Source: Desulfovibrio sp. UCD-KL4C
Lineage (GTDB): Bacteria; Desulfobacterota; Desulfovibrionia; Desulfovibrionales; Desulfovibrionaceae
NCBI RefSeq assembly: GCF_006210265.1
Contig: NZ_VCNC01000008.1
Span: forward strand, 1-64,000
Direction: 5' to 3'
Length of the DNA stretch: 64,000 bases
Part shown: positions 1-64,000 of the stretch, in pieces
Layout of the letters: each line of letters begins with the position of its first letter
How positions within the stretch are numbered: position 1 is the first letter of the stretch
Notes under the pieces: generated by a model
What the model saw: only the letters and a program-made list of their open reading frames with translations
Told to the model about the DNA's origin: nothing
Databases searched by the model: none
Program-made: the position numbers and the translations under genes

Positions 1-675
1 GATAGCCCCTTCACATAAAACTTTGCTGAGTCTGCCATTGTTGTCATACTCATATTCACGCAGAATCGGCTGCGGTGTGAGAGCTAATGCTTTTTTGATA
101 ATTCTGCCGTTTTTATCTCTTTCTGTTGCAACCAGTGAGAAAGGCTCATCCATATCAGGAACAGTAAACGGCTTAGTTTCAAGCTGTTGAATCGGCCCCA
201 TATTAACTGAATCCCTTTTCTGCTCATCGGTAATGGTTTGTCCTGTGCCTGTTTCAGGCTTTCTCGGCTGTTTTGTCGCCATTTCTGCCATTAATCCCTG
301 ACCGTACTCCGTTTTGCGCAGTTCTTTCGCTAACGGAAGCTCTGGGTTTTTAACCATAAATTGTGCATGGAGCTGCCGTTTAGCATTCTTTTGCCTTTCT
401 TGAATTTGCTCCATCTGTTGCTTGCGCTGATCCCACAGTTTACGGCGTTCGGGCTTCATCATGCTTGGGTACATTTTTTCATCATTACTGAAGTCAGCGA
501 AAAGAGTGGAAAGATCGTCAGGATCAAACTCTTCGCCCAGTCCTACGTTTTGCATCACCTCATACATTTCATTGAGTTGCTCTTCCGGTCTCATAGAGTT
601 TCTATACAAACGGGCACTTGTCGATAACTCTTCATTCTCTTTTTTGCGCAACCAGTAACTATTTAGCCTATTCAA
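1..675 (-). CDS. Unrecognised protein with a YD-like motif, 3' end cut by window edge
   Basis: An open frame of 225 codons runs leftward off the window. I start it at the TTG at 675-673 because a strong GGAGAGGAG ribosome site lies just upstream and no ATG is available there. The N-terminal part (about residues 1-130) is charged, rich in Glu, Lys, Arg and Met, and probably helical. A linker rich in Lys, Pro and Thr follows. Near residues 208-218 the text YEYDNNGRLSK resembles the Y-x-Y-D-x-x-G-R-L core of RHS/YD repeats. Only one such unit is visible before the edge, so membership of an RHS or toxin-delivery protein is a guess. No signal peptide or membrane segment is visible. Confidence 0.6.
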   Translation of the reverse strand, partial: MNRLNSYWLRKKENEELSTSARLYRNSMRPEEQLNEMYEVMQNVGLGEEFDPDDLSTLFADFSNDEKMYPSMMKPERRKLWDQRKQQMEQIQERQKNAKRQLHAQFMVKNPELPLAKELRKTEYGQGLMAEMATKQPRKPETGTGQTITDEQKRDSVNMGPIQQLETKPFTVPDMDEPFSLVATERDKNGRIIKKALALTPQPILREYEYDNNGRLSKVLCEGAI

Positions 676-819
676 ATTATGCTCCTCTCCTTATTGCCGT
701 ACCTGAATAAAATACAGAACTGCTCTGTACTTTAGGGCGTGACGTTTGCTCTATAAGGAAAGAATATTGAATAACGCGGACATGAATAAGCCGACTCAGG
801 TCCGGTTGGTGGAAAAACA

Positions 820-857
820 AAAATCCCCCTTGAAGCACTAAGCCTCAAGGGGGATTT
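820..857 (-). terminator. Terminator after ferritin gene
   Basis: A 13-bp perfect stem (821-833 with 845-857, arm AAATCCCCCTTGA) closes an 11-nt loop. On the minus strand it is followed by a T-rich run, and it lies 23 bp past the ferritin stop codon. Confidence 0.85.
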
Positions 858-880
858 AGTTAGGTCTTTAATAGTAGAAC

Positions 881-1390
881 TTATGCAGTGGTTGGAGGAG
901 TGAAAACACGTGAGCTTAGTTCTTTATCAAGAGCGAACATACCGTTGCCTTCGCCGCCGGTAAGTCTGAGCTTATTCAGTACTTCATTCACGTTGTCTTC
1001 TTCTTCAACCTGTTCTGTTACGAACCATTGCAGGAAGATGTTGGTAGCGTGATCTCTTTCATCAATAGCCAGATTAATCAGGTTATTGATAAGTGAGGTA
1101 ACTTTCTGCTCGTGCTCAAGAACTGCTTTAATGGCATCAAGAGGGCTTTTCCACTCGGCTTCTGGACCTTCAATCGCAGTCAGTAGAACCTTTCCACCGC
1201 GCTGAATTATGTAGTCATAGAATTTTGTGGCATGGAACTGTTCTTCCTGTGCCTGAACTCTCATCCAGTTCGCAAACCCGCTCAGTCCGATGTCGCTAAA
1301 GTAAGCGGACATGGAAAGGTATAGATAAGCAGAGTAGAATTCAGCGTTCAAATGTTCATTCAATGCTTTTTCAAGAACTTTATTGGACAT
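881..1390 (-). CDS. ftn: Non-haem ferritin
   Basis: A 169-residue ferritin that oxidises Fe(II) and stores it as a mineral core in a cytoplasmic 24-mer. The ferroxidase ligands of bacterial FtnA are all present at the usual numbering: Glu17, Glu50, His53, Glu94, Gln127 and Glu130. The length is typical and there is no haem-binding Met as in bacterioferritin. It is the last gene of a minus-strand run, HEAT protein-cydA-cydB-ftn, 33 bp after cydB and directly before a strong terminator. Its position beside oxygen-consuming enzymes suggests a role in limiting free iron, and so Fenton chemistry, during air exposure. Confidence 0.93.
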
Positions 1391-1423
1391 GTTATTAACT
1401 CTCCAACATTTTTAAATGGTTGC

Positions 1424-2437
1424 CTAATAACCGAGATCTTCGTCGGTTATCTTGGTTGCAAAAAACTTGTGCATCCAGAATTGATATATAATTACAATTG
1501 GCACCATTACTAGGGCTACTGTCAACATGATTTTAAGAGTCAGCTGACTTGAAGCCGCGTTATAGATAGTTATGGAGAATGCCGGATTAATGCTTGAAGG
1601 CAGTAGTGCTGGGAATAATCCTATAACTCCGAATAAGGTGGTTGAAACGATGAGCAGTGCTGAGCTGGCCCATGCTTTCCACCATTTCTGAGCAGAGATG
1701 AGTGTACGGGTCTTAACAATTGCAAAGATCGGTACAAGCAGAATCAATAACAGAATAGGGTGTGCAAGATAGTTGCTTAGCAGCTTGGTATAAATACCGG
1801 TAAGAGCAAGGAAAGCAACGTATACAGCAACTAAGATAGGCCAAATGGCTGCAGCCATATTGCCTGCACGTTCATTCAGATCTCCTGTAGTACGTACAGC
1901 AAGCCATAAGCACCCATGAAGTGTGAAGAGCAGTACAAATAAAACTCCACCGGCAAGGCCGTAAGGATTAAGCAGAGTCAGCAAGCCGCCCTGAAAAACG
2001 CCTTCAGCATTAATGGGGATTCCCTGAAAGATGTTTGCAAATGCAACACCTAAAAGCAGGGCCGGTACAGCACTACCGAAGACCATGCATGCATCCCAGA
2101 ATTTGCGGGCGCCGTCTGATTCGACTAGCCCTCTAAATTCAAATGCAACGCCGCGAATAATAAGGGCCATCAGTAGCAGCATTAAAGCTGTGTAAAGTCC
2201 GCTGAACATTACCGCATAAGCTTTTGGAAAAGCCGCAAAGGTTACTCCGCCTGCGGTAATAAGCCAAACTTCATTTCCGTCCCAGAAAGGGCCCATTGCA
2301 TTAAAGATTGTTTTTTTATCTTTCTCGTTTTTGGCGAGAAATGGCATCATTGCGCCTAGACCGAGGTCATAACCGTCAAGCATAAAATAGACGGCCCAGA
2401 GCACTCCCCATAATAAGAACCATATAGTTTCCAGCAT
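1424..2437 (-). CDS. cydB: Cytochrome bd quinol oxidase subunit II
   Basis: A 337-residue integral membrane protein with about eight hydrophobic segments. It begins MLETIWFLLWGVLWAVYF and carries the CydB signature region GYDLGLGAMMPF near residues 23-34 and WDGNEVWLI at about 52-60. It is the structural partner of CydA in the membrane quinol oxidase that reduces O2 to water at very low O2. It follows cydA by 36 bp and precedes ferritin by 33 bp, so co-transcription is likely. In anaerobic sulfate reducers this enzyme is known mainly as an oxygen scavenger. Confidence 0.95.
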   Translation of the reverse strand: MLETIWFLLWGVLWAVYFMLDGYDLGLGAMMPFLAKNEKDKKTIFNAMGPFWDGNEVWLITAGGVTFAAFPKAYAVMFSGLYTALMLLLMALIIRGVAFEFRGLVESDGARKFWDACMVFGSAVPALLLGVAFANIFQGIPINAEGVFQGGLLTLLNPYGLAGGVLFVLLFTLHGCLWLAVRTTGDLNERAGNMAAAIWPILVAVYVAFLALTGIYTKLLSNYLAHPILLLILLVPIFAIVKTRTLISAQKWWKAWASSALLIVSTTLFGVIGLFPALLPSSINPAFSITIYNAASSQLTLKIMLTVALVMVPIVIIYQFWMHKFFATKITDEDLGY

Positions 2438-2473
2438 GTTTATCTCCTTGACTTGTAGAGTTTAGTAAAGCTC

Positions 2474-3787
2474 TTAAGCCTTCACAGGTTCAGGCCCTTT
2501 GCGTGCAAATTTGGTCAGCAGGAATATTTCGCAGGTACCGAGTATTGTGTATAGCAGGGTAAGCCCGATGAATGAAAATGCGACCTGACTTGTCACGATG
2601 GGAGAAACCGCATCACTGGTTTTCATTATGCCGTATACTATCCACGGCTGTCTTCCTACTTCAGCTATCGCCCAACCTGCCCAAATGGCAATGTAAGGAA
2701 GGGGAATAGAGTAGAGCATTACGCGAAGTAGCAATTTGTTTTCAACCAGATTCTTTCTCTTAATCCAAGCCCATATGCAAAGGAGAGGGAATAGAGTTCC
2801 TAGCCCGACCATCAAGCGGAAAGCAAGGAATGTAACTGTTACTGGAGGGCGGTCTTCTTTGGCCCATGCTTTAAGCCCCTTAACCGGAGCATCAAAGGAG
2901 TTGAAAGCTAAGAAGCTAAGTCCGCCAGGGATGCCGAAAAGTTCAATTGAATTTTCTTCTTTTGCTTCATTAGGCACAGAAAGGAGGTACATTGGTGCGC
3001 TGTCTGTTGTTTCCCAGAGAGCTTCCATTGCAGCAAGTTTTGCAGGTTGAACGTGTGCAACTTCCTGAGCATGTCCGTGTCCTTGCACAGCAACTGCAAT
3101 GGAAAATATGAAAGCGCAAACAAGACCCATTTTGAAAGATGTTGTGAAGAATTCAACTTCATTTTTGCGGAGCAGATGATAGGCACTGATTCCCATAATG
3201 AAGAATCCTCCAACTACTAACGCTCCGAATCCGTTGTGTAAAAACTGTGACCATGCGAAAGGGTTTGTAATAACTGTTATAAAATTTTCTAGCTCTGCAC
3301 GGCCGTTGCGGATTACGTATCCGACAGGGTTCTGCATCCAGCCATTGGCAAGAATAATCCAAACTGCTGACATATTTGATGCGATTGCAACGATCCATAT
3401 GCAGGCACAGTGCATTTTAGCTGAAAGTTTTTTCCAGCCGAAAATCCATGCGGCAAGGAAAGTTGATTCCATAAAAAAGGCGACTGTTGCTTCAATGGCG
3501 AGCAGTGATCCGAAAATATCTCCGACATATTCAGAGTATTTGGACCAGTTTGTTCCAAATTGAAATTCAAGCGTTATTCCGGTTACTACTCCGAGGACAA
3601 AGTTAATAACAAACAATTTTCCCCAGAATTTAGTCATCCTCAGATAAACTTCTTTTCCTGTGCGCACATAGTAGGTTTCCATGATGGCAACCATTACTGA
3701 AAGACCTAGTGTAAGGGGCACAAAAATGAAGTGGAACATTGTTGCCATGGCGAATTGAAGCCTTGACAGCATAAGAACATCCATCAT
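2474..3787 (-). CDS. cydA: Cytochrome bd quinol oxidase subunit I
   Basis: A 437-residue haem-bearing subunit that oxidises quinol and reduces O2. Ligands match the family: His19 (haem b595), His184 (haem b558, His186 in E. coli), Met326 in FRLMVG (haem b558), and Glu99 and Glu107 near the haem pair. The quinol loop motif KLAAMEALWET (about 250-260) and the GRQPW motif (378-382) are present. It is about 85 residues shorter than the E. coli protein because the C-terminal Q-loop insertion is missing, so it belongs to the short-loop class. The start is ATG-ATG behind AAGGAGAGGA; the second ATG fits the spacing slightly better. It lies 24 bp behind the HEAT-like gene. Confidence 0.95.
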   Translation of the reverse strand: MMDVLMLSRLQFAMATMFHFIFVPLTLGLSVMVAIMETYYVRTGKEVYLRMTKFWGKLFVINFVLGVVTGITLEFQFGTNWSKYSEYVGDIFGSLLAIEATVAFFMESTFLAAWIFGWKKLSAKMHCACIWIVAIASNMSAVWIILANGWMQNPVGYVIRNGRAELENFITVITNPFAWSQFLHNGFGALVVGGFFIMGISAYHLLRKNEVEFFTTSFKMGLVCAFIFSIAVAVQGHGHAQEVAHVQPAKLAAMEALWETTDSAPMYLLSVPNEAKEENSIELFGIPGGLSFLAFNSFDAPVKGLKAWAKEDRPPVTVTFLAFRLMVGLGTLFPLLCIWAWIKRKNLVENKLLLRVMLYSIPLPYIAIWAGWAIAEVGRQPWIVYGIMKTSDAVSPIVTSQVAFSFIGLTLLYTILGTCEIFLLTKFARKGPEPVKA

Positions 3788-3811
3788 TCCTCTCCTTGTT
3801 CAGAGTTACAA

Positions 3812-4510
3812 TTATTCCCCGGAAATTTTTTCTAGGGCCGCTTGCGCCAATTGGCCAACAGTCAAAGATTGAAGCTGTCGGTCCATATAAATACTAATAA
3901 TATTTCCATTGCCTGTGAGCTTTTTAAGCTGCGGCACAGCTTGCTTAGCTTTAAGCCCCCCAAGGGCCCAGCAGGCAATTCCAACAAGCACAGGGTCAGT
4001 AGTTGCAAGAAATTTGATTAAATCATCTGTTGCAGGGTTAACTATATCAGGTCTGCTTTGTGCAAGTCTTGCAACTCCCCACATTGCTCCGCGAAGCAGC
4101 AGAGTAAATTCAAGAAAATTTTCTGGTTTTCCTTCCGCTTCATGAATATAGCTGAGAAGAAATCTGCCATATTCGTCAGCCATAACTTTATTTGAAGCAG
4201 TAATTTCACCCATTGCTTCAGGTACACCCCAACCGCATCCACCTGATTCTTCATTAAGCATCCACATTATTCTGCGCATGACTATTCTAGCCCGTGCATC
4301 ATCTTCTGCAAACAGCCTGCATAAGACTTGCCCAAAGGATGTAACTCCGTGCCAGCGGACGATTTCAGAAGGAGCACATAGAGAGGAAAAAAGGGGAGCA
4401 ATGAGGGTTTGCATTGGATGATCTTTCATGAGCTCAGAAAATTTCTGCTCCCAGTTTTCATCTGCAAGGGCCACCATGACCGCTTTCTTTACCTGCCGTC
4501 CAACTGCCAT
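3812..4510 (-). CDS. HEAT-repeat-like protein ahead of cydA
   Basis: A 232-residue soluble alpha-helical protein with no signal peptide. Paired helices such as VRWHGVTSFGQVLCRL and GIACWALGGLKAKQAVPQL look like HEAT/PBS-lyase-type repeats. A Trp- and Gly-rich centre (about 85-100, GGCGWGVPEAMGEI) is distinctive. I believe this is the DVU0298-type family of Desulfovibrio, but I name that from memory only. It lies 24 bp upstream of cydA and would be the first gene of the cyd-ftn run, so a role in oxidase assembly or haem supply is possible. No function is established from the sequence. Confidence 0.8.
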   Translation of the reverse strand: MAVGRQVKKAVMVALADENWEQKFSELMKDHPMQTLIAPLFSSLCAPSEIVRWHGVTSFGQVLCRLFAEDDARARIVMRRIMWMLNEESGGCGWGVPEAMGEITASNKVMADEYGRFLLSYIHEAEGKPENFLEFTLLLRGAMWGVARLAQSRPDIVNPATDDLIKFLATTDPVLVGIACWALGGLKAKQAVPQLKKLTGNGNIISIYMDRQLQSLTVGQLAQAALEKISGE

Positions 4511-4529
4511 GAAGTGGATCTCCTTGTTA

Positions 4530-4558
4530 AGCGGGCGGAACTATTAATTCCACCCGCT
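4530..4558 (-). terminator. Hairpin after roo
   Basis: An 11-bp stem (4530-4540 with 4548-4558) contains one internal mismatch that becomes a U-G wobble only on the minus strand, which supports minus-strand transcription. It lies 13 bp after the roo stop. The following minus-strand sequence is not strongly T-rich, so it may be a weak terminator or an mRNA-stabilising hairpin. Confidence 0.5.
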
Positions 4559-4571
4559 ATTTATCTAATAG

Positions 4572-5774
4572 TTAGGCGTTTTTAATTTTTATTGCTTTTG
4601 CGATTTCGCGTCCCAGTTCATAACATTCCTCATAGGATTTATGATCAGGGCGGTTTTTAACCTTAATATTAGGATCAATAATTTCCATGTTCATTTTTTC
4701 CAGCCATTCTCTGAGAATCTTAACGCATTCTCCGCTCCAGCCGAATGAACCGAAACAAGCACCTATTTTGTTCTGAGGTCTTAGACCCTTAACATAAGTA
4801 AGAACATCAGCCATGCCGGGAAGGATCCCGTTGTTATGAGTAGGTGAGCCAAGAATGACTGCTCCTGCGTCAAAAACTTCAGACATAATGTCGCTATGAT
4901 GGTTAGCTTTCACATTCATGATTCTAACGCTGATACCTTCGTCTGCGAGGCCGGAAGCAATCGCATTAGCCATACGCTCTGTGGATTTCCACATGGTGTC
5001 ATAGATGATGACAGCTTTGTTTGTGGTTCTCTGCTCAGCGTATTCTACGTATTTTTGACAAGCATACGCGACATCTTCACCTCTAAACATCAACCCGTGG
5101 TCAGGACAAAGAGTGTCGATATCAAGGTTAATACTTTCTAAAAATTCAATGGTTTTTGTGACTTTAGGAGAGTAAGGATTGACGATGTTAGCATAGTACT
5201 GAGCCATAAGGTCAGTTACTTTTTCTTTGCTTACTTCATCTGCAAATCTTTCGCTGGTTGCCCAGTTCTGTCCAAATGCATCACTTGAAATAAGCATTTT
5301 AGCTTCAGGTATGCAGGTAAACATGTTGTCAGGCCAGTGGAGCATTTTGGTTTCGTAAAAACGGAGAGTTTTTTTACCTAAGGAAATTTCATCTCCGGAA
5401 TTTGCAATAACTATAGGCCAGTCTTTGCAGTCAAAGAAAGTGGCAAGTGACTTTGCTCCCATGGGTGAAATGAAAATCTTTTCAGGTTTGCAAAGTTCAA
5501 CCATACGGGCAAGACAGCCTGAATGGTCTGGCTCTAAATGGTTAACTACAATATAGTCAATTTTTTCAAGTTCAGTTAGCTGGGATACTGAGCAAAGGAA
5601 CTGGCTTTCAAATGCGGCCGGAACAGTATCAACTAGAGCTCTTTTTTCGTCTTCAACGTAAAAGGCATTGTATGTTGTACCCTTAGAGGAAAGAGCATAA
5701 CCGTGGAAGTTGCGGCAATTCCAGTCAACAACTCCAACCCAATGGATACCTTCTTTTATTTGAACAGGTCTCAC
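4572..5774 (-). CDS. roo: Rubredoxin:oxygen oxidoreductase (flavodiiron protein)
   Basis: A 400-residue class A flavodiiron protein that reduces O2 (and often NO) with electrons from rubredoxin. The N-terminal metallo-beta-lactamase-like domain has the diiron ligands His79, Glu81, Asp83 (HLEPDH), His146, Asp165 and His226. The flavodoxin domain starts near residue 253 with the FMN phosphate loop IYDTMWKSTERMA. The start codon is GTG at 5774, placed by AGGA about 8 bp upstream. It lies 92 bp beyond the rubredoxin gene with a hairpin between, so it is probably read from the rubredoxin transcript past a partial terminator. Its electron donor is therefore encoded next door. Confidence 0.95.
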   Translation of the reverse strand: MRPVQIKEGIHWVGVVDWNCRNFHGYALSSKGTTYNAFYVEDEKRALVDTVPAAFESQFLCSVSQLTELEKIDYIVVNHLEPDHSGCLARMVELCKPEKIFISPMGAKSLATFFDCKDWPIVIANSGDEISLGKKTLRFYETKMLHWPDNMFTCIPEAKMLISSDAFGQNWATSERFADEVSKEKVTDLMAQYYANIVNPYSPKVTKTIEFLESINLDIDTLCPDHGLMFRGEDVAYACQKYVEYAEQRTTNKAVIIYDTMWKSTERMANAIASGLADEGISVRIMNVKANHHSDIMSEVFDAGAVILGSPTHNNGILPGMADVLTYVKGLRPQNKIGACFGSFGWSGECVKILREWLEKMNMEIIDPNIKVKNRPDHKSYEECYELGREIAKAIKIKNA

Positions 5775-5803
5775 TATAAAATCCTACTACTTTAAAAGTT
5801 TAA

Positions 5804-5836
5804 GATAGAAAGCCGGGATTTTCCCGGCTTTCTATC
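5804..5836 (-). terminator. Strong hairpin between rubredoxin and roo
   Basis: A 15-bp perfect stem (5804-5818 with 5822-5836) has a TTT loop. On the minus strand it is followed by TTAAACTTTT, so termination may be incomplete. With only about 29 bp left before the roo start there is little room for a separate promoter, so it may set the ratio of rubredoxin to Roo. Confidence 0.75.
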
Positions 5837-5866
5837 TAAATAATTTGATGATAAATTGAGCCGTTT

Positions 5867-6025
5867 TTAGGACTCTGGCTCGAAGTCATCCTTGGATGCT
5901 CCGCAGACAGGGCATTCCCAATCGTCAGGAATGTCTTCAAATTTAGTTCCGGCAGCTATTCCGCCATCAGGGTCGCCTTCAGCAGGGTCATAAACCCAGC
6001 CACATATAGTACATACATATTTCAT
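5867..6025 (-). CDS. rub: Rubredoxin (classical, C-x2-C)
   Basis: A 52-residue electron carrier with a single Fe(Cys)4 site. The two knuckles are CTICG (Cys6, Cys9) and CPVCG (Cys39, Cys42), and the sequence [15 protein letters not shown] is typical of Desulfovibrio rubredoxins. It probably feeds electrons to Roo, encoded just downstream, and to rubrerythrin and desulfoferrodoxin upstream. The ATG at 6025 has a GGAG ribosome site. It lies 31 bp after the second rubredoxin-like gene and ends at a strong hairpin. Confidence 0.95.
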
Positions 6026-6056
6026 TTTAAATTCTCCGTTCAAAGTTAAATATTAT

Positions 6057-6236
6057 TTAAGCTAAAGATTTAAATGACTTTTTGGTAGCTCCGCAAATAG
6101 GACACTTCCAATCTTCAGGTAGATCCTTAAACTGAGTTCCTTTCGCGATTTTACCTTTCTTGTCGCCTTTATCAGGGCTGTAAATATAACCGCAATTACT
6201 AACCTGACACTGATACATTTCTTCTGGATTATTCAT
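6057..6236 (-). CDS. Rubredoxin-like protein with C-x4-C first knuckle
   Basis: A 59-residue rubredoxin homologue. The C-terminal knuckle is normal (CPICG, Cys45 and Cys48), but the first is CQVSNCG (Cys10 and Cys15), with four residues between the cysteines instead of two. Such spacing is known from Rdl or Rd-2 type rubredoxins of Desulfovibrio. The changed knuckle may shift redox potential or partner choice. It sits between dfx (19 bp) and the classical rubredoxin (31 bp) in the same direction, so it probably serves superoxide or peroxide reduction. It is Lys-rich, in contrast to the acidic classical rubredoxin next to it, which suggests a different docking partner. Confidence 0.93.
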   Translation of the reverse strand: MNNPEEMYQCQVSNCGYIYSPDKGDKKGKIAKGTQFKDLPEDWKCPICGATKKSFKSLA

Positions 6237-6255
6237 ATTAACCTCAAATTAAAGA

Positions 6256-6639
6256 TTATGCTTTCCAGAGACCGTGTAAGTTACAGTATTCACGTGCGGT
6301 AATAGGTTCATCTCCGAATTTACATCCGCAGAATTCTGCTACAGGAGCATCGCCTGGGTTAAGTTTTTTCAGGTAACGATTATTACCGGAAACAAGCTCA
6401 ATCCATTCAATGTAATGTTTTTCTTCCATAGGATGAGGGACAGAACCAACAGAAACTCTGTAGCCGCCCTCGATTTTTTCAATGACAGGAACATGTTTTT
6501 CTTTTGCTGCATCAACGGTATTTTCAGTCATGAGTTTCATGTCTGTTCCGCAGCAAGCAAGGTTGCCTTCACCGGCATGCATGACCATAGTGATATTACC
6601 GCATGCTTCACATTTGTAGATCTCAAAAAGTTTAGCCAT
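6256..6639 (-). CDS. dfx: Desulfoferrodoxin (two-iron superoxide reductase)
   Basis: A 127-residue class I superoxide reductase, which reduces superoxide to peroxide without releasing O2. Centre I uses Cys10, Cys13, Cys29 and Cys30 (desulforedoxin-like). Centre II uses His49, His69, His75, Cys119 and His122. The catalytically important Glu47-Lys48 pair is present just before His49. It is 26 bp after rbr and 19 bp before the rubredoxin-like gene, so its peroxide product can be handled by rubrerythrin from the same transcript. Confidence 0.96.
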
Positions 6640-6665
6640 TTTATTCTCCGTTGCATGGTTAGAAA

Positions 6666-7241
6666 TTAATAGTTCTCGCTAACTAGCTGGAAGTGCGCCT
6701 GTGGATGTGCGCAGGCTGGACACTGATGAGGAGCTTCATCACCTGTGTGGATGTAGCTGCAGTTCTGACACTGCCATACCACGGTAGAGTCTTTTTTAAA
6801 CACTTTACCGTCTTTAATATTTTTAGCAAGGGTAAGATAACGTTTTTCATGAAACTCTTCTGCAACGGCAATTGCTCTAAAGATGGCGGCAATTGTTGTA
6901 AATCCTTCTTCTTCAGCTATTTTTGCAAAAGATGGGTACATGTGCTGCCATTCTTCATTTTCGCCTGCAGCAGCAGCTAAAAGATTGTCTGCTGTTGTTC
7001 CGATAATTCCTGCAGGAAATGAAGCGGCTACTTCTACATCTCCGCCTTCAAGGAGTTTGAACAGACGTTTAGCGTGTTCTTTTTCTTGATTAGCTGTTTC
7101 TTCAAATATTTTAGAGATTTGAATGAAGCCGTCTTTTTTTGCTTGTGAAGCAAAATATGTGTAGCGATTACGGGCCTGTGATTCACCTGCAAAGGCAGTT
7201 AGAATATTTTTTTCAGTACGGGAACCTTTCAATCCAGCCAT
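6666..7241 (-). CDS. rbr: Rubrerythrin
   Basis: A 191-residue peroxide reductase. The N-terminal ferritin-like diiron domain (about 1-145) carries Glu-rich helices such as [15 protein letters not shown] and [13 protein letters not shown]. The C-terminal rubredoxin domain has CQNC and CPAC knuckles (about 156-177). It reduces hydrogen peroxide to water with electrons from NADH via rubredoxin. It is the first structural gene after perR, with 158 bp between, where a palindrome that could be a PerR operator is found. Confidence 0.95.
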
Positions 7242-7351
7242 TTTATGTTCTCCTTTAATAAATGATTTAGACGTAGTCCTACCACGCTGAACTACTACTG
7301 AAAGTATCAGCTAATGGATGTTATGTCATTTTTTTTGTAAAGAATCGTTCG

Positions 7352-7369
7352 ATAATAAGAAATTATTAT
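7352..7369. promoter_or_regulatory. AT palindrome upstream of rbr, possible PerR/Fur-type operator
   Basis: Perfect 7-bp arms ATAATAA and TTATTAT are separated by GAAA, 111 bp upstream of the rbr start and inside the perR-rbr gap. The composition resembles Fur-family boxes but the spacing (7-4-7) is not the standard 7-1-7, so the assignment is tentative. Confidence 0.4.
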
Positions 7370-7399
7370 TGAGAAAGTATCGTCTTCAGTAAAAACGAT

Positions 7400-7786
7400 T
7401 TAACAGATATTTTTACAGTCTGGGCATATCCCATAGTATTCAATGGTACATCCTGTAACTTTATATCCACTGGCTTCCAATTGGTCCGGGACAGGGACAT
7501 TTACAGGAAACATTAAGTCTTCAACTTTGCCGCATTCCGTACATCTCATATGAGGATGGGGCGTAGCATTCCCGTCAAATCGGTTTTTGCCACCTGATTC
7601 TATTTTAAGGATTACTCCGGTTGAAGCCATCAACTCCAGGTTTCTGTAAACAGTACCTAGACTGATGTTACTAATCCTCTTTCTGACTAACTCATAAAGT
7701 TCGTCAGCAGTCGGGTGACATGTAACACCCTTTAACTCTTCAAGTATGAGTTCTCTTTGTTTTGATCTTCTTTGTCCTATTTTCAT
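7400..7786 (-). CDS. perR: Fur-family peroxide regulator, PerR-like
   Basis: A 128-residue Fur-superfamily DNA-binding protein. A winged helix (about 1-80) with SLGTVYRNLELM is followed by a dimerisation domain with structural zinc pairs CTEC and CPDC plus a final Cys. His/Asp candidates for the regulatory metal (FDGNATPHPHM) are present. I use the ATG at 7786, with GAGGT upstream, rather than a longer frame that adds 15 residues with no ribosome site. Linkage to rbr mirrors the rbr-perR-rdl arrangement known in D. vulgaris, so regulation of rbr-dfx-rubredoxin by peroxide is the likely role. PerR versus Fur is judged mainly by context. Confidence 0.88.
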   Translation of the reverse strand: MKIGQRRSKQRELILEELKGVTCHPTADELYELVRKRISNISLGTVYRNLELMASTGVILKIESGGKNRFDGNATPHPHMRCTECGKVEDLMFPVNVPVPDQLEASGYKVTGCTIEYYGICPDCKNIC

Positions 7787-7801
7787 AATGACCTCTGTTG
7801 A

Positions 7802-7816
7802 ATTAATAGTAATAAT
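7802..7816. promoter_or_regulatory. Possible PerR box upstream of perR
   Basis: ATTAATA-G-TAATAAT is a 7-1-7 inverted repeat with 6 of 7 positions paired, the geometry of the B. subtilis Per box. It ends 16 bp upstream of the perR start codon, where binding would allow autoregulation. Confidence 0.4.
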
Positions 7817-8016
7817 TCTTGTTAATGTCAACTGCTTATCAAATTATTTATTTGTAATAAGTAAGAAAACTAAATTCTTTCAGCAAAAATGTTAGCGAAT
7901 TTCTATGTAAATAAAGCTTTAAGCTCTCTAAATCAATCTGAACAGATTTCTTGCAGTCACTCATAATTAAAGCTATCCCTAAAATAACTAGGTTAATTTG
8001 TTGTTGCGGAGATGTT

Positions 8017-8883
8017 TTGCCCAGCCTCAAGACGTTAATTCTTCATCCAGACTCAAGGGTCCGCTCAGCTATCCGTGAAAGTTTGCGGGGAGTGAAAGTT
8101 GTGCGTTTGCTCGGTGAAACAGTGTGTGCTAATGAAGCTCTTGAGCTGCATAAAGAGGTTAGTTACGGGATTATCTTCTTAGCTCTAGATTTTAATGAAG
8201 GAATTAGCGGTATTGAGCTTGCGCAAACTCTTGGAGCCAGTAAAAATAAGCCGGGATTAATTTTCATAGCTGAGGATGAAACAAACGCATATTTGGCATT
8301 TGAACTCGGCGCAGTCGATTATCTTATTTGGCCTCCCGATGAAGACAGAATGGCAAAAACCGTTGAACGGATTTCCAGATTTAAGAGCCATTTTCGCGAG
8401 ATTCCTGAGCCATCTGATTGGAAGGAGTCTGGCACAGGTGTAGAAACCGGTGAGGAAACTTTACAACTTCCTCTTGAAGAAGAAGAGCAGGATAGATTTC
8501 TGGCCGCTTTGAAACATGCATGGGATTATTCACAAACCCGTCAGCCTGAAATTGAAAAACTTCCCGTCAGTCAAGACGGGCGCATGATTCTTATCCCGTA
8601 TACTCAAATAATTTTCGTAGAAGCCTACGAAGATTATTCCTATGTGCACACCGCAACACAGAAATTTCTTACCTCTCACAGGCTCAAAGCTCTTGAAGAG
8701 CGTCTTGAACCTCACCGTTTTTTCAGAGTTCATCGCAAATATTTAGTAAATCTTGAAATGGTCACGGAAGTAGCTTCTCTGCCTGGCAGTAATTTCATGT
8801 TGCGTACGGCAGGACGTACACGGATAGAGCTTCCCATCAGTAGAAGGCGGATAGGTAAACTGAAACAGATACTGGGGATGTAA
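8017..8883 (+). CDS. LytTR-type response regulator with divergent receiver
   Basis: A 288-residue transcription regulator. The N-terminal half (about 1-120) has a CheY-like fold. A possible phospho-acceptor Asp lies in FLALDFNEG, but the conserved Lys-Pro after strand five is replaced by Trp-Pro (DYLIWPP). After an acidic linker, the C-terminal LytTR DNA-binding domain (about 190-288) includes EAYEDYSYVHT and FFRVHRKYLVNL. I start at TTG 8017 because GGAG lies 6 bp upstream; an upstream TTG at 7951 lacks a ribosome site. It directly precedes a small ORF and acs, so it may control acetate activation. No partner kinase is adjacent. Confidence 0.85.
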   Translation: MPSLKTLILHPDSRVRSAIRESLRGVKVVRLLGETVCANEALELHKEVSYGIIFLALDFNEGISGIELAQTLGASKNKPGLIFIAEDETNAYLAFELGAVDYLIWPPDEDRMAKTVERISRFKSHFREIPEPSDWKESGTGVETGEETLQLPLEEEEQDRFLAALKHAWDYSQTRQPEIEKLPVSQDGRMILIPYTQIIFVEAYEDYSYVHTATQKFLTSHRLKALEERLEPHRFFRVHRKYLVNLEMVTEVASLPGSNFMLRTAGRTRIELPISRRRIGKLKQILGM

Positions 8884-8885
8884 AG

Positions 8886-9047
8886 ATGCCGCTTATCGAA
8901 TCCCTTTCACCGTTTGCCGAATATTATAAGCAAATTTTATCCTGTATGCGTATTGATGAGACTGGAAGAACTGCTTCGGGTTTGAATAAGTTATTTTTAA
9001 TTGAGGTTTGTTTTGGCGCATCAACAAAGGGAGTGTGGCATGGATAG
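8886..9047 (+). CDS. Small ORF (53 aa) overlapping the acs start
   Basis: An ATG follows the LytTR stop codon by 2 bp with GGGGA upstream, and the frame closes with a TAG that overlaps the acs start as ATGGATAG. This arrangement suggests translational coupling between the regulator, the small ORF and acs. The product (starting MPLIESLSPFAEYYKQIL, ending GVWHG) has no motif I recognise. It may be a real small protein, or a leader whose translation exposes the acs ribosome site. Confidence 0.4.
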   Translation: MPLIESLSPFAEYYKQILSCMRIDETGRTASGLNKLFLIEVCFGASTKGVWHG

Positions 9048-10923
9048 TCCTGAACCGCTGGATAGTCTTCTGCACGAAGAGCGGGTGTTCAGACCCTTGC
9101 CTCAGATGATAATCGAGGCTGGAATTAATCCACAGGACTTGATTGCTGCTCGTGCTCGTGCGGACTCTGATCCTTGCTCCTATTGGGAGGAAGCTGCCGA
9201 AGAACTTGACTGGTTTACGAAGTGGGATCTGGTGCTGGATGAATCAAATGCGCCTGAGTACAAATGGTTCACAGGAGCAAGATGTAATATTGTATACAAT
9301 GCGCTTGATCGTCATATCGAAACCGTTAATAAAAATCGTTTGGCCCTGATATGGGAAGGCGAACCGGGCGATTCACGCCAGTTTACATATTATGAGCTTT
9401 ACCGCGCGGTAAATAAGTTCGCTAACGGCTTGCGTTCCCTTGGAGTTACGAAAGGTGATCGCGTTGTTCTTTATATGCCGCAACTTCCTGAAACGGTTAT
9501 TTCAATGCTTGCCTGTGCCAGAATAGGGGCGGTTCACTCGCTTGTTTTCTCCGGTTTTTCAGCAAAAAATCTTCGGGAGCGGATTAGGGAAATTCAGCCA
9601 CGGGTTGTAGTCACTGTAGACGGGTTCTATCGAAATGGTCAGGTCATTCGGCTGAAAGAAGCTGTGGACAGTGCTCTTCTTGATAATCCTTCTGCAAAAC
9701 TTGAGTCTGTTGTGGTTGTTCACAGGGCGAATGTAGAAGTCGAGATGGATTCCACCAGAGACTATTGGTATGAAGATCTTGTACGCCATGAACGCGCTCA
9801 TGCTGCCGCTGAAATAATGGATTCAAGTGATCCTCTCTTTATTCTTCATACCTCAGGTACAGCCGGTAAACCGAAGGGAATAATTCATTCTCACGGTGGT
9901 TACATGGTTGGTGTGCACAGAACTTTCAAATGGGTTTTTGACCTGAAACCTACGGATATTTTCTGGTGCTCGGCTGATCCGGGCTGGATAACAGGTCACA
10001 GTTATCTTGTTTACGGTCCGCTTTTAGCAGGAACTACCACTGTAATGTATGAAGGTCATGCGCTTTATCCTCAGGCCGACAGGCTTTGGAATATTATTTC
10101 AAAATACGGTATATCAATTTTTTATACCTCACCAACGCAGATTCGTACTTTGATGAGATTCGGTCATCGTTATCCAGACCAGCAGGATCTTTCCACTTTG
10201 CGTCTTCTCGGTGCGGTTGGGGAACCTTTCAATCCTGAAGCATGGATCTGGCTTTACGAGAATATAGGGAAAAGTCAGTGCCCTGTTCTCGACACATGGT
10301 GGCAGACAGAGACTGGTATGATTATGATCAGCCCTATGCCCGTATCAGTAATTAAGCCAGGGTCGGTAACAAGGGCTCTTCCAGGCGTTGATGCCGATGT
10401 TGTGAATTTGAAAGGTGAGCCTGTACCTGCCGGAAAAGGTGGATTCCTTGTCATCAAAAAACCGTGGCCTGCAATGTTTAGTGCCGTTTTAAATGACGAA
10501 AGAGCTCTTGTTGAATATTACTGGGGAGTTATACCTGGAATGTTCTATGCCGGAGATGTGGCTCGCAAAGATGAAGATGGCTATTTCTGGATTCAGGGGC
10601 GCGCGGATGATGTCTTAAACATCGCCGGACATCGTATTGGATCTGCTGAAGTTGAAAGTGCTTTGACTGGGCATCACGATATTGCGGAAGCTGTTGTAAT
10701 AGGTATACCGGATAAGATTAAGGGAGAAGTTGCGAAGGCTTTTGTTACACTTCTTTATGACGCAGAAGAGTCTGATGAGTTGCACAAAGAGTTGATAGAT
10801 CATATTCACCGCGAGCTTGGAACAATCGTTGTGGTTAAAAGCATTGAATTCTGTGACGAGCTGCCAAAGACCTCCAGCGGAAAAGTAAAGCGGATGGCCT
10901 TAAAAGAAAGGGAAGAGTTGTAG
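9040..10923 (+). CDS. acs: Acetyl-CoA synthetase (AMP-forming)
   Basis: A 627-residue enzyme that activates acetate with ATP and CoA through an acetyl-adenylate. The phosphate loop TSGTAGKPKG lies near residues 270-280, the A5 region WWQTETG follows, and the C-terminal domain ends in PKTSSGKVKR with the lysine that GNAT enzymes acetylate. I chose the ATG at 9040, with GGGAG 5 bp upstream, over a TTG at 9001. It is preceded by a LytTR regulator in the same direction and followed by a strong two-way terminator. In a sulfate reducer it may recover acetate or feed biosynthesis. Confidence 0.93.
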   Translation: MDSPEPLDSLLHEERVFRPLPQMIIEAGINPQDLIAARARADSDPCSYWEEAAEELDWFTKWDLVLDESNAPEYKWFTGARCNIVYNALDRHIETVNKNRLALIWEGEPGDSRQFTYYELYRAVNKFANGLRSLGVTKGDRVVLYMPQLPETVISMLACARIGAVHSLVFSGFSAKNLRERIREIQPRVVVTVDGFYRNGQVIRLKEAVDSALLDNPSAKLESVVVVHRANVEVEMDSTRDYWYEDLVRHERAHAAAEIMDSSDPLFILHTSGTAGKPKGIIHSHGGYMVGVHRTFKWVFDLKPTDIFWCSADPGWITGHSYLVYGPLLAGTTTVMYEGHALYPQADRLWNIISKYGISIFYTSPTQIRTLMRFGHRYPDQQDLSTLRLLGAVGEPFNPEAWIWLYENIGKSQCPVLDTWWQTETGMIMISPMPVSVIKPGSVTRALPGVDADVVNLKGEPVPAGKGGFLVIKKPWPAMFSAVLNDERALVEYYWGVIPGMFYAGDVARKDEDGYFWIQGRADDVLNIAGHRIGSAEVESALTGHHDIAEAVVIGIPDKIKGEVAKAFVTLLYDAEESDELHKELIDHIHRELGTIVVVKSIEFCDELPKTSSGKVKRMALKEREEL

Positions 10924-10980
10924 AAATCTCGGGAGACTTATGCCTTTTTAGTTTGGTTGTTAATATTTAATAAAACGCAA

Positions 10981-11014
10981 AACACCCCTGAATTTATATT
11001 TCAGGGGTGTTTTT
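10981..11014. terminator. Two-way terminator between acs and the phosphate genes
   Basis: A 12-bp perfect stem (10981-10992 with 11000-11011, arm AACACCCCTGAA) is followed by T-runs on both strands, between two converging genes. Confidence 0.9.
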
Positions 11015-11035
11015 GTGTGAGATATATGTGTAATT

Positions 11036-11713
11036 TTAGCGGGATAACATCGCACGAAGGATATCTGCGCATCCTTCTGCTTCATGAGCCATTTCGCTAA
11101 GGCAATCTACAAAGTGCATAAGCTGGTAAATATCTTTAAAATCCATATCTGAGTTATAGATTTTGCGTGTTAAATCTTTTCTTAATTCAACCGCTTTTGC
11201 ATAATGTTTGCGGACTTTTCTAATTTTTCTTTTGGTACTTTCACGGTCAAGGGAAGTTCCGTTGTGAAGCCCGATAGTCGACTTAAGAGCCGGTCCTAAA
11301 CGCATTGTAGTATCATTTACTTCAGAAAGGAGAATAATCAAATCTTTCTGGTAGTTTTCAGGAATACTTACTTTGCGCATGGCAAGCCACTGAAGAGCCT
11401 CCTGTGCGTTGTCGAGGATGTTATCCTGACTGCGTGTGTAGTTAAAGAACAAGGTCTTATCTACAGACATAAACATGCTGTGCGGCAGGTGATTACGGAT
11501 AGATCTTTTGATCTTATCGGCTTCACTTTCCACTTTGTCTATCTGGTCAATAAGATCTCCGAATTCTTTGCAAGTAGTATTGCCGATAACATAGCATTCA
11601 ACTGAGTCATTGATTATTTGGATGCACTCAGCAATCTTGTTGTAATGCTTTGTCAATCCATCCATAGGATTCTTAGAAACTATTAAATCTAGAAAGGGCA
11701 GACGAAAACGCAT
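11036..11713 (-). CDS. PhoU-like (DUF47) partner of phosphate transporter
   Basis: A 225-residue all-helical protein of the DUF47/PhoU-like family, with acidic helices such as LIDQIDKVESEADKIKR and CLSEMAHEAEGCADIL. Members of this family are encoded beside Pit transporters and are thought to modulate their activity. It lies 22 bp downstream of pit in the same direction. No membrane segment is visible. Confidence 0.88.
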   Translation of the reverse strand: MRFRLPFLDLIVSKNPMDGLTKHYNKIAECIQIINDSVECYVIGNTTCKEFGDLIDQIDKVESEADKIKRSIRNHLPHSMFMSVDKTLFFNYTRSQDNILDNAQEALQWLAMRKVSIPENYQKDLIILLSEVNDTTMRLGPALKSTIGLHNGTSLDRESTKRKIRKVRKHYAKAVELRKDLTRKIYNSDMDFKDIYQLMHFVDCLSEMAHEAEGCADILRAMLSR

Positions 11714-11735
11714 ATTGCCTCCTTATATTTTATTA

Positions 11736-12971
11736 TCAGATGCAAGCCCATTTGAGCAGGCTGAATATTATTATGCTGGTCAGAGCTGCTATTGGTACAG
11801 TAAGTAGCCAGTAAACGACAATCTTACCAAGTATTTTAAAATTAACAGCAGAGAAACCTCTTGCCAAACCAACACCGACGACTGATCCGACGGCAGCATG
11901 GGTAGATGATACTGGAAGACCCATATTGGAGGCAACAAGAACTGTTGTTGCGGCTCCGAAATCTACGGCAAAGCCACGGGTGTTGGTAAGTGTTGTAATT
12001 TTAGTACCAACTGTTCCCATTACTTTATGCCCAAGGAGAGCTATACCTATAGCAATACCTATTCCTCCCATAACCAGCAACCCTATAGGAACCTCGGCAT
12101 TGGCTGAAAGAACGTGTTCCTTGGAAATAAGGTAGATGGCTGCTACTGGTCCGATTGCGTTAGCAACATCATTTGCTCCCTGCGAAAGGGCGACATAACA
12201 GGATGTTCCTACTTGTAGCTTTCTGAATGTTTCTTCAACAGCTTCAGCTCCTTGCTCAGGATCTCCGACTAGTTTTGATACGCCAAGTCTTCCGGCAAAC
12301 CAGACTGCCCCTGAAATGGCAAAAGCAAGAGCCAGCGAGCCTAAGAAAGGAAGATGCAGGTTTTTCCCATATGGTGTCTTGTAGAGAAAGGAAAGAGAAA
12401 TAAGTAAAACAGTAAGCCCCATCCAGATTGGAGCCCATTTTTTGGCTTGATGTATGAAATCCTTTTGAAAAAGGATTGTCTTACGTATATGTGTAAAAAT
12501 AAAATAAGCTATGGTTGCAGCAAAGAATGGAGAAATAATCCAGGACATAACGATCCCGACCATTTTCATCCAGTTTACAACATCCGGCCCGCCTGCAACC
12601 AGTCCGAATCCGAGGATACTACCGACGATTGAGTGGGTAGATGAAACCGGCAGTGCCGTAAGTGTTGATATCAAAACCCATAATCCGGCAGCAAGTAGCG
12701 AGGCAAACATGCCAATCATTACTATTTTAGGATCAGCAATAGCATCGGCATTGATGATCCCTTTACTGACAGTTGCAGTTACCTGTGATCCAAGGAAGAC
12801 CGCTCCGGCGAAGTTTAGTACCCCCGCAATGAGAACCGCTTGCTTAATACTGATTGCTTTTGCCCCGACTGCCGATGCCATGGAGTTCGCCACGTCATTT
12901 GCACCTAGGTTAAAAGCCATCATGAACCCTGCGAACAGGGCCAGATAGAAAAATACATCATAAATATCCAT
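11736..12971 (-). CDS. pit: Low-affinity inorganic phosphate transporter
   Basis: A 411-residue membrane transporter of the PiT family, moving phosphate (usually as a metal-phosphate complex) with protons or sodium. The duplicated PiT signature appears twice, as LGANDVANSMASAVG near residue 23 and QGANDVANAIGPVA near 265, each followed by SSTHS/SSTHA motifs in the same half. About ten membrane segments are visible. It is followed by its PhoU-like partner and preceded 44 bp upstream by a PhoR-like kinase gene in the same direction. Confidence 0.93.
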   Translation of the reverse strand: MDIYDVFFYLALFAGFMMAFNLGANDVANSMASAVGAKAISIKQAVLIAGVLNFAGAVFLGSQVTATVSKGIINADAIADPKIVMIGMFASLLAAGLWVLISTLTALPVSSTHSIVGSILGFGLVAGGPDVVNWMKMVGIVMSWIISPFFAATIAYFIFTHIRKTILFQKDFIHQAKKWAPIWMGLTVLLISLSFLYKTPYGKNLHLPFLGSLALAFAISGAVWFAGRLGVSKLVGDPEQGAEAVEETFRKLQVGTSCYVALSQGANDVANAIGPVAAIYLISKEHVLSANAEVPIGLLVMGGIGIAIGIALLGHKVMGTVGTKITTLTNTRGFAVDFGAATTVLVASNMGLPVSSTHAAVGSVVGVGLARGFSAVNFKILGKIVVYWLLTVPIAALTSIIIFSLLKWACI

Positions 12972-13015
12972 TAAAGATAAACCTCTTGTTGAAAACTTAT
13001 AAAGTTTTATCGACG

Positions 13016-14794
13016 TTATTCGCCGTGTGCTACCGGGAGCTTAACGCAGAATGCGGAGCCTTTATCGGTAGATTTATCAGTTGGGCTTTCAACCCATATG
13101 TCCCCATTAAAATTACGAACAAGGCTACGACAGATAGCAAGTCCTAATCCTGAGCTGCCGCTTTCGACAGCATTTTCATCAAGTTTAAAGAAACGTTCGA
13201 AAATTCTTTCTGCGTCAGAAGGCAGGATTCCAGGCCCTTCATCAACAATTCTTATCGTTATTGATTGCTCTTCCCGCTTTGTTTCAATTTTAATAGAGCT
13301 GTTTTCCGGAGCATATTTGATGGCGTTTTCCAGCAGGTTTTCAAAGATTTGAATTAATCCTTCATCTGTACCTACAACCAGCTCATCAGGAATGTTCCCT
13401 TTAGTTATTTGTATATTTTTAGTAGCGGCGATTTTGGTCAGGTTATTAATGCTGTGAAGAATTGTTGCGTTAAGGCTTGTCGGTTCCGAGCGAAGTTTTT
13501 TGCCGGAATATTCACTGCGTGCAAGAGCAAACATGCCTGTAATTACTTTTGACATGTGATTTGCATTTTCGAGGATAATGTTCAAAAATTTAGAAAGAGT
13601 TTGAGAATCCTGCGGAGGATTATCAATAATTGTTTCAGTGTATCCCTTAATGCTTGTCAGCGGAGTGCGAAGCTGGTGCGAAGCATTGGAAACAAAGTCT
13701 CTAAGTATCATTTCGATGCGGCGTACTTCACTGATATCATGGAATACAAGGATTAATTTACGGCGATTGCTGGAATCATTGAAAGAGCAGACTGTGACGT
13801 TAAGTGAACGTCCGTCAGGGAAGTCTAAAATTATCGAATCTGATTTAGTGTCATTTGAATTGTTAATGATAGTGTCAACTGAGTCCTGAATTTCATGGCG
13901 TGTGAGGACTTCAAGAGGCATTCTGCCTTTGCTGTCTTTTGTTTCAGGAACAATTTCGGTCATAGAGTTATTAACAGATTCAATCTTTCCGTCAGTATCA
14001 AGAACCATGATGCCTTCTTTCATGTTGTCAAACATAGCATCAAGTTTGTTCTTTTGATCTTCAATGATTTCAATATGACCTTGAATTTTGCGGGCCATTG
14101 TATTGATAGAATCCGCTAGCAGTTGATATTCCCCCCCGGGGATTATGCGGATACGTTTGTTATAATCACCTTCGCCTATTGCACGAGCTGTTGCGGAAAT
14201 TTCTGTTACAGCGGCTGAGGTTCTCTTACCTATATATATAAGGAGTAAGGCTGAGCCTATCGCTATTAAAAGCAGGATGACGGCAAAGTGTATTTTTACG
14301 CGATCAAGCCGTTCGCCGATCACTGAATACGGGAGAGCTAGGCGCAGGAATTCCCCTTCTTTGTTCATGGTCTTTGCGACATAGAGCATGCGGGTGTCGA
14401 GTGTTTTGCTGAATCTTATATTTTCGCCTGATCCGCTTGCTTCGGCAGCAATAACTTCAGGTCTGTTTGAATGGTCATCAAGTTTAGGGAGTCGTTTTTC
14501 CTGAACTTCAGAATCTGCTAAGACCTTGCCGTCTTTAATGTATGTGATTCTGATTCCAAGAGCATGACCAAGCTGGGTGACTTGGCTCTGAAAGGCCGAT
14601 GTCCCAGGAGATTCTTCGCTTTTGCTGATTTGTCCACGGACGTAATTAAGTAATCTGGAAGTATTCTGCTCGCTTGAATTGGCCAGTTCATTGGCTACTG
14701 TTCCATAGTAAAACCAAAAAGTAAGCAACAGGGCGCAAAGCATCACAGCCCATCCCCAGAGTAGAATTTTCATATGTAAAGATTTCTTGGGCAA
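13016..14794 (-). CDS. PhoR-like membrane sensor histidine kinase
   Basis: A 592-residue sensor kinase. The order is TM1 (about 9-30), a periplasmic domain of roughly 140 residues, TM2 (about 170-189), HAMP (190-245), PAS (about 255-355), the phosphorylated His373 in SNASHQLRTPLTS, and an ATPase domain with NLLENAIKYAP, DEGPGI and GSSGLGLAI. The TTG at 14794 is chosen because GGAGG lies 5 bp upstream; a longer frame adds 29 residues without support. The kinase type and its place before pit suggest phosphate sensing, but no response regulator lies next to it. Confidence 0.88.
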   Translation of the reverse strand: MPKKSLHMKILLWGWAVMLCALLLTFWFYYGTVANELANSSEQNTSRLLNYVRGQISKSEESPGTSAFQSQVTQLGHALGIRITYIKDGKVLADSEVQEKRLPKLDDHSNRPEVIAAEASGSGENIRFSKTLDTRMLYVAKTMNKEGEFLRLALPYSVIGERLDRVKIHFAVILLLIAIGSALLLIYIGKRTSAAVTEISATARAIGEGDYNKRIRIIPGGEYQLLADSINTMARKIQGHIEIIEDQKNKLDAMFDNMKEGIMVLDTDGKIESVNNSMTEIVPETKDSKGRMPLEVLTRHEIQDSVDTIINNSNDTKSDSIILDFPDGRSLNVTVCSFNDSSNRRKLILVFHDISEVRRIEMILRDFVSNASHQLRTPLTSIKGYTETIIDNPPQDSQTLSKFLNIILENANHMSKVITGMFALARSEYSGKKLRSEPTSLNATILHSINNLTKIAATKNIQITKGNIPDELVVGTDEGLIQIFENLLENAIKYAPENSSIKIETKREEQSITIRIVDEGPGILPSDAERIFERFFKLDENAVESGSSGLGLAICRSLVRNFNGDIWVESPTDKSTDKGSAFCVKLPVAHGE

Positions 14795-15153
14795 ATCTCC
14801 CTCCAAACCTGTATGCTTATTTAAGAACAGAGACCGTTTACTAGTTTTGTTACAGAGGAGTAACAAGCACGATAATGTCATTAGGTCAAGTTATAGAAAA
14901 ATCATTGTTATTTCTAATAATCGTTACAACCCTTGAAGATTATAACGATTGATCAGCAAACATCAATTGTTACAATTGGGTGACAATTTGCTCTCTGGCT
15001 ATGTATCATTCTTGTGTAAGAAATAATATCGGGAAGTGTGCTACAAATAAAGAGCTGTTATGTGCGATATTTGGCTTATTGAGTGTTTATGTTTTTTATT
15101 ATATTAGTACCACCTTAGCTGGAGAATAAATATTTGGAGAGGATTAATATAAA

Positions 15154-15393
15154 ATGTCTGAAAAGATTGAAAGAGCAATACAGAAACTCGTAATAAGCGG
15201 GCCGGTTCCGTTAGAAGTTCTTGCTGAAAAATTGGGAAAGAACCCTAAAACATTGTTGCGCGAAGTGAATCCGGATGATCCAAAGGCGAAACTTGGAGCT
15301 GAAACGCTCATGGAAATTATGCGAATTACAGGTAGCGTGGAGCCTCTTAAGTTGATGGCTGCGCAAATGAATTGTGTTTTAGAGTCGGAATAA
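15154..15393 (+). CDS. Small CII-like DNA-binding protein
   Basis: A 79-residue protein whose composition and the phrase NPKTLLREVNPDDPKAKLG recall the phage regulatory CII (CP76) family, in which such a helix-turn-helix binds operator DNA. The N-terminal half reads as a compact helical bundle. GGAGAGG lies upstream of the ATG. No other phage gene is nearby, so it is a stand-alone gene, either a domesticated regulator or a remnant. It stands in a long gap between two minus-strand genes. Confidence 0.6.
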   Translation: MSEKIERAIQKLVISGPVPLEVLAEKLGKNPKTLLREVNPDDPKAKLGAETLMEIMRITGSVEPLKLMAAQMNCVLESE

Positions 15394-15420
15394 TCTGTTT
15401 TAAATGAACTGTGTAAGTTT

Positions 15421-18150
15421 TTATTGTGTTTTTGCAGGAAGCAACCATGGGTTGCTCTTGTATGAAAGGTTCAATTTTAACCCCTCTATGTTGTTATAAT
15501 CTACCTCTGTTGCGGATGATTCCTTCAAAATAATGTGAAGCGATCCTGTCTGGGGTGGAGCTTTTCTAGATGATATTTGATTGTTTTTGTTTGTACTTTC
15601 AGTTGGTTCCTTTGCTGTGCTTTTCGGTTTTATTCCGAGAATGTCCAGCGCAGCTTGTTTTAGCTTAGCTGATTTCACATTTTCAATATAATCCAAGAGA
15701 TTCGTTTTAAGATCTTTTTGAGAAGAAGATGAGACAGTCTTTCCAAGTGTTACAAGCTCTAGAAAGTCCGGGGAAGTGTCAATAGCTTCATCATAAAGAT
15801 CATCAGCTTCACTTTTTTCCCCTAAAGCCAGATATATACAGGCTTGATTGTTAAGCAGTCGTCCTTTCTCCGTGCCCGAACTTAACCCCACAGCCAGCTC
15901 ATAAAGTGATTTCGCCCTGATAAGATTTTCGTTTGAGTTCATATAAAGCCCGATTATCGCCAGCGCATCTGCTTGAAGAGCTACAACTTTACTTCTATTT
16001 TCACTATCGGCAGCAATGGAGACAACAGCTGACTGTATTGCCTCGGCAAGATTTTTTGTCGGCTGTGTAGACATTTCTCTTATGAGCATGTTGATTTGTG
16101 CTATCCGTGGTTCCAACCCTACGTGGCTACTAAGGGGGGTCGTCAGCATTTTTCTGATATTTGTTTTGTCTTTTACAAAGATTGAAAAAAAATAGTTAGC
16201 GAGTAAGATTTCATCAGAGTCAGGAAGTTCCGTTTTTAACAGCTCTGTCTGTGCATACATGTTCTCACATGCGGATTCATTTTCGATAGGTATGTAAGAT
16301 AACCAGTCTTCAAGAACATTTATTCCTGCTCTGATAAGCAAAGCTTGAGCCTTGTTGAATTGCTCATACTCTGCATCATAAAGTGCGGCTTTAGGTAATA
16401 GAAATCTGGCTGCAGCAGCCTCTTCCGAGTTTCTGCCTTCAATTTTAATTGTAGGAAGAGCCTCGCCAGTTATTCTTCTCAGTGTGTAGGCAAGGGCCAG
16501 TTCATAAAAAAAGCGGTCACGATGATTCAGCTTGGAAGCTCTCTCTATATAAGGCCTTGCTGAATAAAGGTTACCGGTTCTTTGGAATGCAAGCCTTCCG
16601 AATCCTGTGAAGGGTCTTGCGTCGTCCGGATTTTGTTCATGAAGACGGTGAAATAATGGTTCTGCAAGGTCCGGTCGGTTCAGAAGAATTAAAGCATTAC
16701 CTTTTTCAAGTTGTAGTTCAAATTCATCTTCATCAGAAATAGACAACACTGTTTCGCATAATGCGGCCCAGCGATCCAGTGTTTTTATTTGTTTCTTTAG
16801 AGAGATTTTCAAATTTGGCTCTGCAAGTAACGGGCGGAGTCGTGCTGAGGCTGCATCACCTGATTTTTTATCAAGATTTCTGAATTGAGTCTGTGCAGCA
16901 GTAATAAGCATTTCCGGTGAAACAGGAAGTGATGAAACAACGATGGATGCTTTCAACAGTGGGGCCGCGCGTTTGACATCTTCTACTTTTAAAGCCTGTT
17001 TCCCTAGTGTTGATAGAACCCATGGGATGATCGGTGCATGAGGGTTTTCTGAATATAATCTAGAAGCGAGAAGTACTTCCACCTCGGTTGCTACATTATG
17101 TGATTGATTTAAAAATTCGATGCGGCTAAGCATTTTGTCCATTGTCACTGGATCCGAAGATTCTTGCGTGAGGTCTCTTCGGAATTGTGCTGTTACATCT
17201 CTGGCTGTGTTAGAATCAAGAACGGAGCAGAGTTTAAAGAGAATTACACATAAGTCTTTGCATGGAGAGTCGCTAGAGAAAATCCTATTGCGAATTGCGG
17301 ATGCAACACATACAAAATGTTCAAGATTTTCTATTGTATATGGCGAATCAGTTGATTCGAATTTTATAAGAGATTTCTCTGCTTCATGAGCAAGGAAGCC
17401 TGTACTGACGGTGGATAAATCCTTTTGCTTAAGACCTTCAGGGATCGCTGGAAATTTTGGCAGATCATCTGTAGCTGGGCCGAGAATATTGTCAATAACT
17501 GCTTTTCCAGGACCGGCCATGCTGTTTTCAATAATCATAACTCCTTCTTTTACCGTAATTCTGAGCTGACGCCCTTCAGGACCGGGAGCTATGTAGAGCT
17601 GTGCCTTTTTGAATAATCCGCAATTTTCAAGAATAATTCTTCCTGCAATAACCTTTTCAGGCGAAGCTGTTTCGCCTGGGAGTATTTGGGCTAAGGCCAT
17701 CACGGCGTTCGGAGTCAGTCTTGAATCTCCGACAACTTCAATTGAAGCTATCGTCTGACTGGAAAGCAGTTTTGCAACAGATTTAACAAGTTTGGATGCG
17801 GCAGGTGATGTATTTGTTCCACCGATTTGTTGTCCATTAAAAAAAACATTCGGCTCAAGGGAAAAAGTATCAGTGAGTAGAGCGGAATATGAAGTTCCTT
17901 TCTTGTTTTTTTCAACGATTCCGGCAAGAGTGTACCGGAAAGTATTTCTAGCTGTTGAGTTTTTGCAACAGATGAAGCCTGCTTTTGTAAGGGACTGAGT
18001 TAGGAATTCTTTGAATTCTGGCGCAGGGCGTCCTGATTTGTCTTTAAAATCTTCGATTGCAATGGTAGGCGAAGCGACAGCTGTAATCGCATTCAGTGTT
18101 ATGAAAATCGAGATAACGCAAAACAATTTTAATGTTGATTTGAAACGCAT
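15421..18150 (-). CDS. Exported protein with CsgG-like, POTRA-like and TPR regions
   Basis: A 909-residue protein with a clear signal peptide (about 1-27, cut near AVASP). Residues 28-130 start TIAIEDFKDKSGRPAPEF and resemble the nucleotide-binding-like fold of CsgG/TolB-N exported proteins. Residues about 135-205 (VVGDSRLTPNAVMALAQILP through LRITVKEG) look like one POTRA domain. The rest (about 300-860) is helical with TPR-like units. No beta-barrel or membrane anchor follows, which is unusual for a POTRA protein. It may be a periplasmic scaffold for an envelope process. A GAGG ribosome site precedes the ATG. The lone-standing gene has no informative operon partners. Confidence 0.75.
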   Translation of the reverse strand: MRFKSTLKLFCVISIFITLNAITAVASPTIAIEDFKDKSGRPAPEFKEFLTQSLTKAGFICCKNSTARNTFRYTLAGIVEKNKKGTSYSALLTDTFSLEPNVFFNGQQIGGTNTSPAASKLVKSVAKLLSSQTIASIEVVGDSRLTPNAVMALAQILPGETASPEKVIAGRIILENCGLFKKAQLYIAPGPEGRQLRITVKEGVMIIENSMAGPGKAVIDNILGPATDDLPKFPAIPEGLKQKDLSTVSTGFLAHEAEKSLIKFESTDSPYTIENLEHFVCVASAIRNRIFSSDSPCKDLCVILFKLCSVLDSNTARDVTAQFRRDLTQESSDPVTMDKMLSRIEFLNQSHNVATEVEVLLASRLYSENPHAPIIPWVLSTLGKQALKVEDVKRAAPLLKASIVVSSLPVSPEMLITAAQTQFRNLDKKSGDAASARLRPLLAEPNLKISLKKQIKTLDRWAALCETVLSISDEDEFELQLEKGNALILLNRPDLAEPLFHRLHEQNPDDARPFTGFGRLAFQRTGNLYSARPYIERASKLNHRDRFFYELALAYTLRRITGEALPTIKIEGRNSEEAAAARFLLPKAALYDAEYEQFNKAQALLIRAGINVLEDWLSYIPIENESACENMYAQTELLKTELPDSDEILLANYFFSIFVKDKTNIRKMLTTPLSSHVGLEPRIAQINMLIREMSTQPTKNLAEAIQSAVVSIAADSENRSKVVALQADALAIIGLYMNSNENLIRAKSLYELAVGLSSGTEKGRLLNNQACIYLALGEKSEADDLYDEAIDTSPDFLELVTLGKTVSSSSQKDLKTNLLDYIENVKSAKLKQAALDILGIKPKSTAKEPTESTNKNNQISSRKAPPQTGSLHIILKESSATEVDYNNIEGLKLNLSYKSNPWLLPAKTQ

Positions 18151-18305
18151 GTCAGCCTCTTTATAATATATAGATAATCGCTGGCTTCTTATTAACCTAT
18201 GAAGCTGATTTAATCCAGTACAGCTCTTTTCGACTTGGTCTGCAAAGTTTGATAGAGAAGGGGAATCCTTGTTTTTATGAAAAATAACCTTTTAGGAACA
18301 TATAA

Positions 18306-20234
18306 ATGAATTATGACTCAATGAACGGTCCTGACTTTTTTTGCCAGAAAAATTGGAAAATTCTTTTAGGATTGTTGCTTGTTTTTTCTTTTGCGGTCTC
18401 TTTTTACGGGATAAGTCTTAACTATTTTTATGATATTGATGAACCTAAATATGCGCGCGCCGTCTATGAAATGTTTGCACATGGACATTTCTTTTCACCG
18501 ATGTTTGACGGAATGCCTCGGATGGAGAAACCTCCACTTACTTATTGGGTGATGTATCCTTTTGCATGGCTTGCTTCAATTAAAGGTTTCGGAAGCGATA
18601 CTCTTTTTATTTTAAGGCTGCCTACAATTCTCTGCTCAATGCTTGTAGTTCTGGCAACGGCTTTAACAGGTAAAAAAATGTTTGGCCCTGCAACAGGATT
18701 GCTTGCGGCTCTGATGCTTCAAAGTTCAGTGCTGTTCAAATTTATGTCCGTAATGATGAAGGTTGATATTGTATTTGCCTGTTGCGTGACATGGGCAACT
18801 TATTGCTACCTGCTGCGATATCTCGGGGATAAACGCAAAATTATTTCTATCAGTGGAGCCATAATTACCACTTTAGGTGTTCTGGCGAAAGGCCCGTTCG
18901 CATTTTTGCCGCTAATTGGGTATGCTCTGGCTGAGGGGATTAGGTCTAATGTCCGAGCTAAACATGAAGCTGATCAGCCTGCAACATTTGTATCCTCAAT
19001 GAATGTAAGCGGGATTATTGCCGCGGAATGGAAGAATCGTAATATTTTATTGCTCTGGTCCGTGACGGGATGTATCGCGTTTGCGCTTTGGTTGTATGCT
19101 GCATGGCTGAATTCAGGGTTTGACTATTCGCAAGGTCTTGTTGGTCAGTTTTTTCTTAACACTTCAACGTCAAGCTCAAAACTGGTTGAAAAACTTGGGC
19201 GGCTTGATCCGTATTTTGATACGTTGACAGTTATATTCTTCCCTTGGGGTGGATATGTTTTTGGAGCTGTGTACGGAATATGGAAATCGCTTAAAGAAAA
19301 GTTTGACGAAAAATACGTCTTTATGACCTGTGTTTTTCTCGTTTATCTTTTAACTTTTACTTTTCTTTTCAAGCTTAAGTCTAACCGTTATATGCTGCCT
19401 GTTCTGCCGATACTTTCGATCATCGTCTGTGACTGGCTTGTAAATGCAAAGCGGGATAAATCGTATAGTACTTTCTTTGAAATGGGTTTCATCTGGCTTT
19501 GCTCCATGGGGGCAATGCTTTCTTATCGCTCTTTCAAGGCGATGAAGGTTTCTGTAAACCTTGCGGATGGAGTTCCGGTTCACCAATATATGGATACCAT
19601 GATTCCGTTTTTTATCGCTTTTGCCTGCTTTTTTGCGGTCTTGCTTGTGGTAAGTATTAAACAGTCGGAACGTCCGGTTTTGCATATAGTTGGCGGAGCT
19701 TTGGCAATTGTTGCAGTGATGCCTTTTTATTACCGAACATTACCGACATATGTATCTATTAATAAGAACAAACCGTTGCCTATTATGGGACAGGCTTTAA
19801 CTGATGGGCTTAAGGAAATCGCAATAGGAAATACGCTTGTTTTGCACAGGCCGTTTTTTATTAAGGCTTTTCCTGATGTTGTTTACTATCTGAAAAAGCT
19901 GGATAAAGGGCATAGTTGCATGTACTCGCTCGGTTCGAGCGCATCACCACTAGAAATGTTGCAAGCAATTGCTACACCCAAGAATGCTGCTGATTTATTT
20001 AAAAAAGAGCATCCTGATGCTGAAAAGTATCCTGCCTATAAATATTTTAAAGAAACTAAATTCGATAGTGCCATACTGTTGCTCGGCGGTCATGATTATA
20101 TTGAATTCAGTCGTTTTATTGAAAAGCTTCCTCCCCAGATAAAGGATATGATAGTCGTTGAAGATTTAAATACTCTTTCAGTTAAATGGGTAACAGAGCC
20201 GATTAAAATAGTTCGGTTTATTCCAAAACAATAA
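18306..20234 (+). CDS. ArnT/PMT-like membrane glycosyltransferase
   Basis: A 642-residue GT-C family protein with about ten to twelve membrane segments. The first periplasmic loop carries DIDEPKYAR (about 45-53), whose acidic pair is the family's catalytic/metal site, and EKPPLTYW (about 76-83), typical of ArnT-like lipid A sugar transferases. It takes a sugar from an undecaprenyl-type lipid carrier to lipid A, a protein or a glycan; the acceptor cannot be told. AGGA lies 8 bp before the ATG. It is 24 bp upstream of rlmN in the same direction. Confidence 0.85.
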   Translation: MNYDSMNGPDFFCQKNWKILLGLLLVFSFAVSFYGISLNYFYDIDEPKYARAVYEMFAHGHFFSPMFDGMPRMEKPPLTYWVMYPFAWLASIKGFGSDTLFILRLPTILCSMLVVLATALTGKKMFGPATGLLAALMLQSSVLFKFMSVMMKVDIVFACCVTWATYCYLLRYLGDKRKIISISGAIITTLGVLAKGPFAFLPLIGYALAEGIRSNVRAKHEADQPATFVSSMNVSGIIAAEWKNRNILLLWSVTGCIAFALWLYAAWLNSGFDYSQGLVGQFFLNTSTSSSKLVEKLGRLDPYFDTLTVIFFPWGGYVFGAVYGIWKSLKEKFDEKYVFMTCVFLVYLLTFTFLFKLKSNRYMLPVLPILSIIVCDWLVNAKRDKSYSTFFEMGFIWLCSMGAMLSYRSFKAMKVSVNLADGVPVHQYMDTMIPFFIAFACFFAVLLVVSIKQSERPVLHIVGGALAIVAVMPFYYRTLPTYVSINKNKPLPIMGQALTDGLKEIAIGNTLVLHRPFFIKAFPDVVYYLKKLDKGHSCMYSLGSSASPLEMLQAIATPKNAADLFKKEHPDAEKYPAYKYFKETKFDSAILLLGGHDYIEFSRFIEKLPPQIKDMIVVEDLNTLSVKWVTEPIKIVRFIPKQ

Positions 20235-20258
20235 ATTAAAAATAATAAGATATTACAT

Positions 20259-21296
20259 ATGATTGATATATTGAATCTTGATTACGAAGAGCTTGAAATT
20301 TTTATTTCAAAAGAGCTTAAAGGCCCAAAATTCAGGGGTAAGCAGATTTGGCAATGGCTGTGGCAAAAAGGCGTAAGCAGCTTTGATGACATGACAAATA
20401 TTGCCAAAGGGCTACGTGAAGATTTAAAAAGCAAAGCTATATTGAACCATCCTGAGCTTGATGTTGTGCAAACAAGTACGGATGGCACAATCAAACTCCT
20501 GTTGCGCCTTAGCGATGGAGCATTGGTTGAAACTGTTCTTATCCCTATGGAAGGCCGTTATACTCAGTGCCTTTCTACACAAGTAGGTTGCGCTATGGGG
20601 TGCACCTTCTGTAATACGGGGCTTATGGGGTTTGAGCGCAATATGACCATGTCTGAAATTCTCGGGCAGGTTTTAGTCGGCAGAGCATATTTACAGCAAA
20701 AGAATTTAGACCCGCTTAAGAATCTTGTTTTTATGGGAATGGGTGAGCCTCTTCTTAATCTGGATGTACTGGTTAAGTCTTTAAAAACTTTGAACAATTC
20801 TGATGGACTAAGTTTTGTGCCGCGACGTATAACTGTATCCTCCGTCGGCTTTATAAAGCAGCTTAAAGTTTTAGGAGAATCAGGGTTAACTCTTCCTGCA
20901 ATTTCTTTGCATGCACCGACTCAGGAATTGCGTGAAAAGATTATGCCTAAGGCTGCGCAAACAGATATAAATGATTTATTATCCGCAATGGATCGGTATC
21001 CGCTTAAACCTCGTGAAAGGGTAACTTATGAGTACCTTCTTCTTGGCGGAGTGAATGATTCAATTGAGCATGCCAAGCAGCTTGTGCGGCTCTTGGGGCA
21101 CCGTAAGTGCAAAGTTAATTTAATAGCTTATAATCCCGGAGACAAGCCTCTTTACAAAGCCCCTGATCCTGCAAAAGTTTTAGCTTTTGAAAAATATTTG
21201 TGGGATAAAGAAATTACCGCAACTATCCGCAGGTCAATGGGGCAAGATATTAAGGCCGCATGCGGGCAGCTTAAAGCGGATAGAAAAGACAGTTAA
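20259..21296 (+). CDS. rlmN: 23S rRNA A2503 / tRNA A37 C2-methyltransferase
   Basis: A 345-residue radical SAM enzyme that methylates C2 of A2503 in 23S rRNA (and A37 in some tRNAs). The radical SAM cluster uses Cys111, Cys115 and Cys118 (CAMGCTFC). The methyl-carrying Cys lies in the C-terminal IKAACGQL. FMGMGEPLLN is a further family motif. It ends just before a two-way terminator shared with serB. Confidence 0.95.
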   Translation: MIDILNLDYEELEIFISKELKGPKFRGKQIWQWLWQKGVSSFDDMTNIAKGLREDLKSKAILNHPELDVVQTSTDGTIKLLLRLSDGALVETVLIPMEGRYTQCLSTQVGCAMGCTFCNTGLMGFERNMTMSEILGQVLVGRAYLQQKNLDPLKNLVFMGMGEPLLNLDVLVKSLKTLNNSDGLSFVPRRITVSSVGFIKQLKVLGESGLTLPAISLHAPTQELREKIMPKAAQTDINDLLSAMDRYPLKPRERVTYEYLLLGGVNDSIEHAKQLVRLLGHRKCKVNLIAYNPGDKPLYKAPDPAKVLAFEKYLWDKEITATIRRSMGQDIKAACGQLKADRKDS

Positions 21297-21299
21297 AAG

Positions 21300-21335
21300 A
21301 AAACCTCTCAAACTAATTTGAGAGGTTTTCTTTTA
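21300..21335. terminator. Two-way terminator between rlmN and serB
   Basis: A 13-bp perfect stem (21300-21312 with 21317-21329) with loop CTAA is followed by TTTTC and T residues. It lies between the converging rlmN and serB genes. Confidence 0.9.
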
Positions 21336-21372
21336 TAAGTATTGTGTTGACCTCGGTATTTATCGGCTTTGG

Positions 21373-22590
21373 CTAATCCGTCTCACGGTCGCGAAGACCG
21401 ACTAAATACAATATTGAATCAAGGCCGAAATGCGAAATTGATTGTCGGGCATCTTTTTTTACTTTCGGTTTAGCGTGAAAGGCTATACCTAACCCTGCAA
21501 TTGAAAGCATCGGTAGGTCGTTTGCCCCGTCTCCCACAGCAACTACTTGCTGAAGACTGAGCTTTTCTTTTTTTGCAATTTCAGTGAGCAGTTCTGCTTT
21601 TTTCGCTCCGTCTACAATATCTCCGATGACATTTCCTGTAAGCTTACCGTCTATAATCTCAAGCTCATTTGCATGAACATAGTCGACATCAAGGTGTTCT
21701 TGAAGTTTTTCACCGAAGTAGGTGAATCCGCCGGATAGAATAGCTGTTTTATAGCCGAATTTTTTTAGGTTGGAGATAAGTCGCTCAGCTCCTTCTGTTA
21801 TTGGCAGGGCTCTGGCTATGCCATCCATCACAGATTCATCCAGTCCTTTTAGTGTAGCCAGTCTTTGGCGCAGACTTTCTTTAAAGTCTATTTCTCCGCG
21901 CATGGCGGATTCCGTAATGCGGCTGACAAGTTCGCCTGATCCAGCGGCTTTAGCTAGCTCATCAATTACTTCTGTCTGAATAAGTGTGGAGTCCATATCA
22001 AAAGCAACAAGTCTTCTGTTTCTGCGGAAAGCATTGTCTTCCTGAAGGGCTATGTCTACTTGCTCCTCTGTTGCCATTGTTAAAAATTTTGCGCGCATTA
22101 AATCCAGATCAAGAGGAACTCCACGCGCAGAAAATTCAATGCAGGCATATCTTGGTGCAGGTTCTCCATTCAGCGGAATGCGACCGGATAATCTGTGGAT
22201 AAAGTCAATATTTAAACCGTTTTCAGCGACAATATCAGAAATTTTTGAAATCAGACTGCCGGTTGCTTTGTTGCCTACCAGAGTAATGATATGTCTGGGT
22301 TTGCCTTGCGCTGCGACCCAATGTTCATATTTATCGCCTTCAATAGGTTTGAATTTAACCGTAACACCCAGTTCATAACCTCTGAACATGAGGTCTTTTA
22401 ATACTGGAGCAGATTTTGCTGCACTTGGCAGTCTTATCAGAATTCCAAGTACAAGTTGGTTGTGGATTACAGACTGACCGATATCGAGGATATCAATACT
22501 GTAGGCGGCTAGAACTTCTGTCAGTGACGAGGTTAGTCCTGGTTTGTCTTCACCGGATATTTGAATAAGAATAATTTCAGGCATGTTCAT
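21373..22590 (-). CDS. serB: Phosphoserine phosphatase with two ACT domains
   Basis: A 405-residue enzyme for the last step of serine synthesis. Two N-terminal ACT-type domains (about 5-85 and 98-175) probably bind serine or a related amino acid. The HAD domain starts near 194 with DMDSTLIQTE (nucleophile Asp198, Asp200), has SGGFTYF around 285 and GDGANDLPML near 352. The start is ATG-AAC-ATG; the second ATG (22584) has the better GGA spacing. The serine produced would feed CysE and CysK encoded about 25 kb away. Confidence 0.93.
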   Translation of the reverse strand: MNMPEIILIQISGEDKPGLTSSLTEVLAAYSIDILDIGQSVIHNQLVLGILIRLPSAAKSAPVLKDLMFRGYELGVTVKFKPIEGDKYEHWVAAQGKPRHIITLVGNKATGSLISKISDIVAENGLNIDFIHRLSGRIPLNGEPAPRYACIEFSARGVPLDLDLMRAKFLTMATEEQVDIALQEDNAFRRNRRLVAFDMDSTLIQTEVIDELAKAAGSGELVSRITESAMRGEIDFKESLRQRLATLKGLDESVMDGIARALPITEGAERLISNLKKFGYKTAILSGGFTYFGEKLQEHLDVDYVHANELEIIDGKLTGNVIGDIVDGAKKAELLTEIAKKEKLSLQQVVAVGDGANDLPMLSIAGLGIAFHAKPKVKKDARQSISHFGLDSILYLVGLRDRETD

Positions 22591-22758
22591 TCCATGTTAA
22601 TCAGGATGGTGAACATTCTCATAAAATTTATCTGACGTAAACATGATGATAGTGGTTCCATAAAAAAAGAGTAGTTCGGCTTGCTCCTTTTCCTTCTGGA
22701 CCTTATAGTAAGACTGGGACGTTTTATATCCTTCCTTATAGATTTGTAGGAATACGTT

Positions 22759-24150
22759 ATGAATGAGACAAAAAAAAGTGCAGATGTTAATTCAATTAAA
22801 ACAAAAGATGCTCTAGGTGTGGGCTTACACCTGATTCCAAAGGTTGAACCGGAAAAGTTGTTAATTATACAACGTCGTGTTCATGAAAAAATGGATGATT
22901 ATAAAGGGTACAGTTTTTCTTCAACAGAGAAACGGGCCTTGATGATATTTTTTGATTTAGCTCAAGAATTTGATGATCTTGAAGAATTTTTTGCTGTGTG
23001 CACATCTGTTCTCAAAGTTTTGTTTAACATTGATTGCAGACTATATATCGCGTCCGGGCAGGATGAATTTATTTCTGTCGGTGGGACTGAAGGCAAATCT
23101 CCTGTCTGCACCTCCGTTCCTCTTGAAAAGGAGTTAACGGCAGGGCATCTTTTTATTCCTATTCGCGGGAATCATGAACTCATCGGACAACTCGATTTTA
23201 AACCTGCTGGAGATGTTATCGGTTGTTATGAGATCTACACGTTTGAGGATCTTTCTGATCATCAATCGCTGTTTTTTGAGAAATTTGTTAACCGTGTCGG
23301 TTTTCAACTGCACAGTAAGCTTTTGCGCCGCAGAAGTCAGGAGCATTTAGAATTTGTCCGCAATCTTGTTAAAGATGTAGGGCATAATGTTATTGTTCCT
23401 AATATGTATTTTAAGCTGTTCTATAATCGGCTTAGAGATCGTATTGAGAGCCTTCAGACGCTTAGTGACGGGCTGGATAACAACTCCATTGAAGAAATAA
23501 AAAATGCACTGAATACGTTGTATACTGGATTAGTCTCACAGTTTAATGAAATTCACAGTCATTACGAGCAGACAAGTCTATTTCTGGAAACTTTGCTAAG
23601 GCGCAGGCATTTTGAAGAAGGACGATATATCGTTGAGAAGAGGCCATGCAACCTTCTTAAGCAAATAATTGAACCACAGATTGAGCGATATAGGTCAAGG
23701 TTTGAGGAACGGGGGATCAGGATAGATTTGAGTATGGGAGGAGTACCTGATCGTGAAGTGCGGATTGTTGCTGATGTCGGGCTTATCTCGCAGGTCTACG
23801 CAAACCTTTTTTCTAACGCCGTAAAATATACCCGTGAAGTTGTTCTTCCGAGTGGCCATTGTGATAAGTTTACTGCGTATGGATGGGAACATCTGGAAAA
23901 TTTTTTTGAGAATGGCTGGGACGGATTAAAGTTGAATGTTTTTACCTCTGGTCCTCCAATAACTCTGGAAGACCGTGAACAGCTATTTCAGGCTGGATTT
24001 CGGTGTGAAAATACAGGTAATGAGTACGGGTCAGGACATGGCTTGTTCTTTGTAAGACAGGTTGTAGAGCTTCATGGCGGAAATGTCGGGTATGAAAGCG
24101 GTGATCGGGGAAATAATTTTTATTTTATTTTGCCATTTGGTACTGAGTAA
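22759..24150 (+). CDS. Divergent soluble histidine kinase-like protein
   Basis: A 463-residue protein without membrane segments. The N-terminal 190 residues look like a GAF-type sensor. His209 in VKDVGHNVIVPN may be the phospho-acceptor, although the surrounding H-box is atypical. The ATPase part has a good N-box (Asn349, Asn353, NLFSNAVKYT) and a G2-like GSGHGLFFV, but the G1 motif reads TSGPPI in place of the usual DNGPGI, so the nucleotide-contacting Asp is missing. It may bind ATP poorly or act as a non-catalytic partner. No response regulator is adjacent. GGAA precedes the ATG. Confidence 0.75.
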   Translation: MNETKKSADVNSIKTKDALGVGLHLIPKVEPEKLLIIQRRVHEKMDDYKGYSFSSTEKRALMIFFDLAQEFDDLEEFFAVCTSVLKVLFNIDCRLYIASGQDEFISVGGTEGKSPVCTSVPLEKELTAGHLFIPIRGNHELIGQLDFKPAGDVIGCYEIYTFEDLSDHQSLFFEKFVNRVGFQLHSKLLRRRSQEHLEFVRNLVKDVGHNVIVPNMYFKLFYNRLRDRIESLQTLSDGLDNNSIEEIKNALNTLYTGLVSQFNEIHSHYEQTSLFLETLLRRRHFEEGRYIVEKRPCNLLKQIIEPQIERYRSRFEERGIRIDLSMGGVPDREVRIVADVGLISQVYANLFSNAVKYTREVVLPSGHCDKFTAYGWEHLENFFENGWDGLKLNVFTSGPPITLEDREQLFQAGFRCENTGNEYGSGHGLFFVRQVVELHGGNVGYESGDRGNNFYFILPFGTE

Positions 24151-24621
24151 AATTTTTGCCCGGGCTTTGATAGAAGTCTTGTTTTCACTTGAGCTGTCAA
24201 CAATATTATTTTTTTAAAAAAAGTTAATTTCAATATTAGTAAATAAAATATATTTATATGTAAAAAAAATAGAATTACATGTACAATATAAGAGTGTGGG
24301 CGATGTAATTTGATCATATATAGCTTATAAAGTATCATTTTCAATTTAATTTGTCTCAAAATATCGTGTATAGTTTACACAGTCTATTTATATGTGATTT
24401 GATGGGGATTATAAAATCATATAGGCTAGTTGCGTCAGAGTGGTTTTGTAGTGTAGCAGTACAATAAATTTTTTTGGTATTTCATAATTTTGTGGTTAAG
24501 CAATTATTTGATATTTGTTTTTGCAAGTTAATTTTTTTAGATAACTGTGGGATCGTTTTTTCTACACTGCAGAGACTCTTCCAACTCCAGATATCAGCCT
24601 GACCTTTAGGAGGGCATATAT
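24151..24621. other. AT-rich intergenic region upstream of the S24 repressor
   Basis: This gap of 471 bp is very AT-rich, with long A and T runs and no convincing gene on either strand. Its only clear structure is the palindrome at 24446-24464, listed separately. It probably carries the repressor promoter. Confidence 0.6.
24446..24464. promoter_or_regulatory. Palindrome upstream of S24 repressor, possible operator
   Basis: TTGTAGTGTAGCAGTACAA is an imperfect 19-bp inverted repeat with pattern TTGTA-n-TG-nnn-CA-n-TACAA. A partial copy of its AGTGTAG core occurs in the opposite direction near 24560-24575. Both lie in the leader of a CI-like repressor, so autoregulation is plausible. Confidence 0.35.
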
Positions 24622-25308
24622 ATGTCTAAATGGTTCGATGAAACATTGGAAAGAATTAAAAAAGCAACTGGAACCAGAACGCAGGTTCAGCTGGCTGAGA
24701 TTTTAGATATTAGACAATCAAGTATTTCTGACGCTAAAAGGCGCAGCTCTATCCCTGCGGAATGGTATATTAAATTATATAAAACTCATGGATTAAATCC
24801 AGAGTGGCTTTCCGATGGCGTTGAGCCGGTATATATGAAGCCCGGTAAAGGCAAAATTTCTGCGGATAATATCCTGAGTGAAACTACAGCCCAGTATGGG
24901 CAGGTTCCGTCAAGAGGAAGGGTTGTTCCTGTTTCGTCAATGGCCGGAGAAGATTCCGATGTAGAAAGTTGGAAACCGCAGCAGGTCGGTGAACTGAATA
25001 TTCCCGAGACTTTTTACAGGCCTTCGATGGTTGTTCTTAAGGTCGAAGGATCTTCAATGGAACCGGCAATCAGAAGAAATGCTTTTGCCGGAGTTGATGA
25101 AACTCAGAAACGGCTTATGGCAGGCGATATTTATGCTGTGCATGTTCCTCATCAGGGGGTTGTCATTCGCAGAGTATTTTTTGATCCTGAAAATTCACGC
25201 TTTATTTTACGGCCGGAAGATCCACAGCATCCTGAATTATACATTGCTGTTCAAGACCAGAGTAAGCTTGTTGTCGGACGTGTTGTCTGGGTGATGCAGG
25301 AAGTTTAG
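24622..25308 (+). CDS. CI-like repressor with S24 peptidase domain
   Basis: A 228-residue regulator. The N-terminal helix-turn-helix (about 5-70) has VQLAEILDIRQSSISDAKRR, typical of the phage CI-type domain. The C-terminal S24 domain has the nucleophile Ser145 in VEGSSMEP and an Ala108-Gly109 bond 36 residues before it, as in LexA. The general-base Lys appears replaced: the usual V-K-R position reads VIRRV (Arg183). Self-cleavage may therefore be lost or altered. AGGAGG lies upstream of the ATG. No prophage genes surround it, so it looks domesticated. Confidence 0.88.
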   Translation: MSKWFDETLERIKKATGTRTQVQLAEILDIRQSSISDAKRRSSIPAEWYIKLYKTHGLNPEWLSDGVEPVYMKPGKGKISADNILSETTAQYGQVPSRGRVVPVSSMAGEDSDVESWKPQQVGELNIPETFYRPSMVVLKVEGSSMEPAIRRNAFAGVDETQKRLMAGDIYAVHVPHQGVVIRRVFFDPENSRFILRPEDPQHPELYIAVQDQSKLVVGRVVWVMQEV

Positions 25309-25330
25309 TTCAATCTTATCAGTATTTTTT

Positions 25331-25360
25331 AAAAGACCCGGATTTTCCGGGTCTTTTTTT
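25331..25360 (+). terminator. Terminator after S24 repressor
   Basis: A 12-bp stem (25331-25342 with 25346-25357, arm AAAAGACCCGGA) with loop TTT is followed by a T-run. Confidence 0.92.
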
Positions 25361-25500
25361 GTTTTATGACATTCTATCCATTTGACTTGACGATTCGGTT
25401 AGCTCTTGCTCAAGTGATTTTGTTTTTGATAATTGAGTTTATTTTACAATTAGAAGTGCGCTTTTTATGAATGCGTCCAAATTATATATGAGGATATAGT

Positions 25501-26355
25501 ATGAAGAAGATTACAGCCCCTGTGATCAAGGACCTGAAAGGACAGAGAAAAATTACAACAATAACAGCTTATGACTACTCTTCTGGGCAAATTGCCGATT
25601 CCGCGGAAGTGGATATGATTCTTGTCGGTGATTCATTAGGGATGGTTATTTTAGGATATGAAGATACTCTATCTGTGACCATGGAAGATATGCTTCACCA
25701 TACCGCGGCGGTTTCACGCGGAGTTTCACGGGCTCTTATCATCGGGGATATGCCTTTTATGTCTTATCAGCCGTCTGTTACTATGGCTGTTGAGAACGCA
25801 GGAAAATTTTTAAGCAAAACCAGTGCACGTGCAGTTAAGCTTGAAGGCGGATTTCCATTTCTTAAACACGTAGAGGCAATTGTAAATTCCGGCGTACCTG
25901 TGCAGGGACATATTGGTTTGACTCCTCAGCATGTTGCCAGATTTGGCGGATTTAAGGGGCAAGGTAAAAATGCACGGTCTGCGGCGGCTCTTGTTGATGA
26001 AGCTATTGCTCTTGAAGCTGCCGGATGTTTTTCCATTGTGCTTGAAGCTATTCCGTCTGAAGTTGCTAGAGAAATTACAGAGCGAATTTCAATCCCCACA
26101 ATTGGGATCGGCGCTGGGCCTGATACAGACGGGCAGGTTTTAGTTTATCACGATATTCTGGGGCTTTTTGATAAATTTACACCAAAGTTTGTTAAAAAGT
26201 TTGCCGCTCTTCGTGGTGAAAGTATTAGCGCTGTAAGTTCTTATTGTGAAGAAGTGCTTTCAGGAACATTCCCCGGAAGAGATTATTTTACTTCCATGGA
26301 TGCAGAGGAACTTAAGATATTTACAACTTTGCTCATGGAAAAAGATAATAGTTAA
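25501..26355 (+). CDS. panB: Ketopantoate hydroxymethyltransferase
   Basis: A 284-residue TIM-barrel enzyme that adds a hydroxymethyl group from methylene-tetrahydrofolate to 2-oxoisovalerate, the first step to pantothenate and CoA. Family motifs include TAYDYSSGQIADSAEVDMILVGDS (about 20-43, including the metal ligand Asp), KLEGG near 118 and GHIGLTPQ near 137. The length is normal. It leads a three-gene run with a small protein and a membrane protein that are not part of the known pathway. Confidence 0.95.
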   Translation: MKKITAPVIKDLKGQRKITTITAYDYSSGQIADSAEVDMILVGDSLGMVILGYEDTLSVTMEDMLHHTAAVSRGVSRALIIGDMPFMSYQPSVTMAVENAGKFLSKTSARAVKLEGGFPFLKHVEAIVNSGVPVQGHIGLTPQHVARFGGFKGQGKNARSAAALVDEAIALEAAGCFSIVLEAIPSEVAREITERISIPTIGIGAGPDTDGQVLVYHDILGLFDKFTPKFVKKFAALRGESISAVSSYCEEVLSGTFPGRDYFTSMDAEELKIFTTLLMEKDNS

Positions 26356-26388
26356 TTCCTTACACCTTTTTTAACTTTGGAGGCTGTT

Positions 26389-26658
26389 ATGGCTAAATCT
26401 GTTTTTGACCTCGGGCTGTCCGTGGAAGCTGTATCTCTTTTTCTTATGATTGAGAGTCTTGAAGGTGGTAAAATCGATCCAACTCAGAATTGTAAAGCCC
26501 CTCGTCAGGTTGTCACTATTGAGAATTGCCGTGAAAAATGGAATGCCGAAGAAGGTGATTTTCAAAGTGCGGTGAAAACTCTTGTTGAGCTTAATATCAT
26601 TTCAAATGAACATTCTGAATTCAAAATTTTAAGTCCAGACGTATGGATAACAAAGTAG
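26389..26658 (+). CDS. Small soluble protein of unknown function
   Basis: An 89-residue protein starting MAKSVFDLGLSVEAVSLFL. I chose this ATG because GGAGG lies 5 bp upstream; a TTG four codons earlier overlaps that site. The sequence suggests a small winged-helix-like alpha/beta fold (helix, NCREKWNAEEGDFQSAVKTLVELNI) but no family is recognised. It lies 33 bp after panB and 6 bp before a gate-domain membrane protein, so it may assist that protein. Confidence 0.75.
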   Translation: MAKSVFDLGLSVEAVSLFLMIESLEGGKIDPTQNCKAPRQVVTIENCREKWNAEEGDFQSAVKTLVELNIISNEHSEFKILSPDVWITK

Positions 26659-26664
26659 GTTTAA

Positions 26665-27630
26665 GTGCTTTTCACTCCTGAAGTTTTATGGAATGGGCTT
26701 GTCTGGCCTCTTGTCAGACTTGTTATGTTTATAAGTATCGGTCTTTTGGTCGGTAATATTTTGGAAGGGCTTCGCTGGACTCGGGCAATGGGGAAAGTTG
26801 CTACGCCTCTAATCCGTATGGGCAGGCTTAAGGATATCAGTGGAGCAAGTTTTGCTTTGGCTTTTTTTTCAGGGGTTGCTGCAAACTCCATGCTTTCTGA
26901 AGCTTATGATAAAGGTGAACTCTCTGATAAAGAATTGGTGATTTCTAATCTTTTTAATAGCTTGCCGACGTATTTTTTGCACATGCCTACAGTGTTTTTT
27001 ATTGCAGCACCGTTTATCGGGAATGTTGCATTTATGTATGTCGGACTGACGCTTTTAGCTGCATTTCTTCGCACAGCGATGATTATTCTGTGGGGACATA
27101 TAGCTCTTCCGTCGGATGGATGCTGCGGCAGTATCTCAGCAAAATTGGAAAGTCAGGAGCCACGGAGTATTTCTGCTGTTTTAACTGTTGCACTAAAGAG
27201 ACTGCGTAAAAGGCTGCCCCGCGTAATTTTTATTACGATTCCAATCTATACGGCATTTTTCTTTTTACGGTCTTATGGTGTCCTTGCGGATTTTCAGACT
27301 TTTTTAAGTACGCATTTAAGCTTTTTATCTTGGCTTAAGCCTGAAGTTTTCGGAGTCGCCGCTTTTAGTATGGCTGCAGAATTCACTGCAGGTCTGGCGG
27401 CGGCAGGTTCTCTTCTCGGGGCTGGGACATTGAGTCCTCGAGATCTTGTTTTGGCGTTGATGATAGGTAACATTTTATCAACACCTATGCGGGCATTACG
27501 GCATCAGCTGCCTTACTATGCTGGAATTTTCAAGGGTAAAATGGCTTTAAAGCTGATTATATGTAATCAGGTTTTGCGAGCTTCCAGCTTAATTTTTGTC
27601 ATAGTTATTTATTATTTTATGACAAGGTAG
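26665..27630 (+). CDS. Nucleoside-recognition (Gate) domain membrane protein
   Basis: A 321-residue protein with about eight membrane segments and two related halves, as in the Gate/nucleoside-recognition family (SpmA/SpmB, FeoB core). FFSGVAANSMLSEAYDKGEL (about 69-88) and AEFTAGLAAAGSLLG (about 236-250) are the matching half-motifs. The start is GTG with AGGT upstream. A CCG pair (DGCCGS) lies in a central loop. The substrate is unknown. A strong terminator follows. Confidence 0.8.
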   Translation: MLFTPEVLWNGLVWPLVRLVMFISIGLLVGNILEGLRWTRAMGKVATPLIRMGRLKDISGASFALAFFSGVAANSMLSEAYDKGELSDKELVISNLFNSLPTYFLHMPTVFFIAAPFIGNVAFMYVGLTLLAAFLRTAMIILWGHIALPSDGCCGSISAKLESQEPRSISAVLTVALKRLRKRLPRVIFITIPIYTAFFFLRSYGVLADFQTFLSTHLSFLSWLKPEVFGVAAFSMAAEFTAGLAAAGSLLGAGTLSPRDLVLALMIGNILSTPMRALRHQLPYYAGIFKGKMALKLIICNQVLRASSLIFVIVIYYFMTR

Positions 27631-27673
27631 GTTATATTTAAATATGGATCGACCCTATTGAACAAGGCGTAAT

Positions 27674-27720
27674 TTAATTAAAAAGCCTATTCCTTTAAAA
27701 GGAATAGGCTTTTTAATTAA
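27674..27720. terminator. Very long perfect two-way terminator
   Basis: A 23-bp perfect inverted repeat (27674-27696 with 27698-27720) is centred on one base, with A-rich and T-rich edges. It lies between two converging genes. Confidence 0.92.
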
Positions 27721-27740
27721 GAACTATTTTAAGAGTCAGT

Positions 27741-28907
27741 TTATTTTTCGAATCTGCACTGTCCGCTTTTGGTGCACTGTATACTGCCCAGAGTCGCTCC
27801 AGATTGCGATTTAAATGTGCATCTAAGATAAGGACTCCCAGAATATGTATAGTAGCTGTTGAGAGCGCTGTATAAGGAATCTATAGATGAGTTAGATTTG
27901 CCTTCAACTGCTTTGTCATTAAGTGTGAGAAAGAGAGTGTATCCTTTTGAGGAGTTAGCCAAGAATACTTTTTGACCTGAAGCTGTTTTAATATTTAAAA
28001 AGCGGTTAAGTCCAACCAATTTTGATTCGTATGATTTAAGCTTTGCAGGGTATAGAGTTGAAGTCGGATTAAGTTCCTTAAGTGCCTTATATCCGTTAAT
28101 ATTTTGGATGATGAAATGGCTTGGAATTGATTGCACATAGCTCATTAGAAGAGCTTCTTCTGTGCTACCCAGAGTTTCTTGAAATTCTTGCGGGCAGGAC
28201 TCTCCTTTGCGGTTAAGGCTGGAGTCATAAAAAAACAGGCACAGGTCCTTCTTGGGCTTGGGAGTAATTTTTGCAACTTTATCAAGAAAATTTAAAGCAG
28301 TTTTTTGAGGAGTATCGCCTGCTGTTATGAAAAGATACACATCGCGATTAATTTTCAGGTCTATAATATCTTTATCTTTTGCTGCTTCTTTAAGGCATTG
28401 ATCAATAAACTTAATTCTGTCCTGTTGCAGGTTAATACGTTCTTGATAATGAACAACTCTAGCAGCATAGTAGCGACTTTTCGGTGATAGTTCTGCCAGT
28501 CTTGTATATCCTTTAAGGTTTTCTTCAAGCTGCAATGGGCTTAGTTCATAAACATATTTATACAATAGCTTTGCAATGTCAGTGTTTCTAAGGGCTTTAC
28601 CTGTTTTAGATTTTATGGGGAGCAGGTTGCTATTGAGTATAGCAATGGGGAAAGCTTTGAAGTCACATCCAGCAGGGGAGGTATGGTTGTGAAGAATTGT
28701 AATGCGTGAAACAATTTTTATGGTTTTAGTTCTGTCTGAAGTTGAAAGTATTGCGAGAAATTTACCGTTGTCCTGAACCGTACTTTGAACTCCGGGAAGA
28801 GCTTCCAATTCTGTTTTTAATAAATTTTCACAGTCGCTTTGAGCAAAAGCCGCAGTTGAAGCAAATAAAATAAAAATCACTAACAATATGGAAAATTTAC
28901 TTTTCAT
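27741..28907 (-). CDS. Exported protein of unknown function with internal duplication
   Basis: A 388-residue protein with a signal peptide (about 1-22, cut after AFA). Seven or eight Cys residues in the mature part suggest disulfides. Two stretches match: NLKGYTRLAELSPKSRYYA near 128 and NINGYKALKELNPTSTLYP near 264, each followed by a helix with YE/YQ and a charged run, so the protein contains an internal repeat. No enzyme motif is recognised. It probably stays in the periplasm. It stands alone between a terminator and an RNase D-like gene read in the same direction. Confidence 0.75.
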   Translation of the reverse strand: MKSKFSILLVIFILFASTAAFAQSDCENLLKTELEALPGVQSTVQDNGKFLAILSTSDRTKTIKIVSRITILHNHTSPAGCDFKAFPIAILNSNLLPIKSKTGKALRNTDIAKLLYKYVYELSPLQLEENLKGYTRLAELSPKSRYYAARVVHYQERINLQQDRIKFIDQCLKEAAKDKDIIDLKINRDVYLFITAGDTPQKTALNFLDKVAKITPKPKKDLCLFFYDSSLNRKGESCPQEFQETLGSTEEALLMSYVQSIPSHFIIQNINGYKALKELNPTSTLYPAKLKSYESKLVGLNRFLNIKTASGQKVFLANSSKGYTLFLTLNDKAVEGKSNSSIDSLYSALNSYYTYSGSPYLRCTFKSQSGATLGSIQCTKSGQCRFEK

Positions 28908-28979
28908 TATATGTAAAGCCTTACTTCGGGGCTTTAATATTCCCGAATTTTAAGTTTTAAGTCTTACGGAAAGTGATGG

Positions 28980-29576
28980 CTAAAGAGCACCCATTTCCTG
29001 GAATTTTAAATATATTTCTCTACTTACCCATGCATCGGTTGCTGCGTATATAATTTGTTGCGGAGATAGATCGTTGCGTCCCCAGTTGGAGCATTGTACT
29101 CCCTTGGAAATGCGGAATCCCAGTAGATTTGCAGCGAGGTTACGAAGTCCGTTGGTTTGCATCTCAAGAGATCTTGCAAGATCTCCTAGATCTACGAATC
29201 CCCTTGCTTCAAAGTGAGAGACCTGTTTCAGCTCCTTCACATCATTTATAACCGCAACTCCGGTTTTAACAATGTTGGCAGAAGATAGCATCTTTTTAAT
29301 TTCTGATGAAATAGAAATATGATTAAGATGCAAAAGGTAAACACAGTCTGCTGTTGCAAGCTGAATAAGCGAAGGGGGGTATGAAACTCCTTTTCGGAAA
29401 ACAGGCCTGGTTTCAGTGTCAAATCCAAGTAGGTCTGATTTGCTCATTTCAGCAATTGCTTCAGGGATATTCTCTTCGCAGTCAATAAGCTTAATTGGGC
29501 CTTCATACTGTCGCAAGGGAAGTTCATTAATTTCTTCTTTAGTAAATTTTTTCTTATATCTTTCAGGTAGTTGCAT
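28980..29576 (-). CDS. RNase D-like 3'-5' exonuclease domain protein
   Basis: A 198-residue protein of the DnaQ/RNase D superfamily. Exo I is GFDTETRP (catalytic Asp and Glu near 51 and 53), Exo II lies in VKTGVAVINDVKEL, and Exo III is YAATDAWVSREIY with its Asp. It consists of the exonuclease domain only, lacking the HRDC domains of full RNase D, as in several small plant-type and bacterial homologues. The substrate (RNA or DNA) is not clear. The ribosome site is weak. Confidence 0.85.
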   Translation of the reverse strand: MQLPERYKKKFTKEEINELPLRQYEGPIKLIDCEENIPEAIAEMSKSDLLGFDTETRPVFRKGVSYPPSLIQLATADCVYLLHLNHISISSEIKKMLSSANIVKTGVAVINDVKELKQVSHFEARGFVDLGDLARSLEMQTNGLRNLAANLLGFRISKGVQCSNWGRNDLSPQQIIYAATDAWVSREIYLKFQEMGAL

Positions 29577-29624
29577 GATATTAAGAGCTCAGCTCCTGAC
29601 GGTCTGATTATTATTTCCCGCCAG

Positions 29625-29665
29625 CCCGTGATTTGTCAGACATTGATAGTCTGAAAGATCACGGG
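29625..29665. other. Hairpin upstream of RNase D-like gene
   Basis: CCCGTGAT and TCAGAC on the left (29625-29641) pair with GTCTGA and ATCACGGG on the right (29649-29665), with a 3x3 internal loop and a 7-nt terminal loop. It lies in what would be the 5' leader of the exonuclease mRNA. There is no T-run on either side, so it is probably not a simple terminator. Confidence 0.5.
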
Positions 29666-29847
29666 GCAGCAGGATATGACAACAAAACGGTTAAAATTAA
29701 CCAAAAACAGCCAAAATTATTTTAACTATTTAGCAGAAAGGATTATTGCAGATGATTAACTGCAGTAGATAACCTTACCTGTTTATTATTAAAAAGTCTT
29801 TTTGCGATTATTAAGGCGCAGAAAGACTATTTTTTATACTGAATCTA

Positions 29848-29943
29848 AAGCTGTGTAATACTGCCGTTAGTTCAGGGGTAGGGTGCAAAGCGAACTCCAA
29901 CCACATAATAGTCACCTAGTTGGATATTCGGCTATTACAGCTT
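29848..29943. ncRNA. Candidate structured RNA with three-way junction
   Basis: A long closing helix pairs AAGCTG, TAATA and GCCG (29848-29866, with two 2-nt bulges) with CGGC, TATTA and CAGCTT (29929-29943). Inside it are two hairpins, AGTTC/GAACT (29869-29896) and CCAAC/GTTGG (29897-29923). Their loops (29874-29891 and 29902-29918) contain TAGGGTG and CACCTA, which can pair as a kissing interaction. An outer CTGAAT/ATTCAG pair may extend it. It lies in a 423-bp gene-free gap between prfC and an exonuclease gene. I do not recognise a known riboswitch, ribozyme or 6S RNA, and the transcribed strand is not decided. Confidence 0.5.
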
Positions 29944-29999
29944 CGTCAACCCTGCTTAACAAATTTGATGCTTAAATTAATTCAATTCAGCAATATATG

Positions 30000-31601
30000 C
30001 TATTGATGCTCTCTGGTTTTCTGGAAAGCAATTTTCGGCCATTCTTCTTCAGCTTGTTGCAATCTCCACTGGCTTGGCGCAAGAAATGTAAGATTTTCGT
30101 CTCCGTCAAGGGCAACAAACCGTGGATAACGTTTTTTGATCCCATCAAGTTCTTTATTATTCTCACTCGTTAACCATCTTGCTGTGTGAAATTCTACAGG
30201 CTCATAAAGAGCATCAACGCTGTATTCATCTTTCAGACGGGACATGATTACTTCAAACTGGAGTAAACCTACAGCTCCGAGAATGTTGTCATTATTGCCG
30301 AGAGGTTTAAAGAGCTGAACAGCCCCTTCTTCTGCAAGTTGATGTAAACCTTTGTTAAGCTGTTTGCTTTTAAGCGGATCTTTAAGAAGAACTCTGCGAA
30401 AATGTTCCGGTGCAAAGTTAGGTATTCCTGTGAATTTTAATTCTTCCTTCGAAGAAGTGAAGGTGTCACCAATTTTAATGGTACCATGGTTGTGAACACC
30501 TATGATGTCTCCGGGCCAGGCTTCTTCAACTCCTGTGCGGTCTTGAGCCATAAAAATAGTTGCATTGGCAATCTGAAATTCTTTGCCGAGGCGCTGGTGG
30601 CGGACTTTCATTCCTCTTGTAAATTTACCGGAGCAGATGCGCATGAATGCAATTCTGTCTCGATGTGCAGGGTCCATGTTTGCCTGAATTTTAAAGGCAA
30701 AAGCGGAAAATTCATTTTCGAGAGGTGAAACATCACGGGTCGTGGTTGCCCTTGGAGAGGGGCATGGAGCAAGCTGAATAAAAGAATTCAGCATTTCTTG
30801 AACACCGAAATTGTTGATGGCGCTACCGAAAAACACAGGAGTTTGCTTGCCTGCAAGGTAACGTTCTTCGTCAAACGGATAGCCAGCCCCTTCAAGCAAT
30901 TCAAGCTCTTCGCGCAGCTGGTTTGCCTGCGATCCAAGCAGTTCATCAAGGCGTGAGCTGCTAAGATCTTTAATGATCTCCCCTTTCTGGATAGACCCAC
31001 CGTGAGTTGCAGAAAAAAGGTGTAGTTCGCCTTTGTGTATATTGTATGTTCCCTTAAAATCTGAGCCCATTCCAATTGGCCAACTCAGTGGAGCACACTC
31101 AATGTGTAAAGTCTCTTCAATATCTGCTAGCAGTTCAAAAGGATCAATTCCTTCACGGTCCATCTTATTGATGAAGGTAATGATTGGAGTATCGCGCATG
31201 CGACATACTTCCATCAGTTTTTTAGTTTGATTTTCAACTCCTTTTGCGCAGTCGATAACCATGAGTGCGGAGTCTACAGCAGTTAAAACACGGTAAGTGT
31301 CTTCGGAAAAATCCTGATGCCCAGGAGTATCAAGCAGGTTTATTTCATGATCTAAGTAGTTAAATTTCATAACAGAAGTTGTTACAGAAATACCGCGTTC
31401 CTGTTCCATAGCCATCCAGTCGGAAGTGGCATGGCGGTTTGCCTTGCGGGATTTTACTGTTCCGGCCATCTGAATGGCTCCACCATAAAGGAGCAGTTTT
31501 TCCGTTAAAGTTGTTTTACCTGCGTCAGGATGGCTGATGATGCCGAAAGTGCGTCTGCGCTCAACTTCTTTTTTAATAATTTTATCTACGTTTTCCTGCA
31601 T
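30000..31601 (-). CDS. prfC: Peptide chain release factor 3
   Basis: A 533-residue GTPase that recycles RF1 and RF2 from the ribosome after peptide release. The P-loop [10 protein letters not shown] lies at about 25-34, followed by the switch [16 protein letters not shown] and NKMD. The length is that of RF3 and not EF-G. I chose the ATG at 31601, preceded by GAAGG and giving an N-terminus of family length; an ATG 24 bp further upstream (31625) has no ribosome site but cannot be excluded. Confidence 0.94.
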
Positions 31602-31625
31602 GAGAATATAACCTTCACTAGACAT

Positions 31626-31967
31626 TGCCAGTGTAACTTTTAAGTATGTTTTTTAATAATCTCCCTGCCTTTTTCAGGGTCTCGAAAGTCCGTATCAGGA
31701 TTAGCGCAAAGGTCAAGTGCAAGTTTTTGCTTGTGCCACGTAACATGACGTTCCATTTTTGCATTTCGTACTGCTTTGGCTTAGTAGTTCGCGACCTAGA
31801 TTGTGAAAATTAGCTGCATCACTTATCTTTTTTACTTATGGTCAGTCCTGACGTCATTTCGGTATAAAAAGATACTTCATTTGAAGCGATTTGTAGAAAT
31901 GAAATTGAAATCAGGGTATACTTCATTAAGTCACCTGTAGAAACAGTAATCTTTTATTTTTTCAGCC
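31626..31967. other. Intergenic region between divergent prfC and methyltransferase genes
   Basis: This gap of about 340 bp has no convincing gene. A short CCCTG/CAGGG hairpin lies near 31662-31678. It presumably contains both divergent promoters; I see no clear operator. Confidence 0.5.
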
Positions 31968-32954
31968 ATGGTGTTTAACATGATTAAAAAAGCCAGTCTT
32001 CGTTTGTTGCAACGTCCGGCAATGCCTAAAGCTGTTATTTCAAGTGCTATTTATAGAGAAACTTCACTTGCCTTTGATATTGCAGAGGCTGAAGATCCCG
32101 CAACAGAATTAGACGGTCCATTGCTAATAAATATTCTTGTGAAGTTTTTTCATGCTTATGTTTATCCGGATACGCATGAAAAGGTGGTCCCGCTTGAGCA
32201 AATTTCCTTGCTTTTAGATCAGTTCGTGCACCGCAGGCTCGGGAGTGATATCCTTGAAGGTTGCATTGAAACACGTAAAATTCTGCTTGCGTACGGGTTT
32301 GCATTGTGTATGCTGGCCGACCTGCCTAAGAGTGCTCATGTTTTTAAATCAATTGCTGATGGAACGATAGTTCAAGACGGGGAAAGTTTTACTGGTCTTG
32401 ATATTGGTTCTGGGACCGGTATCTTAATACTTGCAATGAGTATTTTTGCAAAGAGAAACGGGTTTTTAAATACTTCTATTGTCGGAATTGAACGTAATCA
32501 GATTGTAGCTGAAAGAACGAATGATCTTATAGGTAGAATGGGACTTGGCAATGTTATTGTTGCTGATGCAAAAAAAAGGGGCACGTATGGATTTCTAGAA
32601 AATAAAAAAGTCCATTACGTTACAAATGAAACTTTACCGAGTATAAATAGGAGTCTTTGGAAAGAAGATTTTATCTTTATATGTAAAACTCTCTATGACC
32701 ATTTCTATGCTCAAATCTCAGAAGCAAAATTTTTTCCTGATGCGATCCTGGTAGGACGTAGTCAAACGGAGATGCTTACAGTTATAAACAGTAGTAACTG
32801 TTTTCAAATGCCGGATGAAAAATATCCACTAAGACTAATGAAGCCTTATGCTATAAGTCTTTCGGGAAATATGGTTTCGCTAGAGTCTGTCGGGCATGCG
32901 TATGAAGAGTATATCCCTGAAGTCTGGAGAGCAGTGCTGACCCATCGCTGGTAG
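31968..32954 (+). CDS. SAM-dependent methyltransferase-like protein
   Basis: A 328-residue soluble protein. Residues about 138-150, FTGLDIGSGTGIL, match the glycine-rich SAM-binding motif I of class I methyltransferases, and NETLPS near 218 is in the place of motif IV. The first 130 residues are helical and not recognised. The substrate is unknown. There is only a weak ribosome site before the ATG at 31968; an ATG four codons on is possible. It converges with the giant signalling gene, whose stop is 10 bp away. Confidence 0.7.
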   Translation: MVFNMIKKASLRLLQRPAMPKAVISSAIYRETSLAFDIAEAEDPATELDGPLLINILVKFFHAYVYPDTHEKVVPLEQISLLLDQFVHRRLGSDILEGCIETRKILLAYGFALCMLADLPKSAHVFKSIADGTIVQDGESFTGLDIGSGTGILILAMSIFAKRNGFLNTSIVGIERNQIVAERTNDLIGRMGLGNVIVADAKKRGTYGFLENKKVHYVTNETLPSINRSLWKEDFIFICKTLYDHFYAQISEAKFFPDAILVGRSQTEMLTVINSSNCFQMPDEKYPLRLMKPYAISLSGNMVSLESVGHAYEEYIPEVWRAVLTHRW

Positions 32955-32964
32955 TACTGTGACA

Positions 32965-35900
32965 TTACCCAAGATATTCTTCGAGAGCCGAGATTAATTT
33001 TTTCTTTTTTATAGGCTTTGCTAGGTGGTCATTACATCCGCAGTTTAAGCATTTTTGCGCATCTTCCTGAAAAGCATTTGCAGTTAAAGCTAAAATAGGT
33101 GTTTCCCGGACTTTTTTCTCAAGTTCGAATTGTCTGATTGCTTTGGTTGTCTCATAACCGTCCATTACAGGCATCTGGATGTCCATAATCACAAGATCAT
33201 ATTTCCCGTTAACAAATTTCTCCAGTCCTTCTTTACCGTTTTCTGCCATAGTAATTTGGTAAGGTGAATCTTTGAGGTATAGTTCAATTACCATGCGGTT
33301 GTCTTCAGAGTCTTCAACTAAAAGAATAGAAGATCTTTTAGTTGTACAGAGTGTTTCAGGTTCTGTTTTATTTTTGGAAGAAGAATCAAATGCTTTCAGG
33401 TACTTATTTGTTTTTTTTGTAAGATCCGGTTCATTTATTTCACAGGCAATAGCTTTGGGAGACACCGGCCTGTGAAGATAAGATGCTCTGAGTTGTTTGA
33501 TTCGTGCAGATTCTTTTGGTAATGATTTACCATTTAAGATCACAATCAGTGACCAGCTTTTGTAGATATCTTTTTTTAATGTCTTTAAAAAAGTATGGTA
33601 GTTTGTTTCCCATGCCGGTTCACCAAAAATAAGTGTTTTACTGCAACTTTCAGTAAGAGACATCTCCACTGCCGAGGTTGTAGCCTGGTTCATAGTCTCG
33701 GCAATATATACAGTAGCCCCTAAATCTGTAAGAGCTTTTTCCATAAAGTTTCTAGTAGAACTTTCTTTATCAACTATGAGAATATATTTTCCTTTCAAAC
33801 TGAGTATCTTTTCTTGCTGGCTGGGAGAATCCAGATGAATTGTAAAGGCAAATGAGGATCCTACGCCTTCCTGACTGCTGACAAATAATCCTCCGCCCAT
33901 ACGTTCAACCATTCGTACACAAATTGGTAGTCCGAGTCCCGTTCCTCCGAATGTTCTGGTCGTTGATGAGTCCGCCTGAGAAAAAGTATCAAAAATCTGA
34001 TTCATTTTTGATGAAGGGATGCCAATGCCTGTATCCGCTATTGTAATTTTAAGCAGGCCTGTTTCGGTTAAAGCCGCTTCGTAGGTTACTTCTCCTTCAG
34101 TGGTGAATTTAAGGGCGTTTCCAAGTAGATTAACAAGTATTTGTCTTATTCTTGTAGGGTCTCCACTGATTATCTTAGGTACTTTAGGATCAATATACCA
34201 GCATAGATCAATATTTTTGAGTTGAGCTTTTAAGGCAAAGATAGACCCTATTTCTTCGAAAAGATCCTCAAGTTCAAAGTCTACCTTTTCAAGGGTTAGC
34301 TGGCCTGCTTCAACTTTTGAAAGATCCAGAATATCATTAATAAGGAGCAGAAGATTTTCTCCTGCATTTTTGAATAATTTTACATATTTTCGTTGAGCTT
34401 TGCTAAGCCTTGATTCCCAAAGTATGTCAGCCATTCCAAGGATAGCATTCATCGGGGTTCGTATTTCGTGGCTCATGCTGGCAAGAAAATCACTTTTGGC
34501 TTTATTGGCTGCGTCTGCCGCAACTTTTGCCTGCTCAAGTTTTCGAGTTTGTTTCTGCTCGGTGATATCTTCAAGAACTCCTTCCATGCATTGAACCTTA
34601 GTATTTTCGTCTAAATGTAATGAAGCTGACAAGTTTACCCATATCAAAGTTCCGTCCTTTTTCTTCATCTGGATTTCTCTATCGCGGATTTTACCGCCTC
34701 TAAGAAGCTCGTTGAGAATTGAATAGTGAATTTCCGGATGAATAAGTAATGATTTCATCGTGGTCATTTTAAAACTTGCCCAGTCTGGAAATCCGAACAT
34801 TTCTGTTAATGCCCGATTCCCTTTGATAAAATTTCCTTCAAGATTGGCCTCAGCCAGATAGACTCCTACATTGATGCTTTCCAGAAGGGTTCGGTGCTGC
34901 GCCTCAGATTCTCTGAGGTCTGAATACAAACTTGCATTCTGGATTGATATGGCGGCTTGAGAACAGAGCAGGTTTAAGACTTCAAGCCGTTTTTCAGTGA
35001 AAACACCGGGCCTTAAGTTGTTTTCAAGGTATAAAACTCCGCGTATAACCTGTTGATTGATAATAGGCATCGCCAAAACAGATTTAGGTGAATATTTAAT
35101 AATATAGCTGTCTATGGCGAAAGGCCCTTGCGAACTGGCATCTCTAAGTACAATATGATCTTTTGAACGATAAACATAATTAACTATACTGGCACAATAT
35201 GATCTTTCTTTGGGGTCCGGTTTAATCTGAGTTAGAATACCGGTTTTTGAAACTTCAGCATGAGCGATAAGTTCCAGCCTGCTCTTGTTATTAAGAAGAA
35301 GAGATGCTCTTTGGGCTCCTGCATTTTCAATAACAATGTTCATTAATTTGTCGAGCAGGCGGACAAGGACTATTTCTCCGGAAATGGCAAGAGATGCTTT
35401 CATTACAGTTGATAGATCCAATGAATATGACTCTTTTGTGTTGCTGCCGAACTGTTCCGTTTTCATCTCTATGTGAGGTTGCGAAAAATTTTCCGGGAGT
35501 GAGTTATAGTCTGCTGTTAACTTCTTGAGTTTGGCAGAGGCCCCCCAGGTATTATAATGTTCGCATGCCTCGTCCATTAAGGCTGTTCCTGACCGTTTGC
35601 TGTTGATTGAGAAGTGAAACTTGGCAGCCAGTTCACAAGAAAGAGCTGCAAAGTTCGTGAAGTTGTTTTCTATGCTTGCATGTATAGCCTCTTCGTAAAG
35701 TGGCAGGGCATAATTTTGTTTTCCTGTCAGAGAATGGTATTGTGCGCTTGCAAGTAGAAAAAGATGTCTGAAATTTTCAGGACATGTCTTTTGCCACAGA
35801 TCAAGTTTAGTCAGCGATTTTTTAATACGGGTTGTGTAATTTTTTCGTTTTGCCGCTGAGCAGGAATTGTAAACAGCAATCATATTGATGACACTGAAAA

Positions 35901-38900
35901 AATGGAAAATAGGAACGCTGATCAACCCGAACAAATGTGTTTCAATGTTATCTTGTATCTCTTCAATTTGTTCGAGTGCTTGCTCATTATGACCGAAAAA
36001 AGAAAGAGTGATAATTTTAGAGTTTTTGGTCAAATATTCAATTACGGCTGACCCATTGTTTTTCGCCAGTCCGATAAGTTCTTTTTCCTTAAAATATTCA
36101 TCATTTAAATATCCCGGGGTATAAGTTTTTCCCTCAAAACTTTTGGACATTTGCTTAATAAGAGTCAGAACGCCTGCGCGAAGTGGATTATGAAGATTCT
36201 GACGAAGGCTTAAATATTTGTCAGCATCTGCGGAAACAACATTTAGAGGGGTACCTTGAATAAATTTATAGTAGACAGCAAAGTAGCTTGCATATCGTCC
36301 ATAAGTCGCATCACCGTTTATTTGTCCAGTTTTAAAAGCTGTTTCAAGTGTGCGGATGCTTTCAGATATAGGAGTATGCCAGTGGTCGTGAGCACAACCG
36401 CGAAGTAGCAGTATTTTAGTGTCCAGTGCGCTGTTTTTAAATTTCTTATTCAAATCAACAGCTAGTTTCGCAAATTTTTTGGATTTTTCAAATGAAAAAT
36501 CTTTCGCCGCTATAATCATTGCGTAAAACAAATAACTAAACGCGGAAGATGGAGCATTACCGTATTTTAATGAAAGGCGAAGCATTTTTAAAACAATAGC
36601 GAATACAAGCTTTTTATTATACATGTATGCCGAAGCAATTGTATGCATTAAAAGGTTCATTATTGCCAGCTTCTCTGGATCGTTCATTTCCGGGAGGGCG
36701 TAGATCTCTTCAACTGATTTGCTGTGCAGTATAATTTTAACTTTGAACAGTTCAGAGGTAATGGCTAGTTTGTTTGGATATTCTGGGATGACCATGCCAA
36801 ATAATGCCAGAAGTTCAAGAGCAAGCGTCACCGCTTCCTTATATCTGCCTAAGTCAGTGTAAAAAATTATTTTAATAAGCTTAACTTGTGAAATATCGTG
36901 CCTGCTTGCAGCATTTTCTAGCATGACTGCAAAAAATTTCTCAGCTTGTTTTGTTTTGCCGCTAAGATATTCACATTCCAGACGGTCAAGGTGTATATCA
37001 AAAGTCAGATCATAGTTAGTTTGCCAACTATCATGGGTAAGCAGCTCGATTCCGGCAGCAAAATAACTGCTTGCTAAGCTGAATGCGGAGCTCCTTTTGG
37101 CTTTTTTGCCTGCGCGGCGGAAAATCGCAGAAACTTGAACTCTTTCTTTTTTATCTACTATTTTAGATATGGACGCGCTAAACTGCATTGCCACGTCGAA
37201 TATGATTTCTTCAATTTTTGAATCATCAAAAACACGCAACATGTTGCGCCCTATTTTTAAATGTAGAGCTGATTTCTCCTGTGCCGTTAGCATTGAATAT
37301 ATTGACTGCTGAACTCTGTCGTGCATGAAGGAAAGTGATGTTGAAGATTCAAGGTAAGAGATGATATCCTCTGAATTTTCAAGAGAATTCTCATTTAAAA
37401 CCAGTAGTCCTTCATCAAATGCAATATTTAAAAAAGAAATAACTTCATCCTTTGGGATGCCAGTTACAGCTATTAACGTTTCCGTATCGAATTTACTGCC
37501 GATACATGCTGCTGTTTTTAATAATTTCTGACCAACAGGAGTAAGCTCGTCAACTTTACCAACCATGAGCTCAACAATGTCTCCATCCATGGGGATTTCG
37601 TGAATAGCCTCAATGTCCCAGTCCCATCTTGTTTTTTTATAGTTGAATTTAATCAGCCCCTCTCTGTATAGGTTACGAAGGTATTCGCGTACAAATAAAG
37701 GGTTTCCTCCTGTTCTGTTGAATACCAATTTGGCAAGTTCTCCAGTACGTGATCTTTCAGCTCTGAAAGATCGACTGATAAAAGCTAAAACTTGTTTATG
37801 ACTAAGTCTGTTTAACGTGATTTTTTGAATGTTAGAGGAAAGAGTTTCTATTTCAGTAAGCATTTCAGTTATTTTGTTGCTTAAAGATATGTTGTCGCGG
37901 CATGCTCCGATAACAAGGATGTGAGTAATCTCTTTATCCGCAACAAGTTCTGTTATCAGTCCTATTGTAGAAGAATCCGCCCACTGAAGGTCGTCAATGA
38001 ATAAAACTAGAGGATGGTCGAGGTCCGGGAAAATCTTTATAAAATTTTTAAAAACAAGATTAAACCGATTGAGAGACTCAGTCAGAGGAAGTTTTGCAGG
38101 GGGTGCTTGTGGCCCGATAAGTAACTCTAGATCTGGAATAACTTCGGTTATCAGTCCTGCATTTGGGCCTAAAACATTGATAATACGTTTTTCCCACGCA
38201 TTTATTATGGGGGCAGGGCTGTTTAACTTTTTTCGGATCAATTTTTGGAAAGCTTGAATCAATGCGCTGAAGGGAATATTACGCTTAAATTGGTCGAATT
38301 TTCCGAAAATAAATTCTCCCTGTTCTGCCTCAACTTGTCCCTGAATGTGCTTGATAAGTGAGGTCTTACCCGATCCTGTCTCACCTTGGACTATTACAAC
38401 TTCACAGCTTCCATGAGTAGATTTTTCAAATGATTTTAGAAGAAGCTGCTTTTCGTTTTTTCTGCCGAATAGTCTGCGTGATAGGGTGAATGTGTCTGAG
38501 ATGTCTTTAGCGCCGGGCTCGAAATCTTCTAACTTGATTCCTTTTTCATATGCTTTGAGGCATGTTTTCAAATCCAGCTTAATGCCTGATATGGATTGAT
38601 ATCTATTCTCAGGATTTTTGGCCAGAAGCTTCAAAATCACAGCTGAAAGTTGTTCAGAAATTTCCGGATTAACCAAATGCGGAACAGGAGGTTCATGCGC
38701 AAGGTGACGATGTATCATCTCAAGTGCACCTTCGGCTGGAAATGGGAGTAGGCCCGTGAAAAATTCAAAAAGAGAAATGCCGAAAGAGTAAAAATCCGAT
38801 CTATGGTCTGGATGTTCACTTATTCTACCGCTCTGCTCAGGAGATATATACGGAAGAAAACTATCCGCCTCAAGTCCTGTATGCATTCGTGAGATAGACT

Positions 38901-39366
38901 TTTGTAAGCGTGAACAATGTTGCAAGTTGATCATTACAACTTTTTTCATGTCATCCGATACTACAAAGCTGGTCGGCTTAATGTTTCTATGTAGAAATCC
39001 TTTTGAATGGACATAACCTAAAGCCGTCAGAGCCTTTATTGCTAAAATTATTTTTTGCTTCAGATCTATGTCGGTAGTTTTTACGAAATTGCTAAGTAAA
39101 GAATACCCATTGTCCTCAAAGATGATGGCAAGAGAAGTATCTGTATGTTGGAGAGCTGTGGGAGAGATTGCTCCAGAGTCACCTATTTCAAGGGAAACTG
39201 CATATTCATTTTTAATTTCAGTGAGAAGTTTAGGGGATGGGAATTGTGAAGTAGGATATTTGATTAAAACAGTTGCATTGTCATAATTTCGGATGGCTTT
39301 GCACATGGAAAGTTCGTCCTCTTCAAAAAAAGAACTGACTTTTTTATAGCCTGCGAGATTAATCAT
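32965..39366 (-). CDS. Giant kinase-like/AAA/GAF/PAS/histidine kinase/receiver protein
   Basis: A 2133-residue cytoplasmic hybrid sensor. The order is an N-terminal Ser/Thr-kinase-like domain (1-275), an AAA-type ATPase (about 300-500, Walker A GETGSGKT at 328-335, Walker B LFIDDLQWAD), a long helical repeat region (about 700-1270), GAF (about 1310-1460), PAS (about 1475-1600), a histidine kinase with His1633 in SMSHEIRTPMN and an ATPase domain, a receiver-like domain without the acceptor Asp (LIFGEPA), and a C-terminal receiver with Asp2062 in MDIQMPVMDG. In the kinase-like domain the Lys (Lys36) and SPEQ are kept, but both catalytic Asp are Asn (HRN at 126-128, INLQ for DFG), so it is predicted inactive. 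It has no operon partner. Confidence 0.9.
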   Translation of the reverse strand: MINLAGYKKVSSFFEEDELSMCKAIRNYDNATVLIKYPTSQFPSPKLLTEIKNEYAVSLEIGDSGAISPTALQHTDTSLAIIFEDNGYSLLSNFVKTTDIDLKQKIILAIKALTALGYVHSKGFLHRNIKPTSFVVSDDMKKVVMINLQHCSRLQKSISRMHTGLEADSFLPYISPEQSGRISEHPDHRSDFYSFGISLFEFFTGLLPFPAEGALEMIHRHLAHEPPVPHLVNPEISEQLSAVILKLLAKNPENRYQSISGIKLDLKTCLKAYEKGIKLEDFEPGAKDISDTFTLSRRLFGRKNEKQLLLKSFEKSTHGSCEVVIVQGETGSGKTSLIKHIQGQVEAEQGEFIFGKFDQFKRNIPFSALIQAFQKLIRKKLNSPAPIINAWEKRIINVLGPNAGLITEVIPDLELLIGPQAPPAKLPLTESLNRFNLVFKNFIKIFPDLDHPLVLFIDDLQWADSSTIGLITELVADKEITHILVIGACRDNISLSNKITEMLTEIETLSSNIQKITLNRLSHKQVLAFISRSFRAERSRTGELAKLVFNRTGGNPLFVREYLRNLYREGLIKFNYKKTRWDWDIEAIHEIPMDGDIVELMVGKVDELTPVGQKLLKTAACIGSKFDTETLIAVTGIPKDEVISFLNIAFDEGLLVLNENSLENSEDIISYLESSTSLSFMHDRVQQSIYSMLTAQEKSALHLKIGRNMLRVFDDSKIEEIIFDVAMQFSASISKIVDKKERVQVSAIFRRAGKKAKRSSAFSLASSYFAAGIELLTHDSWQTNYDLTFDIHLDRLECEYLSGKTKQAEKFFAVMLENAASRHDISQVKLIKIIFYTDLGRYKEAVTLALELLALFGMVIPEYPNKLAITSELFKVKIILHSKSVEEIYALPEMNDPEKLAIMNLLMHTIASAYMYNKKLVFAIVLKMLRLSLKYGNAPSSAFSYLFYAMIIAAKDFSFEKSKKFAKLAVDLNKKFKNSALDTKILLLRGCAHDHWHTPISESIRTLETAFKTGQINGDATYGRYASYFAVYYKFIQGTPLNVVSADADKYLSLRQNLHNPLRAGVLTLIKQMSKSFEGKTYTPGYLNDEYFKEKELIGLAKNNGSAVIEYLTKNSKIITLSFFGHNEQALEQIEEIQDNIETHLFGLISVPIFHFFSVINMIAVYNSCSAAKRKNYTTRIKKSLTKLDLWQKTCPENFRHLFLLASAQYHSLTGKQNYALPLYEEAIHASIENNFTNFAALSCELAAKFHFSINSKRSGTALMDEACEHYNTWGASAKLKKLTADYNSLPENFSQPHIEMKTEQFGSNTKESYSLDLSTVMKASLAISGEIVLVRLLDKLMNIVIENAGAQRASLLLNNKSRLELIAHAEVSKTGILTQIKPDPKERSYCASIVNYVYRSKDHIVLRDASSQGPFAIDSYIIKYSPKSVLAMPIINQQVIRGVLYLENNLRPGVFTEKRLEVLNLLCSQAAISIQNASLYSDLRESEAQHRTLLESINVGVYLAEANLEGNFIKGNRALTEMFGFPDWASFKMTTMKSLLIHPEIHYSILNELLRGGKIRDREIQMKKKDGTLIWVNLSASLHLDENTKVQCMEGVLEDITEQKQTRKLEQAKVAADAANKAKSDFLASMSHEIRTPMNAILGMADILWESRLSKAQRKYVKLFKNAGENLLLLINDILDLSKVEAGQLTLEKVDFELEDLFEEIGSIFALKAQLKNIDLCWYIDPKVPKIISGDPTRIRQILVNLLGNALKFTTEGEVTYEAALTETGLLKITIADTGIGIPSSKMNQIFDTFSQADSSTTRTFGGTGLGLPICVRMVERMGGGLFVSSQEGVGSSFAFTIHLDSPSQQEKILSLKGKYILIVDKESSTRNFMEKALTDLGATVYIAETMNQATTSAVEMSLTESCSKTLIFGEPAWETNYHTFLKTLKKDIYKSWSLIVILNGKSLPKESARIKQLRASYLHRPVSPKAIACEINEPDLTKKTNKYLKAFDSSSKNKTEPETLCTTKRSSILLVEDSEDNRMVIELYLKDSPYQITMAENGKEGLEKFVNGKYDLVIMDIQMPVMDGYETTKAIRQFELEKKVRETPILALTANAFQEDAQKCLNCGCNDHLAKPIKKKKLISALEEYLG

Positions 39367-39567
39367 AAAATGTAGCTCCCAGAGTTACTTAACCGCAACG
39401 AAACTAACTTTTTACTTAGTTATTCTGAAGCGGATTTCTGTACTTAATAAAAATATTAGTACAATATTTAGTATCATTAATCAGGTGAGCTGTCATGGAA
39501 AGAGTCAATTATTGAAGAAGGAAATATTTTTTCGTTTTATCGTAGAATTGATTGGTATTTAAGAATC

Positions 39568-40533
39568 TTATTTGAGGTGGGAGCATAGCATAAGTAAACC
39601 GAAGGAAATAATTATAAGTGAAGCTAAAAGAGAAATTGTTTTGTAAAGTATCTGCGTCGTCTTTCTTTTTGTCGTACGGTCCATTGCGGAGCTTGCTTTG
39701 GCGGCAATAATTGCAAAAGCTGAGGTTGTTAAAGCCATTCCTGTTGCGAGGAATAGCATAGAGGTTAAACCTGTCCATAAAATACCGGTTGAAATAGTGT
39801 ACACTAGAATAATGGCTGCTCCGGGACATGGTACAAGCCCTGTTACAAACGCGACGATTGTAATTTCTTTCAGTGAAGCGCACTTAGCTGGTTTGAAACA
39901 ACTGTCTTCATGGTTTTTTTTGAGGAAGGATCTTAACACGCTAAAAAAGATCCAGAACCCCATAAGTGAAACCAGCGCATAACTGACTGTTTCCATATGA
40001 TAGCTAAAATTTTCAAAACCGGACATTCCACTACTTAGAAGTAAATATGCAAAGCATATAATCACCGTTGCCGATCCTACATGTACCAGAGTTATGAGCC
40101 ACGACATAAACATGGCTGAGTATATGGTACCTCGGCGTGAAATAAAAAAGGCACAGACTACAGATTTGCCATGCCCGGGGCCAACCGCATGAACAACTCC
40201 GTATGCAAAGGAGAATATTAGGAACAGCCAGAATGATTTTCCCAAATTATTTTTTTTAATATCTCTGGCAAAACCCGTCAGCTTTGCACGTAAATCTTTT
40301 TGCAAAAGGGTTATTTCTTTTAAGGCAGAATCATAAAGGGTTCTGGAATGATGTTTTCTTATTTTGATGTGTTCAGACGTGCTTTTGCTTTGCACCTGCT
40401 TTGCTGATTCAGTGTTTCCCGTTTTGTGTGTTAGAAAAGGGTTAGTTGCGGCCTCAGCAATAGAATAAGAGGTTGTTGCCGCAGTGATGAGCATCAGAAG
40501 GAATAGAATGGGAAAAATTATTTTATATTTCAT
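39568..40533 (-). CDS. NicO/RcnA-type metal transporter
   Basis: A 321-residue membrane protein with an N-terminal signal-like segment, a His- and Lys-rich region (KIRKHHSR) and about six membrane segments. AVGPGHGKSVV is the NicO signature, with its metal-binding His in HAVGPGHG, and GLVPCPGAAI is a second conserved stretch. Family members export or import nickel or cobalt. It overlaps the upstream DUF1007 gene by four bases (ATGA), so the two are coupled. Confidence 0.88.
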   Translation of the reverse strand: MKYKIIFPILFLLMLITAATTSYSIAEAATNPFLTHKTGNTESAKQVQSKSTSEHIKIRKHHSRTLYDSALKEITLLQKDLRAKLTGFARDIKKNNLGKSFWLFLIFSFAYGVVHAVGPGHGKSVVCAFFISRRGTIYSAMFMSWLITLVHVGSATVIICFAYLLLSSGMSGFENFSYHMETVSYALVSLMGFWIFFSVLRSFLKKNHEDSCFKPAKCASLKEITIVAFVTGLVPCPGAAIILVYTISTGILWTGLTSMLFLATGMALTTSAFAIIAAKASSAMDRTTKRKTTQILYKTISLLASLIIISFGLLMLCSHLK

Positions 40534-41168
40534 TTTGGTCCAAAGGTAAGGAATGCAGCTTCAGGAGCCATTTGAGTAAGAGGAGATGTTAATTCTTCTG
40601 CAATATCAAAATCCAGCTGAGCGGAAATCGTGTTTGGAAGATTTTTGATTTTATTTTGCGGGTCCATCTGAAACGCAGTGTATAAACTTTTATCAATATT
40701 GGTTGCTACAATGGTATGCTTTTTATTGTCTTCGATAACCTTACAGGGAATGAAGAACTCATAAATAAGAGTACCTTCCGCAATTGATGGGGTAAATTCG
40801 GTTGCTTCTGTAGCCATATACGGCTGTCCATCAATCAGAATGGTTGTAAAGAAATTGAAATCTTTAAGATTGATAAAAGCCCCATCTCTAAGGGCTTTTG
40901 CTTCTTTTTTTGAAAGGATGCCGTTGTGGTTTGTATCAAAATCCCCAAGAATCATTGATGCAAACATTTCGTCAAACCACCATTTTTCCCTAATCCCTTT
41001 AAGTCCTTGTGAGTCGAATTCAAAGGTTAAAGAACTGTCCACAAAAACATGCGGGTGCGCTTCGGCCTGATTCGGGACAAGCAAGGTTAGTTGTGGAATT
41101 GTAATTAAAAAAAACAGTGGGAGAGTATAACTGATTTTTTTAAATAGTAACTTCGTATCAATTTTCAT
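40530..41168 (-). CDS. DUF1007 periplasmic protein
   Basis: A 212-residue exported protein (signal about 1-37) of the DUF1007 family. AEAHPHVFVDSSLTFEF at the start of the mature part carries the conserved HPH element, probably a metal ligand set. LGDFDTNHNGILSKKEAKAL (about 75-94) resembles an EF-hand-like loop. It is translationally coupled to the NicO transporter, so it is likely its periplasmic metal-binding partner. Confidence 0.85.
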   Translation of the reverse strand: MKIDTKLLFKKISYTLPLFFLITIPQLTLLVPNQAEAHPHVFVDSSLTFEFDSQGLKGIREKWWFDEMFASMILGDFDTNHNGILSKKEAKALRDGAFINLKDFNFFTTILIDGQPYMATEATEFTPSIAEGTLIYEFFIPCKVIEDNKKHTIVATNIDKSLYTAFQMDPQNKIKNLPNTISAQLDFDIAEELTSPLTQMAPEAAFLTFGPK

Positions 41169-41228
41169 GGGGGAACAATGGGAGAAGGCTACTATTGTGT
41201 CAAGTTTAAGGAAGTTTTTTTCTATAAA

Positions 41229-41263
41229 AAAAGACCTCTGCTGAGTAAGTTAAGAGGTCTTTT
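41229..41263 (-). terminator. Terminator after TetR gene
   Basis: An 11-bp perfect stem (41229-41239 with 41253-41263, arm AAAAGACCTCT) is followed on the minus strand by a T-run. It isolates the TetR gene from the DUF1007/NicO pair. Confidence 0.85.
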
Positions 41264-41288
41264 AAATTAGCAGTGATTACCGTAAAAT

Positions 41289-41870
41289 TTAACGTGATCT
41301 GATACTTCTGGTTACGAATTCTGTTGTTTCTTCATATAAATTAGGCAGATCATACGGTGAAAGGAATCTAGTTCTAACTGTACCTACAATGTTGGAATAA
41401 ATAATAGTGGTAGTGTCATCAACTGAGACTTCTCTTATGGAACCGTCTTCAATTCCGCGTTCTACACATTCTCGGATTATATTTAAAAGCTGTTGAAATT
41501 TGATTGTAATCTTTGTCCGGTCCATATCAATCTGCACGTCACTGAAAGGAGAACAGCGAAGCAGAAGAGGGAAAGTGTTGCGATATTTCAAAGTGAATTG
41601 CAGATAACTTCTCATGAAGGTTGCAACCCCATCAATTCCTGAAGTTGTTTCGCGAATCTCAGCTGTCAAATATTCCATGAGGTTCTCAACAAGGGCAATG
41701 CCGGCTGTTAGAAACAGTTCTTCTTTTGATCCGAAATAGTGCGAGACTAGTCCGAAAGCTACTCCGGCCCGTTCGGAAATCATTTTTACGGTTGTTCCGG
41801 CATATCCGTAACGTCCGAAAGTTTCCTGCGCAGCATAAAGTATGGCATCTTTTTTGTTTTTACCTTTCAT
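41289..41870 (-). CDS. TetR-family transcription regulator
   Basis: A 193-residue repressor-type protein. The N-terminal helix-turn-helix (about 8-52) reads AQETFGRYGYAGTTVKMISE with VSHYFGSKEELF, as in the TetR family. The C-terminal ligand domain is helical and not assignable. It stands alone, with its own terminator, next to a small membrane protein in the opposite direction that could be its target. Confidence 0.88.
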   Translation of the reverse strand: MKGKNKKDAILYAAQETFGRYGYAGTTVKMISERAGVAFGLVSHYFGSKEELFLTAGIALVENLMEYLTAEIRETTSGIDGVATFMRSYLQFTLKYRNTFPLLLRCSPFSDVQIDMDRTKITIKFQQLLNIIRECVERGIEDGSIREVSVDDTTTIIYSNIVGTVRTRFLSPYDLPNLYEETTEFVTRSIRSR

Positions 41871-42114
41871 AGGTACTCTCTGGCAAAGTTGAGGTTGGCG
41901 GTTTAGCTATTTTCATTAGTATTCTTTCGTTTTCCGGTCAAATTATCTGTAAAATATATGGAAGTTTTATTTAATCATATTAATTGGGAGATCTTTTGAG
42001 TATTTTCATAAGTGATAGGTAGTAAGCAAAATGATATTATTACATAATGCAGATGCAACTTGAAAGTTACTATGTTGTTTTTATAAAATGAATTGAAAAT
42101 AAGGAGAAGCTGAA

Positions 42115-42414
42115 ATGTCTGGATTTAATGCTGGATATGTCCCTGTTATATTATTGATTATCGGAGCTACTTTTATTCCTATATGGTTAGGATTACGGCT
42201 TAGAAAGATTAAGCCGGGAATTCTTTGGATGGGAATGTTGCTTTGTTTGTTGTTCGGTCCGTTGGGGCAGGTCTATGTGAAGGGTTGTATTCCTTGGATA
42301 ATAATTCTTATAGGGGTACTTGTCGGAGTCCAGCAACTAGTTCCGCAAAATATGGCTTTGCTTGTTATGCTACTCGCTTCACCGCTTGTTATGTTTTATA
42401 GGCTTAGTCGTTAA
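42115..42414 (+). CDS. Small integral membrane protein, unknown function
   Basis: A 99-residue hydrophobic protein with three membrane segments (about 8-26, 34-50 and 57-94, the last probably two helices) and short Arg/Lys-rich loops (LRLRKIKPG). It has no recognised motif beyond a resemblance to small membrane proteins near TetR regulators. AAGGAGAAGC precedes the ATG. It lies between two outward TetR genes, suggesting control by one of them. Confidence 0.75.
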   Translation: MSGFNAGYVPVILLIIGATFIPIWLGLRLRKIKPGILWMGMLLCLLFGPLGQVYVKGCIPWIIILIGVLVGVQQLVPQNMALLVMLLASPLVMFYRLSR

Positions 42415-42440
42415 AAATGCATTAAAATTTATTTGTCCAT

Positions 42441-43067
42441 TTATATTTGCGGGAAAAGTAATCCCTTGAGCATGCAATGCATGGCATGCTCAAGCCTTTC
42501 CCAGCCTATTTCATCCTGTAGGCTCACTCCTCCGTATGTCTTGGTGTTTAATGAACGGATGGCTAGATAAGAAATTCCTCCACCTACGAGGGCTATTGCT
42601 GCCGCAAGGTCTACTTCGTCAGGCACATCAGGGCCTAAATTCTCAAAAAATTCCAAGGCTGTCCTTACGCGCACATCTTCCAGTTCCTCTGATAAATCAG
42701 ATCGTTCAAGCATTTCCCAAGCCATAATCCTTAAGGTTTCGGGCCTTTCTTCAAGTTCCTTGCGGAGTGAAAGAAAGTATGCACCGACCTGCTTTTCCGG
42801 GCAGATATTTGGGAAATCTTCTGGCGCATTGGCTAAAAGTTCTTCGGTGCTGGGCCAATAGAAACTTGATTCACCGAGGTCGCTTAAAAGATTTTTAAGC
42901 CCCTTATAGTTATGGAAAATAATTTTTCTGGAAATACCTGCTCTTAAGGCTATTTCATCAACAGTAAGACGGGTGAAGCCTGTTTGTGCCAGACACTTGT
43001 ATGCAGCATGGAGTATTTTCTTACGTGTGTCAGTAAGTGTATTTATAGGAACAAGTTTTAGACCCAT
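42441..43067 (-). CDS. TetR-family transcription regulator
   Basis: A 208-residue regulator with a TetR helix-turn-helix at about 15-60 (LAQTGFTRLTVDEIALRAGIS, then KIIFHNYKGLKNLL). The C-terminal domain is helical. It is read away from butyrate kinase, 227 bp between starts, so it may act on that promoter. The ligand is unknown. Confidence 0.88.
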   Translation of the reverse strand: MGLKLVPINTLTDTRKKILHAAYKCLAQTGFTRLTVDEIALRAGISRKIIFHNYKGLKNLLSDLGESSFYWPSTEELLANAPEDFPNICPEKQVGAYFLSLRKELEERPETLRIMAWEMLERSDLSEELEDVRVRTALEFFENLGPDVPDEVDLAAAIALVGGGISYLAIRSLNTKTYGGVSLQDEIGWERLEHAMHCMLKGLLFPQI

Positions 43068-43294
43068 TTAAATCCGTCCGCAAAGTTTGAGTTATGAATC
43101 GAAAGTTCAATCCTGTTATAACTCATGAATGTCTGTTTGATCTTAGTCAAGAAGGTTTCGTGTTAAGTTAATGTAAGTTAGCGCGTATGAATTAAAATTT
43201 CATCAAAGTAATATGAACTAAAAAACTTTAACTTTTCTTCGTTTTCTCGCATAGTAAGAGCATCATACTTTGAAATGTTCTTACGAGGAAAAAG

Positions 43295-44389
43295 ATGGAA
43301 TATAAAATTCTTGTAATAAATCCCGGTTCAACTTCTACAAAAATTGCAATTTTCTGTAATAGTGAACTCTGTTTTGATGCAGAGATACAGCATCCTCGTG
43401 AGATAATAGATAAATATTCTACTGTAATTGACCAGAAAGAATTCCGTACTGCGCAGGTTTCTTCATTAATTGAAGATTCTTTAAAGGATGGTTCACCTGA
43501 CATTGTTGTCGGAAGGGGTGGTTTGCTTAGACCTATTCCAGGTGGTGCTTATTTAGTAAATGCTGAAATGATTACTGATCTTGAAAGTGAAAAATACGGA
43601 TCTCATCCTTGCAACCTCGGGGCAATTATTGCCCGCGATTTAGCTGCAAAGTGGTCAGTTCCTGCGATGATAATGGATCCGGTTGTTACCGACGAGATGG
43701 AGCCGGTCGCAAAAGTGACTGGTTTTCCTGAAATTACTCGCAGAAGCGTTTTTCATGCGCTCAGTCAAAGAGGCGTAGCGAGAACTGTTTCCGCAAAACT
43801 CGGCATTGAATATGAGAAAAGTAAATTTATTGTGGCCCATATCGGGGGTGGGGTATCAATCGGGGCTCATAGATACGGATTAATTGTAGACGTGATAAAT
43901 GGACTTGACGGAGAAGGACCGTTTACGCCTGAAAGATCAGGAAGTCTGCCGCTTTTGCCTGTACTTGATTTATTAAATTCAGGTAAGTTTTCTTATGATG
44001 AATTGTGCAAAAAAATAACCTCCGGCTCCGGTGTCTTTGGACTGCTCGGTACAAATGACTTGCGGGAAGTTGAGGCCCGTATTGACGCTGGAGATAAAGA
44101 AGCAAAGCTTGTTTTTGATGCGCTTACATACAATCTGGCTAAATATATAAGCTCATTTGTTCCGGCTTTGATGAAAGATGACGCTATAAATCCTGTGAAT
44201 GCAATTATCCTCACCGGCGGGGGGGCTAGAAGTCGAATCCTTGTCAGTGCTGTGAAAGATATGATTAGCTCTATTGCCGAAGTACATGCTGTAACGGGGT
44301 TGGAAGAGATGGAAGTAATGGCACGCGGTGGGCTGGCTGTACTCCGTAATGCCTTGAATCCTATTGAATATTTATCAGATCCTTCATAA
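43295..44389 (+). CDS. buk: Butyrate kinase
   Basis: A 364-residue acetate/propionate kinase-superfamily enzyme that interconverts butyrate and butyryl phosphate with ATP/ADP. The N-terminal phosphate motif is INPGSTSTKIAIF (about 8-20), and VAHIGGGVSIGAH (about 183-195) and LTGGGARSR (about 306-314) are family sites. The length and sequence fit Buk rather than AckA. No phosphotransbutyrylase gene is next to it. GAGGA precedes the ATG. Confidence 0.9.
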   Translation: MEYKILVINPGSTSTKIAIFCNSELCFDAEIQHPREIIDKYSTVIDQKEFRTAQVSSLIEDSLKDGSPDIVVGRGGLLRPIPGGAYLVNAEMITDLESEKYGSHPCNLGAIIARDLAAKWSVPAMIMDPVVTDEMEPVAKVTGFPEITRRSVFHALSQRGVARTVSAKLGIEYEKSKFIVAHIGGGVSIGAHRYGLIVDVINGLDGEGPFTPERSGSLPLLPVLDLLNSGKFSYDELCKKITSGSGVFGLLGTNDLREVEARIDAGDKEAKLVFDALTYNLAKYISSFVPALMKDDAINPVNAIILTGGGARSRILVSAVKDMISSIAEVHAVTGLEEMEVMARGGLAVLRNALNPIEYLSDPS

Positions 44390-44609
44390 AAATTAATAAG
44401 TAAGTATATTGTTGTTGCACACGAAATAGTTTGAGCGTAAAATAATCTATACTAAAAAGGTATGAAACTGTGATACGTTCTTTATCTTGCTTATGTAGAG
44501 GGAGAACTCAAGCATTTGCTTTTTGTCTTCACAATAGCTGAGAAGTGCGTATATTTTAATAATAACAGAGTCGTCCGGTTAATTCTGGAAAATGACTTTA
44601 AAATATTCA

Positions 44610-44624
44610 TCCCGGCAATCGGGA
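44610..44624. promoter_or_regulatory. Palindrome next to the nifU ribosome site
   Basis: TCCCG-GCAAT-CGGGA is a perfect 5-bp inverted repeat ending 4 bp before the GGAG ribosome site of nifU. It may be an operator or a small mRNA hairpin affecting translation. Confidence 0.35.
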
Positions 44625-44637
44625 CGCGGAGAATATC

Positions 44638-45474
44638 ATGTGGGAATATACAGACAAAGTTCGAGAACATTTTTTGAACCCAAAGAATAGCGGTACCATT
44701 GAAAATGCAGATGCTGTTGGTGAAGTTGGAAGTCTTTCCTGCGGAGATGCGTTACGCCTTTTTCTTAAGATAGATGATGAAGGTCGCATTGAAGATGCAA
44801 AGTTTCAGACTTTCGGCTGTGCAAGTGCCATTGCTTCAAGCTCGGTTTTAACTGAGATGGTAAAGGGAATGACTATTGAAGAAGCTGAAAAGGTTACTAA
44901 TAAAGATATAGCAGATGCTCTCGGAGGACTGCCAAAGGAAAAGATGCACTGTTCTGTAATGGGGCAGGAAGCTCTTGATGATGCAATCAGGTGTTACAGA
45001 GGGCTGGATGTTGCGCCGGCACCGGAAGGTGAAATTGTCTGTAAGTGTTTCGGAGTTACCGACTTGCAGATTAAGAAGGCCGTCCTTGAAAATAAGCTGA
45101 CGACACTTGAAGAAGTAACCAACTTTACCAAGGCCGGCGGCGGATGTGAGGACTGTCACGGTAGAATCAAGGAGATCATCGACGAAGTCCGTTTTGGTGC
45201 TCCTGATGTGAAGCCTCTTGAGGTAAAGCCGGTTAAGCTAACCAACATCAAGCGGTTTCAGCTTGTTTCACAGACAATTGAAGAAGAAATCCGCCCGGCT
45301 CTCCATAAGGACGGAGGAGATATAGAGCTTGTTGATATTGAAGGAACGGTTGTGATTGTTTCCCTGCGAGGATCCTGTGTAGGATGTCCTTCCAGCAATT
45401 TGACGCTTAAGGATTTTGTTGAGCGCAGGCTGAAGGAAACAGTTGAAGAAGCCATAACCGTCAGGGAGGCTTAA
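44638..45474 (+). CDS. nifU: Fe-S cluster scaffold NifU (three domains)
   Basis: A 278-residue modular scaffold. The N-terminal IscU-like domain has Cys35, Cys61 and Cys105. The central [2Fe-2S] ferredoxin-like domain uses Cys135, Cys137, Cys170 and Cys173. The C-terminal Nfu domain has Cys247 and Cys250 (SCVGC). It receives sulfur from NifS and builds clusters for transfer to apo-proteins. A single base separates it from nifS. It probably serves general cluster assembly, as no nitrogenase genes are present. Confidence 0.95.
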   Translation: MWEYTDKVREHFLNPKNSGTIENADAVGEVGSLSCGDALRLFLKIDDEGRIEDAKFQTFGCASAIASSSVLTEMVKGMTIEEAEKVTNKDIADALGGLPKEKMHCSVMGQEALDDAIRCYRGLDVAPAPEGEIVCKCFGVTDLQIKKAVLENKLTTLEEVTNFTKAGGGCEDCHGRIKEIIDEVRFGAPDVKPLEVKPVKLTNIKRFQLVSQTIEEEIRPALHKDGGDIELVDIEGTVVIVSLRGSCVGCPSSNLTLKDFVERRLKETVEEAITVREA

Positions 45475-45475
45475 G

Positions 45476-46663
45476 ATGCGTTCAGTATATCTTGATAACA
45501 ATGCAACAACAATGGTTGCCCCTGAAGTACGTGAAGCAATTTTACCCTTGCTTGAATCTGAATATGGAAATCCTTCCAGTATGCATGGTCTTGGTGGAAG
45601 TTCAGGAAAATTATTGTCGGAAGCTCGTGAAAGAGTTGCAGCCGGATTAGGTTGCAGTCCTTCAGAAATAATATTTACCTCATGTGGAACCGAAAGCGAT
45701 AATACCGCAATCCATTCAGCAACTGAATCACAGCCTGAGAAGAAGCATATTATCACTACCCGTGTGGAACATCCTGCGGTCTTAAATGTGGCTAAGCATT
45801 TTGAGCGAAAAGGGTATGACATAACTCTTCTTAGTGTTGATTCCGAGGGACGTATGGATCTCGATCAGCTTCGTAAAGCGATCAGACCGGACACTGCTCT
45901 TGTTTCAGTTATGTATGCAAACAATGAGTCCGGTGTTATTTCTCCTATTGAAGAAATGGTCCAGATCACAAAGGAACGCGGGGTTCTTTTTCATACCGAT
46001 GCAGTTCAAGCTATAGGAAAAATTCCTATTGATTTGAAAACGTTGCCTGTGGATTATCTGGCCCTGTCAGGGCATAAGATTCATGCTCCCAAGGGAGTAG
46101 GTGTTCTCTTTTTACGTCGCAATACTCCATTCAGACCATTTATGCTGGGCGGACATCAAGAACTAGGGCGCAGGGGCGGAACTGAAAATATTCCGGGCAT
46201 TGTTGGACTCGGTATGGCTATGGACCTTGCGGGTAAGCATATTGGAGAAGAAAATACCAGAGTTCGTGCAATGCGTGACAGGCTTGAAAAAGGACTTATG
46301 GCGACGATTCCTGATGCCATGGTGAATGGTGTCGGAGCTGAAAGGCTACCTAACACTTTGAGTATTGCGTTCAAGTATATTGAAGGGGAAGCAATGCTTC
46401 TTTTGCTTGATCAGTTCGGTATCTGTGCAAGCTCCGGTTCTGCGTGTACATCTGGCAGTCTGGAACCTTCACATGTTCTCCGTGCAATGGGAGTCCCATT
46501 TACTTACGCCCACGGTTCGCTCAGATTCTCCTTGTCCGTTTACAATACTGACGAAGATATTGATCTGGTTTTAAAAGAACTTCCACCGATCATCAGCAGA
46601 TTGCGTGAATTTTCACCGTTCAGACGCGGTGATGAAGGCTTAGACTGGGTAGAAGATCATTAA
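45476..46663 (+). CDS. nifS: Cysteine desulfurase NifS
   Basis: A 395-residue PLP enzyme that takes sulfur from cysteine as a persulfide. PLP binds Lys201 (SGHKIHAPKG) and the active Cys is Cys324 in SSGSACTSG. The C-terminus is short, as in NifS/group I. It is coupled to nifU by one base and ends before a terminator 35 bp downstream. Confidence 0.95.
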   Translation: MRSVYLDNNATTMVAPEVREAILPLLESEYGNPSSMHGLGGSSGKLLSEARERVAAGLGCSPSEIIFTSCGTESDNTAIHSATESQPEKKHIITTRVEHPAVLNVAKHFERKGYDITLLSVDSEGRMDLDQLRKAIRPDTALVSVMYANNESGVISPIEEMVQITKERGVLFHTDAVQAIGKIPIDLKTLPVDYLALSGHKIHAPKGVGVLFLRRNTPFRPFMLGGHQELGRRGGTENIPGIVGLGMAMDLAGKHIGEENTRVRAMRDRLEKGLMATIPDAMVNGVGAERLPNTLSIAFKYIEGEAMLLLLDQFGICASSGSACTSGSLEPSHVLRAMGVPFTYAHGSLRFSLSVYNTDEDIDLVLKELPPIISRLREFSPFRRGDEGLDWVEDH

Positions 46664-46697
46664 TAAACAAAGGTTTTAAGTAATTTGATTATTATTG

Positions 46698-46740
46698 CGG
46701 ACGGGGAACATTTTGAACAGGTTTCTCGTCCGTGTTTTTT
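46698..46740 (+). terminator. Terminator or attenuator between nifS and cysK
   Basis: Arms CGGACG and CGTCCG with further pairs containing two G-U wobbles that form only in plus-strand RNA, followed by a run of T. It separates nifUS from cysK and may act as an attenuator. Confidence 0.75.
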
Positions 46741-46832
46741 GGTAGGAGTTGACTCTGTAAAATAAGTTGCTACCTATATATCTTAGGCGGAAGCGGCTGT
46801 TTTTTAAGCTCTAAAACGAAAACGAGGGGCAG

Positions 46833-47756
46833 ATGAACATACATGACTCAATGATTTCACTGGTTGGCGATACTCCGATGGTTAAACTTAACCGTACTGC
46901 AGAAGGCTGTGTAGCTACTGTTGCAGCCAAGCTTGAGTTCTTTAATCCATGTTCGTCCGTTAAAGATCGTATCGGTGTATCAATGATTGAAGAGGCTGAG
47001 AAACGTGGAGATCTTAAAAAAGGATCAATCGTTGTTGAGCCTACCAGCGGAAATACCGGAATAGGTCTTGCCTTCGTATGCGCTGTAAAGGGGTATAGGC
47101 TTATTTTGACCATGCCTGAGAGCATGAGTCAGGAAAGAAAGGATTTACTTAAAGGGTTCGGAGCGGAGCTTGTTTTAACTCCCGCACCTAAAGGCATGAG
47201 CGGAGCGATTGAGAAGGCCCGTGAAATTGCCTCTGAAAATCCTGGTTCTTTTTTACCCATGCAGTTTGCAAATAAAGATAATCCCAAAGCTCATCGTGCT
47301 GGAACCGCAGAAGAAATCTGGCGGGATACCGATGGTAAAATAGATATTTTTGTGTGTGGAGTCGGTACTGGCGGTACAATCACAGGTGTTGGATCTGTTC
47401 TGAAAGAACGTAATTCTGACATAAAAATTGTTGCAGTTGAGCCGTCTAAGTCTCCTGTTCTATCTGGTGGAGATCCTTCTCCACATGGCATTCAGGGTAT
47501 CGGAGCCGGATTTGTACCTGAGGTGCTTCAAACCGAAGTTCTTGATGAAGTCTTTAAAGTTGACGATGCGGACGCTTTGAGGGGGGCTCACAGCCTTATG
47601 GTGGAAGAAGGTATTTTATGTGGAATTTCTGCCGGAGCCGCGGCCCATGCTGCAATTGAAATTGCAAAACGTGAAGAAAATAAAGATAAGCTGGTAGTTT
47701 TCATCGTTCCTGACACAGGCGAACGGTATTTAAGCACCGCGCTTTTTAAGGAATAA
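46833..47756 (+). CDS. cysK: Cysteine synthase (O-acetylserine sulfhydrylase)
   Basis: A 307-residue PLP enzyme making cysteine from O-acetylserine and sulfide. The PLP Lys is Lys44 in SSVKDRIG. PTSGNTGIGLA and GVGTGGTITG are substrate and phosphate loops. The C-terminal Ser motif follows. It lies 10 bp before cysE, the enzyme that makes its substrate and forms a complex with it. Confidence 0.95.
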   Translation: MNIHDSMISLVGDTPMVKLNRTAEGCVATVAAKLEFFNPCSSVKDRIGVSMIEEAEKRGDLKKGSIVVEPTSGNTGIGLAFVCAVKGYRLILTMPESMSQERKDLLKGFGAELVLTPAPKGMSGAIEKAREIASENPGSFLPMQFANKDNPKAHRAGTAEEIWRDTDGKIDIFVCGVGTGGTITGVGSVLKERNSDIKIVAVEPSKSPVLSGGDPSPHGIQGIGAGFVPEVLQTEVLDEVFKVDDADALRGAHSLMVEEGILCGISAGAAAHAAIEIAKREENKDKLVVFIVPDTGERYLSTALFKE

Positions 47757-47766
47757 GGTTGATAGA

Positions 47767-48672
47767 ATGGTAAGTAAAATAGCTGCTCCAATGTTGTCAG
47801 ATGTCGTTGATGCTCTTTGTGAGGAAGAATCATATCAGGCCGTTTACCATATGCCTGAACATGATCGCCCGATGCCTTCACTTGAAGCACTTGGAGAACT
47901 TGTGGAACGTCTCCGTTCCGTACTTTTCCCCGGATATTTCGGTGATTCAGAAATTCGCCCTGATACCATGCGCTATCACATAGGCGGCAGTCTTGATATT
48001 GCCTACAGGTTGCTTGTAGAGCAGATTTCACGCGGGCATTGCTTTTTTTGCAAAACTGACGAACGCAATTGCAATGATTGCGATGCTCAAGCAAAGCGTA
48101 TTGCCGGTGAATTTATGTCCAAGCTTCCGCATATTCGTAAGCTTCTAGCAACTGATGTGCAAGCCGCCTACGTAGGTGATCCCGCTTCCAAAAGCCCGGG
48201 TGAAACTATTTTCTGTTATCCGAGCATCACTGCTTTGACTCATCACCGCATTGCTCATGAACTTTATAAGCTGAATGTGGATTTGATTCCAAGAATTATC
48301 GGTGAAATGGCCCATTCTAAAACCGGAATTGATATTCATCCCGGAGCCCAGATCGGAGAACATTTCTTTATTGATCATGGAACAGGTACTGTTATCGGTG
48401 AAACCTGTGTTATCGGGCGTAATGTCCGTCTTTATCAGGGTGTAACCCTTGGTGCTAAGAGCTTTCCACAGGATGATTCCGGTAATTTAATTAAGGGTAT
48501 CGCCCGTCATCCAATAGTAGAAGATGATGTTATTGTTTATTCCGGAGCTACTATTTTAGGCAGAGTTACTATCGGTAAAGGTACTGTTATCGGTGGTAAT
48601 GTCTGGATTACCAGATCTGTTGCTGCCGGAGAAAGGTTGCTTCAAGATAAGGAGCAGGATCTTAATATGTAA
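47767..48672 (+). CDS. cysE: Serine O-acetyltransferase
   Basis: A 301-residue hexapeptide-repeat acetyltransferase that makes O-acetylserine from serine and acetyl-CoA. The helical N-terminal region contains CFFCKTDERNCNDCD (a Cys cluster, about 91-106). The left-handed beta helix starts near IDIHPGAQIGEHFFIDHGTG, whose His residues are catalytic. It is followed by a strong terminator. A fragment related to its hexapeptide region occurs at 52725-52808. Confidence 0.94.
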   Translation: MVSKIAAPMLSDVVDALCEEESYQAVYHMPEHDRPMPSLEALGELVERLRSVLFPGYFGDSEIRPDTMRYHIGGSLDIAYRLLVEQISRGHCFFCKTDERNCNDCDAQAKRIAGEFMSKLPHIRKLLATDVQAAYVGDPASKSPGETIFCYPSITALTHHRIAHELYKLNVDLIPRIIGEMAHSKTGIDIHPGAQIGEHFFIDHGTGTVIGETCVIGRNVRLYQGVTLGAKSFPQDDSGNLIKGIARHPIVEDDVIVYSGATILGRVTIGKGTVIGGNVWITRSVAAGERLLQDKEQDLNM

Positions 48673-48702
48673 TTTAAGAAATTGCTTAAATATTGTACCA
48701 AT

Positions 48703-48738
48703 AAAAATGGCTGGGAGTTTTAACTCCCAGCCATTTTT
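48703..48738 (+). terminator. Terminator after cysE
   Basis: A 16-bp stem (about 48703-48719 with 48722-48737) closes a 2-nt loop, with T-runs at both ends. It can serve both cysE and the converging cytochrome genes. Confidence 0.9.
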
Positions 48739-48761
48739 CTATTTCTGTTTTCTCGGCTGTC

Positions 48762-50309
48762 TTATTTATTGCGAAGCAAGGCCGTAAGCGTGACCAGATC
48801 ATGGCGGATATTTTCAGGGAGTGCTCGGAAGGGTTGCATCACCGTACCGGGATATCCCTCAGTTATTATCTTGAATGCGCGGTCCGGTTCTAAGGAAAAT
48901 CGTTGTAAATCCGGCGGAGCCGGGCGCAAAGTGTGTCCGAATTTACTGATATTTCCGTTTTGGGCGTGACAAGTTGCACAGGAATCTTTCCAAACTTGTT
49001 TGGCCTGGTTGCTCACGGTATGTTTAGAGATTGTAACTGGGTGGAACATGGCGAATTGTTTATCCAGTTCCGCAAGCAGGCTGTCGATCTTATCGCCGTC
49101 AAACATAGTGAAATACGGCATGTCTGAACCATCAATTCCCTTAAGTATAAGCTCACGCACGTACGCTTTGTCGGCACGGATAGCGGTCAGATTCTCAGCT
49201 TTGATCAGCAGCCGTTTAGCGGCAGGTCCGCCGCCTATTCCGCCTGCTCCATGGCATGGTTGGCAACTGCCTTTATAGAAGGTGCTGCCGTTATTGTACA
49301 CTGTTGCCAATTTGGTCTTGAATCTCTCCAAGGCCTGTTTGCGATATTTGCTCAGGTCGGCAGATTCCTTTTTTAAGGAGGCCCTTGCCTGCTTATGCAA
49401 TAAGTTCAGCGTGGTGTTTTGCAAAAACTGCCGAGCCATCAACATGGATACGAAGATTATGGGCAGCAGAAGCAGTGGAGACATTATTCTTGGGGTTGTC
49501 GGGGGACAGGATGGGCGTAAAGTCCAGGCTAGTACCACCGCAATTATCGATCCCAAGGTAACCGCTGCTAATACAGGCCAGTTGAATACGCTAGCTACTG
49601 TGAATAATAAAGGAACACCTATTGCCACCTGAAACAAGATGCCCCCTAGCAGCCAGCGTTGCAGTTTGGCGCTCTTGTCTCCATTTCTTTTGGAAAAGAA
49701 TATGTGGAAGGTCGCTCCGAAGACAACGGCTGCGCCGAGCACATGCAGGTAGCGGAACAGCCAATGTGGCAGATAAACAGAAGACAGGGGTATGGTTCTG
49801 GCCCCAAACTGAGCCCATGATTCCGGCCGTTCCATCAGGGACAAGGCTCCGGTGAACACAACGGGCACAGTGAGCAGGGCTCCTACGCCTAGTGCACCGC
49901 AAAGAAAGGGGAGCCATGGGCTGGTTAGCATTTTGCGTTCAAACAGTTCGATGCTTAAAAAAGCAAAGATAAGCAGAGGAATGATTGCCAGCCATGTGTA
50001 GGCGAATAGTCCGGTAACCGTGAAAAAGCCCAATGAAGATATTACCTGAATGATTAAAAGCGGAGCTACACCGAGGACAACAGCTAAGCTTTTGAGTCCT
50101 AGGTGAGACTTGATCATCCCTTGGTTCCATACCAATTCATCTCGATCACCGGAAAACAGCCCCTGCAGAAAGAAAATAAAACCGAGCATGGCTGTTCCTA
50201 ACATGAGCAGTACGAATAGTAGATGCAATCCAAAGGTAATGAAGAGTAGGACGTGTAACCACCCCTCACTGAGCGGTAGTGCAAGAAACAAATCTTTCCA
50301 TTGTTCCAT
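48762..50309 (-). CDS. Multi-spanning membrane protein with two c-type haem sites
   Basis: A 515-residue protein. The first 300 residues form about eight membrane segments with several His (WLHVLLFITFGLHLLF, LPHWLFRYLHVLG) that could bind b-type haem. The C-terminal part is periplasmic with two CxxCH sites, CQPCH (about 349-353) and CATCH (about 444-448). The start may be ATG 50309 or GTG 50312, just behind AAGGAG; it overlaps the upstream gene's stop codon, as TGATG for the ATG. It is the last of three overlapping genes. I do not know a named family for the whole. It likely transfers electrons between the membrane pool and periplasmic cytochromes. Confidence 0.75.
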   Translation of the reverse strand: MEQWKDLFLALPLSEGWLHVLLFITFGLHLLFVLLMLGTAMLGFIFFLQGLFSGDRDELVWNQGMIKSHLGLKSLAVVLGVAPLLIIQVISSLGFFTVTGLFAYTWLAIIPLLIFAFLSIELFERKMLTSPWLPFLCGALGVGALLTVPVVFTGALSLMERPESWAQFGARTIPLSSVYLPHWLFRYLHVLGAAVVFGATFHIFFSKRNGDKSAKLQRWLLGGILFQVAIGVPLLFTVASVFNWPVLAAVTLGSIIAVVLAWTLRPSCPPTTPRIMSPLLLLPIIFVSMLMARQFLQNTTLNLLHKQARASLKKESADLSKYRKQALERFKTKLATVYNNGSTFYKGSCQPCHGAGGIGGGPAAKRLLIKAENLTAIRADKAYVRELILKGIDGSDMPYFTMFDGDKIDSLLAELDKQFAMFHPVTISKHTVSNQAKQVWKDSCATCHAQNGNISKFGHTLRPAPPDLQRFSLEPDRAFKIITEGYPGTVMQPFRALPENIRHDLVTLTALLRNK

Positions 50310-51664
50310 CACTTCTTCTCCTTGAACAGCTGAGGCCTCGGGCGGATGTTCTTGTTAGCCATATAGTAAAGGTAGGTGGACATGGTCAGCCTCTCCTGTT
50401 CCGAGCCGGTAAATGGGGGCATGAAAGGCATCATATTTTCGGTAATGGACGTGATGGCATTGACGCCTTCTAAGGTTCTTCCCTGCAACCGTTTATTTAT
50501 GTCATTAATTCCGCCTATGGTGTGACACACTCCGCAGTTAGCATCGAATAAAGCTCGTCCGGAGACAGCGTAAGGCGCGTCATCAGTAGTCGTATTTATC
50601 CAGCTTAAAGAGTTTAGCAGATTACGATTTTTTGCTTGGGAAGCCTCTGTTCGGACCATAGGGATCTGGTTGGCATACATATAACCCGGCAGTAGATACG
50701 GCCCGCGCACGAATTCGCGCACACGTTCAAATTCGGTCACCATGCCTATGCTCAGTATTACGCAGGGGATAAACATAATCAGACTCAATTTGTGACGACG
50801 TAGCATAGCAGCTAATGCAGCAAAGAGAAGACAGGTTGCTGCCGCAATATTGATTGCGGGCAGGAACTTAGTATTTTGAGACCATGCCGAGGTGGCTACA
50901 GCAAATTTCCAGTGGGTCAGATAGGTTTCTGGAACACGGGAAAAATAGATAAAGGTTGCCACTCCCGTGCAGATTCCGGCGATGAGCATGGTCCATCCGC
51001 AAGTGCGAAGTATTTTGCCGCGTTCTTCCGTGCTTCCCTTGAAGCGCCATGAAGTCCAGCCCATAGCCAAGAGCGCCCCCATGGTGATACCGGCTGCTAT
51101 GCGCAGGATGCACTGGGGTATAAAGGTCGGGTTGAAGTAGGCCTGAACAAATTCTCCGCCCTGAGGCCAACCGTCCGGGGTCAGCATGAATCCGAGGATG
51201 CCGGAGATGAGAACAGCGGAACTGAAGGCTGAAAATAGGTAACCCCAACCAGCGAGCATAAGTTTGCGGGGGTGTTGTTCTGCTAAGCGATCCCAAAGAA
51301 AGTAGTAGATGAGTAAGAATATTACTTCAACGGTGAAAGCTATCCACTCTATGAACCAAGGCCAGAAAAACAGGTGAATCAGGGAACCTATACCTGCCGG
51401 GGATAGAATCCCTGTAATGAACCAGATCCCCACACCGGTAACTGCTCCCACAGAGGTGGTTATAACCACTACCGTTCCAAGCAGAGAACGTGCTGAATCC
51501 TGCCAGAAGCGGCCATGGCCTAGGGCGTGGATGGTTTGAAACATGACAATCATAAACGTTGTGCCTATCGCCACGCCATGGCTGATCAATACATGGACCA
51601 CAGCGTTTAAGGCGATAGTCATGCCGTCGCCAAGTACGGGAATATGCAACACAGGGAAGGTCAT
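50309..51664 (-). CDS. CydA-like membrane protein fused to a cytochrome c domain
   Basis: A 451-residue protein. The membrane part resembles cytochrome bd subunit I in layout: an N-terminal helix with His (VVHVLISHG), GAVTGVGIWFITG, and a helix with two Glu (Glu106, Glu113, FIEWIAFTVEV). However, the GRQPW motif and the quinol loop of CydA are absent. The C-terminal domain carries one c-type haem site, CGVCH (377-381). It overlaps both neighbours (ATGA with the preceding gene). It is probably a redox membrane subunit with b- and c-type haems; oxidase activity is not implied. Confidence 0.75.
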   Translation of the reverse strand: MTFPVLHIPVLGDGMTIALNAVVHVLISHGVAIGTTFMIVMFQTIHALGHGRFWQDSARSLLGTVVVITTSVGAVTGVGIWFITGILSPAGIGSLIHLFFWPWFIEWIAFTVEVIFLLIYYFLWDRLAEQHPRKLMLAGWGYLFSAFSSAVLISGILGFMLTPDGWPQGGEFVQAYFNPTFIPQCILRIAAGITMGALLAMGWTSWRFKGSTEERGKILRTCGWTMLIAGICTGVATFIYFSRVPETYLTHWKFAVATSAWSQNTKFLPAINIAAATCLLFAALAAMLRRHKLSLIMFIPCVILSIGMVTEFERVREFVRGPYLLPGYMYANQIPMVRTEASQAKNRNLLNSLSWINTTTDDAPYAVSGRALFDANCGVCHTIGGINDINKRLQGRTLEGVNAITSITENMMPFMPPFTGSEQERLTMSTYLYYMANKNIRPRPQLFKEKK

Positions 51665-52542
51665 TTGATTGCCTCCACTGGGAGCTTAATAACGCGTTTT
51701 ATTTTGTTGGGATGGGTTGCCATGTATTTGGGTCGAGGCTGCTCATGGGCATATGCAGCCACATTTAAAGCCTGTTCCTTGGTCAAGATCGGACCGGATT
51801 TAGGCATGAAACGCCAAGTGAAGACTGAAAAAGTTCTAAGTCGGTGCATGCCTGCGCCGTCATTGAAAGATTTATCTCCCCATAGCGCAGGAGCAATGAG
51901 TGTTCCGTGTCCGTCGTCACCGTGACATCGGGAACAGACGTCTGCGTAAATTTTCTTGCCCGCAGCGACATCAGCTTTACTGTCTATGCCGAGGTCGTGG
52001 GGTACTCCCAACCATGGCGGGTTGGAGTATATGGGGACTCCCTTGGAAATCCATTGGTAGTAGACCAGTAGAGACTGCATAATTTGGCTATTTGGAGCCG
52101 GAGCCTTGCCGTTCATGCTGCGCTCGAAACACCCTTGAGTACGCAAGGCAAGGTCTGCTGTGTATTCCCTGCGATTGCGATAGGCTGGGTATTTAGCGCC
52201 CACGCCGACCAGAGAGAGTGTGTCCTTGCTGCGTCCTCCCTCGAAGTGGCAATTAGTGCAAGCCAAATCGTTGCCCACATACTCACTGGCGTACTTTTGG
52301 GTCTCAGTCATGATCTTATAGCCGATCATGACCTGCTCACGGATGGATTTTGGTGCGTCTTCCAGTGCTGGAGGGTTGAAGAGCGGTTCAAGCGCAGCAA
52401 CATGTCCACTGGAATTGGAAGTCACGGAGGTCGCTATTCTGGCTTGCGGGACAGTCCATTGGAAAAATATGGCCAGCCATGCACCGAACGCTAGTAACAG
52501 GACTATCAATGTCAGAGAAAAATACAATTTTTTATTATTCAT
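51661..52542 (-). CDS. TsdA-like diheme cytochrome c
   Basis: A 293-residue membrane-anchored periplasmic cytochrome (one segment, about 7-28). Haem sites are CTNCH (95-99) and CSRCH (203-207). Between them GCFERSMNGKAP (Cys138) matches the TsdA/SoxA region that supplies an axial Cys to the active-site haem. After the second site, RFMPKSG (Met246) is placed like the second axial ligand of TsdA. TsdA enzymes join two thiosulfates to tetrathionate or do the reverse. I start at ATG 52542, with GGAG 6 bp upstream, rather than an ATG 21 bp earlier. It is the first of three coupled genes. Confidence 0.8.
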   Translation of the reverse strand: MNNKKLYFSLTLIVLLLAFGAWLAIFFQWTVPQARIATSVTSNSSGHVAALEPLFNPPALEDAPKSIREQVMIGYKIMTETQKYASEYVGNDLACTNCHFEGGRSKDTLSLVGVGAKYPAYRNRREYTADLALRTQGCFERSMNGKAPAPNSQIMQSLLVYYQWISKGVPIYSNPPWLGVPHDLGIDSKADVAAGKKIYADVCSRCHGDDGHGTLIAPALWGDKSFNDGAGMHRLRTFSVFTWRFMPKSGPILTKEQALNVAAYAHEQPRPKYMATHPNKIKRVIKLPVEAIK

Positions 52543-52724
52543 GGTGACTCCGGTTGAACACATAGAAACGTTGTTTTCCCAATTTCACATGAGGAGGCTA
52601 CTAGGAGAATGGAAGATAAGTACCAGTATTTAAATGGGCGATCAACTCTACCTTATAAATATCATGGTTAAAATATGTAAGAGATTCTATGTTCTCTTAA
52701 TGATTCAGAATTTTCGTCGAAAAA

Positions 52725-52808
52725 GCTGATTTAAAAACGGATATTGATATTCATTGCAGATCCAAAATTGGAGAAGATTTCTATGTAGATCATGGGGTAG
52801 GGGCGTAG
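52725..52808 (+). pseudogene. Decayed cysE-like fragment
   Basis: A 27-codon stretch ending in TAG translates to a piece of serine acetyltransferase hexapeptide repeat (KTDIDIHCRSKIGEDFYVDHG), clearly related to IDIHPGAQIGEHFFIDHG of the intact cysE at 47767-48672. There is no start codon with ribosome site and no further reading. It lies past the cytochrome genes, so it is probably the remnant of a second or displaced cysE copy. Confidence 0.7.
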
Positions 52809-52914
52809 GAGTAGCGTTTTGTACTAAATAAGAATGGCGGAAAGTATTAATTTCCCGCAATTTGTTGTTACTTAAACTTACTCAAAGAAAGTTGAATGCG
52901 TTAATATGTTATCT

Positions 52915-53370
52915 TTATTGTTGTGCTGTATTGCCTTGTAAAAGTTGATGTTTGTTCAGTGCGTTAGGTAGGTCATTGATGCAGTAGTTTATGTAGTAAG
53001 TTGAGAAAATAATAGTATAGAAATAGTTCATTTTAAGTTTGAAATTGTATTTATTTAACGCATACGCTTGTAAAGCTTTTCGCGCGTTTAGTGCAAACAT
53101 AACATAGAAAACACCTAATACTACTTCTGGAATTATCAGCAGTAAGTCTATCTGAATATCTAATCCTGAAAAACTTTCCAGACCTACACATACAGCCATT
53201 ATGATAGTGTAAGAATCTTTAAAAATACTGATTTTTGTAATTTTACTTATAACTTTGTGGTTCCTGTGTATCCACATAAGTGGATATATTCCAAGGGTTA
53301 CGACTGTAAGTAGCAAGAAATTTAATGTCTTAGTGTTGATTATATTTTTTAGTTCATTAATATCATTCAT
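52915..53370 (-). CDS. Small membrane protein, DUF4234-like
   Basis: A 151-residue protein with about four membrane segments. LGIYPLMWIHRNHKVISK (about 27-44) looks like the DUF4234 family signature (G-x-Y-x-x-W). It is very AT-rich and rich in Ile and Asn compared with its neighbours, which may indicate transfer from elsewhere. No partner gene is close by. Function is unknown. Confidence 0.65.
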   Translation of the reverse strand: MNDINELKNIINTKTLNFLLLTVVTLGIYPLMWIHRNHKVISKITKISIFKDSYTIIMAVCVGLESFSGLDIQIDLLLIIPEVVLGVFYVMFALNARKALQAYALNKYNFKLKMNYFYTIIFSTYYINYCINDLPNALNKHQLLQGNTAQQ

Positions 53371-53526
53371 AAAATTACCTTTGTGAATTGGCTAGTTACC
53401 AATTTTTGTTCATGTCTGAGTTAGAATTATTAATTAAAAAAATGTCTAAGTTTGTACCAAGATTAGCTTACGCAGTGTTATGCAATTCAATTTGCAGGTC
53501 AATTCCAAGCTCATTGTTGTTTCATT

Positions 53527-53566
53527 AAAAAAGTCCCTTTAATGCCCGTGCACCAAAGGGATTTTT
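53527..53566. terminator. Terminator after acyl-CoA ligase gene
   Basis: TCCCTTT pairs with AAAGGGA and is flanked by A5 and T5 runs, with a 14-nt loop. It lies 3' of the minus-strand ligase at 53591. Confidence 0.7.
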
Positions 53567-53590
53567 AATATGATTTTTTTGAATGAATTT

Positions 53591-55237
53591 CTATTTATAT
53601 ATTTCTTCGTCTTTAGCCCTGATCTCAGCTCGTTTAATTTTGCCGCTGATAGTTTTAGGCAGTTCGGTAACGTAATCGATCACTCTGGGATATTTGTAGG
53701 GAGCTGTAACCTTTTTTACATGGTTTTGCAGTTCTTTGGTCAGCTCATCTGAGGCAGTAAAACCTTCGCCCAGAACAACGGTTGCTTTAACAGCCTGACC
53801 TCGTACAGGATCGGGAATGCCTGTTACAGCAGATTCAATGACCGCAGGGTGGGTAATGAGTGCACTTTCTACTTCAAAAGGCCCAATGCGGTAACCTGAA
53901 CTTTTAATAAGGTCATCAGTTCTGCCGAGAAACCAGAAATAACCGTCCTCGTCCATCCATGCTTTGTCTCCGGTTTGATAGTAGCCGTCTACAATTACGC
54001 TTGCGGTCTTTTCCGGCTCGTCAAGGTATCCCGTGAATAGTCCTATTGGTTTGACAGGATCGATTTTTACACAGATCTGGCCTTCTTCTCCGGCTGTACA
54101 TTTATTTCCTTCCGTATCTATCAAAGCAATATTCCAGCCGGGGCATGGTTTACCGATAGAACCAGGTTTTGGAATCATGTGAGGGAATGTTGCAATCTGC
54201 AATGTGGATTCAGTTTGACCGTATCCTTCGTAAAGGAGGAGCCCTGTTGCTTCTTTCCACGCTTCAAAAACAGAACCATTAAGAAGCTCTCCTGCGGTTG
54301 TGCAATGAGTCAGGGAAGAAAGATCATATTTGGTGAGATCTTCACGGATCATAAATCTATACACTGTCGGTGGTGCGCAGAAAGATGTTATTTTGTGCTC
54401 GGCAATAATGTGCAACAGCTCCGCAGGGTCAAATTTACCACGGAAATCCCAAGTGAAAACAACTGATCCGGCCATCCATTGTCCGTAGAATTTACCCCAT
54501 ACAGCTTTTCCCCAGCCGGTATCGGCAAGAGTTAGATGAATATTGCCGGGGCCTAGGTCATGCCAGTATGCACCTGTGGTGAAATGTCCAAGTGGATAGT
54601 TGTGCGTATGCTCTACCATCTTAGGAAGACCGGTGGTTCCTGATGAAAAGAAAATGAGTAGTGGATCGTCACCGCAAGCGCAGTCAGACGGACGAGGGAA
54701 AGAGTCTGAGCTTTCAGCACATAGACTGACAAAATCAAGCCAGCCGTCAGCAAGTTTATCGCCACCTGCTTGAATAAGGACTTTTAAAGTCGGGCACTTT
54801 GTATTTGCGGTTTCAACTCGTTCGGCAACAGAATCTTCTGTAATAATACATTTAATCTTTGCAAAATTAACGCGAAATTCAATGTCTTTAACAGTCAGTA
54901 AATTGGGCGAGGGGACTGGGACAGCCCCAATTTTATGACAGGCAAGCATTGAAATCCACCAGTCAATGCGGCGATACAGAATAATCATAACTCTGTCCCC
55001 TTTGGATATCCCTGCTTTGGTCAGTCCGTTAGCCAGCCTTGAAGATTCTTTGGAGAAAAACTCAAAATCTTTTTCAGCGCGAACTCCGTCAGGGTCAATG
55101 TGAATCATTGCCAATCGGTTTGGAGTTTCCGCTGCAAATTTATCTACAACATCAAAAGCAAAGTTGAAATTATCAGGGACTTCAACTTTGTACTTTTCAC
55201 AGAACTCCGAATAGGAGCTGAAATTTTCTTTCTGCAT
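53591..55237 (-). CDS. AMP-forming acyl-CoA ligase (medium-chain/benzoate type)
   Basis: A 548-residue adenylate-forming ligase. FFSSGTTGLPKMVEHTHN is the phosphate loop (about 200-217), YGQTEST the A5 region, and the C-terminal domain ends in PKTISGKIKR with the catalytic Lys. DTGWGKAVWGKFYGQW recalls medium-chain acyl-CoA and benzoate-CoA ligases. It is 18 bp downstream of an XRE-cupin gene in the same direction, which probably regulates it. A second such pair follows. Confidence 0.88.
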   Translation of the reverse strand: MQKENFSSYSEFCEKYKVEVPDNFNFAFDVVDKFAAETPNRLAMIHIDPDGVRAEKDFEFFSKESSRLANGLTKAGISKGDRVMIILYRRIDWWISMLACHKIGAVPVPSPNLLTVKDIEFRVNFAKIKCIITEDSVAERVETANTKCPTLKVLIQAGGDKLADGWLDFVSLCAESSDSFPRPSDCACGDDPLLIFFSSGTTGLPKMVEHTHNYPLGHFTTGAYWHDLGPGNIHLTLADTGWGKAVWGKFYGQWMAGSVVFTWDFRGKFDPAELLHIIAEHKITSFCAPPTVYRFMIREDLTKYDLSSLTHCTTAGELLNGSVFEAWKEATGLLLYEGYGQTESTLQIATFPHMIPKPGSIGKPCPGWNIALIDTEGNKCTAGEEGQICVKIDPVKPIGLFTGYLDEPEKTASVIVDGYYQTGDKAWMDEDGYFWFLGRTDDLIKSSGYRIGPFEVESALITHPAVIESAVTGIPDPVRGQAVKATVVLGEGFTASDELTKELQNHVKKVTAPYKYPRVIDYVTELPKTISGKIKRAEIRAKDEEIYK

Positions 55238-55255
55238 GTTATGCTCCTGACTGAG

Positions 55256-55813
55256 TTATAAAATTACGTCCAGCATACGGGCAGATTTTTCATCTAAGCC
55301 TCGCATAGCATGAGGTGTGTTGGAGTCGAAATATAGGGAATCTCCGGCTTCAAGCATTAGTATGCTGTCACCTAGTCGCAATTCTAGGTTGCCTTCCAGG
55401 ACGTAAATAAATTCCTGCCCGCGATGTGTAGTAAAATTCATATCTTCTGGACTTTTCGCTGGAACTTCAATCATGAAAGGTTCCATGCGTCTGCCGACAA
55501 AGGTTGAAGCAAGGTTCTTGTAGTCGTAGTCTTTACGCCTATTTACACTGAGTCCTTTACCCTTACGTACAAGTGCGTAGTTCGTCAGATGGGATTCATT
55601 TCCGGAAATCAGGACTGTAAGATCAACACCGCAGACATGTGCGACGTCCATGAGGTAACTGACAGGAATTTCCAGTTCACCTGATTCATATTTATCAACC
55701 AGAGACGGGTTTATACCTACTTCGTTTGCAAGTTGCGTTATCGTCATGTCTACAGCATCTCTAATCCCTCTGAGTCGCGGAGCAATTTCCTTGTATGCCT
55801 TATCATTACTCAT
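55256..55813 (-). CDS. XRE-cupin transcription regulator
   Basis: A 185-residue protein with an N-terminal helix-turn-helix (about 10-65, MTITQLANEVGINPSLVDKY) and a C-terminal cupin (about 110-185, HRGQEFIYVLEGNLEL). It is read together with the acyl-CoA ligase 18 bp downstream. The cupin probably senses a small acid or thioester, though this is only inferred from the pairing. Confidence 0.88.
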   Translation of the reverse strand: MSNDKAYKEIAPRLRGIRDAVDMTITQLANEVGINPSLVDKYESGELEIPVSYLMDVAHVCGVDLTVLISGNESHLTNYALVRKGKGLSVNRRKDYDYKNLASTFVGRRMEPFMIEVPAKSPEDMNFTTHRGQEFIYVLEGNLELRLGDSILMLEAGDSLYFDSNTPHAMRGLDEKSARMLDVIL

Positions 55814-55852
55814 ACAGCAGTCTCCCTGAATTGATTGATCATATTAAAAAAA

Positions 55853-55887
55853 ACGGGGATTTTTCTGGCTTAGATGAAAATCCCCGT
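55853..55887 (-). terminator. Terminator between the two ligase units
   Basis: An 11-bp perfect stem (arm ACGGGGATTTT, 55853-55863 with 55877-55887) is followed on the minus strand by a T-run. Confidence 0.88.
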
Positions 55888-55951
55888 AAATTTATAATTT
55901 AATTCCGTAATTCAGATTAAAAGATTTTGAAAGTGCAGTTTTATTTGTACT

Positions 55952-57598
55952 TTAAGCACCTGGGAACATTTCTTTAGCAAGTTCTCTTAGTTTATATTTT
56001 TGAATTTTGCCGCTGGCTGTCATAGGGTAAGCTTCAATGAACGCAATGAATTTCGGGATTTTATATTTTGATATTTTTCCTCTGCAATAGTCTACAACAT
56101 CTTCTTGAGTCATTTCAACATTGTCTTTAAGAATGATGAATGCTCCTACCTGTTCCCCAAATTTTGCACTTGGGACTCCGGTGACTTGAATGTCCAGTAT
56201 ACCGTCCATTGTATATAGGAATTCTTCAATTTCACGGGGGTAGATGTTTTCGCCGCCGCGAATAATCATATCTTTAAGTCTTCCGGTAACAGCAACATAA
56301 CCTTGCTCATCCATCACGCCGAGGTCTCCGGAATGGAGCCAACCGTTAATGTCAATATTCGCTGCAGTGGCTTCAGGATTTTTGTAGTACCCCTTCATCA
56401 CATTGTATCCACGACAGCAGATTTCACCTGTTTCACCGTAAGCGCATCTTTTGCCACTTTCAGGGTTGATGATATCAACTTCTATTTCAGGCATAGCACG
56501 GCCTACTGACGCCGTTCTACGGTCGAGGTCATCGTCCATGCGTGTCTGTGTCATAACCGGAGATGCTTCGGTTAGGCCGTAACAGATAGTGATGTCTTTC
56601 ATGTTCATTTTGTCCATGACAGTTTTCATTACTTCAACAGGACATGGAGAACCAGCCATGATTCCAGTGCGCAGAGAAGAGTAGCTGAATTTATTGAATA
56701 ATTTATGATCAAGAATAGCAATAAACATTGTAGGCACACCGTATAAAGCAGTACACTTTTCCTGATCAATGGAAGCCATGACTAACAGCGGATCGAATCC
56801 TTCAAGGATGACCAATGTTGTGCCGTGGTTGACTGCGGCAAGCACCCCGAGCACGCAACCGAAACAGTGAAAGAGTGGAACCGGGAGGCATAGTCTGTCA
56901 TTTGAAGTAAAGCCCTGATTCTTTCCGATCCAATACCCATTGTTGGCAATATTGTAATGTGTGAGCTGTACGCCTTTGGGGAATCCTGTGGTTCCGGAGG
57001 TGTATTGCATATTGATAACATCGTGAGGATCAAGTGAGGCCTGTCTCTCTTCATATTCTTCGTCAGAAGTAACTGCAGCGAGGTTTATAACTTCAGGCAT
57101 GGAGTACATGCCGCGGTGTTTTTCCTGTCCTAGGAAGAAAACTCTTTTAAGGTTAGGGAATTTCTCACTTTGGAGATACCCTCTTTCCTGAAGGCGCAGT
57201 TCAGGGATAAGTTCATAGGTTGTGTTGATGTAATCAATTTCTCTGAAACCGTCGATTATGACAAGATTTTCGCATTCAGATTGTTTCAGTAGATATTCCA
57301 GTTCTGTCGTGCGATAAAAAGTATTAACTGTAAGAAGAATAGCTCCGATCTTGGCAGTGGCAAACTGCAAGGCTACCCAGTAAGGGACGTTTGTTGCCCA
57401 TATAGCGACTTTTTCGCCTTTTTTAATACCAAGAGCCATAAGTCCCATAGCAAGATCATCAACCATTGTTCCGAATTCACGGTAGGTCGCTCTGAAATCC
57501 CGGTCAACGTATACAACAGCTTCATTATCCGGCCATTTTTCGACAGTCTCATCAAGCAAAGCGCCGAGTGTTATTTCTCTGAGATGTGATTTTTCCAT
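55952..57598 (-). CDS. AMP-forming acyl-CoA ligase (FadD-like)
   Basis: A 548-residue adenylate-forming ligase. QYTSGTTGFPKG is the phosphate loop (about 186-197), YGLTEASP the A5 region, and PMTASGKIQK holds the catalytic Lys. It resembles fatty acyl-CoA synthetases more than the ligase downstream, so the two probably use different acids. I start at ATG 57598, with GGAG 6 bp upstream, not at 57610. It is 21 bp downstream of its own XRE-cupin gene. Confidence 0.88.
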   Translation of the reverse strand: MEKSHLREITLGALLDETVEKWPDNEAVVYVDRDFRATYREFGTMVDDLAMGLMALGIKKGEKVAIWATNVPYWVALQFATAKIGAILLTVNTFYRTTELEYLLKQSECENLVIIDGFREIDYINTTYELIPELRLQERGYLQSEKFPNLKRVFFLGQEKHRGMYSMPEVINLAAVTSDEEYEERQASLDPHDVINMQYTSGTTGFPKGVQLTHYNIANNGYWIGKNQGFTSNDRLCLPVPLFHCFGCVLGVLAAVNHGTTLVILEGFDPLLVMASIDQEKCTALYGVPTMFIAILDHKLFNKFSYSSLRTGIMAGSPCPVEVMKTVMDKMNMKDITICYGLTEASPVMTQTRMDDDLDRRTASVGRAMPEIEVDIINPESGKRCAYGETGEICCRGYNVMKGYYKNPEATAANIDINGWLHSGDLGVMDEQGYVAVTGRLKDMIIRGGENIYPREIEEFLYTMDGILDIQVTGVPSAKFGEQVGAFIILKDNVEMTQEDVVDYCRGKISKYKIPKFIAFIEAYPMTASGKIQKYKLRELAKEMFPGA

Positions 57599-57619
57599 GT
57601 TATTCTCCATTTTAACCTT

Positions 57620-58186
57620 TTATTCAGGGAAATAGAGTACTGCGTAAATTTCGCACTTGCTATCACCGTAAGCTGCAACACTATGAGGAACTACAGAGTT
57701 GTAATATGTGCTGTCACCTGTTTTCAAGATTGATGTTTCTTTACCGTAAACAACTTCAAGCTCCCCAGAAACAACAATTATAAATTCTTCTCCTTCGTGG
57801 GAAGTAAGCTTCTGCTCTTCATTGCTAGGTTCAATTTGAATGAAGAAAGGTTCCATATGGCGGTCGGTTTTTCCTTTTCCTAAGGCAAAGTATTTCAAGG
57901 ATGCGGTAGTTTCATCTTCAGGATGCATAGTTAATTCCTGCTGACGTTCATCTAACCTGATAATGAGTGGATCTTTGCTGATGTGATCATCAAGAAAAGT
58001 ACCGAGTCTAACACCAAGAGCTCTTGCAACTTTTAGCAGTGGGCCGAGAGAAGTATATTTATCTTTTTCTTCAAGTGCTTCGAGAAAATTAATGCCAAGA
58101 CCAGTACGTTTTGAGAATTCTTGAAGACTAATATTTTGTTTTTCACGGAAAGTTTTAATTCGGTGTCCTATTTTAGTTTTTGTCAT
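57620..58186 (-). CDS. XRE-cupin transcription regulator
   Basis: A 188-residue paralogue of the regulator at 55256-55813: helix-turn-helix at about 10-62 (QEFSKRTGLGINFLEAL) and a cupin at about 115-188 (HEGEEFIIVVSGELEV). MEPFFIQIEP in this protein matches MEPFMIEVPA in the other. It heads the upstream ligase unit. Confidence 0.88.
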   Translation of the reverse strand: MTKTKIGHRIKTFREKQNISLQEFSKRTGLGINFLEALEEKDKYTSLGPLLKVARALGVRLGTFLDDHISKDPLIIRLDERQQELTMHPEDETTASLKYFALGKGKTDRHMEPFFIQIEPSNEEQKLTSHEGEEFIIVVSGELEVVYGKETSILKTGDSTYYNSVVPHSVAAYGDSKCEIYAVLYFPE

Positions 58187-58510
58187 ACTGCCCTCTGCTG
58201 GTCTGTTTCTGCTCTACACGGGATTGTGTACAGGTGATTGTAAATACTTTTGTAATGAGTACTTACGTTAACAATATTATTTTGTCATTATTCAGTTTAA
58301 CCTATCTTAAATGTTTTGAGAAAATGTCGTTTTCGCGACAGGTTGTACAGAGTTGTTACAAAAATGTATGTCAAAGAGCAAATTATGAGATGTTCAACAG
58401 TAGGCTGTGCTCGAACTTGATTCGTGCCTCTGATGCATTTGTTAGTGGCCTTCTTTTTAAAAATTATCTATGTTTGTTCTTAAAGTTTCGAAATAATCAA
58501 GGAAATATTA
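58187..58510. other. Intergenic region between divergent XRE-cupin and TPR genes
   Basis: This 324-bp gap contains no gene I believe; a long plus-strand frame across it is rich in Cys and Leu with no ribosome site. It should hold the promoter of the second ligase unit and that of the TPR gene. I see no clear operator. Confidence 0.5.
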
Positions 58511-59254
58511 ATGGACGCAACAGAAGAGAATAAAGACAGAAAGAAAATTCAAGGTGTTTTTTCCAGTCAAAATGTTCAAAAGATTGGAACAGGAACAACT
58601 GTGCGACGAACCATCAGTAAAATGTATTGGATGGCTGAAGAAAAGGACGACGGAAGTGTTGAAGTTCAAGCTCTCAGTACTAATTATGTCCCTTCAGGGC
58701 CGAAGAATACGGTTACAATGGAAGATTTTTTGTCTAAATATTCTCCTGAGCCTGAATTTTATGTTTCAACTGTATATCCAAAGATGCAGGAACTTAGCGG
58801 GGCTGTTCAGCGAGGAGAAAAAGCAAGGCAGGCTGGAGCCACTTATAGCGCAGAGTTTGAATTTCAAAATGCACTGGGAGTAGATGAAGATAATGTCCGG
58901 GCGAATTTTGGACTCGGTCTTACTTACATGGAGCGTGGAGAATCCAGCAAAGCTAATGATATCTTTGAAAGGCTTGTCGGTCTCGATGCTGCTTTTGAAG
59001 CTGAGCATAAGCATCTTTTCAATGAATTCGGTATTAATCTGAGAAAAACAGGTATGCTGGATCAATCCATAGATTATTATCACAGGGCACTTGAAATGTC
59101 CCCGAAAGATGAGAACCTGCATTATAATATGGCGCGGGCTTATTTTGAAAAAGGCCTGCTTGATAAAAGTATTGAGCACTTAGAAAAAGCACTCAGTATT
59201 AATGCAGACCATCAGGAAGTACATAAATTTCTTGATTATATCAAAAACATGTAG
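58511..59254 (+). CDS. TPR-repeat protein
   Basis: A 247-residue soluble protein. The N-terminal 90 residues are unassigned and contain GTGTTVRRTISKMYWM. From about 100 to 245 there are three to four tetratricopeptide repeats (for instance LHYNMARAYFEKGLLDKSIE). Such repeats bind partner proteins. AGGA lies 7 bp upstream of the ATG. It is followed by a two-way terminator. Confidence 0.85.
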   Translation: MDATEENKDRKKIQGVFSSQNVQKIGTGTTVRRTISKMYWMAEEKDDGSVEVQALSTNYVPSGPKNTVTMEDFLSKYSPEPEFYVSTVYPKMQELSGAVQRGEKARQAGATYSAEFEFQNALGVDEDNVRANFGLGLTYMERGESSKANDIFERLVGLDAAFEAEHKHLFNEFGINLRKTGMLDQSIDYYHRALEMSPKDENLHYNMARAYFEKGLLDKSIEHLEKALSINADHQEVHKFLDYIKNM

Positions 59255-59302
59255 GTAAATTTTCAAGCAGGCTTATATATTTTTTAAAGCGGATACATAT
59301 CA

Positions 59303-59338
59303 AAAAAGCAACTATCCTTTTTCATAATAGTTGCTTTG
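59303..59338. terminator. Two-way terminator between TPR gene and rsmB
   Basis: An 11-bp perfect stem (59305-59315 with 59327-59337, arm AAAGCAACTAT) lies between converging genes. Its A-rich left edge gives a T-run on the minus strand; on the plus strand only three T residues, within the stem arm, precede GAAAAA. Confidence 0.85.
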
Positions 59339-59366
59339 AAAAACGTAGTTATTAGTCGTATCCTAT

Positions 59367-60650
59367 CTATATCTTTTCCAGCAAAGCAGAATAGAAGAAT
59401 TCTTTCAATTGTGACTCAGGAGATGTCGTCCATTCCTTTTTCAATTTGGCATCTTTATTCTTCTTTAAAAAATCAGCAATTTGACCATTATTTTCTGCCG
59501 GATTAAGTGTGCAGGTTATGTATGCTAAAAATCCGCCCTTGCGAATTGTTTTCCAGCCGTTAGCAAGTATCTTAGACTGCAAAAGAACAAGTGAGTCAGT
59601 ATCTTCAAGCGAACGCTTAAACTTGGTATCCGGTCTTCGTGATAAAACTCCAAGGCCTGAACATGGCACGTCCAACAGAGCTGTTCCGATTGATTCATGA
59701 GCTAGCGGAGGGTTGATTGCTGAGCCTCTGAATGCTGATATTTTAGGGAATTCCTTTTTAAGAGCACTGAGTCTGCCAATATTAGGATCACTGGCAAGAA
59801 CCGGTGAAATTTCATTGTGCATCAAGTAACGGGATTTACCGCCGCGCCCTGAACAACCGTCCCACACGGGTGTCGGCCAGCTTGAAGGTTCAAGTATGGA
59901 AAGTGCCACTCTTGCAGAGTAACTTTGTCTGGTAAGAACTTTTTCCGAAAGCCCCCTTAGCGCTTCGGGGCGCACTCCTGAGCGGAAGGCAAAGCCTTCA
60001 CCGTCAGAAGCGATAAATTCTTTTTCCATGAGCAGGGTGGCAGCAGCATCTTGTCCGGCATCATCTGAAGTATCAATTGCAAATCCGGCCGCAGGAGGAC
60101 AAATTTGAGCCTCTAGGTATTTAATAGCTGTCTCTCTGCCGTAACTGTCTATCCATAGTTCAACAATCCACTGTGGGCATGCATAGTAGGCTGCTAAGGA
60201 TTTCATCTCATTATGAATATTTCTGCGGAAAAACTCGATGTCTACGCCGTCGTCAGCAAGTCTTGCAACTTTACGCAGTACCGCATTAGCGAGGCCGCCA
60301 AGCTTTCCTTTAGTCAGCCGTTTAACAGAATCAACACCCCAGTCTACGGAAGCGTAAGCCGGAACATCCATGTGCAGGATTTCGTAGGAAGCTATTCCAA
60401 GTACCTGTAAAACAGGAGCAGGGAGTCCTTCGGGTCTGGAGAGAAAACAGCCTAGTACATGTTGCAGGCGGATTCGCATCCGCAGGTAACCATATAGAAT
60501 TTCGGTAATAAATCCGCGGTCTCGTTGAGCCAGATCATTTGACGAAAGGGCTGAGTCCAGTATGGCCTGAGCATCCATTCCACTCTCAAGAGCTTTGGAT
60601 ACACAATTAAAAGCCAGCCCTCTGGGACCCGGCAGGGAGATATTTTTCAT
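59367..60650 (-). CDS. rsmB: 16S rRNA m5C967 methyltransferase
   Basis: A 427-residue enzyme with an N-terminal NusB-like RNA-binding domain (about 1-140) and a RsmB/NOP methyltransferase domain. The SAM site is VWDGCSGRGGKS. Cysteines of motif IV (DVPCSGLG) and motif VI (YITCTLNPAEN) are the catalytic pair. It is downstream of the DUF116 gene, 17 bp away, in a group of translation-related genes. Confidence 0.92.
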   Translation of the reverse strand: MKNISLPGPRGLAFNCVSKALESGMDAQAILDSALSSNDLAQRDRGFITEILYGYLRMRIRLQHVLGCFLSRPEGLPAPVLQVLGIASYEILHMDVPAYASVDWGVDSVKRLTKGKLGGLANAVLRKVARLADDGVDIEFFRRNIHNEMKSLAAYYACPQWIVELWIDSYGRETAIKYLEAQICPPAAGFAIDTSDDAGQDAAATLLMEKEFIASDGEGFAFRSGVRPEALRGLSEKVLTRQSYSARVALSILEPSSWPTPVWDGCSGRGGKSRYLMHNEISPVLASDPNIGRLSALKKEFPKISAFRGSAINPPLAHESIGTALLDVPCSGLGVLSRRPDTKFKRSLEDTDSLVLLQSKILANGWKTIRKGGFLAYITCTLNPAENNGQIADFLKKNKDAKLKKEWTTSPESQLKEFFYSALLEKI

Positions 60651-60667
60651 CAGATAGTTTCCGTTTT

Positions 60668-61486
60668 TTAGAGACCGCTAAGAGGCGTTATGCCGACATT
60701 TTTGTCTGCATCAGCAGGTAGTTTTTCAGCTTTAATAAATTTCCGCAGTGCGTTTTCAACGGCTATAATAGAAACTTGCGTGTCTAGGCAAGGGCCGTGG
60801 GGACGCTCGTTGAGAACTCCGAAGACTGGCAACGGGTAAGTATCCTGAATTCCGCTGGAAAGGTCGCGTTCACAGGCAATAGCAATGATTAGCTGTGGTC
60901 TTTTTTCGACAACAATGCGTCTTGCAATGGTCCCGCCTGTTGCAACTGCGAAGTGTGCACCGTATTTATCACGGAGTTCCAGAAGGCCTTTTATGGTGCA
61001 GAGTCCGCAACGTTTGCAATTGTCTACATCGTGAGTAAGGCGCTTATCGCACTTACTGTTTTGCAAACAGTGCGGCGTGAGCATTAAAATTTTATCAGGA
61101 TCGCATGTTCCAGCTTTGGACTGCACAAGTTCGTTGTTGACCTTAATAAAGGAACCTCTGATTTTCCGTTTGGACAGGCCGAAAATTCTTCCCAGTATAG
61201 TCATCAGCGGCAGAAACAGCTTTATTGTCAGACCGCGAGCTTTTTTGGAAAAAGGAAATGTCTTTCCAAGAACTATATTGGCCAGCAAGGCCAGATAGGA
61301 CCATCCGACAAGCAATATGAGTGCTGTGACTACTATGCCAAGTATCCATGAAGCCCATGGGCCGAAGGAGGATATTCCAACATATGGCACATACCATAGC
61401 GAAGCTAGAAACAGGCAGAGCAAAAAGCTCGTGCCAGTGATCAGGCCGATGAATAATCTTTTTTTAGATTTTTTTTCAACACTCAC
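60668..61486 (-). CDS. DUF116 membrane protein
   Basis: A 272-residue protein with two N-terminal membrane segments (about 12-32 and 43-67) and a C-terminal DUF116 domain. Cys residues in CLQNSKCDKR and CKRCGLCTIKG suggest a metal or Fe-S site. I start at GTG 61486, directly after the fmt stop with GGA upstream; a TTG nine bases earlier is possible. It overlaps or abuts fmt, so it is co-transcribed with it. Function is unknown. Confidence 0.82.
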   Translation of the reverse strand: MSVEKKSKKRLFIGLITGTSFLLCLFLASLWYVPYVGISSFGPWASWILGIVVTALILLVGWSYLALLANIVLGKTFPFSKKARGLTIKLFLPLMTILGRIFGLSKRKIRGSFIKVNNELVQSKAGTCDPDKILMLTPHCLQNSKCDKRLTHDVDNCKRCGLCTIKGLLELRDKYGAHFAVATGGTIARRIVVEKRPQLIIAIACERDLSSGIQDTYPLPVFGVLNERPHGPCLDTQVSIIAVENALRKFIKAEKLPADADKNVGITPLSGL

Positions 61487-61488
61487 TT

Positions 61489-62514
61489 TTAGCAATCCGA
61501 ACCGGAGGATAAAGGCTCCGTATTAGTTGGCTGTGTACGTAAATTACTCATATATCCACACATGAAGGCACGTCCGTCCATGTCTTTTTTTCCTGCCGGT
61601 TTTACCTTTTCTGCAAGGTAGATTTTATCTTGGCAAGCAATTTCCAAGAATCCGTCAGATTCTCCGATGATTGTTCCAGGAGTGTAGTTGTCGGCTTCTT
61701 TATCACTAACTTTGCCGGGAGTGACTACCAATCGCAGTGGCTCTTTGCCCTGTTTTTTTTCGTCATCAAGCTGCCAAAAGAAGTATGCACCGGGGGAAGG
61801 GTGCATTGCACGAATCTGATTATGCACTTCCTTTGCATTTTTATTCCAGTCTATCAAGCCGTCTTTTTTTGTAAGCTTAGCTGCGTAAGTGGCAAGTTCA
61901 TCATCCTGCTTTATTATAGCAAGTCTGCCATCCTGATAGCGTGATAATGTTTCCATGATCAAAGGTCCACCCATGGCGGACAGTTCATCATGAATTTTGC
62001 CTGCATTGTCGTTCCACGCAATTCCTAACGCCTGCTGAAGGAGCATTGGACCTGTATCAAGTCCTGCTTCCATTTTCATAATAGTTATACCTGTAGCGGT
62101 ATCACCGTTCTGAATGCAACGCTGAATGGGGGCAGCTCCTCTGTATTTAGGGAGCAGTGAACCGTGAACATTAAGTGGCATTATCGCTGGAATATCTAAA
62201 ACTTCCTGCGGAAGGATCAGCCCGTATGCAGCCACAACAAGGAAATCAGGTTTCAGTGAACGCAACTGTTCTACATCACCCTTGTCCTTGAAATTAAGAG
62301 GCTGAAACACTGGGAGACACTGTTTCAGTGCTGCTTCTTTTACAGGCGAAGGCTTAAGTTTGTGACCGCGTCCACAAGGCCTATCCGGCTGGGTATAAAC
62401 TCCGATTACATCACATCCGTCCCATTCCTGAAGATATTCAAGAATGGTGGAAGCGAAGTCCGGAGTTCCCATGAAAACTATTTTCCAGCGTTGATCTTCT
62501 GTTGTTGCTGCCAT
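61489..62514 (-). CDS. fmt: Methionyl-tRNA formyltransferase
   Basis: A 341-residue enzyme that formylates initiator Met-tRNA with 10-formyl-tetrahydrofolate. FMGTPDFAS (about 13-21), NVHGSLLPKYRGAAPIQ (about 115-131) and GITIMKMEAGLDTG are family motifs, with catalytic Asn, His and Asp. It overlaps the end of def by 37 bp, so its start lies inside def; coupling is likely. The product is removed by Def, encoded upstream. Confidence 0.93.
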   Translation of the reverse strand: MAATTEDQRWKIVFMGTPDFASTILEYLQEWDGCDVIGVYTQPDRPCGRGHKLKPSPVKEAALKQCLPVFQPLNFKDKGDVEQLRSLKPDFLVVAAYGLILPQEVLDIPAIMPLNVHGSLLPKYRGAAPIQRCIQNGDTATGITIMKMEAGLDTGPMLLQQALGIAWNDNAGKIHDELSAMGGPLIMETLSRYQDGRLAIIKQDDELATYAAKLTKKDGLIDWNKNAKEVHNQIRAMHPSPGAYFFWQLDDEKKQGKEPLRLVVTPGKVSDKEADNYTPGTIIGESDGFLEIACQDKIYLAEKVKPAGKKDMDGRAFMCGYMSNLRTQPTNTEPLSSGSDC

Positions 62515-62999
62515 TTTTTGATCTTCTTATCATACATTGATTTTTTTAGGCGGCCCACTCTGTTGACTATGAGAGTTCCGTCAAGGTGATCTATTTCATG
62601 CTGCAGAACGATAGCCAAAAAATCATCGGCTTCGATTTTCAGATCGTTGCCGTTTTCATCCATTCCGGTGACGGTAACTTTTTCGCTACGCTTAATAACG
62701 CAACTAAAAGTAGGGCAGGACAAACAGCTTTCTTCGGAATCAACTTTTCCTTCACTGGCAATAATTTCAGGATTGATAATTATTTGCAGATCTTCTCTGT
62801 TTTTAGGTCCTGACGGATCAATCACGATCAGGCGGATCTTTTCTCCGATCTGCGGTGCTGCAAGGCCTACTCCGTCATCTTCGTACATAGTTTCAACCAT
62901 GTCATCGATGAGCTTTTTCAGCTCAGGAGTGATCTTTTCAACAATAGCACATTTTTCTGCAAGATTAGGATCAGGATATTTAAGAATATCGAGTTTCAT
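62478..62999 (-). CDS. def: Peptide deformylase
   Basis: A 173-residue metalloenzyme that removes the formyl group from new proteins. The three motifs are GVGLAAPQ, EESCLSCP (Cys metal ligand; the usual Gly is Ser here) and QHEIDHLDG (two His ligands and the catalytic Glu). The Lys-rich, Gln-rich tail (KKWQQQQKINAGK) overlaps fmt. Confidence 0.93.
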   Translation of the reverse strand: MKLDILKYPDPNLAEKCAIVEKITPELKKLIDDMVETMYEDDGVGLAAPQIGEKIRLIVIDPSGPKNREDLQIIINPEIIASEGKVDSEESCLSCPTFSCVIKRSEKVTVTGMDENGNDLKIEADDFLAIVLQHEIDHLDGTLIVNRVGRLKKSMYDKKIKKWQQQQKINAGK

Positions 63000-63093
63000 C
63001 GTACTTGAAATTCCCTTTGGATATTCCGCACATAAAGTGACTTTGGAACTCCGTAGTTATTTAAGGCATATAATGGTGTCTTAGCGACATTTA

Positions 63094-63124
63094 CTTTCCG
63101 GCCTGTTCTATACAGGCCGGAAGG
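63094..63124 (-). terminator. Hairpin between aspS and def
   Basis: An 11-bp G+C-rich stem (arm TTCCGGCCTGT, about 63096-63106 with 63112-63122) lies 39 bp after the aspS stop. No clear T-run follows on the minus strand, so it may not terminate strongly. Confidence 0.55.
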
Positions 63125-63163
63125 TTATCTTTTAATCATTTAATTTGTAAAGAAGTCTGCTTT

Positions 63164-64000
63164 TTAAGCTTCTTTCTTTTCACGAAGTCTGATTCCAAGC
63201 TCACGAAGCTGTGTGCTTGCAACAGAGGCAGGTGCTTCTGTCATCAGACAGGTTGCCTTCTGAGTTTTAGGGAAGGCGATAACATCTCTGATAGATTTTG
63301 CTCCGCATAGTATCATAATAAGTCTATCCAGACCAAAGGCAATACCACCATGAGGCGGTGCACCGAACTTGAGAGCGTCCATGAGGAAGCCGAATTTGGC
63401 GCGGGCTTCTTCTTCACCGATACCTAAAGCTGAAAACATTTTCTGCTGCATTTCCGGTGTATGGATACGGATAGAACCGCCACCGATTTCGTAACCGTTA
63501 ATTACGATGTCATATGCACGAGCAAGAGCTGCGTCTGGATTTTCAGTTATTGTGTCCAGCTGTCCAACCTGCGGAGATGTGAAAGGATGATGTCTTGCAA
63601 CATAGCGTTTTTCATCAGGGTTGTACTCAAGCAGTGGGAAGTCGGTAACCCATAACGGAGCGAATGCGCTTTCATCAATGAGTCCGAATCTTTCACCGAG
63701 TTTAAGTCTCAGTGAACCAAGTGCAGTATTTGCGATATCTGCTGATCCAGCCTGGAAAAAGAGGATGTCGCCGGGCTGTACACCGGTAAGCTCTCCGAGT
63801 TTTGCTATTTCATCTTCGCTGAAGAATTTAACGATTGGTGACTGCCATTCGCCGTCTTCTTTGATTTTGATCCATGCAAGACCTTTGGAACCGTATATTT
63901 CAACAAACTTAGTGTATTCGTCGATTTCTTTACGGCTGAGTTCCGCTCCGCCGGGGACGCGCAGAACTTTAACCAGTTCGGATTTGCTGAAAACTTTGAA
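63164..64000 (-). CDS. aspS: Aspartyl-tRNA synthetase, C-terminal part (5' end beyond window)
   Basis: The last 278 codons of a class II aminoacyl-tRNA synthetase, open to the right edge. DFPLLEYN with [13 protein letters not shown] and [12 protein letters not shown] are motifs of the bacterial AspRS catalytic domain, and [13 protein letters not shown] is motif 3. The bacterial insertion domain is present before it. The start codon and the anticodon-binding domain lie beyond 64000. Confidence 0.93.

Follow-up and report, generated by a model that had tools for sequence, protein, structure and literature searches.

A TsdA-type cytochrome and a CydA/CydA'-like pair form a conserved gene trio: a candidate thiosulfate:oxygen oxidoreductase in a dsrA-bearing Desulfovibrio

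Within the window (the whole 64,000-nucleotide stretch of DNA analysed here) we examined three minus-strand genes that encode five c-type haem sites between them. Gene 1 (51661..52542) encodes a TsdA-type diheme cytochrome of 293 residues, gene 2 (50309..51664) a CydA-type membrane subunit of 451 residues that carries residues of the oxygen site and ends in a cytochrome c domain, and gene 3 (48762..50309, with a possible alternative GTG start at 50312) a predicted second CydA-fold membrane subunit (A') of 515 residues with two C-terminal cytochrome c domains. The c-haem sites number two, one and two, respectively, and all lie on the minus strand: the CxxCH motifs of haem 1 and haem 2 in gene 1 (residues 95-99, 52246..52260, and residues 203-207, 51922..51936), a CGVCH motif in gene 2 (residues 377-381, 50522..50536), and two CxxCH motifs in gene 3 (residues 349-353, 49251..49265, and residues 444-448, 48966..48980). 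Between the trio and a convergent plus-strand gene, a 16-pair stem without assigned strand (48703..48738), found by pattern match only, is a possible terminator shared by both. That scan returned 5 terminator-like sites against 4.7 expected from shuffles, and a promoter scan gave no excess (7 sites versus 8.8 in shuffles).

The sequence-only reading had noticed these three genes, and our survey confirms that the trio is real and forms a conserved unit which recurs elsewhere, with gene order and strand identical in 30/30 loci that hold three complete genes. This count leaves aside loci where a gene is cut by the contig end (L034/L063, L046, L050, L059 and L064), those in which TsdA is deleted (L055), missing (L062) or in two frames (L074/L163), one that shares its contig with L031 (L048), and L065-L073, whose genomes were already counted. 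L047 and L170 are apparently one organism. Among 149 genomes of the family, gene 1 is present in all 12 that have gene 2, and gene 2 in 12 of the 13 that have a TsdA. Genes 2 and 3 occur as a pair without a working TsdA in two loci, by an internal deletion in L055 and with no TsdA at all in L062, and in L163 the TsdA is split over two frames.

By sequence, gene 1 is predicted to be a TsdA enzyme that retains the Cys ligand together with the Arg/Arg/Ser set for thiosulfate binding. Its residues 66-274 align to Allochromatium vinosum TsdA at E 5.6e-34, no chain named SoxA appears among the 38 matches listed at E <= 1, and the score against the NCBIfam SoxA model is 40.4 bits, below the 110-bit cut-off; the earlier TsdA-like call thus stands against a grouping elsewhere. 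In A. vinosum TsdA, Cys96 is described as the axial ligand of haem 1 (PMC6879331). We found its counterpart at Cys138 (52129..52131, minus strand), and this Cys is kept in 34/34 trio rows in which the region is present; L074 lacks the region and is not among the 34. The A. vinosum thiosulfate-binding residues R82, R92 and S100 correspond to R124, R134 and S142, and all four active-site residues are retained in 27 of the 34 rows, the window included. In six rows, L029, L030, L033, L049, L050 and L065, which form one long-branched clade, S/N, K and N replace Arg/Arg/Ser, and the Cys, the two haem sites and the operon arrangement are all preserved there; the R124 counterpart is missing in L054. 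At haem 2 a Met is found without the A. vinosum Lys in every one of the 34 rows. In a tree that omits L074 and L047, the trio TsdA sequences form a clade of their own, apart from the A. vinosum enzyme and from the peroxidase fusions. The gene 1 product also has a hydrophobic N-terminal segment that, judged by eye, looks like an uncleaved membrane anchor.

The gene 2 model has the fold of cytochrome bd subunit I (CydA), with counterparts of CydA H19, E107, E445 and R448, and most oxygen-site residues are present, with E106 sitting one position off E99. The long quinol loop of CydA is absent in the alignment, the E257 position is Thr in 26/26 trio rows and the K252 position is Lys in 15 of these 26. 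Nor does gene 2 have a counterpart of the b558 ligand His186, where Leu187/Arg188 are found instead. We observed that the histidine at this position occurs in gene 3 (H189). The best structural match of the gene 3 model (one chain shown per entry) is a CydA chain, and its profile matches gene 2 at E 1.5e-11. Aligning the gene 3 sequence to CydA and CydB of the window gave nothing firm. The membrane profile of gene 3 reached a local E of 0.013 against CydA, which is not firm either, and a profile comparison with that CydB showed no similarity. From the model, the profile match to gene 2 and the alignment, we conclude that gene 3 is a predicted CydA-fold subunit; its earlier description was right on the two CxxCH sites and missed this fold. 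Met289 of gene 3 was considered as the counterpart of b558 Met393 and rejected, since a joint alignment puts it in a different helix, and we therefore claim no complete b558 site.

Gene 1 shares with TsdA of A. vinosum and C. jejuni, and TsdBA of M. purpuratum, the diheme layout, the Cys axial ligand, the R82/R92/S100 counterparts and the haem-2 Met, but differs in its N-terminal membrane segment, the lack of the haem-2 Lys and the CydA/CydA' pair alongside; its haem 2 resembles that of the C. jejuni enzyme, which is described as biased to tetrathionate reduction. The window also holds a canonical cytochrome bd (CydAB, 1424-3787, with CydB at 1424-2437), whose CydA shares its fold and the H19, E107, E445 and R448 counterparts with gene 2, whereas no CydB-type gene is apparent next to the trio, gene 2 lacks the quinol loop and the b558 histidine, and cytochrome c domains are added. 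The OR-C and OR-N families (CydAA' type) likewise combine a pair of CydA-type subunits and the residues of the oxygen site with the lack of a quinol site, and cytochrome c is their likely donor; the trio differs from them in its three c-haem domains, spread over both membrane subunits, and in the adjoining TsdA gene. By fold and residues, genes 2 and 3 appear to fit such bd-superfamily reductases without a quinol site, and OR-N relatives have been described as likely oxygen reductases (PMC10839748). An octahaem CydA paralogue of Desulfovibrionaceae, present in the same genome (G000:C1:546771, L035), is ~28-35% identical to gene 2 and likewise has a CydA-type N-terminal part with the same invariant residues, then CxxCH motifs, and a second CydA-like gene as partner; it differs in carrying eight CxxCH in one fused chain (three inspected, L035-L037), and no TsdA lies beside it in the loci examined. 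CydAh of cable bacteria, reported to have a periplasmic cytochrome c domain (PMC13047784), can be likened to gene 2 by description only. We found no description of TsdA together with CydA/CydA' in the open-licence literature searched, and the bd-superfamily literature may mention the gene set.

We queried 37 loci and the window's surroundings for KatG, rubrerythrin, peroxidase-fusion, SoxB, SorA, DsrE and ModA. Of 12 loci from distant relatives, 5 have SoxB- or SorA-like genes in the neighbourhood of the trio, with scores under the NCBIfam cut-offs, and in one genus the gene run of the trio also encodes a separate protein that fuses a CCP/MauG-type diheme peroxidase to TsdA. KatG and rubrerythrin were found in one locus each. 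Around the trio in the window and in the Desulfovibrionaceae loci, no neighbour of the SoxB, SorA, DsrE, KatG, rubrerythrin or peroxidase-fusion type was found, except for weak SoxB-like matches in five of these loci (L029, L030, L033, L049 and L169; 25-28% identity), which resemble general 5'-nucleotidases and were left uncounted. Upstream in L055 is a gene of the haem-copper COX1 type.

Considering these observations together, we suggest, with a probability of roughly 0.6, that the trio is a thiosulfate:oxygen oxidoreductase which forms tetrathionate and is not quinone-linked. TsdA, held at the periplasmic face, would join two thiosulfate into tetrathionate at its Cys-ligated haem, and electrons would pass from its second haem to the CydA/CydA' pair by way of the pair's three cytochrome c domains. 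There, two haems of b or d type in gene 2 would be the place where oxygen is reduced to water. The protons would probably come from the cytoplasm, and therefore the reaction may also conserve energy. We infer the single complex, oxygen as acceptor, the direction, the membrane haems and the energy conservation from sequence and from models of single chains, so that association of the gene products is itself a prediction. The sequence-only reading had proposed a redox complex exchanging electrons with the quinone pool. Its redox part is supported, as redox proteins of TsdA and CydA type are conserved together elsewhere too, and the genome here has dsrA (601.7 bits against a cut-off of 392.85); the quinone exchange is not supported, because gene 2 has lost its quinol-site residues (the loop, E257 and H186 noted above) and retained those of the oxygen site, and oxygen is the likelier acceptor. 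The potential of menaquinone is far below that of the thiosulfate/tetrathionate couple, and thiosulfate could thus not readily reduce it. That couple is given as +198 mV in one account (PMC9562282).

Several observations count against our reading, namely the E106/E99 offset, the six-row clade, the C. jejuni-like haem 2, the pair without a working TsdA in L055 and L062, the two frames of L163, the sub-cut-off SoxB/SorA-like matches, and the lack of sulfur-oxidation or oxidant-defence neighbours in the window and the Desulfovibrionaceae loci. Some of these favour a general cytochrome c-fed oxygen reductase, with the TsdA-like subunit mainly an electron inlet, or with sulfite, sulfide, persulfide or an organic thiol as substrate: the six-row clade keeps its Cys, haem sites and operon without the binding Arg/Ser, L055 and L062 retain the pair, and the octahaem paralogue has no TsdA next to it in the loci examined. 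We consider this unlikely, given that the four active-site residues persist in most rows, including the window's. Nearer to the sequence-only reading is a tetrathionate reductase that takes electrons from a periplasmic cytochrome c or quinol and makes thiosulfate in anaerobic respiration. TsdA enzymes are described as bidirectional, electron flow from quinol to tetrathionate is downhill, and the haem-2 Met without Lys is like that of the reduction-biased C. jejuni enzyme, yet gene 2 lacks quinol-site residues, such an enzyme would not need the oxygen-site residues that are invariant here, and some relatives have oxidative sulfur and oxidant-defence genes near the trio; we judge it rather improbable.

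As a further alternative, the pair might pass electrons from thiosulfate to an oxidant other than oxygen, either nitric oxide or hydrogen peroxide; we see little likelihood for this. TsdA can evidently be wired to other oxidants, being fused elsewhere to a CCP/MauG-type peroxidase, and the COX1-type gene of L055 could be read the same way; however, characterised bd-superfamily enzymes bearing these residues reduce oxygen, OR-N relatives are described as likely to do so, and the peroxidase, in its one genus, sits in a separate protein beside the trio. A tentative extension of the thiosulfate:oxygen reading, possible though we would not bet on it, is that several anaerobes use thiosulfate-fuelled oxidant removal, with TsdA-CydAA' for oxygen and, in that one genus, the peroxidase-TsdA fusion for hydrogen peroxide. 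Tetrathionate would be re-reduced by the cell's own sulfide, making thiosulfate a catalytic shuttle and sulfide the true fuel, and the canonical CydA job would be split, with the oxygen site in one copy and a b558-type histidine in the other. Finding KatG and rubrerythrin in one locus each lowers the odds of both the thiosulfate:oxygen and the shuttle readings.

At interfaces in sediment and gut, sulfate reducers are exposed to oxygen, and the sulfide they produce gives rise to thiosulfate there. Oxidation of thiosulfate with oxygen has been reported for some of these organisms, and to our knowledge no enzyme is known for this. If our reading is true, the trio is a candidate for thiosulfate-driven oxygen reduction in these organisms, assigns a role to one of the bd-superfamily branches that work without quinol, and couples TsdA directly to a terminal oxidase, providing an oxygen-shy microbe with sulfur-powered oxygen removal. 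It need not be the genome's oxygen reductase, as an ordinary bd oxidase and the octahaem paralogue are already present. Among the trio carriers, Desulfogranum japonicum DSM 18378 (L045) has a culture-collection number.

Taken together, the three minus-strand genes at 48762-52542 form a unit. They overlap one another by a few bases and are transcribed in the order gene 1 (51661-52542; 293 aa, with GCFERSMNG lying between two CxxCH sites), gene 2 (50309-51664; 451 aa, one CGVCH) and gene 3 (48762-50309; 515 aa, two CxxCH); on re-inspection the sequence-only reading had described their overlap, haem motifs and GCFERSMNG accurately. A gene 2 homologue of at least 55% identity occurs in 12 of 149 family genomes, and all 12 also carry genes 1 and 3 (in G062 the TsdA is interrupted by contig ends), while TsdA at E <= 1e-15 is found in 13 of the 149, the thirteenth being a peroxidase-TsdA fusion. 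Among 395 phylum genomes the gene 2 profile reaches at least 471 bits in 13, each with an adjoining TsdA sequence (split over two frames in G435), and at most 237 bits in the other 26 matched. No TsdA was found within ~1.5 kb of these low-scoring relatives in 17 loci examined, and none of the 26 genomes is among the 17 TsdA-bearing genomes of the sample, with up to six candidates scored per genome. A contig search gave 21 loci, with labels including Desulfovibrio, Desulfogranum japonicum, Desulfocapsa, Nitrospirae and Zixibacteria, and TsdA lies upstream of the CydA/CydA' pair (genes 2 and 3) in 19 of them (the copy in L063 is cut). The exceptions are L055, where a TsdA remnant with an internal deletion of both haem sites (L055:5653-5985) lies beside the pair, and L062 (Zixibacteria), which has the pair, no TsdA and, by eye, a single-CxxCH lipoprotein-like gene upstream. 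Recurrence of the trio elsewhere, whose absence would have weakened the sequence-only reading, is borne out by identical gene order and strand in 30/30 loci with three complete genes; moreover, the distance matrices of the three genes correlate (0.82, 0.85 and 0.96). Its distribution is patchy, with the trio in 3/9 genomes of its own genus.

Judged by its alignments, gene 1 is a TsdA. Residues 66-274 align to A. vinosum TsdA (E 5.6e-34), no SoxA-named chain appears among the 38 matches listed at E <= 1, and the NCBIfam SoxA cut-off is missed (40.4 versus 110 bits) and the Pfam SoxA/TsdA domain cut-off passed (36.2 versus 27), so its earlier description as TsdA-like holds. Previous studies describe Cys96 as a haem ligand required for TsdA activity (PMC6879331), and substrate residues that include Arg109, Arg119 and Ser127 (precursor numbering), also Arg224, only partly conserved (PMC4423706). 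By our conversion the first three are 82, 92 and 100 in mature numbering, and our comparison covered the counterparts of R82, R92, C96 and S100. These align with R124, R134, C138 and S142 of gene 1; the full set is conserved in 27 of 34 trio rows, which count one organism twice, and the Cys and haem-2 Met in all 34. Six rows of a single clade carry S/N, K, C and N at the four positions, and L054 has Gly at the first Arg. The A. vinosum haem-2 Lys is in none of the trio TsdA rows aligned, in which respect haem 2 resembles that of C. jejuni TsdA, an enzyme described as biased towards reduction (PMC5146829). A tree built without SoxA, with long branches leading to A. vinosum TsdA and to the G274 row, groups the 33 trio TsdA rows into one clade (support 100/100), separate from both A. 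vinosum TsdA and the peroxidase-linked TsdAs. The six-row clade (L029, L030, L033, L049, L050, L065) sits on a long branch (0.81); its members have other residues at the two substrate Arg and the Ser and retain the Cys, the haem sites and the operon, hinting at a possible change of sulfur substrate.

Menaquinone has a potential of about -75 mV and oxygen of about +0.8 V. The thiosulfate/tetrathionate couple is placed at +198 mV (PMC9562282). Because this is far above menaquinone, passing electrons from thiosulfate to the quinone pool would be strongly uphill, and with the quinol site missing as well, the electron exchange with that pool suggested by the sequence-only reading is not sustained; in energetic terms it is oxygen, set against menaquinone, that is the strong electron sink. 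The most economical reading is that the trio would act as a thiosulfate:oxygen oxidoreductase, carrying electrons from thiosulfate to oxygen, since the quinol site is missing, oxygen-site residues are intact, c-haems are present, some relatives have sulfur-oxidising or oxidant-defence neighbours, and the redox potentials fit. Complex formation, electron acceptor and direction are inferred. The parts are known: the bd superfamily is divided into three families, and OR-N CydAA' enzymes likely use cytochrome c (PMC10839748); in cable bacteria, a homologue of CydA that carries a periplasmic cytochrome c domain is a possible oxygen reductase (PMC13047784). The combination, TsdA together with a CydA/CydA' pair, we could not find described in the open-licence literature searched.

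The neighbouring genes argue for oxidation over tetrathionate reduction, an argument drawn from relatives and not from the window. In 12 distant contig-search loci (L051, L053-L062, L064; gene 2 identity <=48%), SoxB-like genes lie <=2 kb from the trio in L051, L053 and L061 (two scored, 346 and 352 bits, under the 550 cut-off) and SorA-like sulfite dehydrogenase genes within ~4 kb in L053, L057, L061 and L064 (two scored, 383 for a cut piece and 525 bits, under the 600 cut-off), so that 5/12, several on short contigs, have one or the other. In L054 genes for a TauE-type exporter and a DsrE-like protein lie near the trio; a rubrerythrin adjoins the pair in L055 and a catalase-peroxidase (1351 bits) the trio in L058, each at one locus among 38 stretches searched. 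Of seven neighbour-gene kinds searched, none was found beside Desulfovibrionaceae trios or within ~5 kb of the window's own trio, barring weak SoxB-like matches at five loci. Downstream of the trio and co-directional with it, L159-L161 (three genomes, one genus) carry a DsrE-like gene, a CCP/MauG-TsdA fusion and a gene for a solute-binding protein. A solute-binding protein (PF13531) is found repeatedly in the vicinity of the trio, with no transporter evident (L051:2051-2893, L053:4217-5053, L058:11552-12358, L159:5629-6558, L160:11237-12178, L161:5304-6233), is ModA/CysP-like in L053 and L160, and might bind a sulfur oxyanion.

Free-standing TsdA was not found in the 395-genome sample. In its 17 TsdA genomes the gene belongs to a trio, is fused to a peroxidase (G262 and G314; as a second copy in G200, G338 and G457), adjoins a distinct CCP gene (G274) or is truncated in the neighbourhood of ORFs judged transposase-like by eye (G420). 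The diheme CCP/MauG-type peroxidase fused to TsdA at L160:9239-11167, directly downstream of the trio there and in L159 and L161, is likewise seen in L164, L166 and L167, and would couple thiosulfate to peroxide. In L168, of the same genus as L159-L161, a truncated TsdA gene (6095-7762) lies beside transposase-like ORFs (by eye), and the CydA pair was not found in its 18 kb.

That the host is a sulfate reducer is upheld, as a sulfite/sulfate reducer, by dsrA (601.7 bits; cut-off 392.85). A role in oxygen detoxification is implied for the bd-type oxidases of Desulfovibrio (PMC10591310), and the window has an ordinary cydAB besides the trio, within an oxygen-defence run at 881-7241 (ferritin(-like), cydB, cydA, flavodiiron-type protein, desulfoferrodoxin, rubrerythrin) that is separated from the trio by >40 kb. 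Adjoining and convergent with the trio, 44638-48672 carries NifU-like and class-V aminotransferase (NifS-like) genes, and genes for a PLP enzyme and a hexapeptide transferase that by eye look CysK-like and CysE-like, respectively. Distant gene 2 relatives occur in 82/149 family genomes (89 with any gene 2 match minus 7 with a close homologue only), most, not all, in frames >=800 aa. In the host's own genome L035:5729-9237 (G000:C1) holds such a paralogous system, a CydA'-like gene and then a CydA-like/CxxCH fusion of 822 aa with eight sites. In another locus, L037, the genes beside the octahaem CydA paralogue (2520-5333) encode a catalase-peroxidase-like member of the peroxidase family and a Fur-family regulator.
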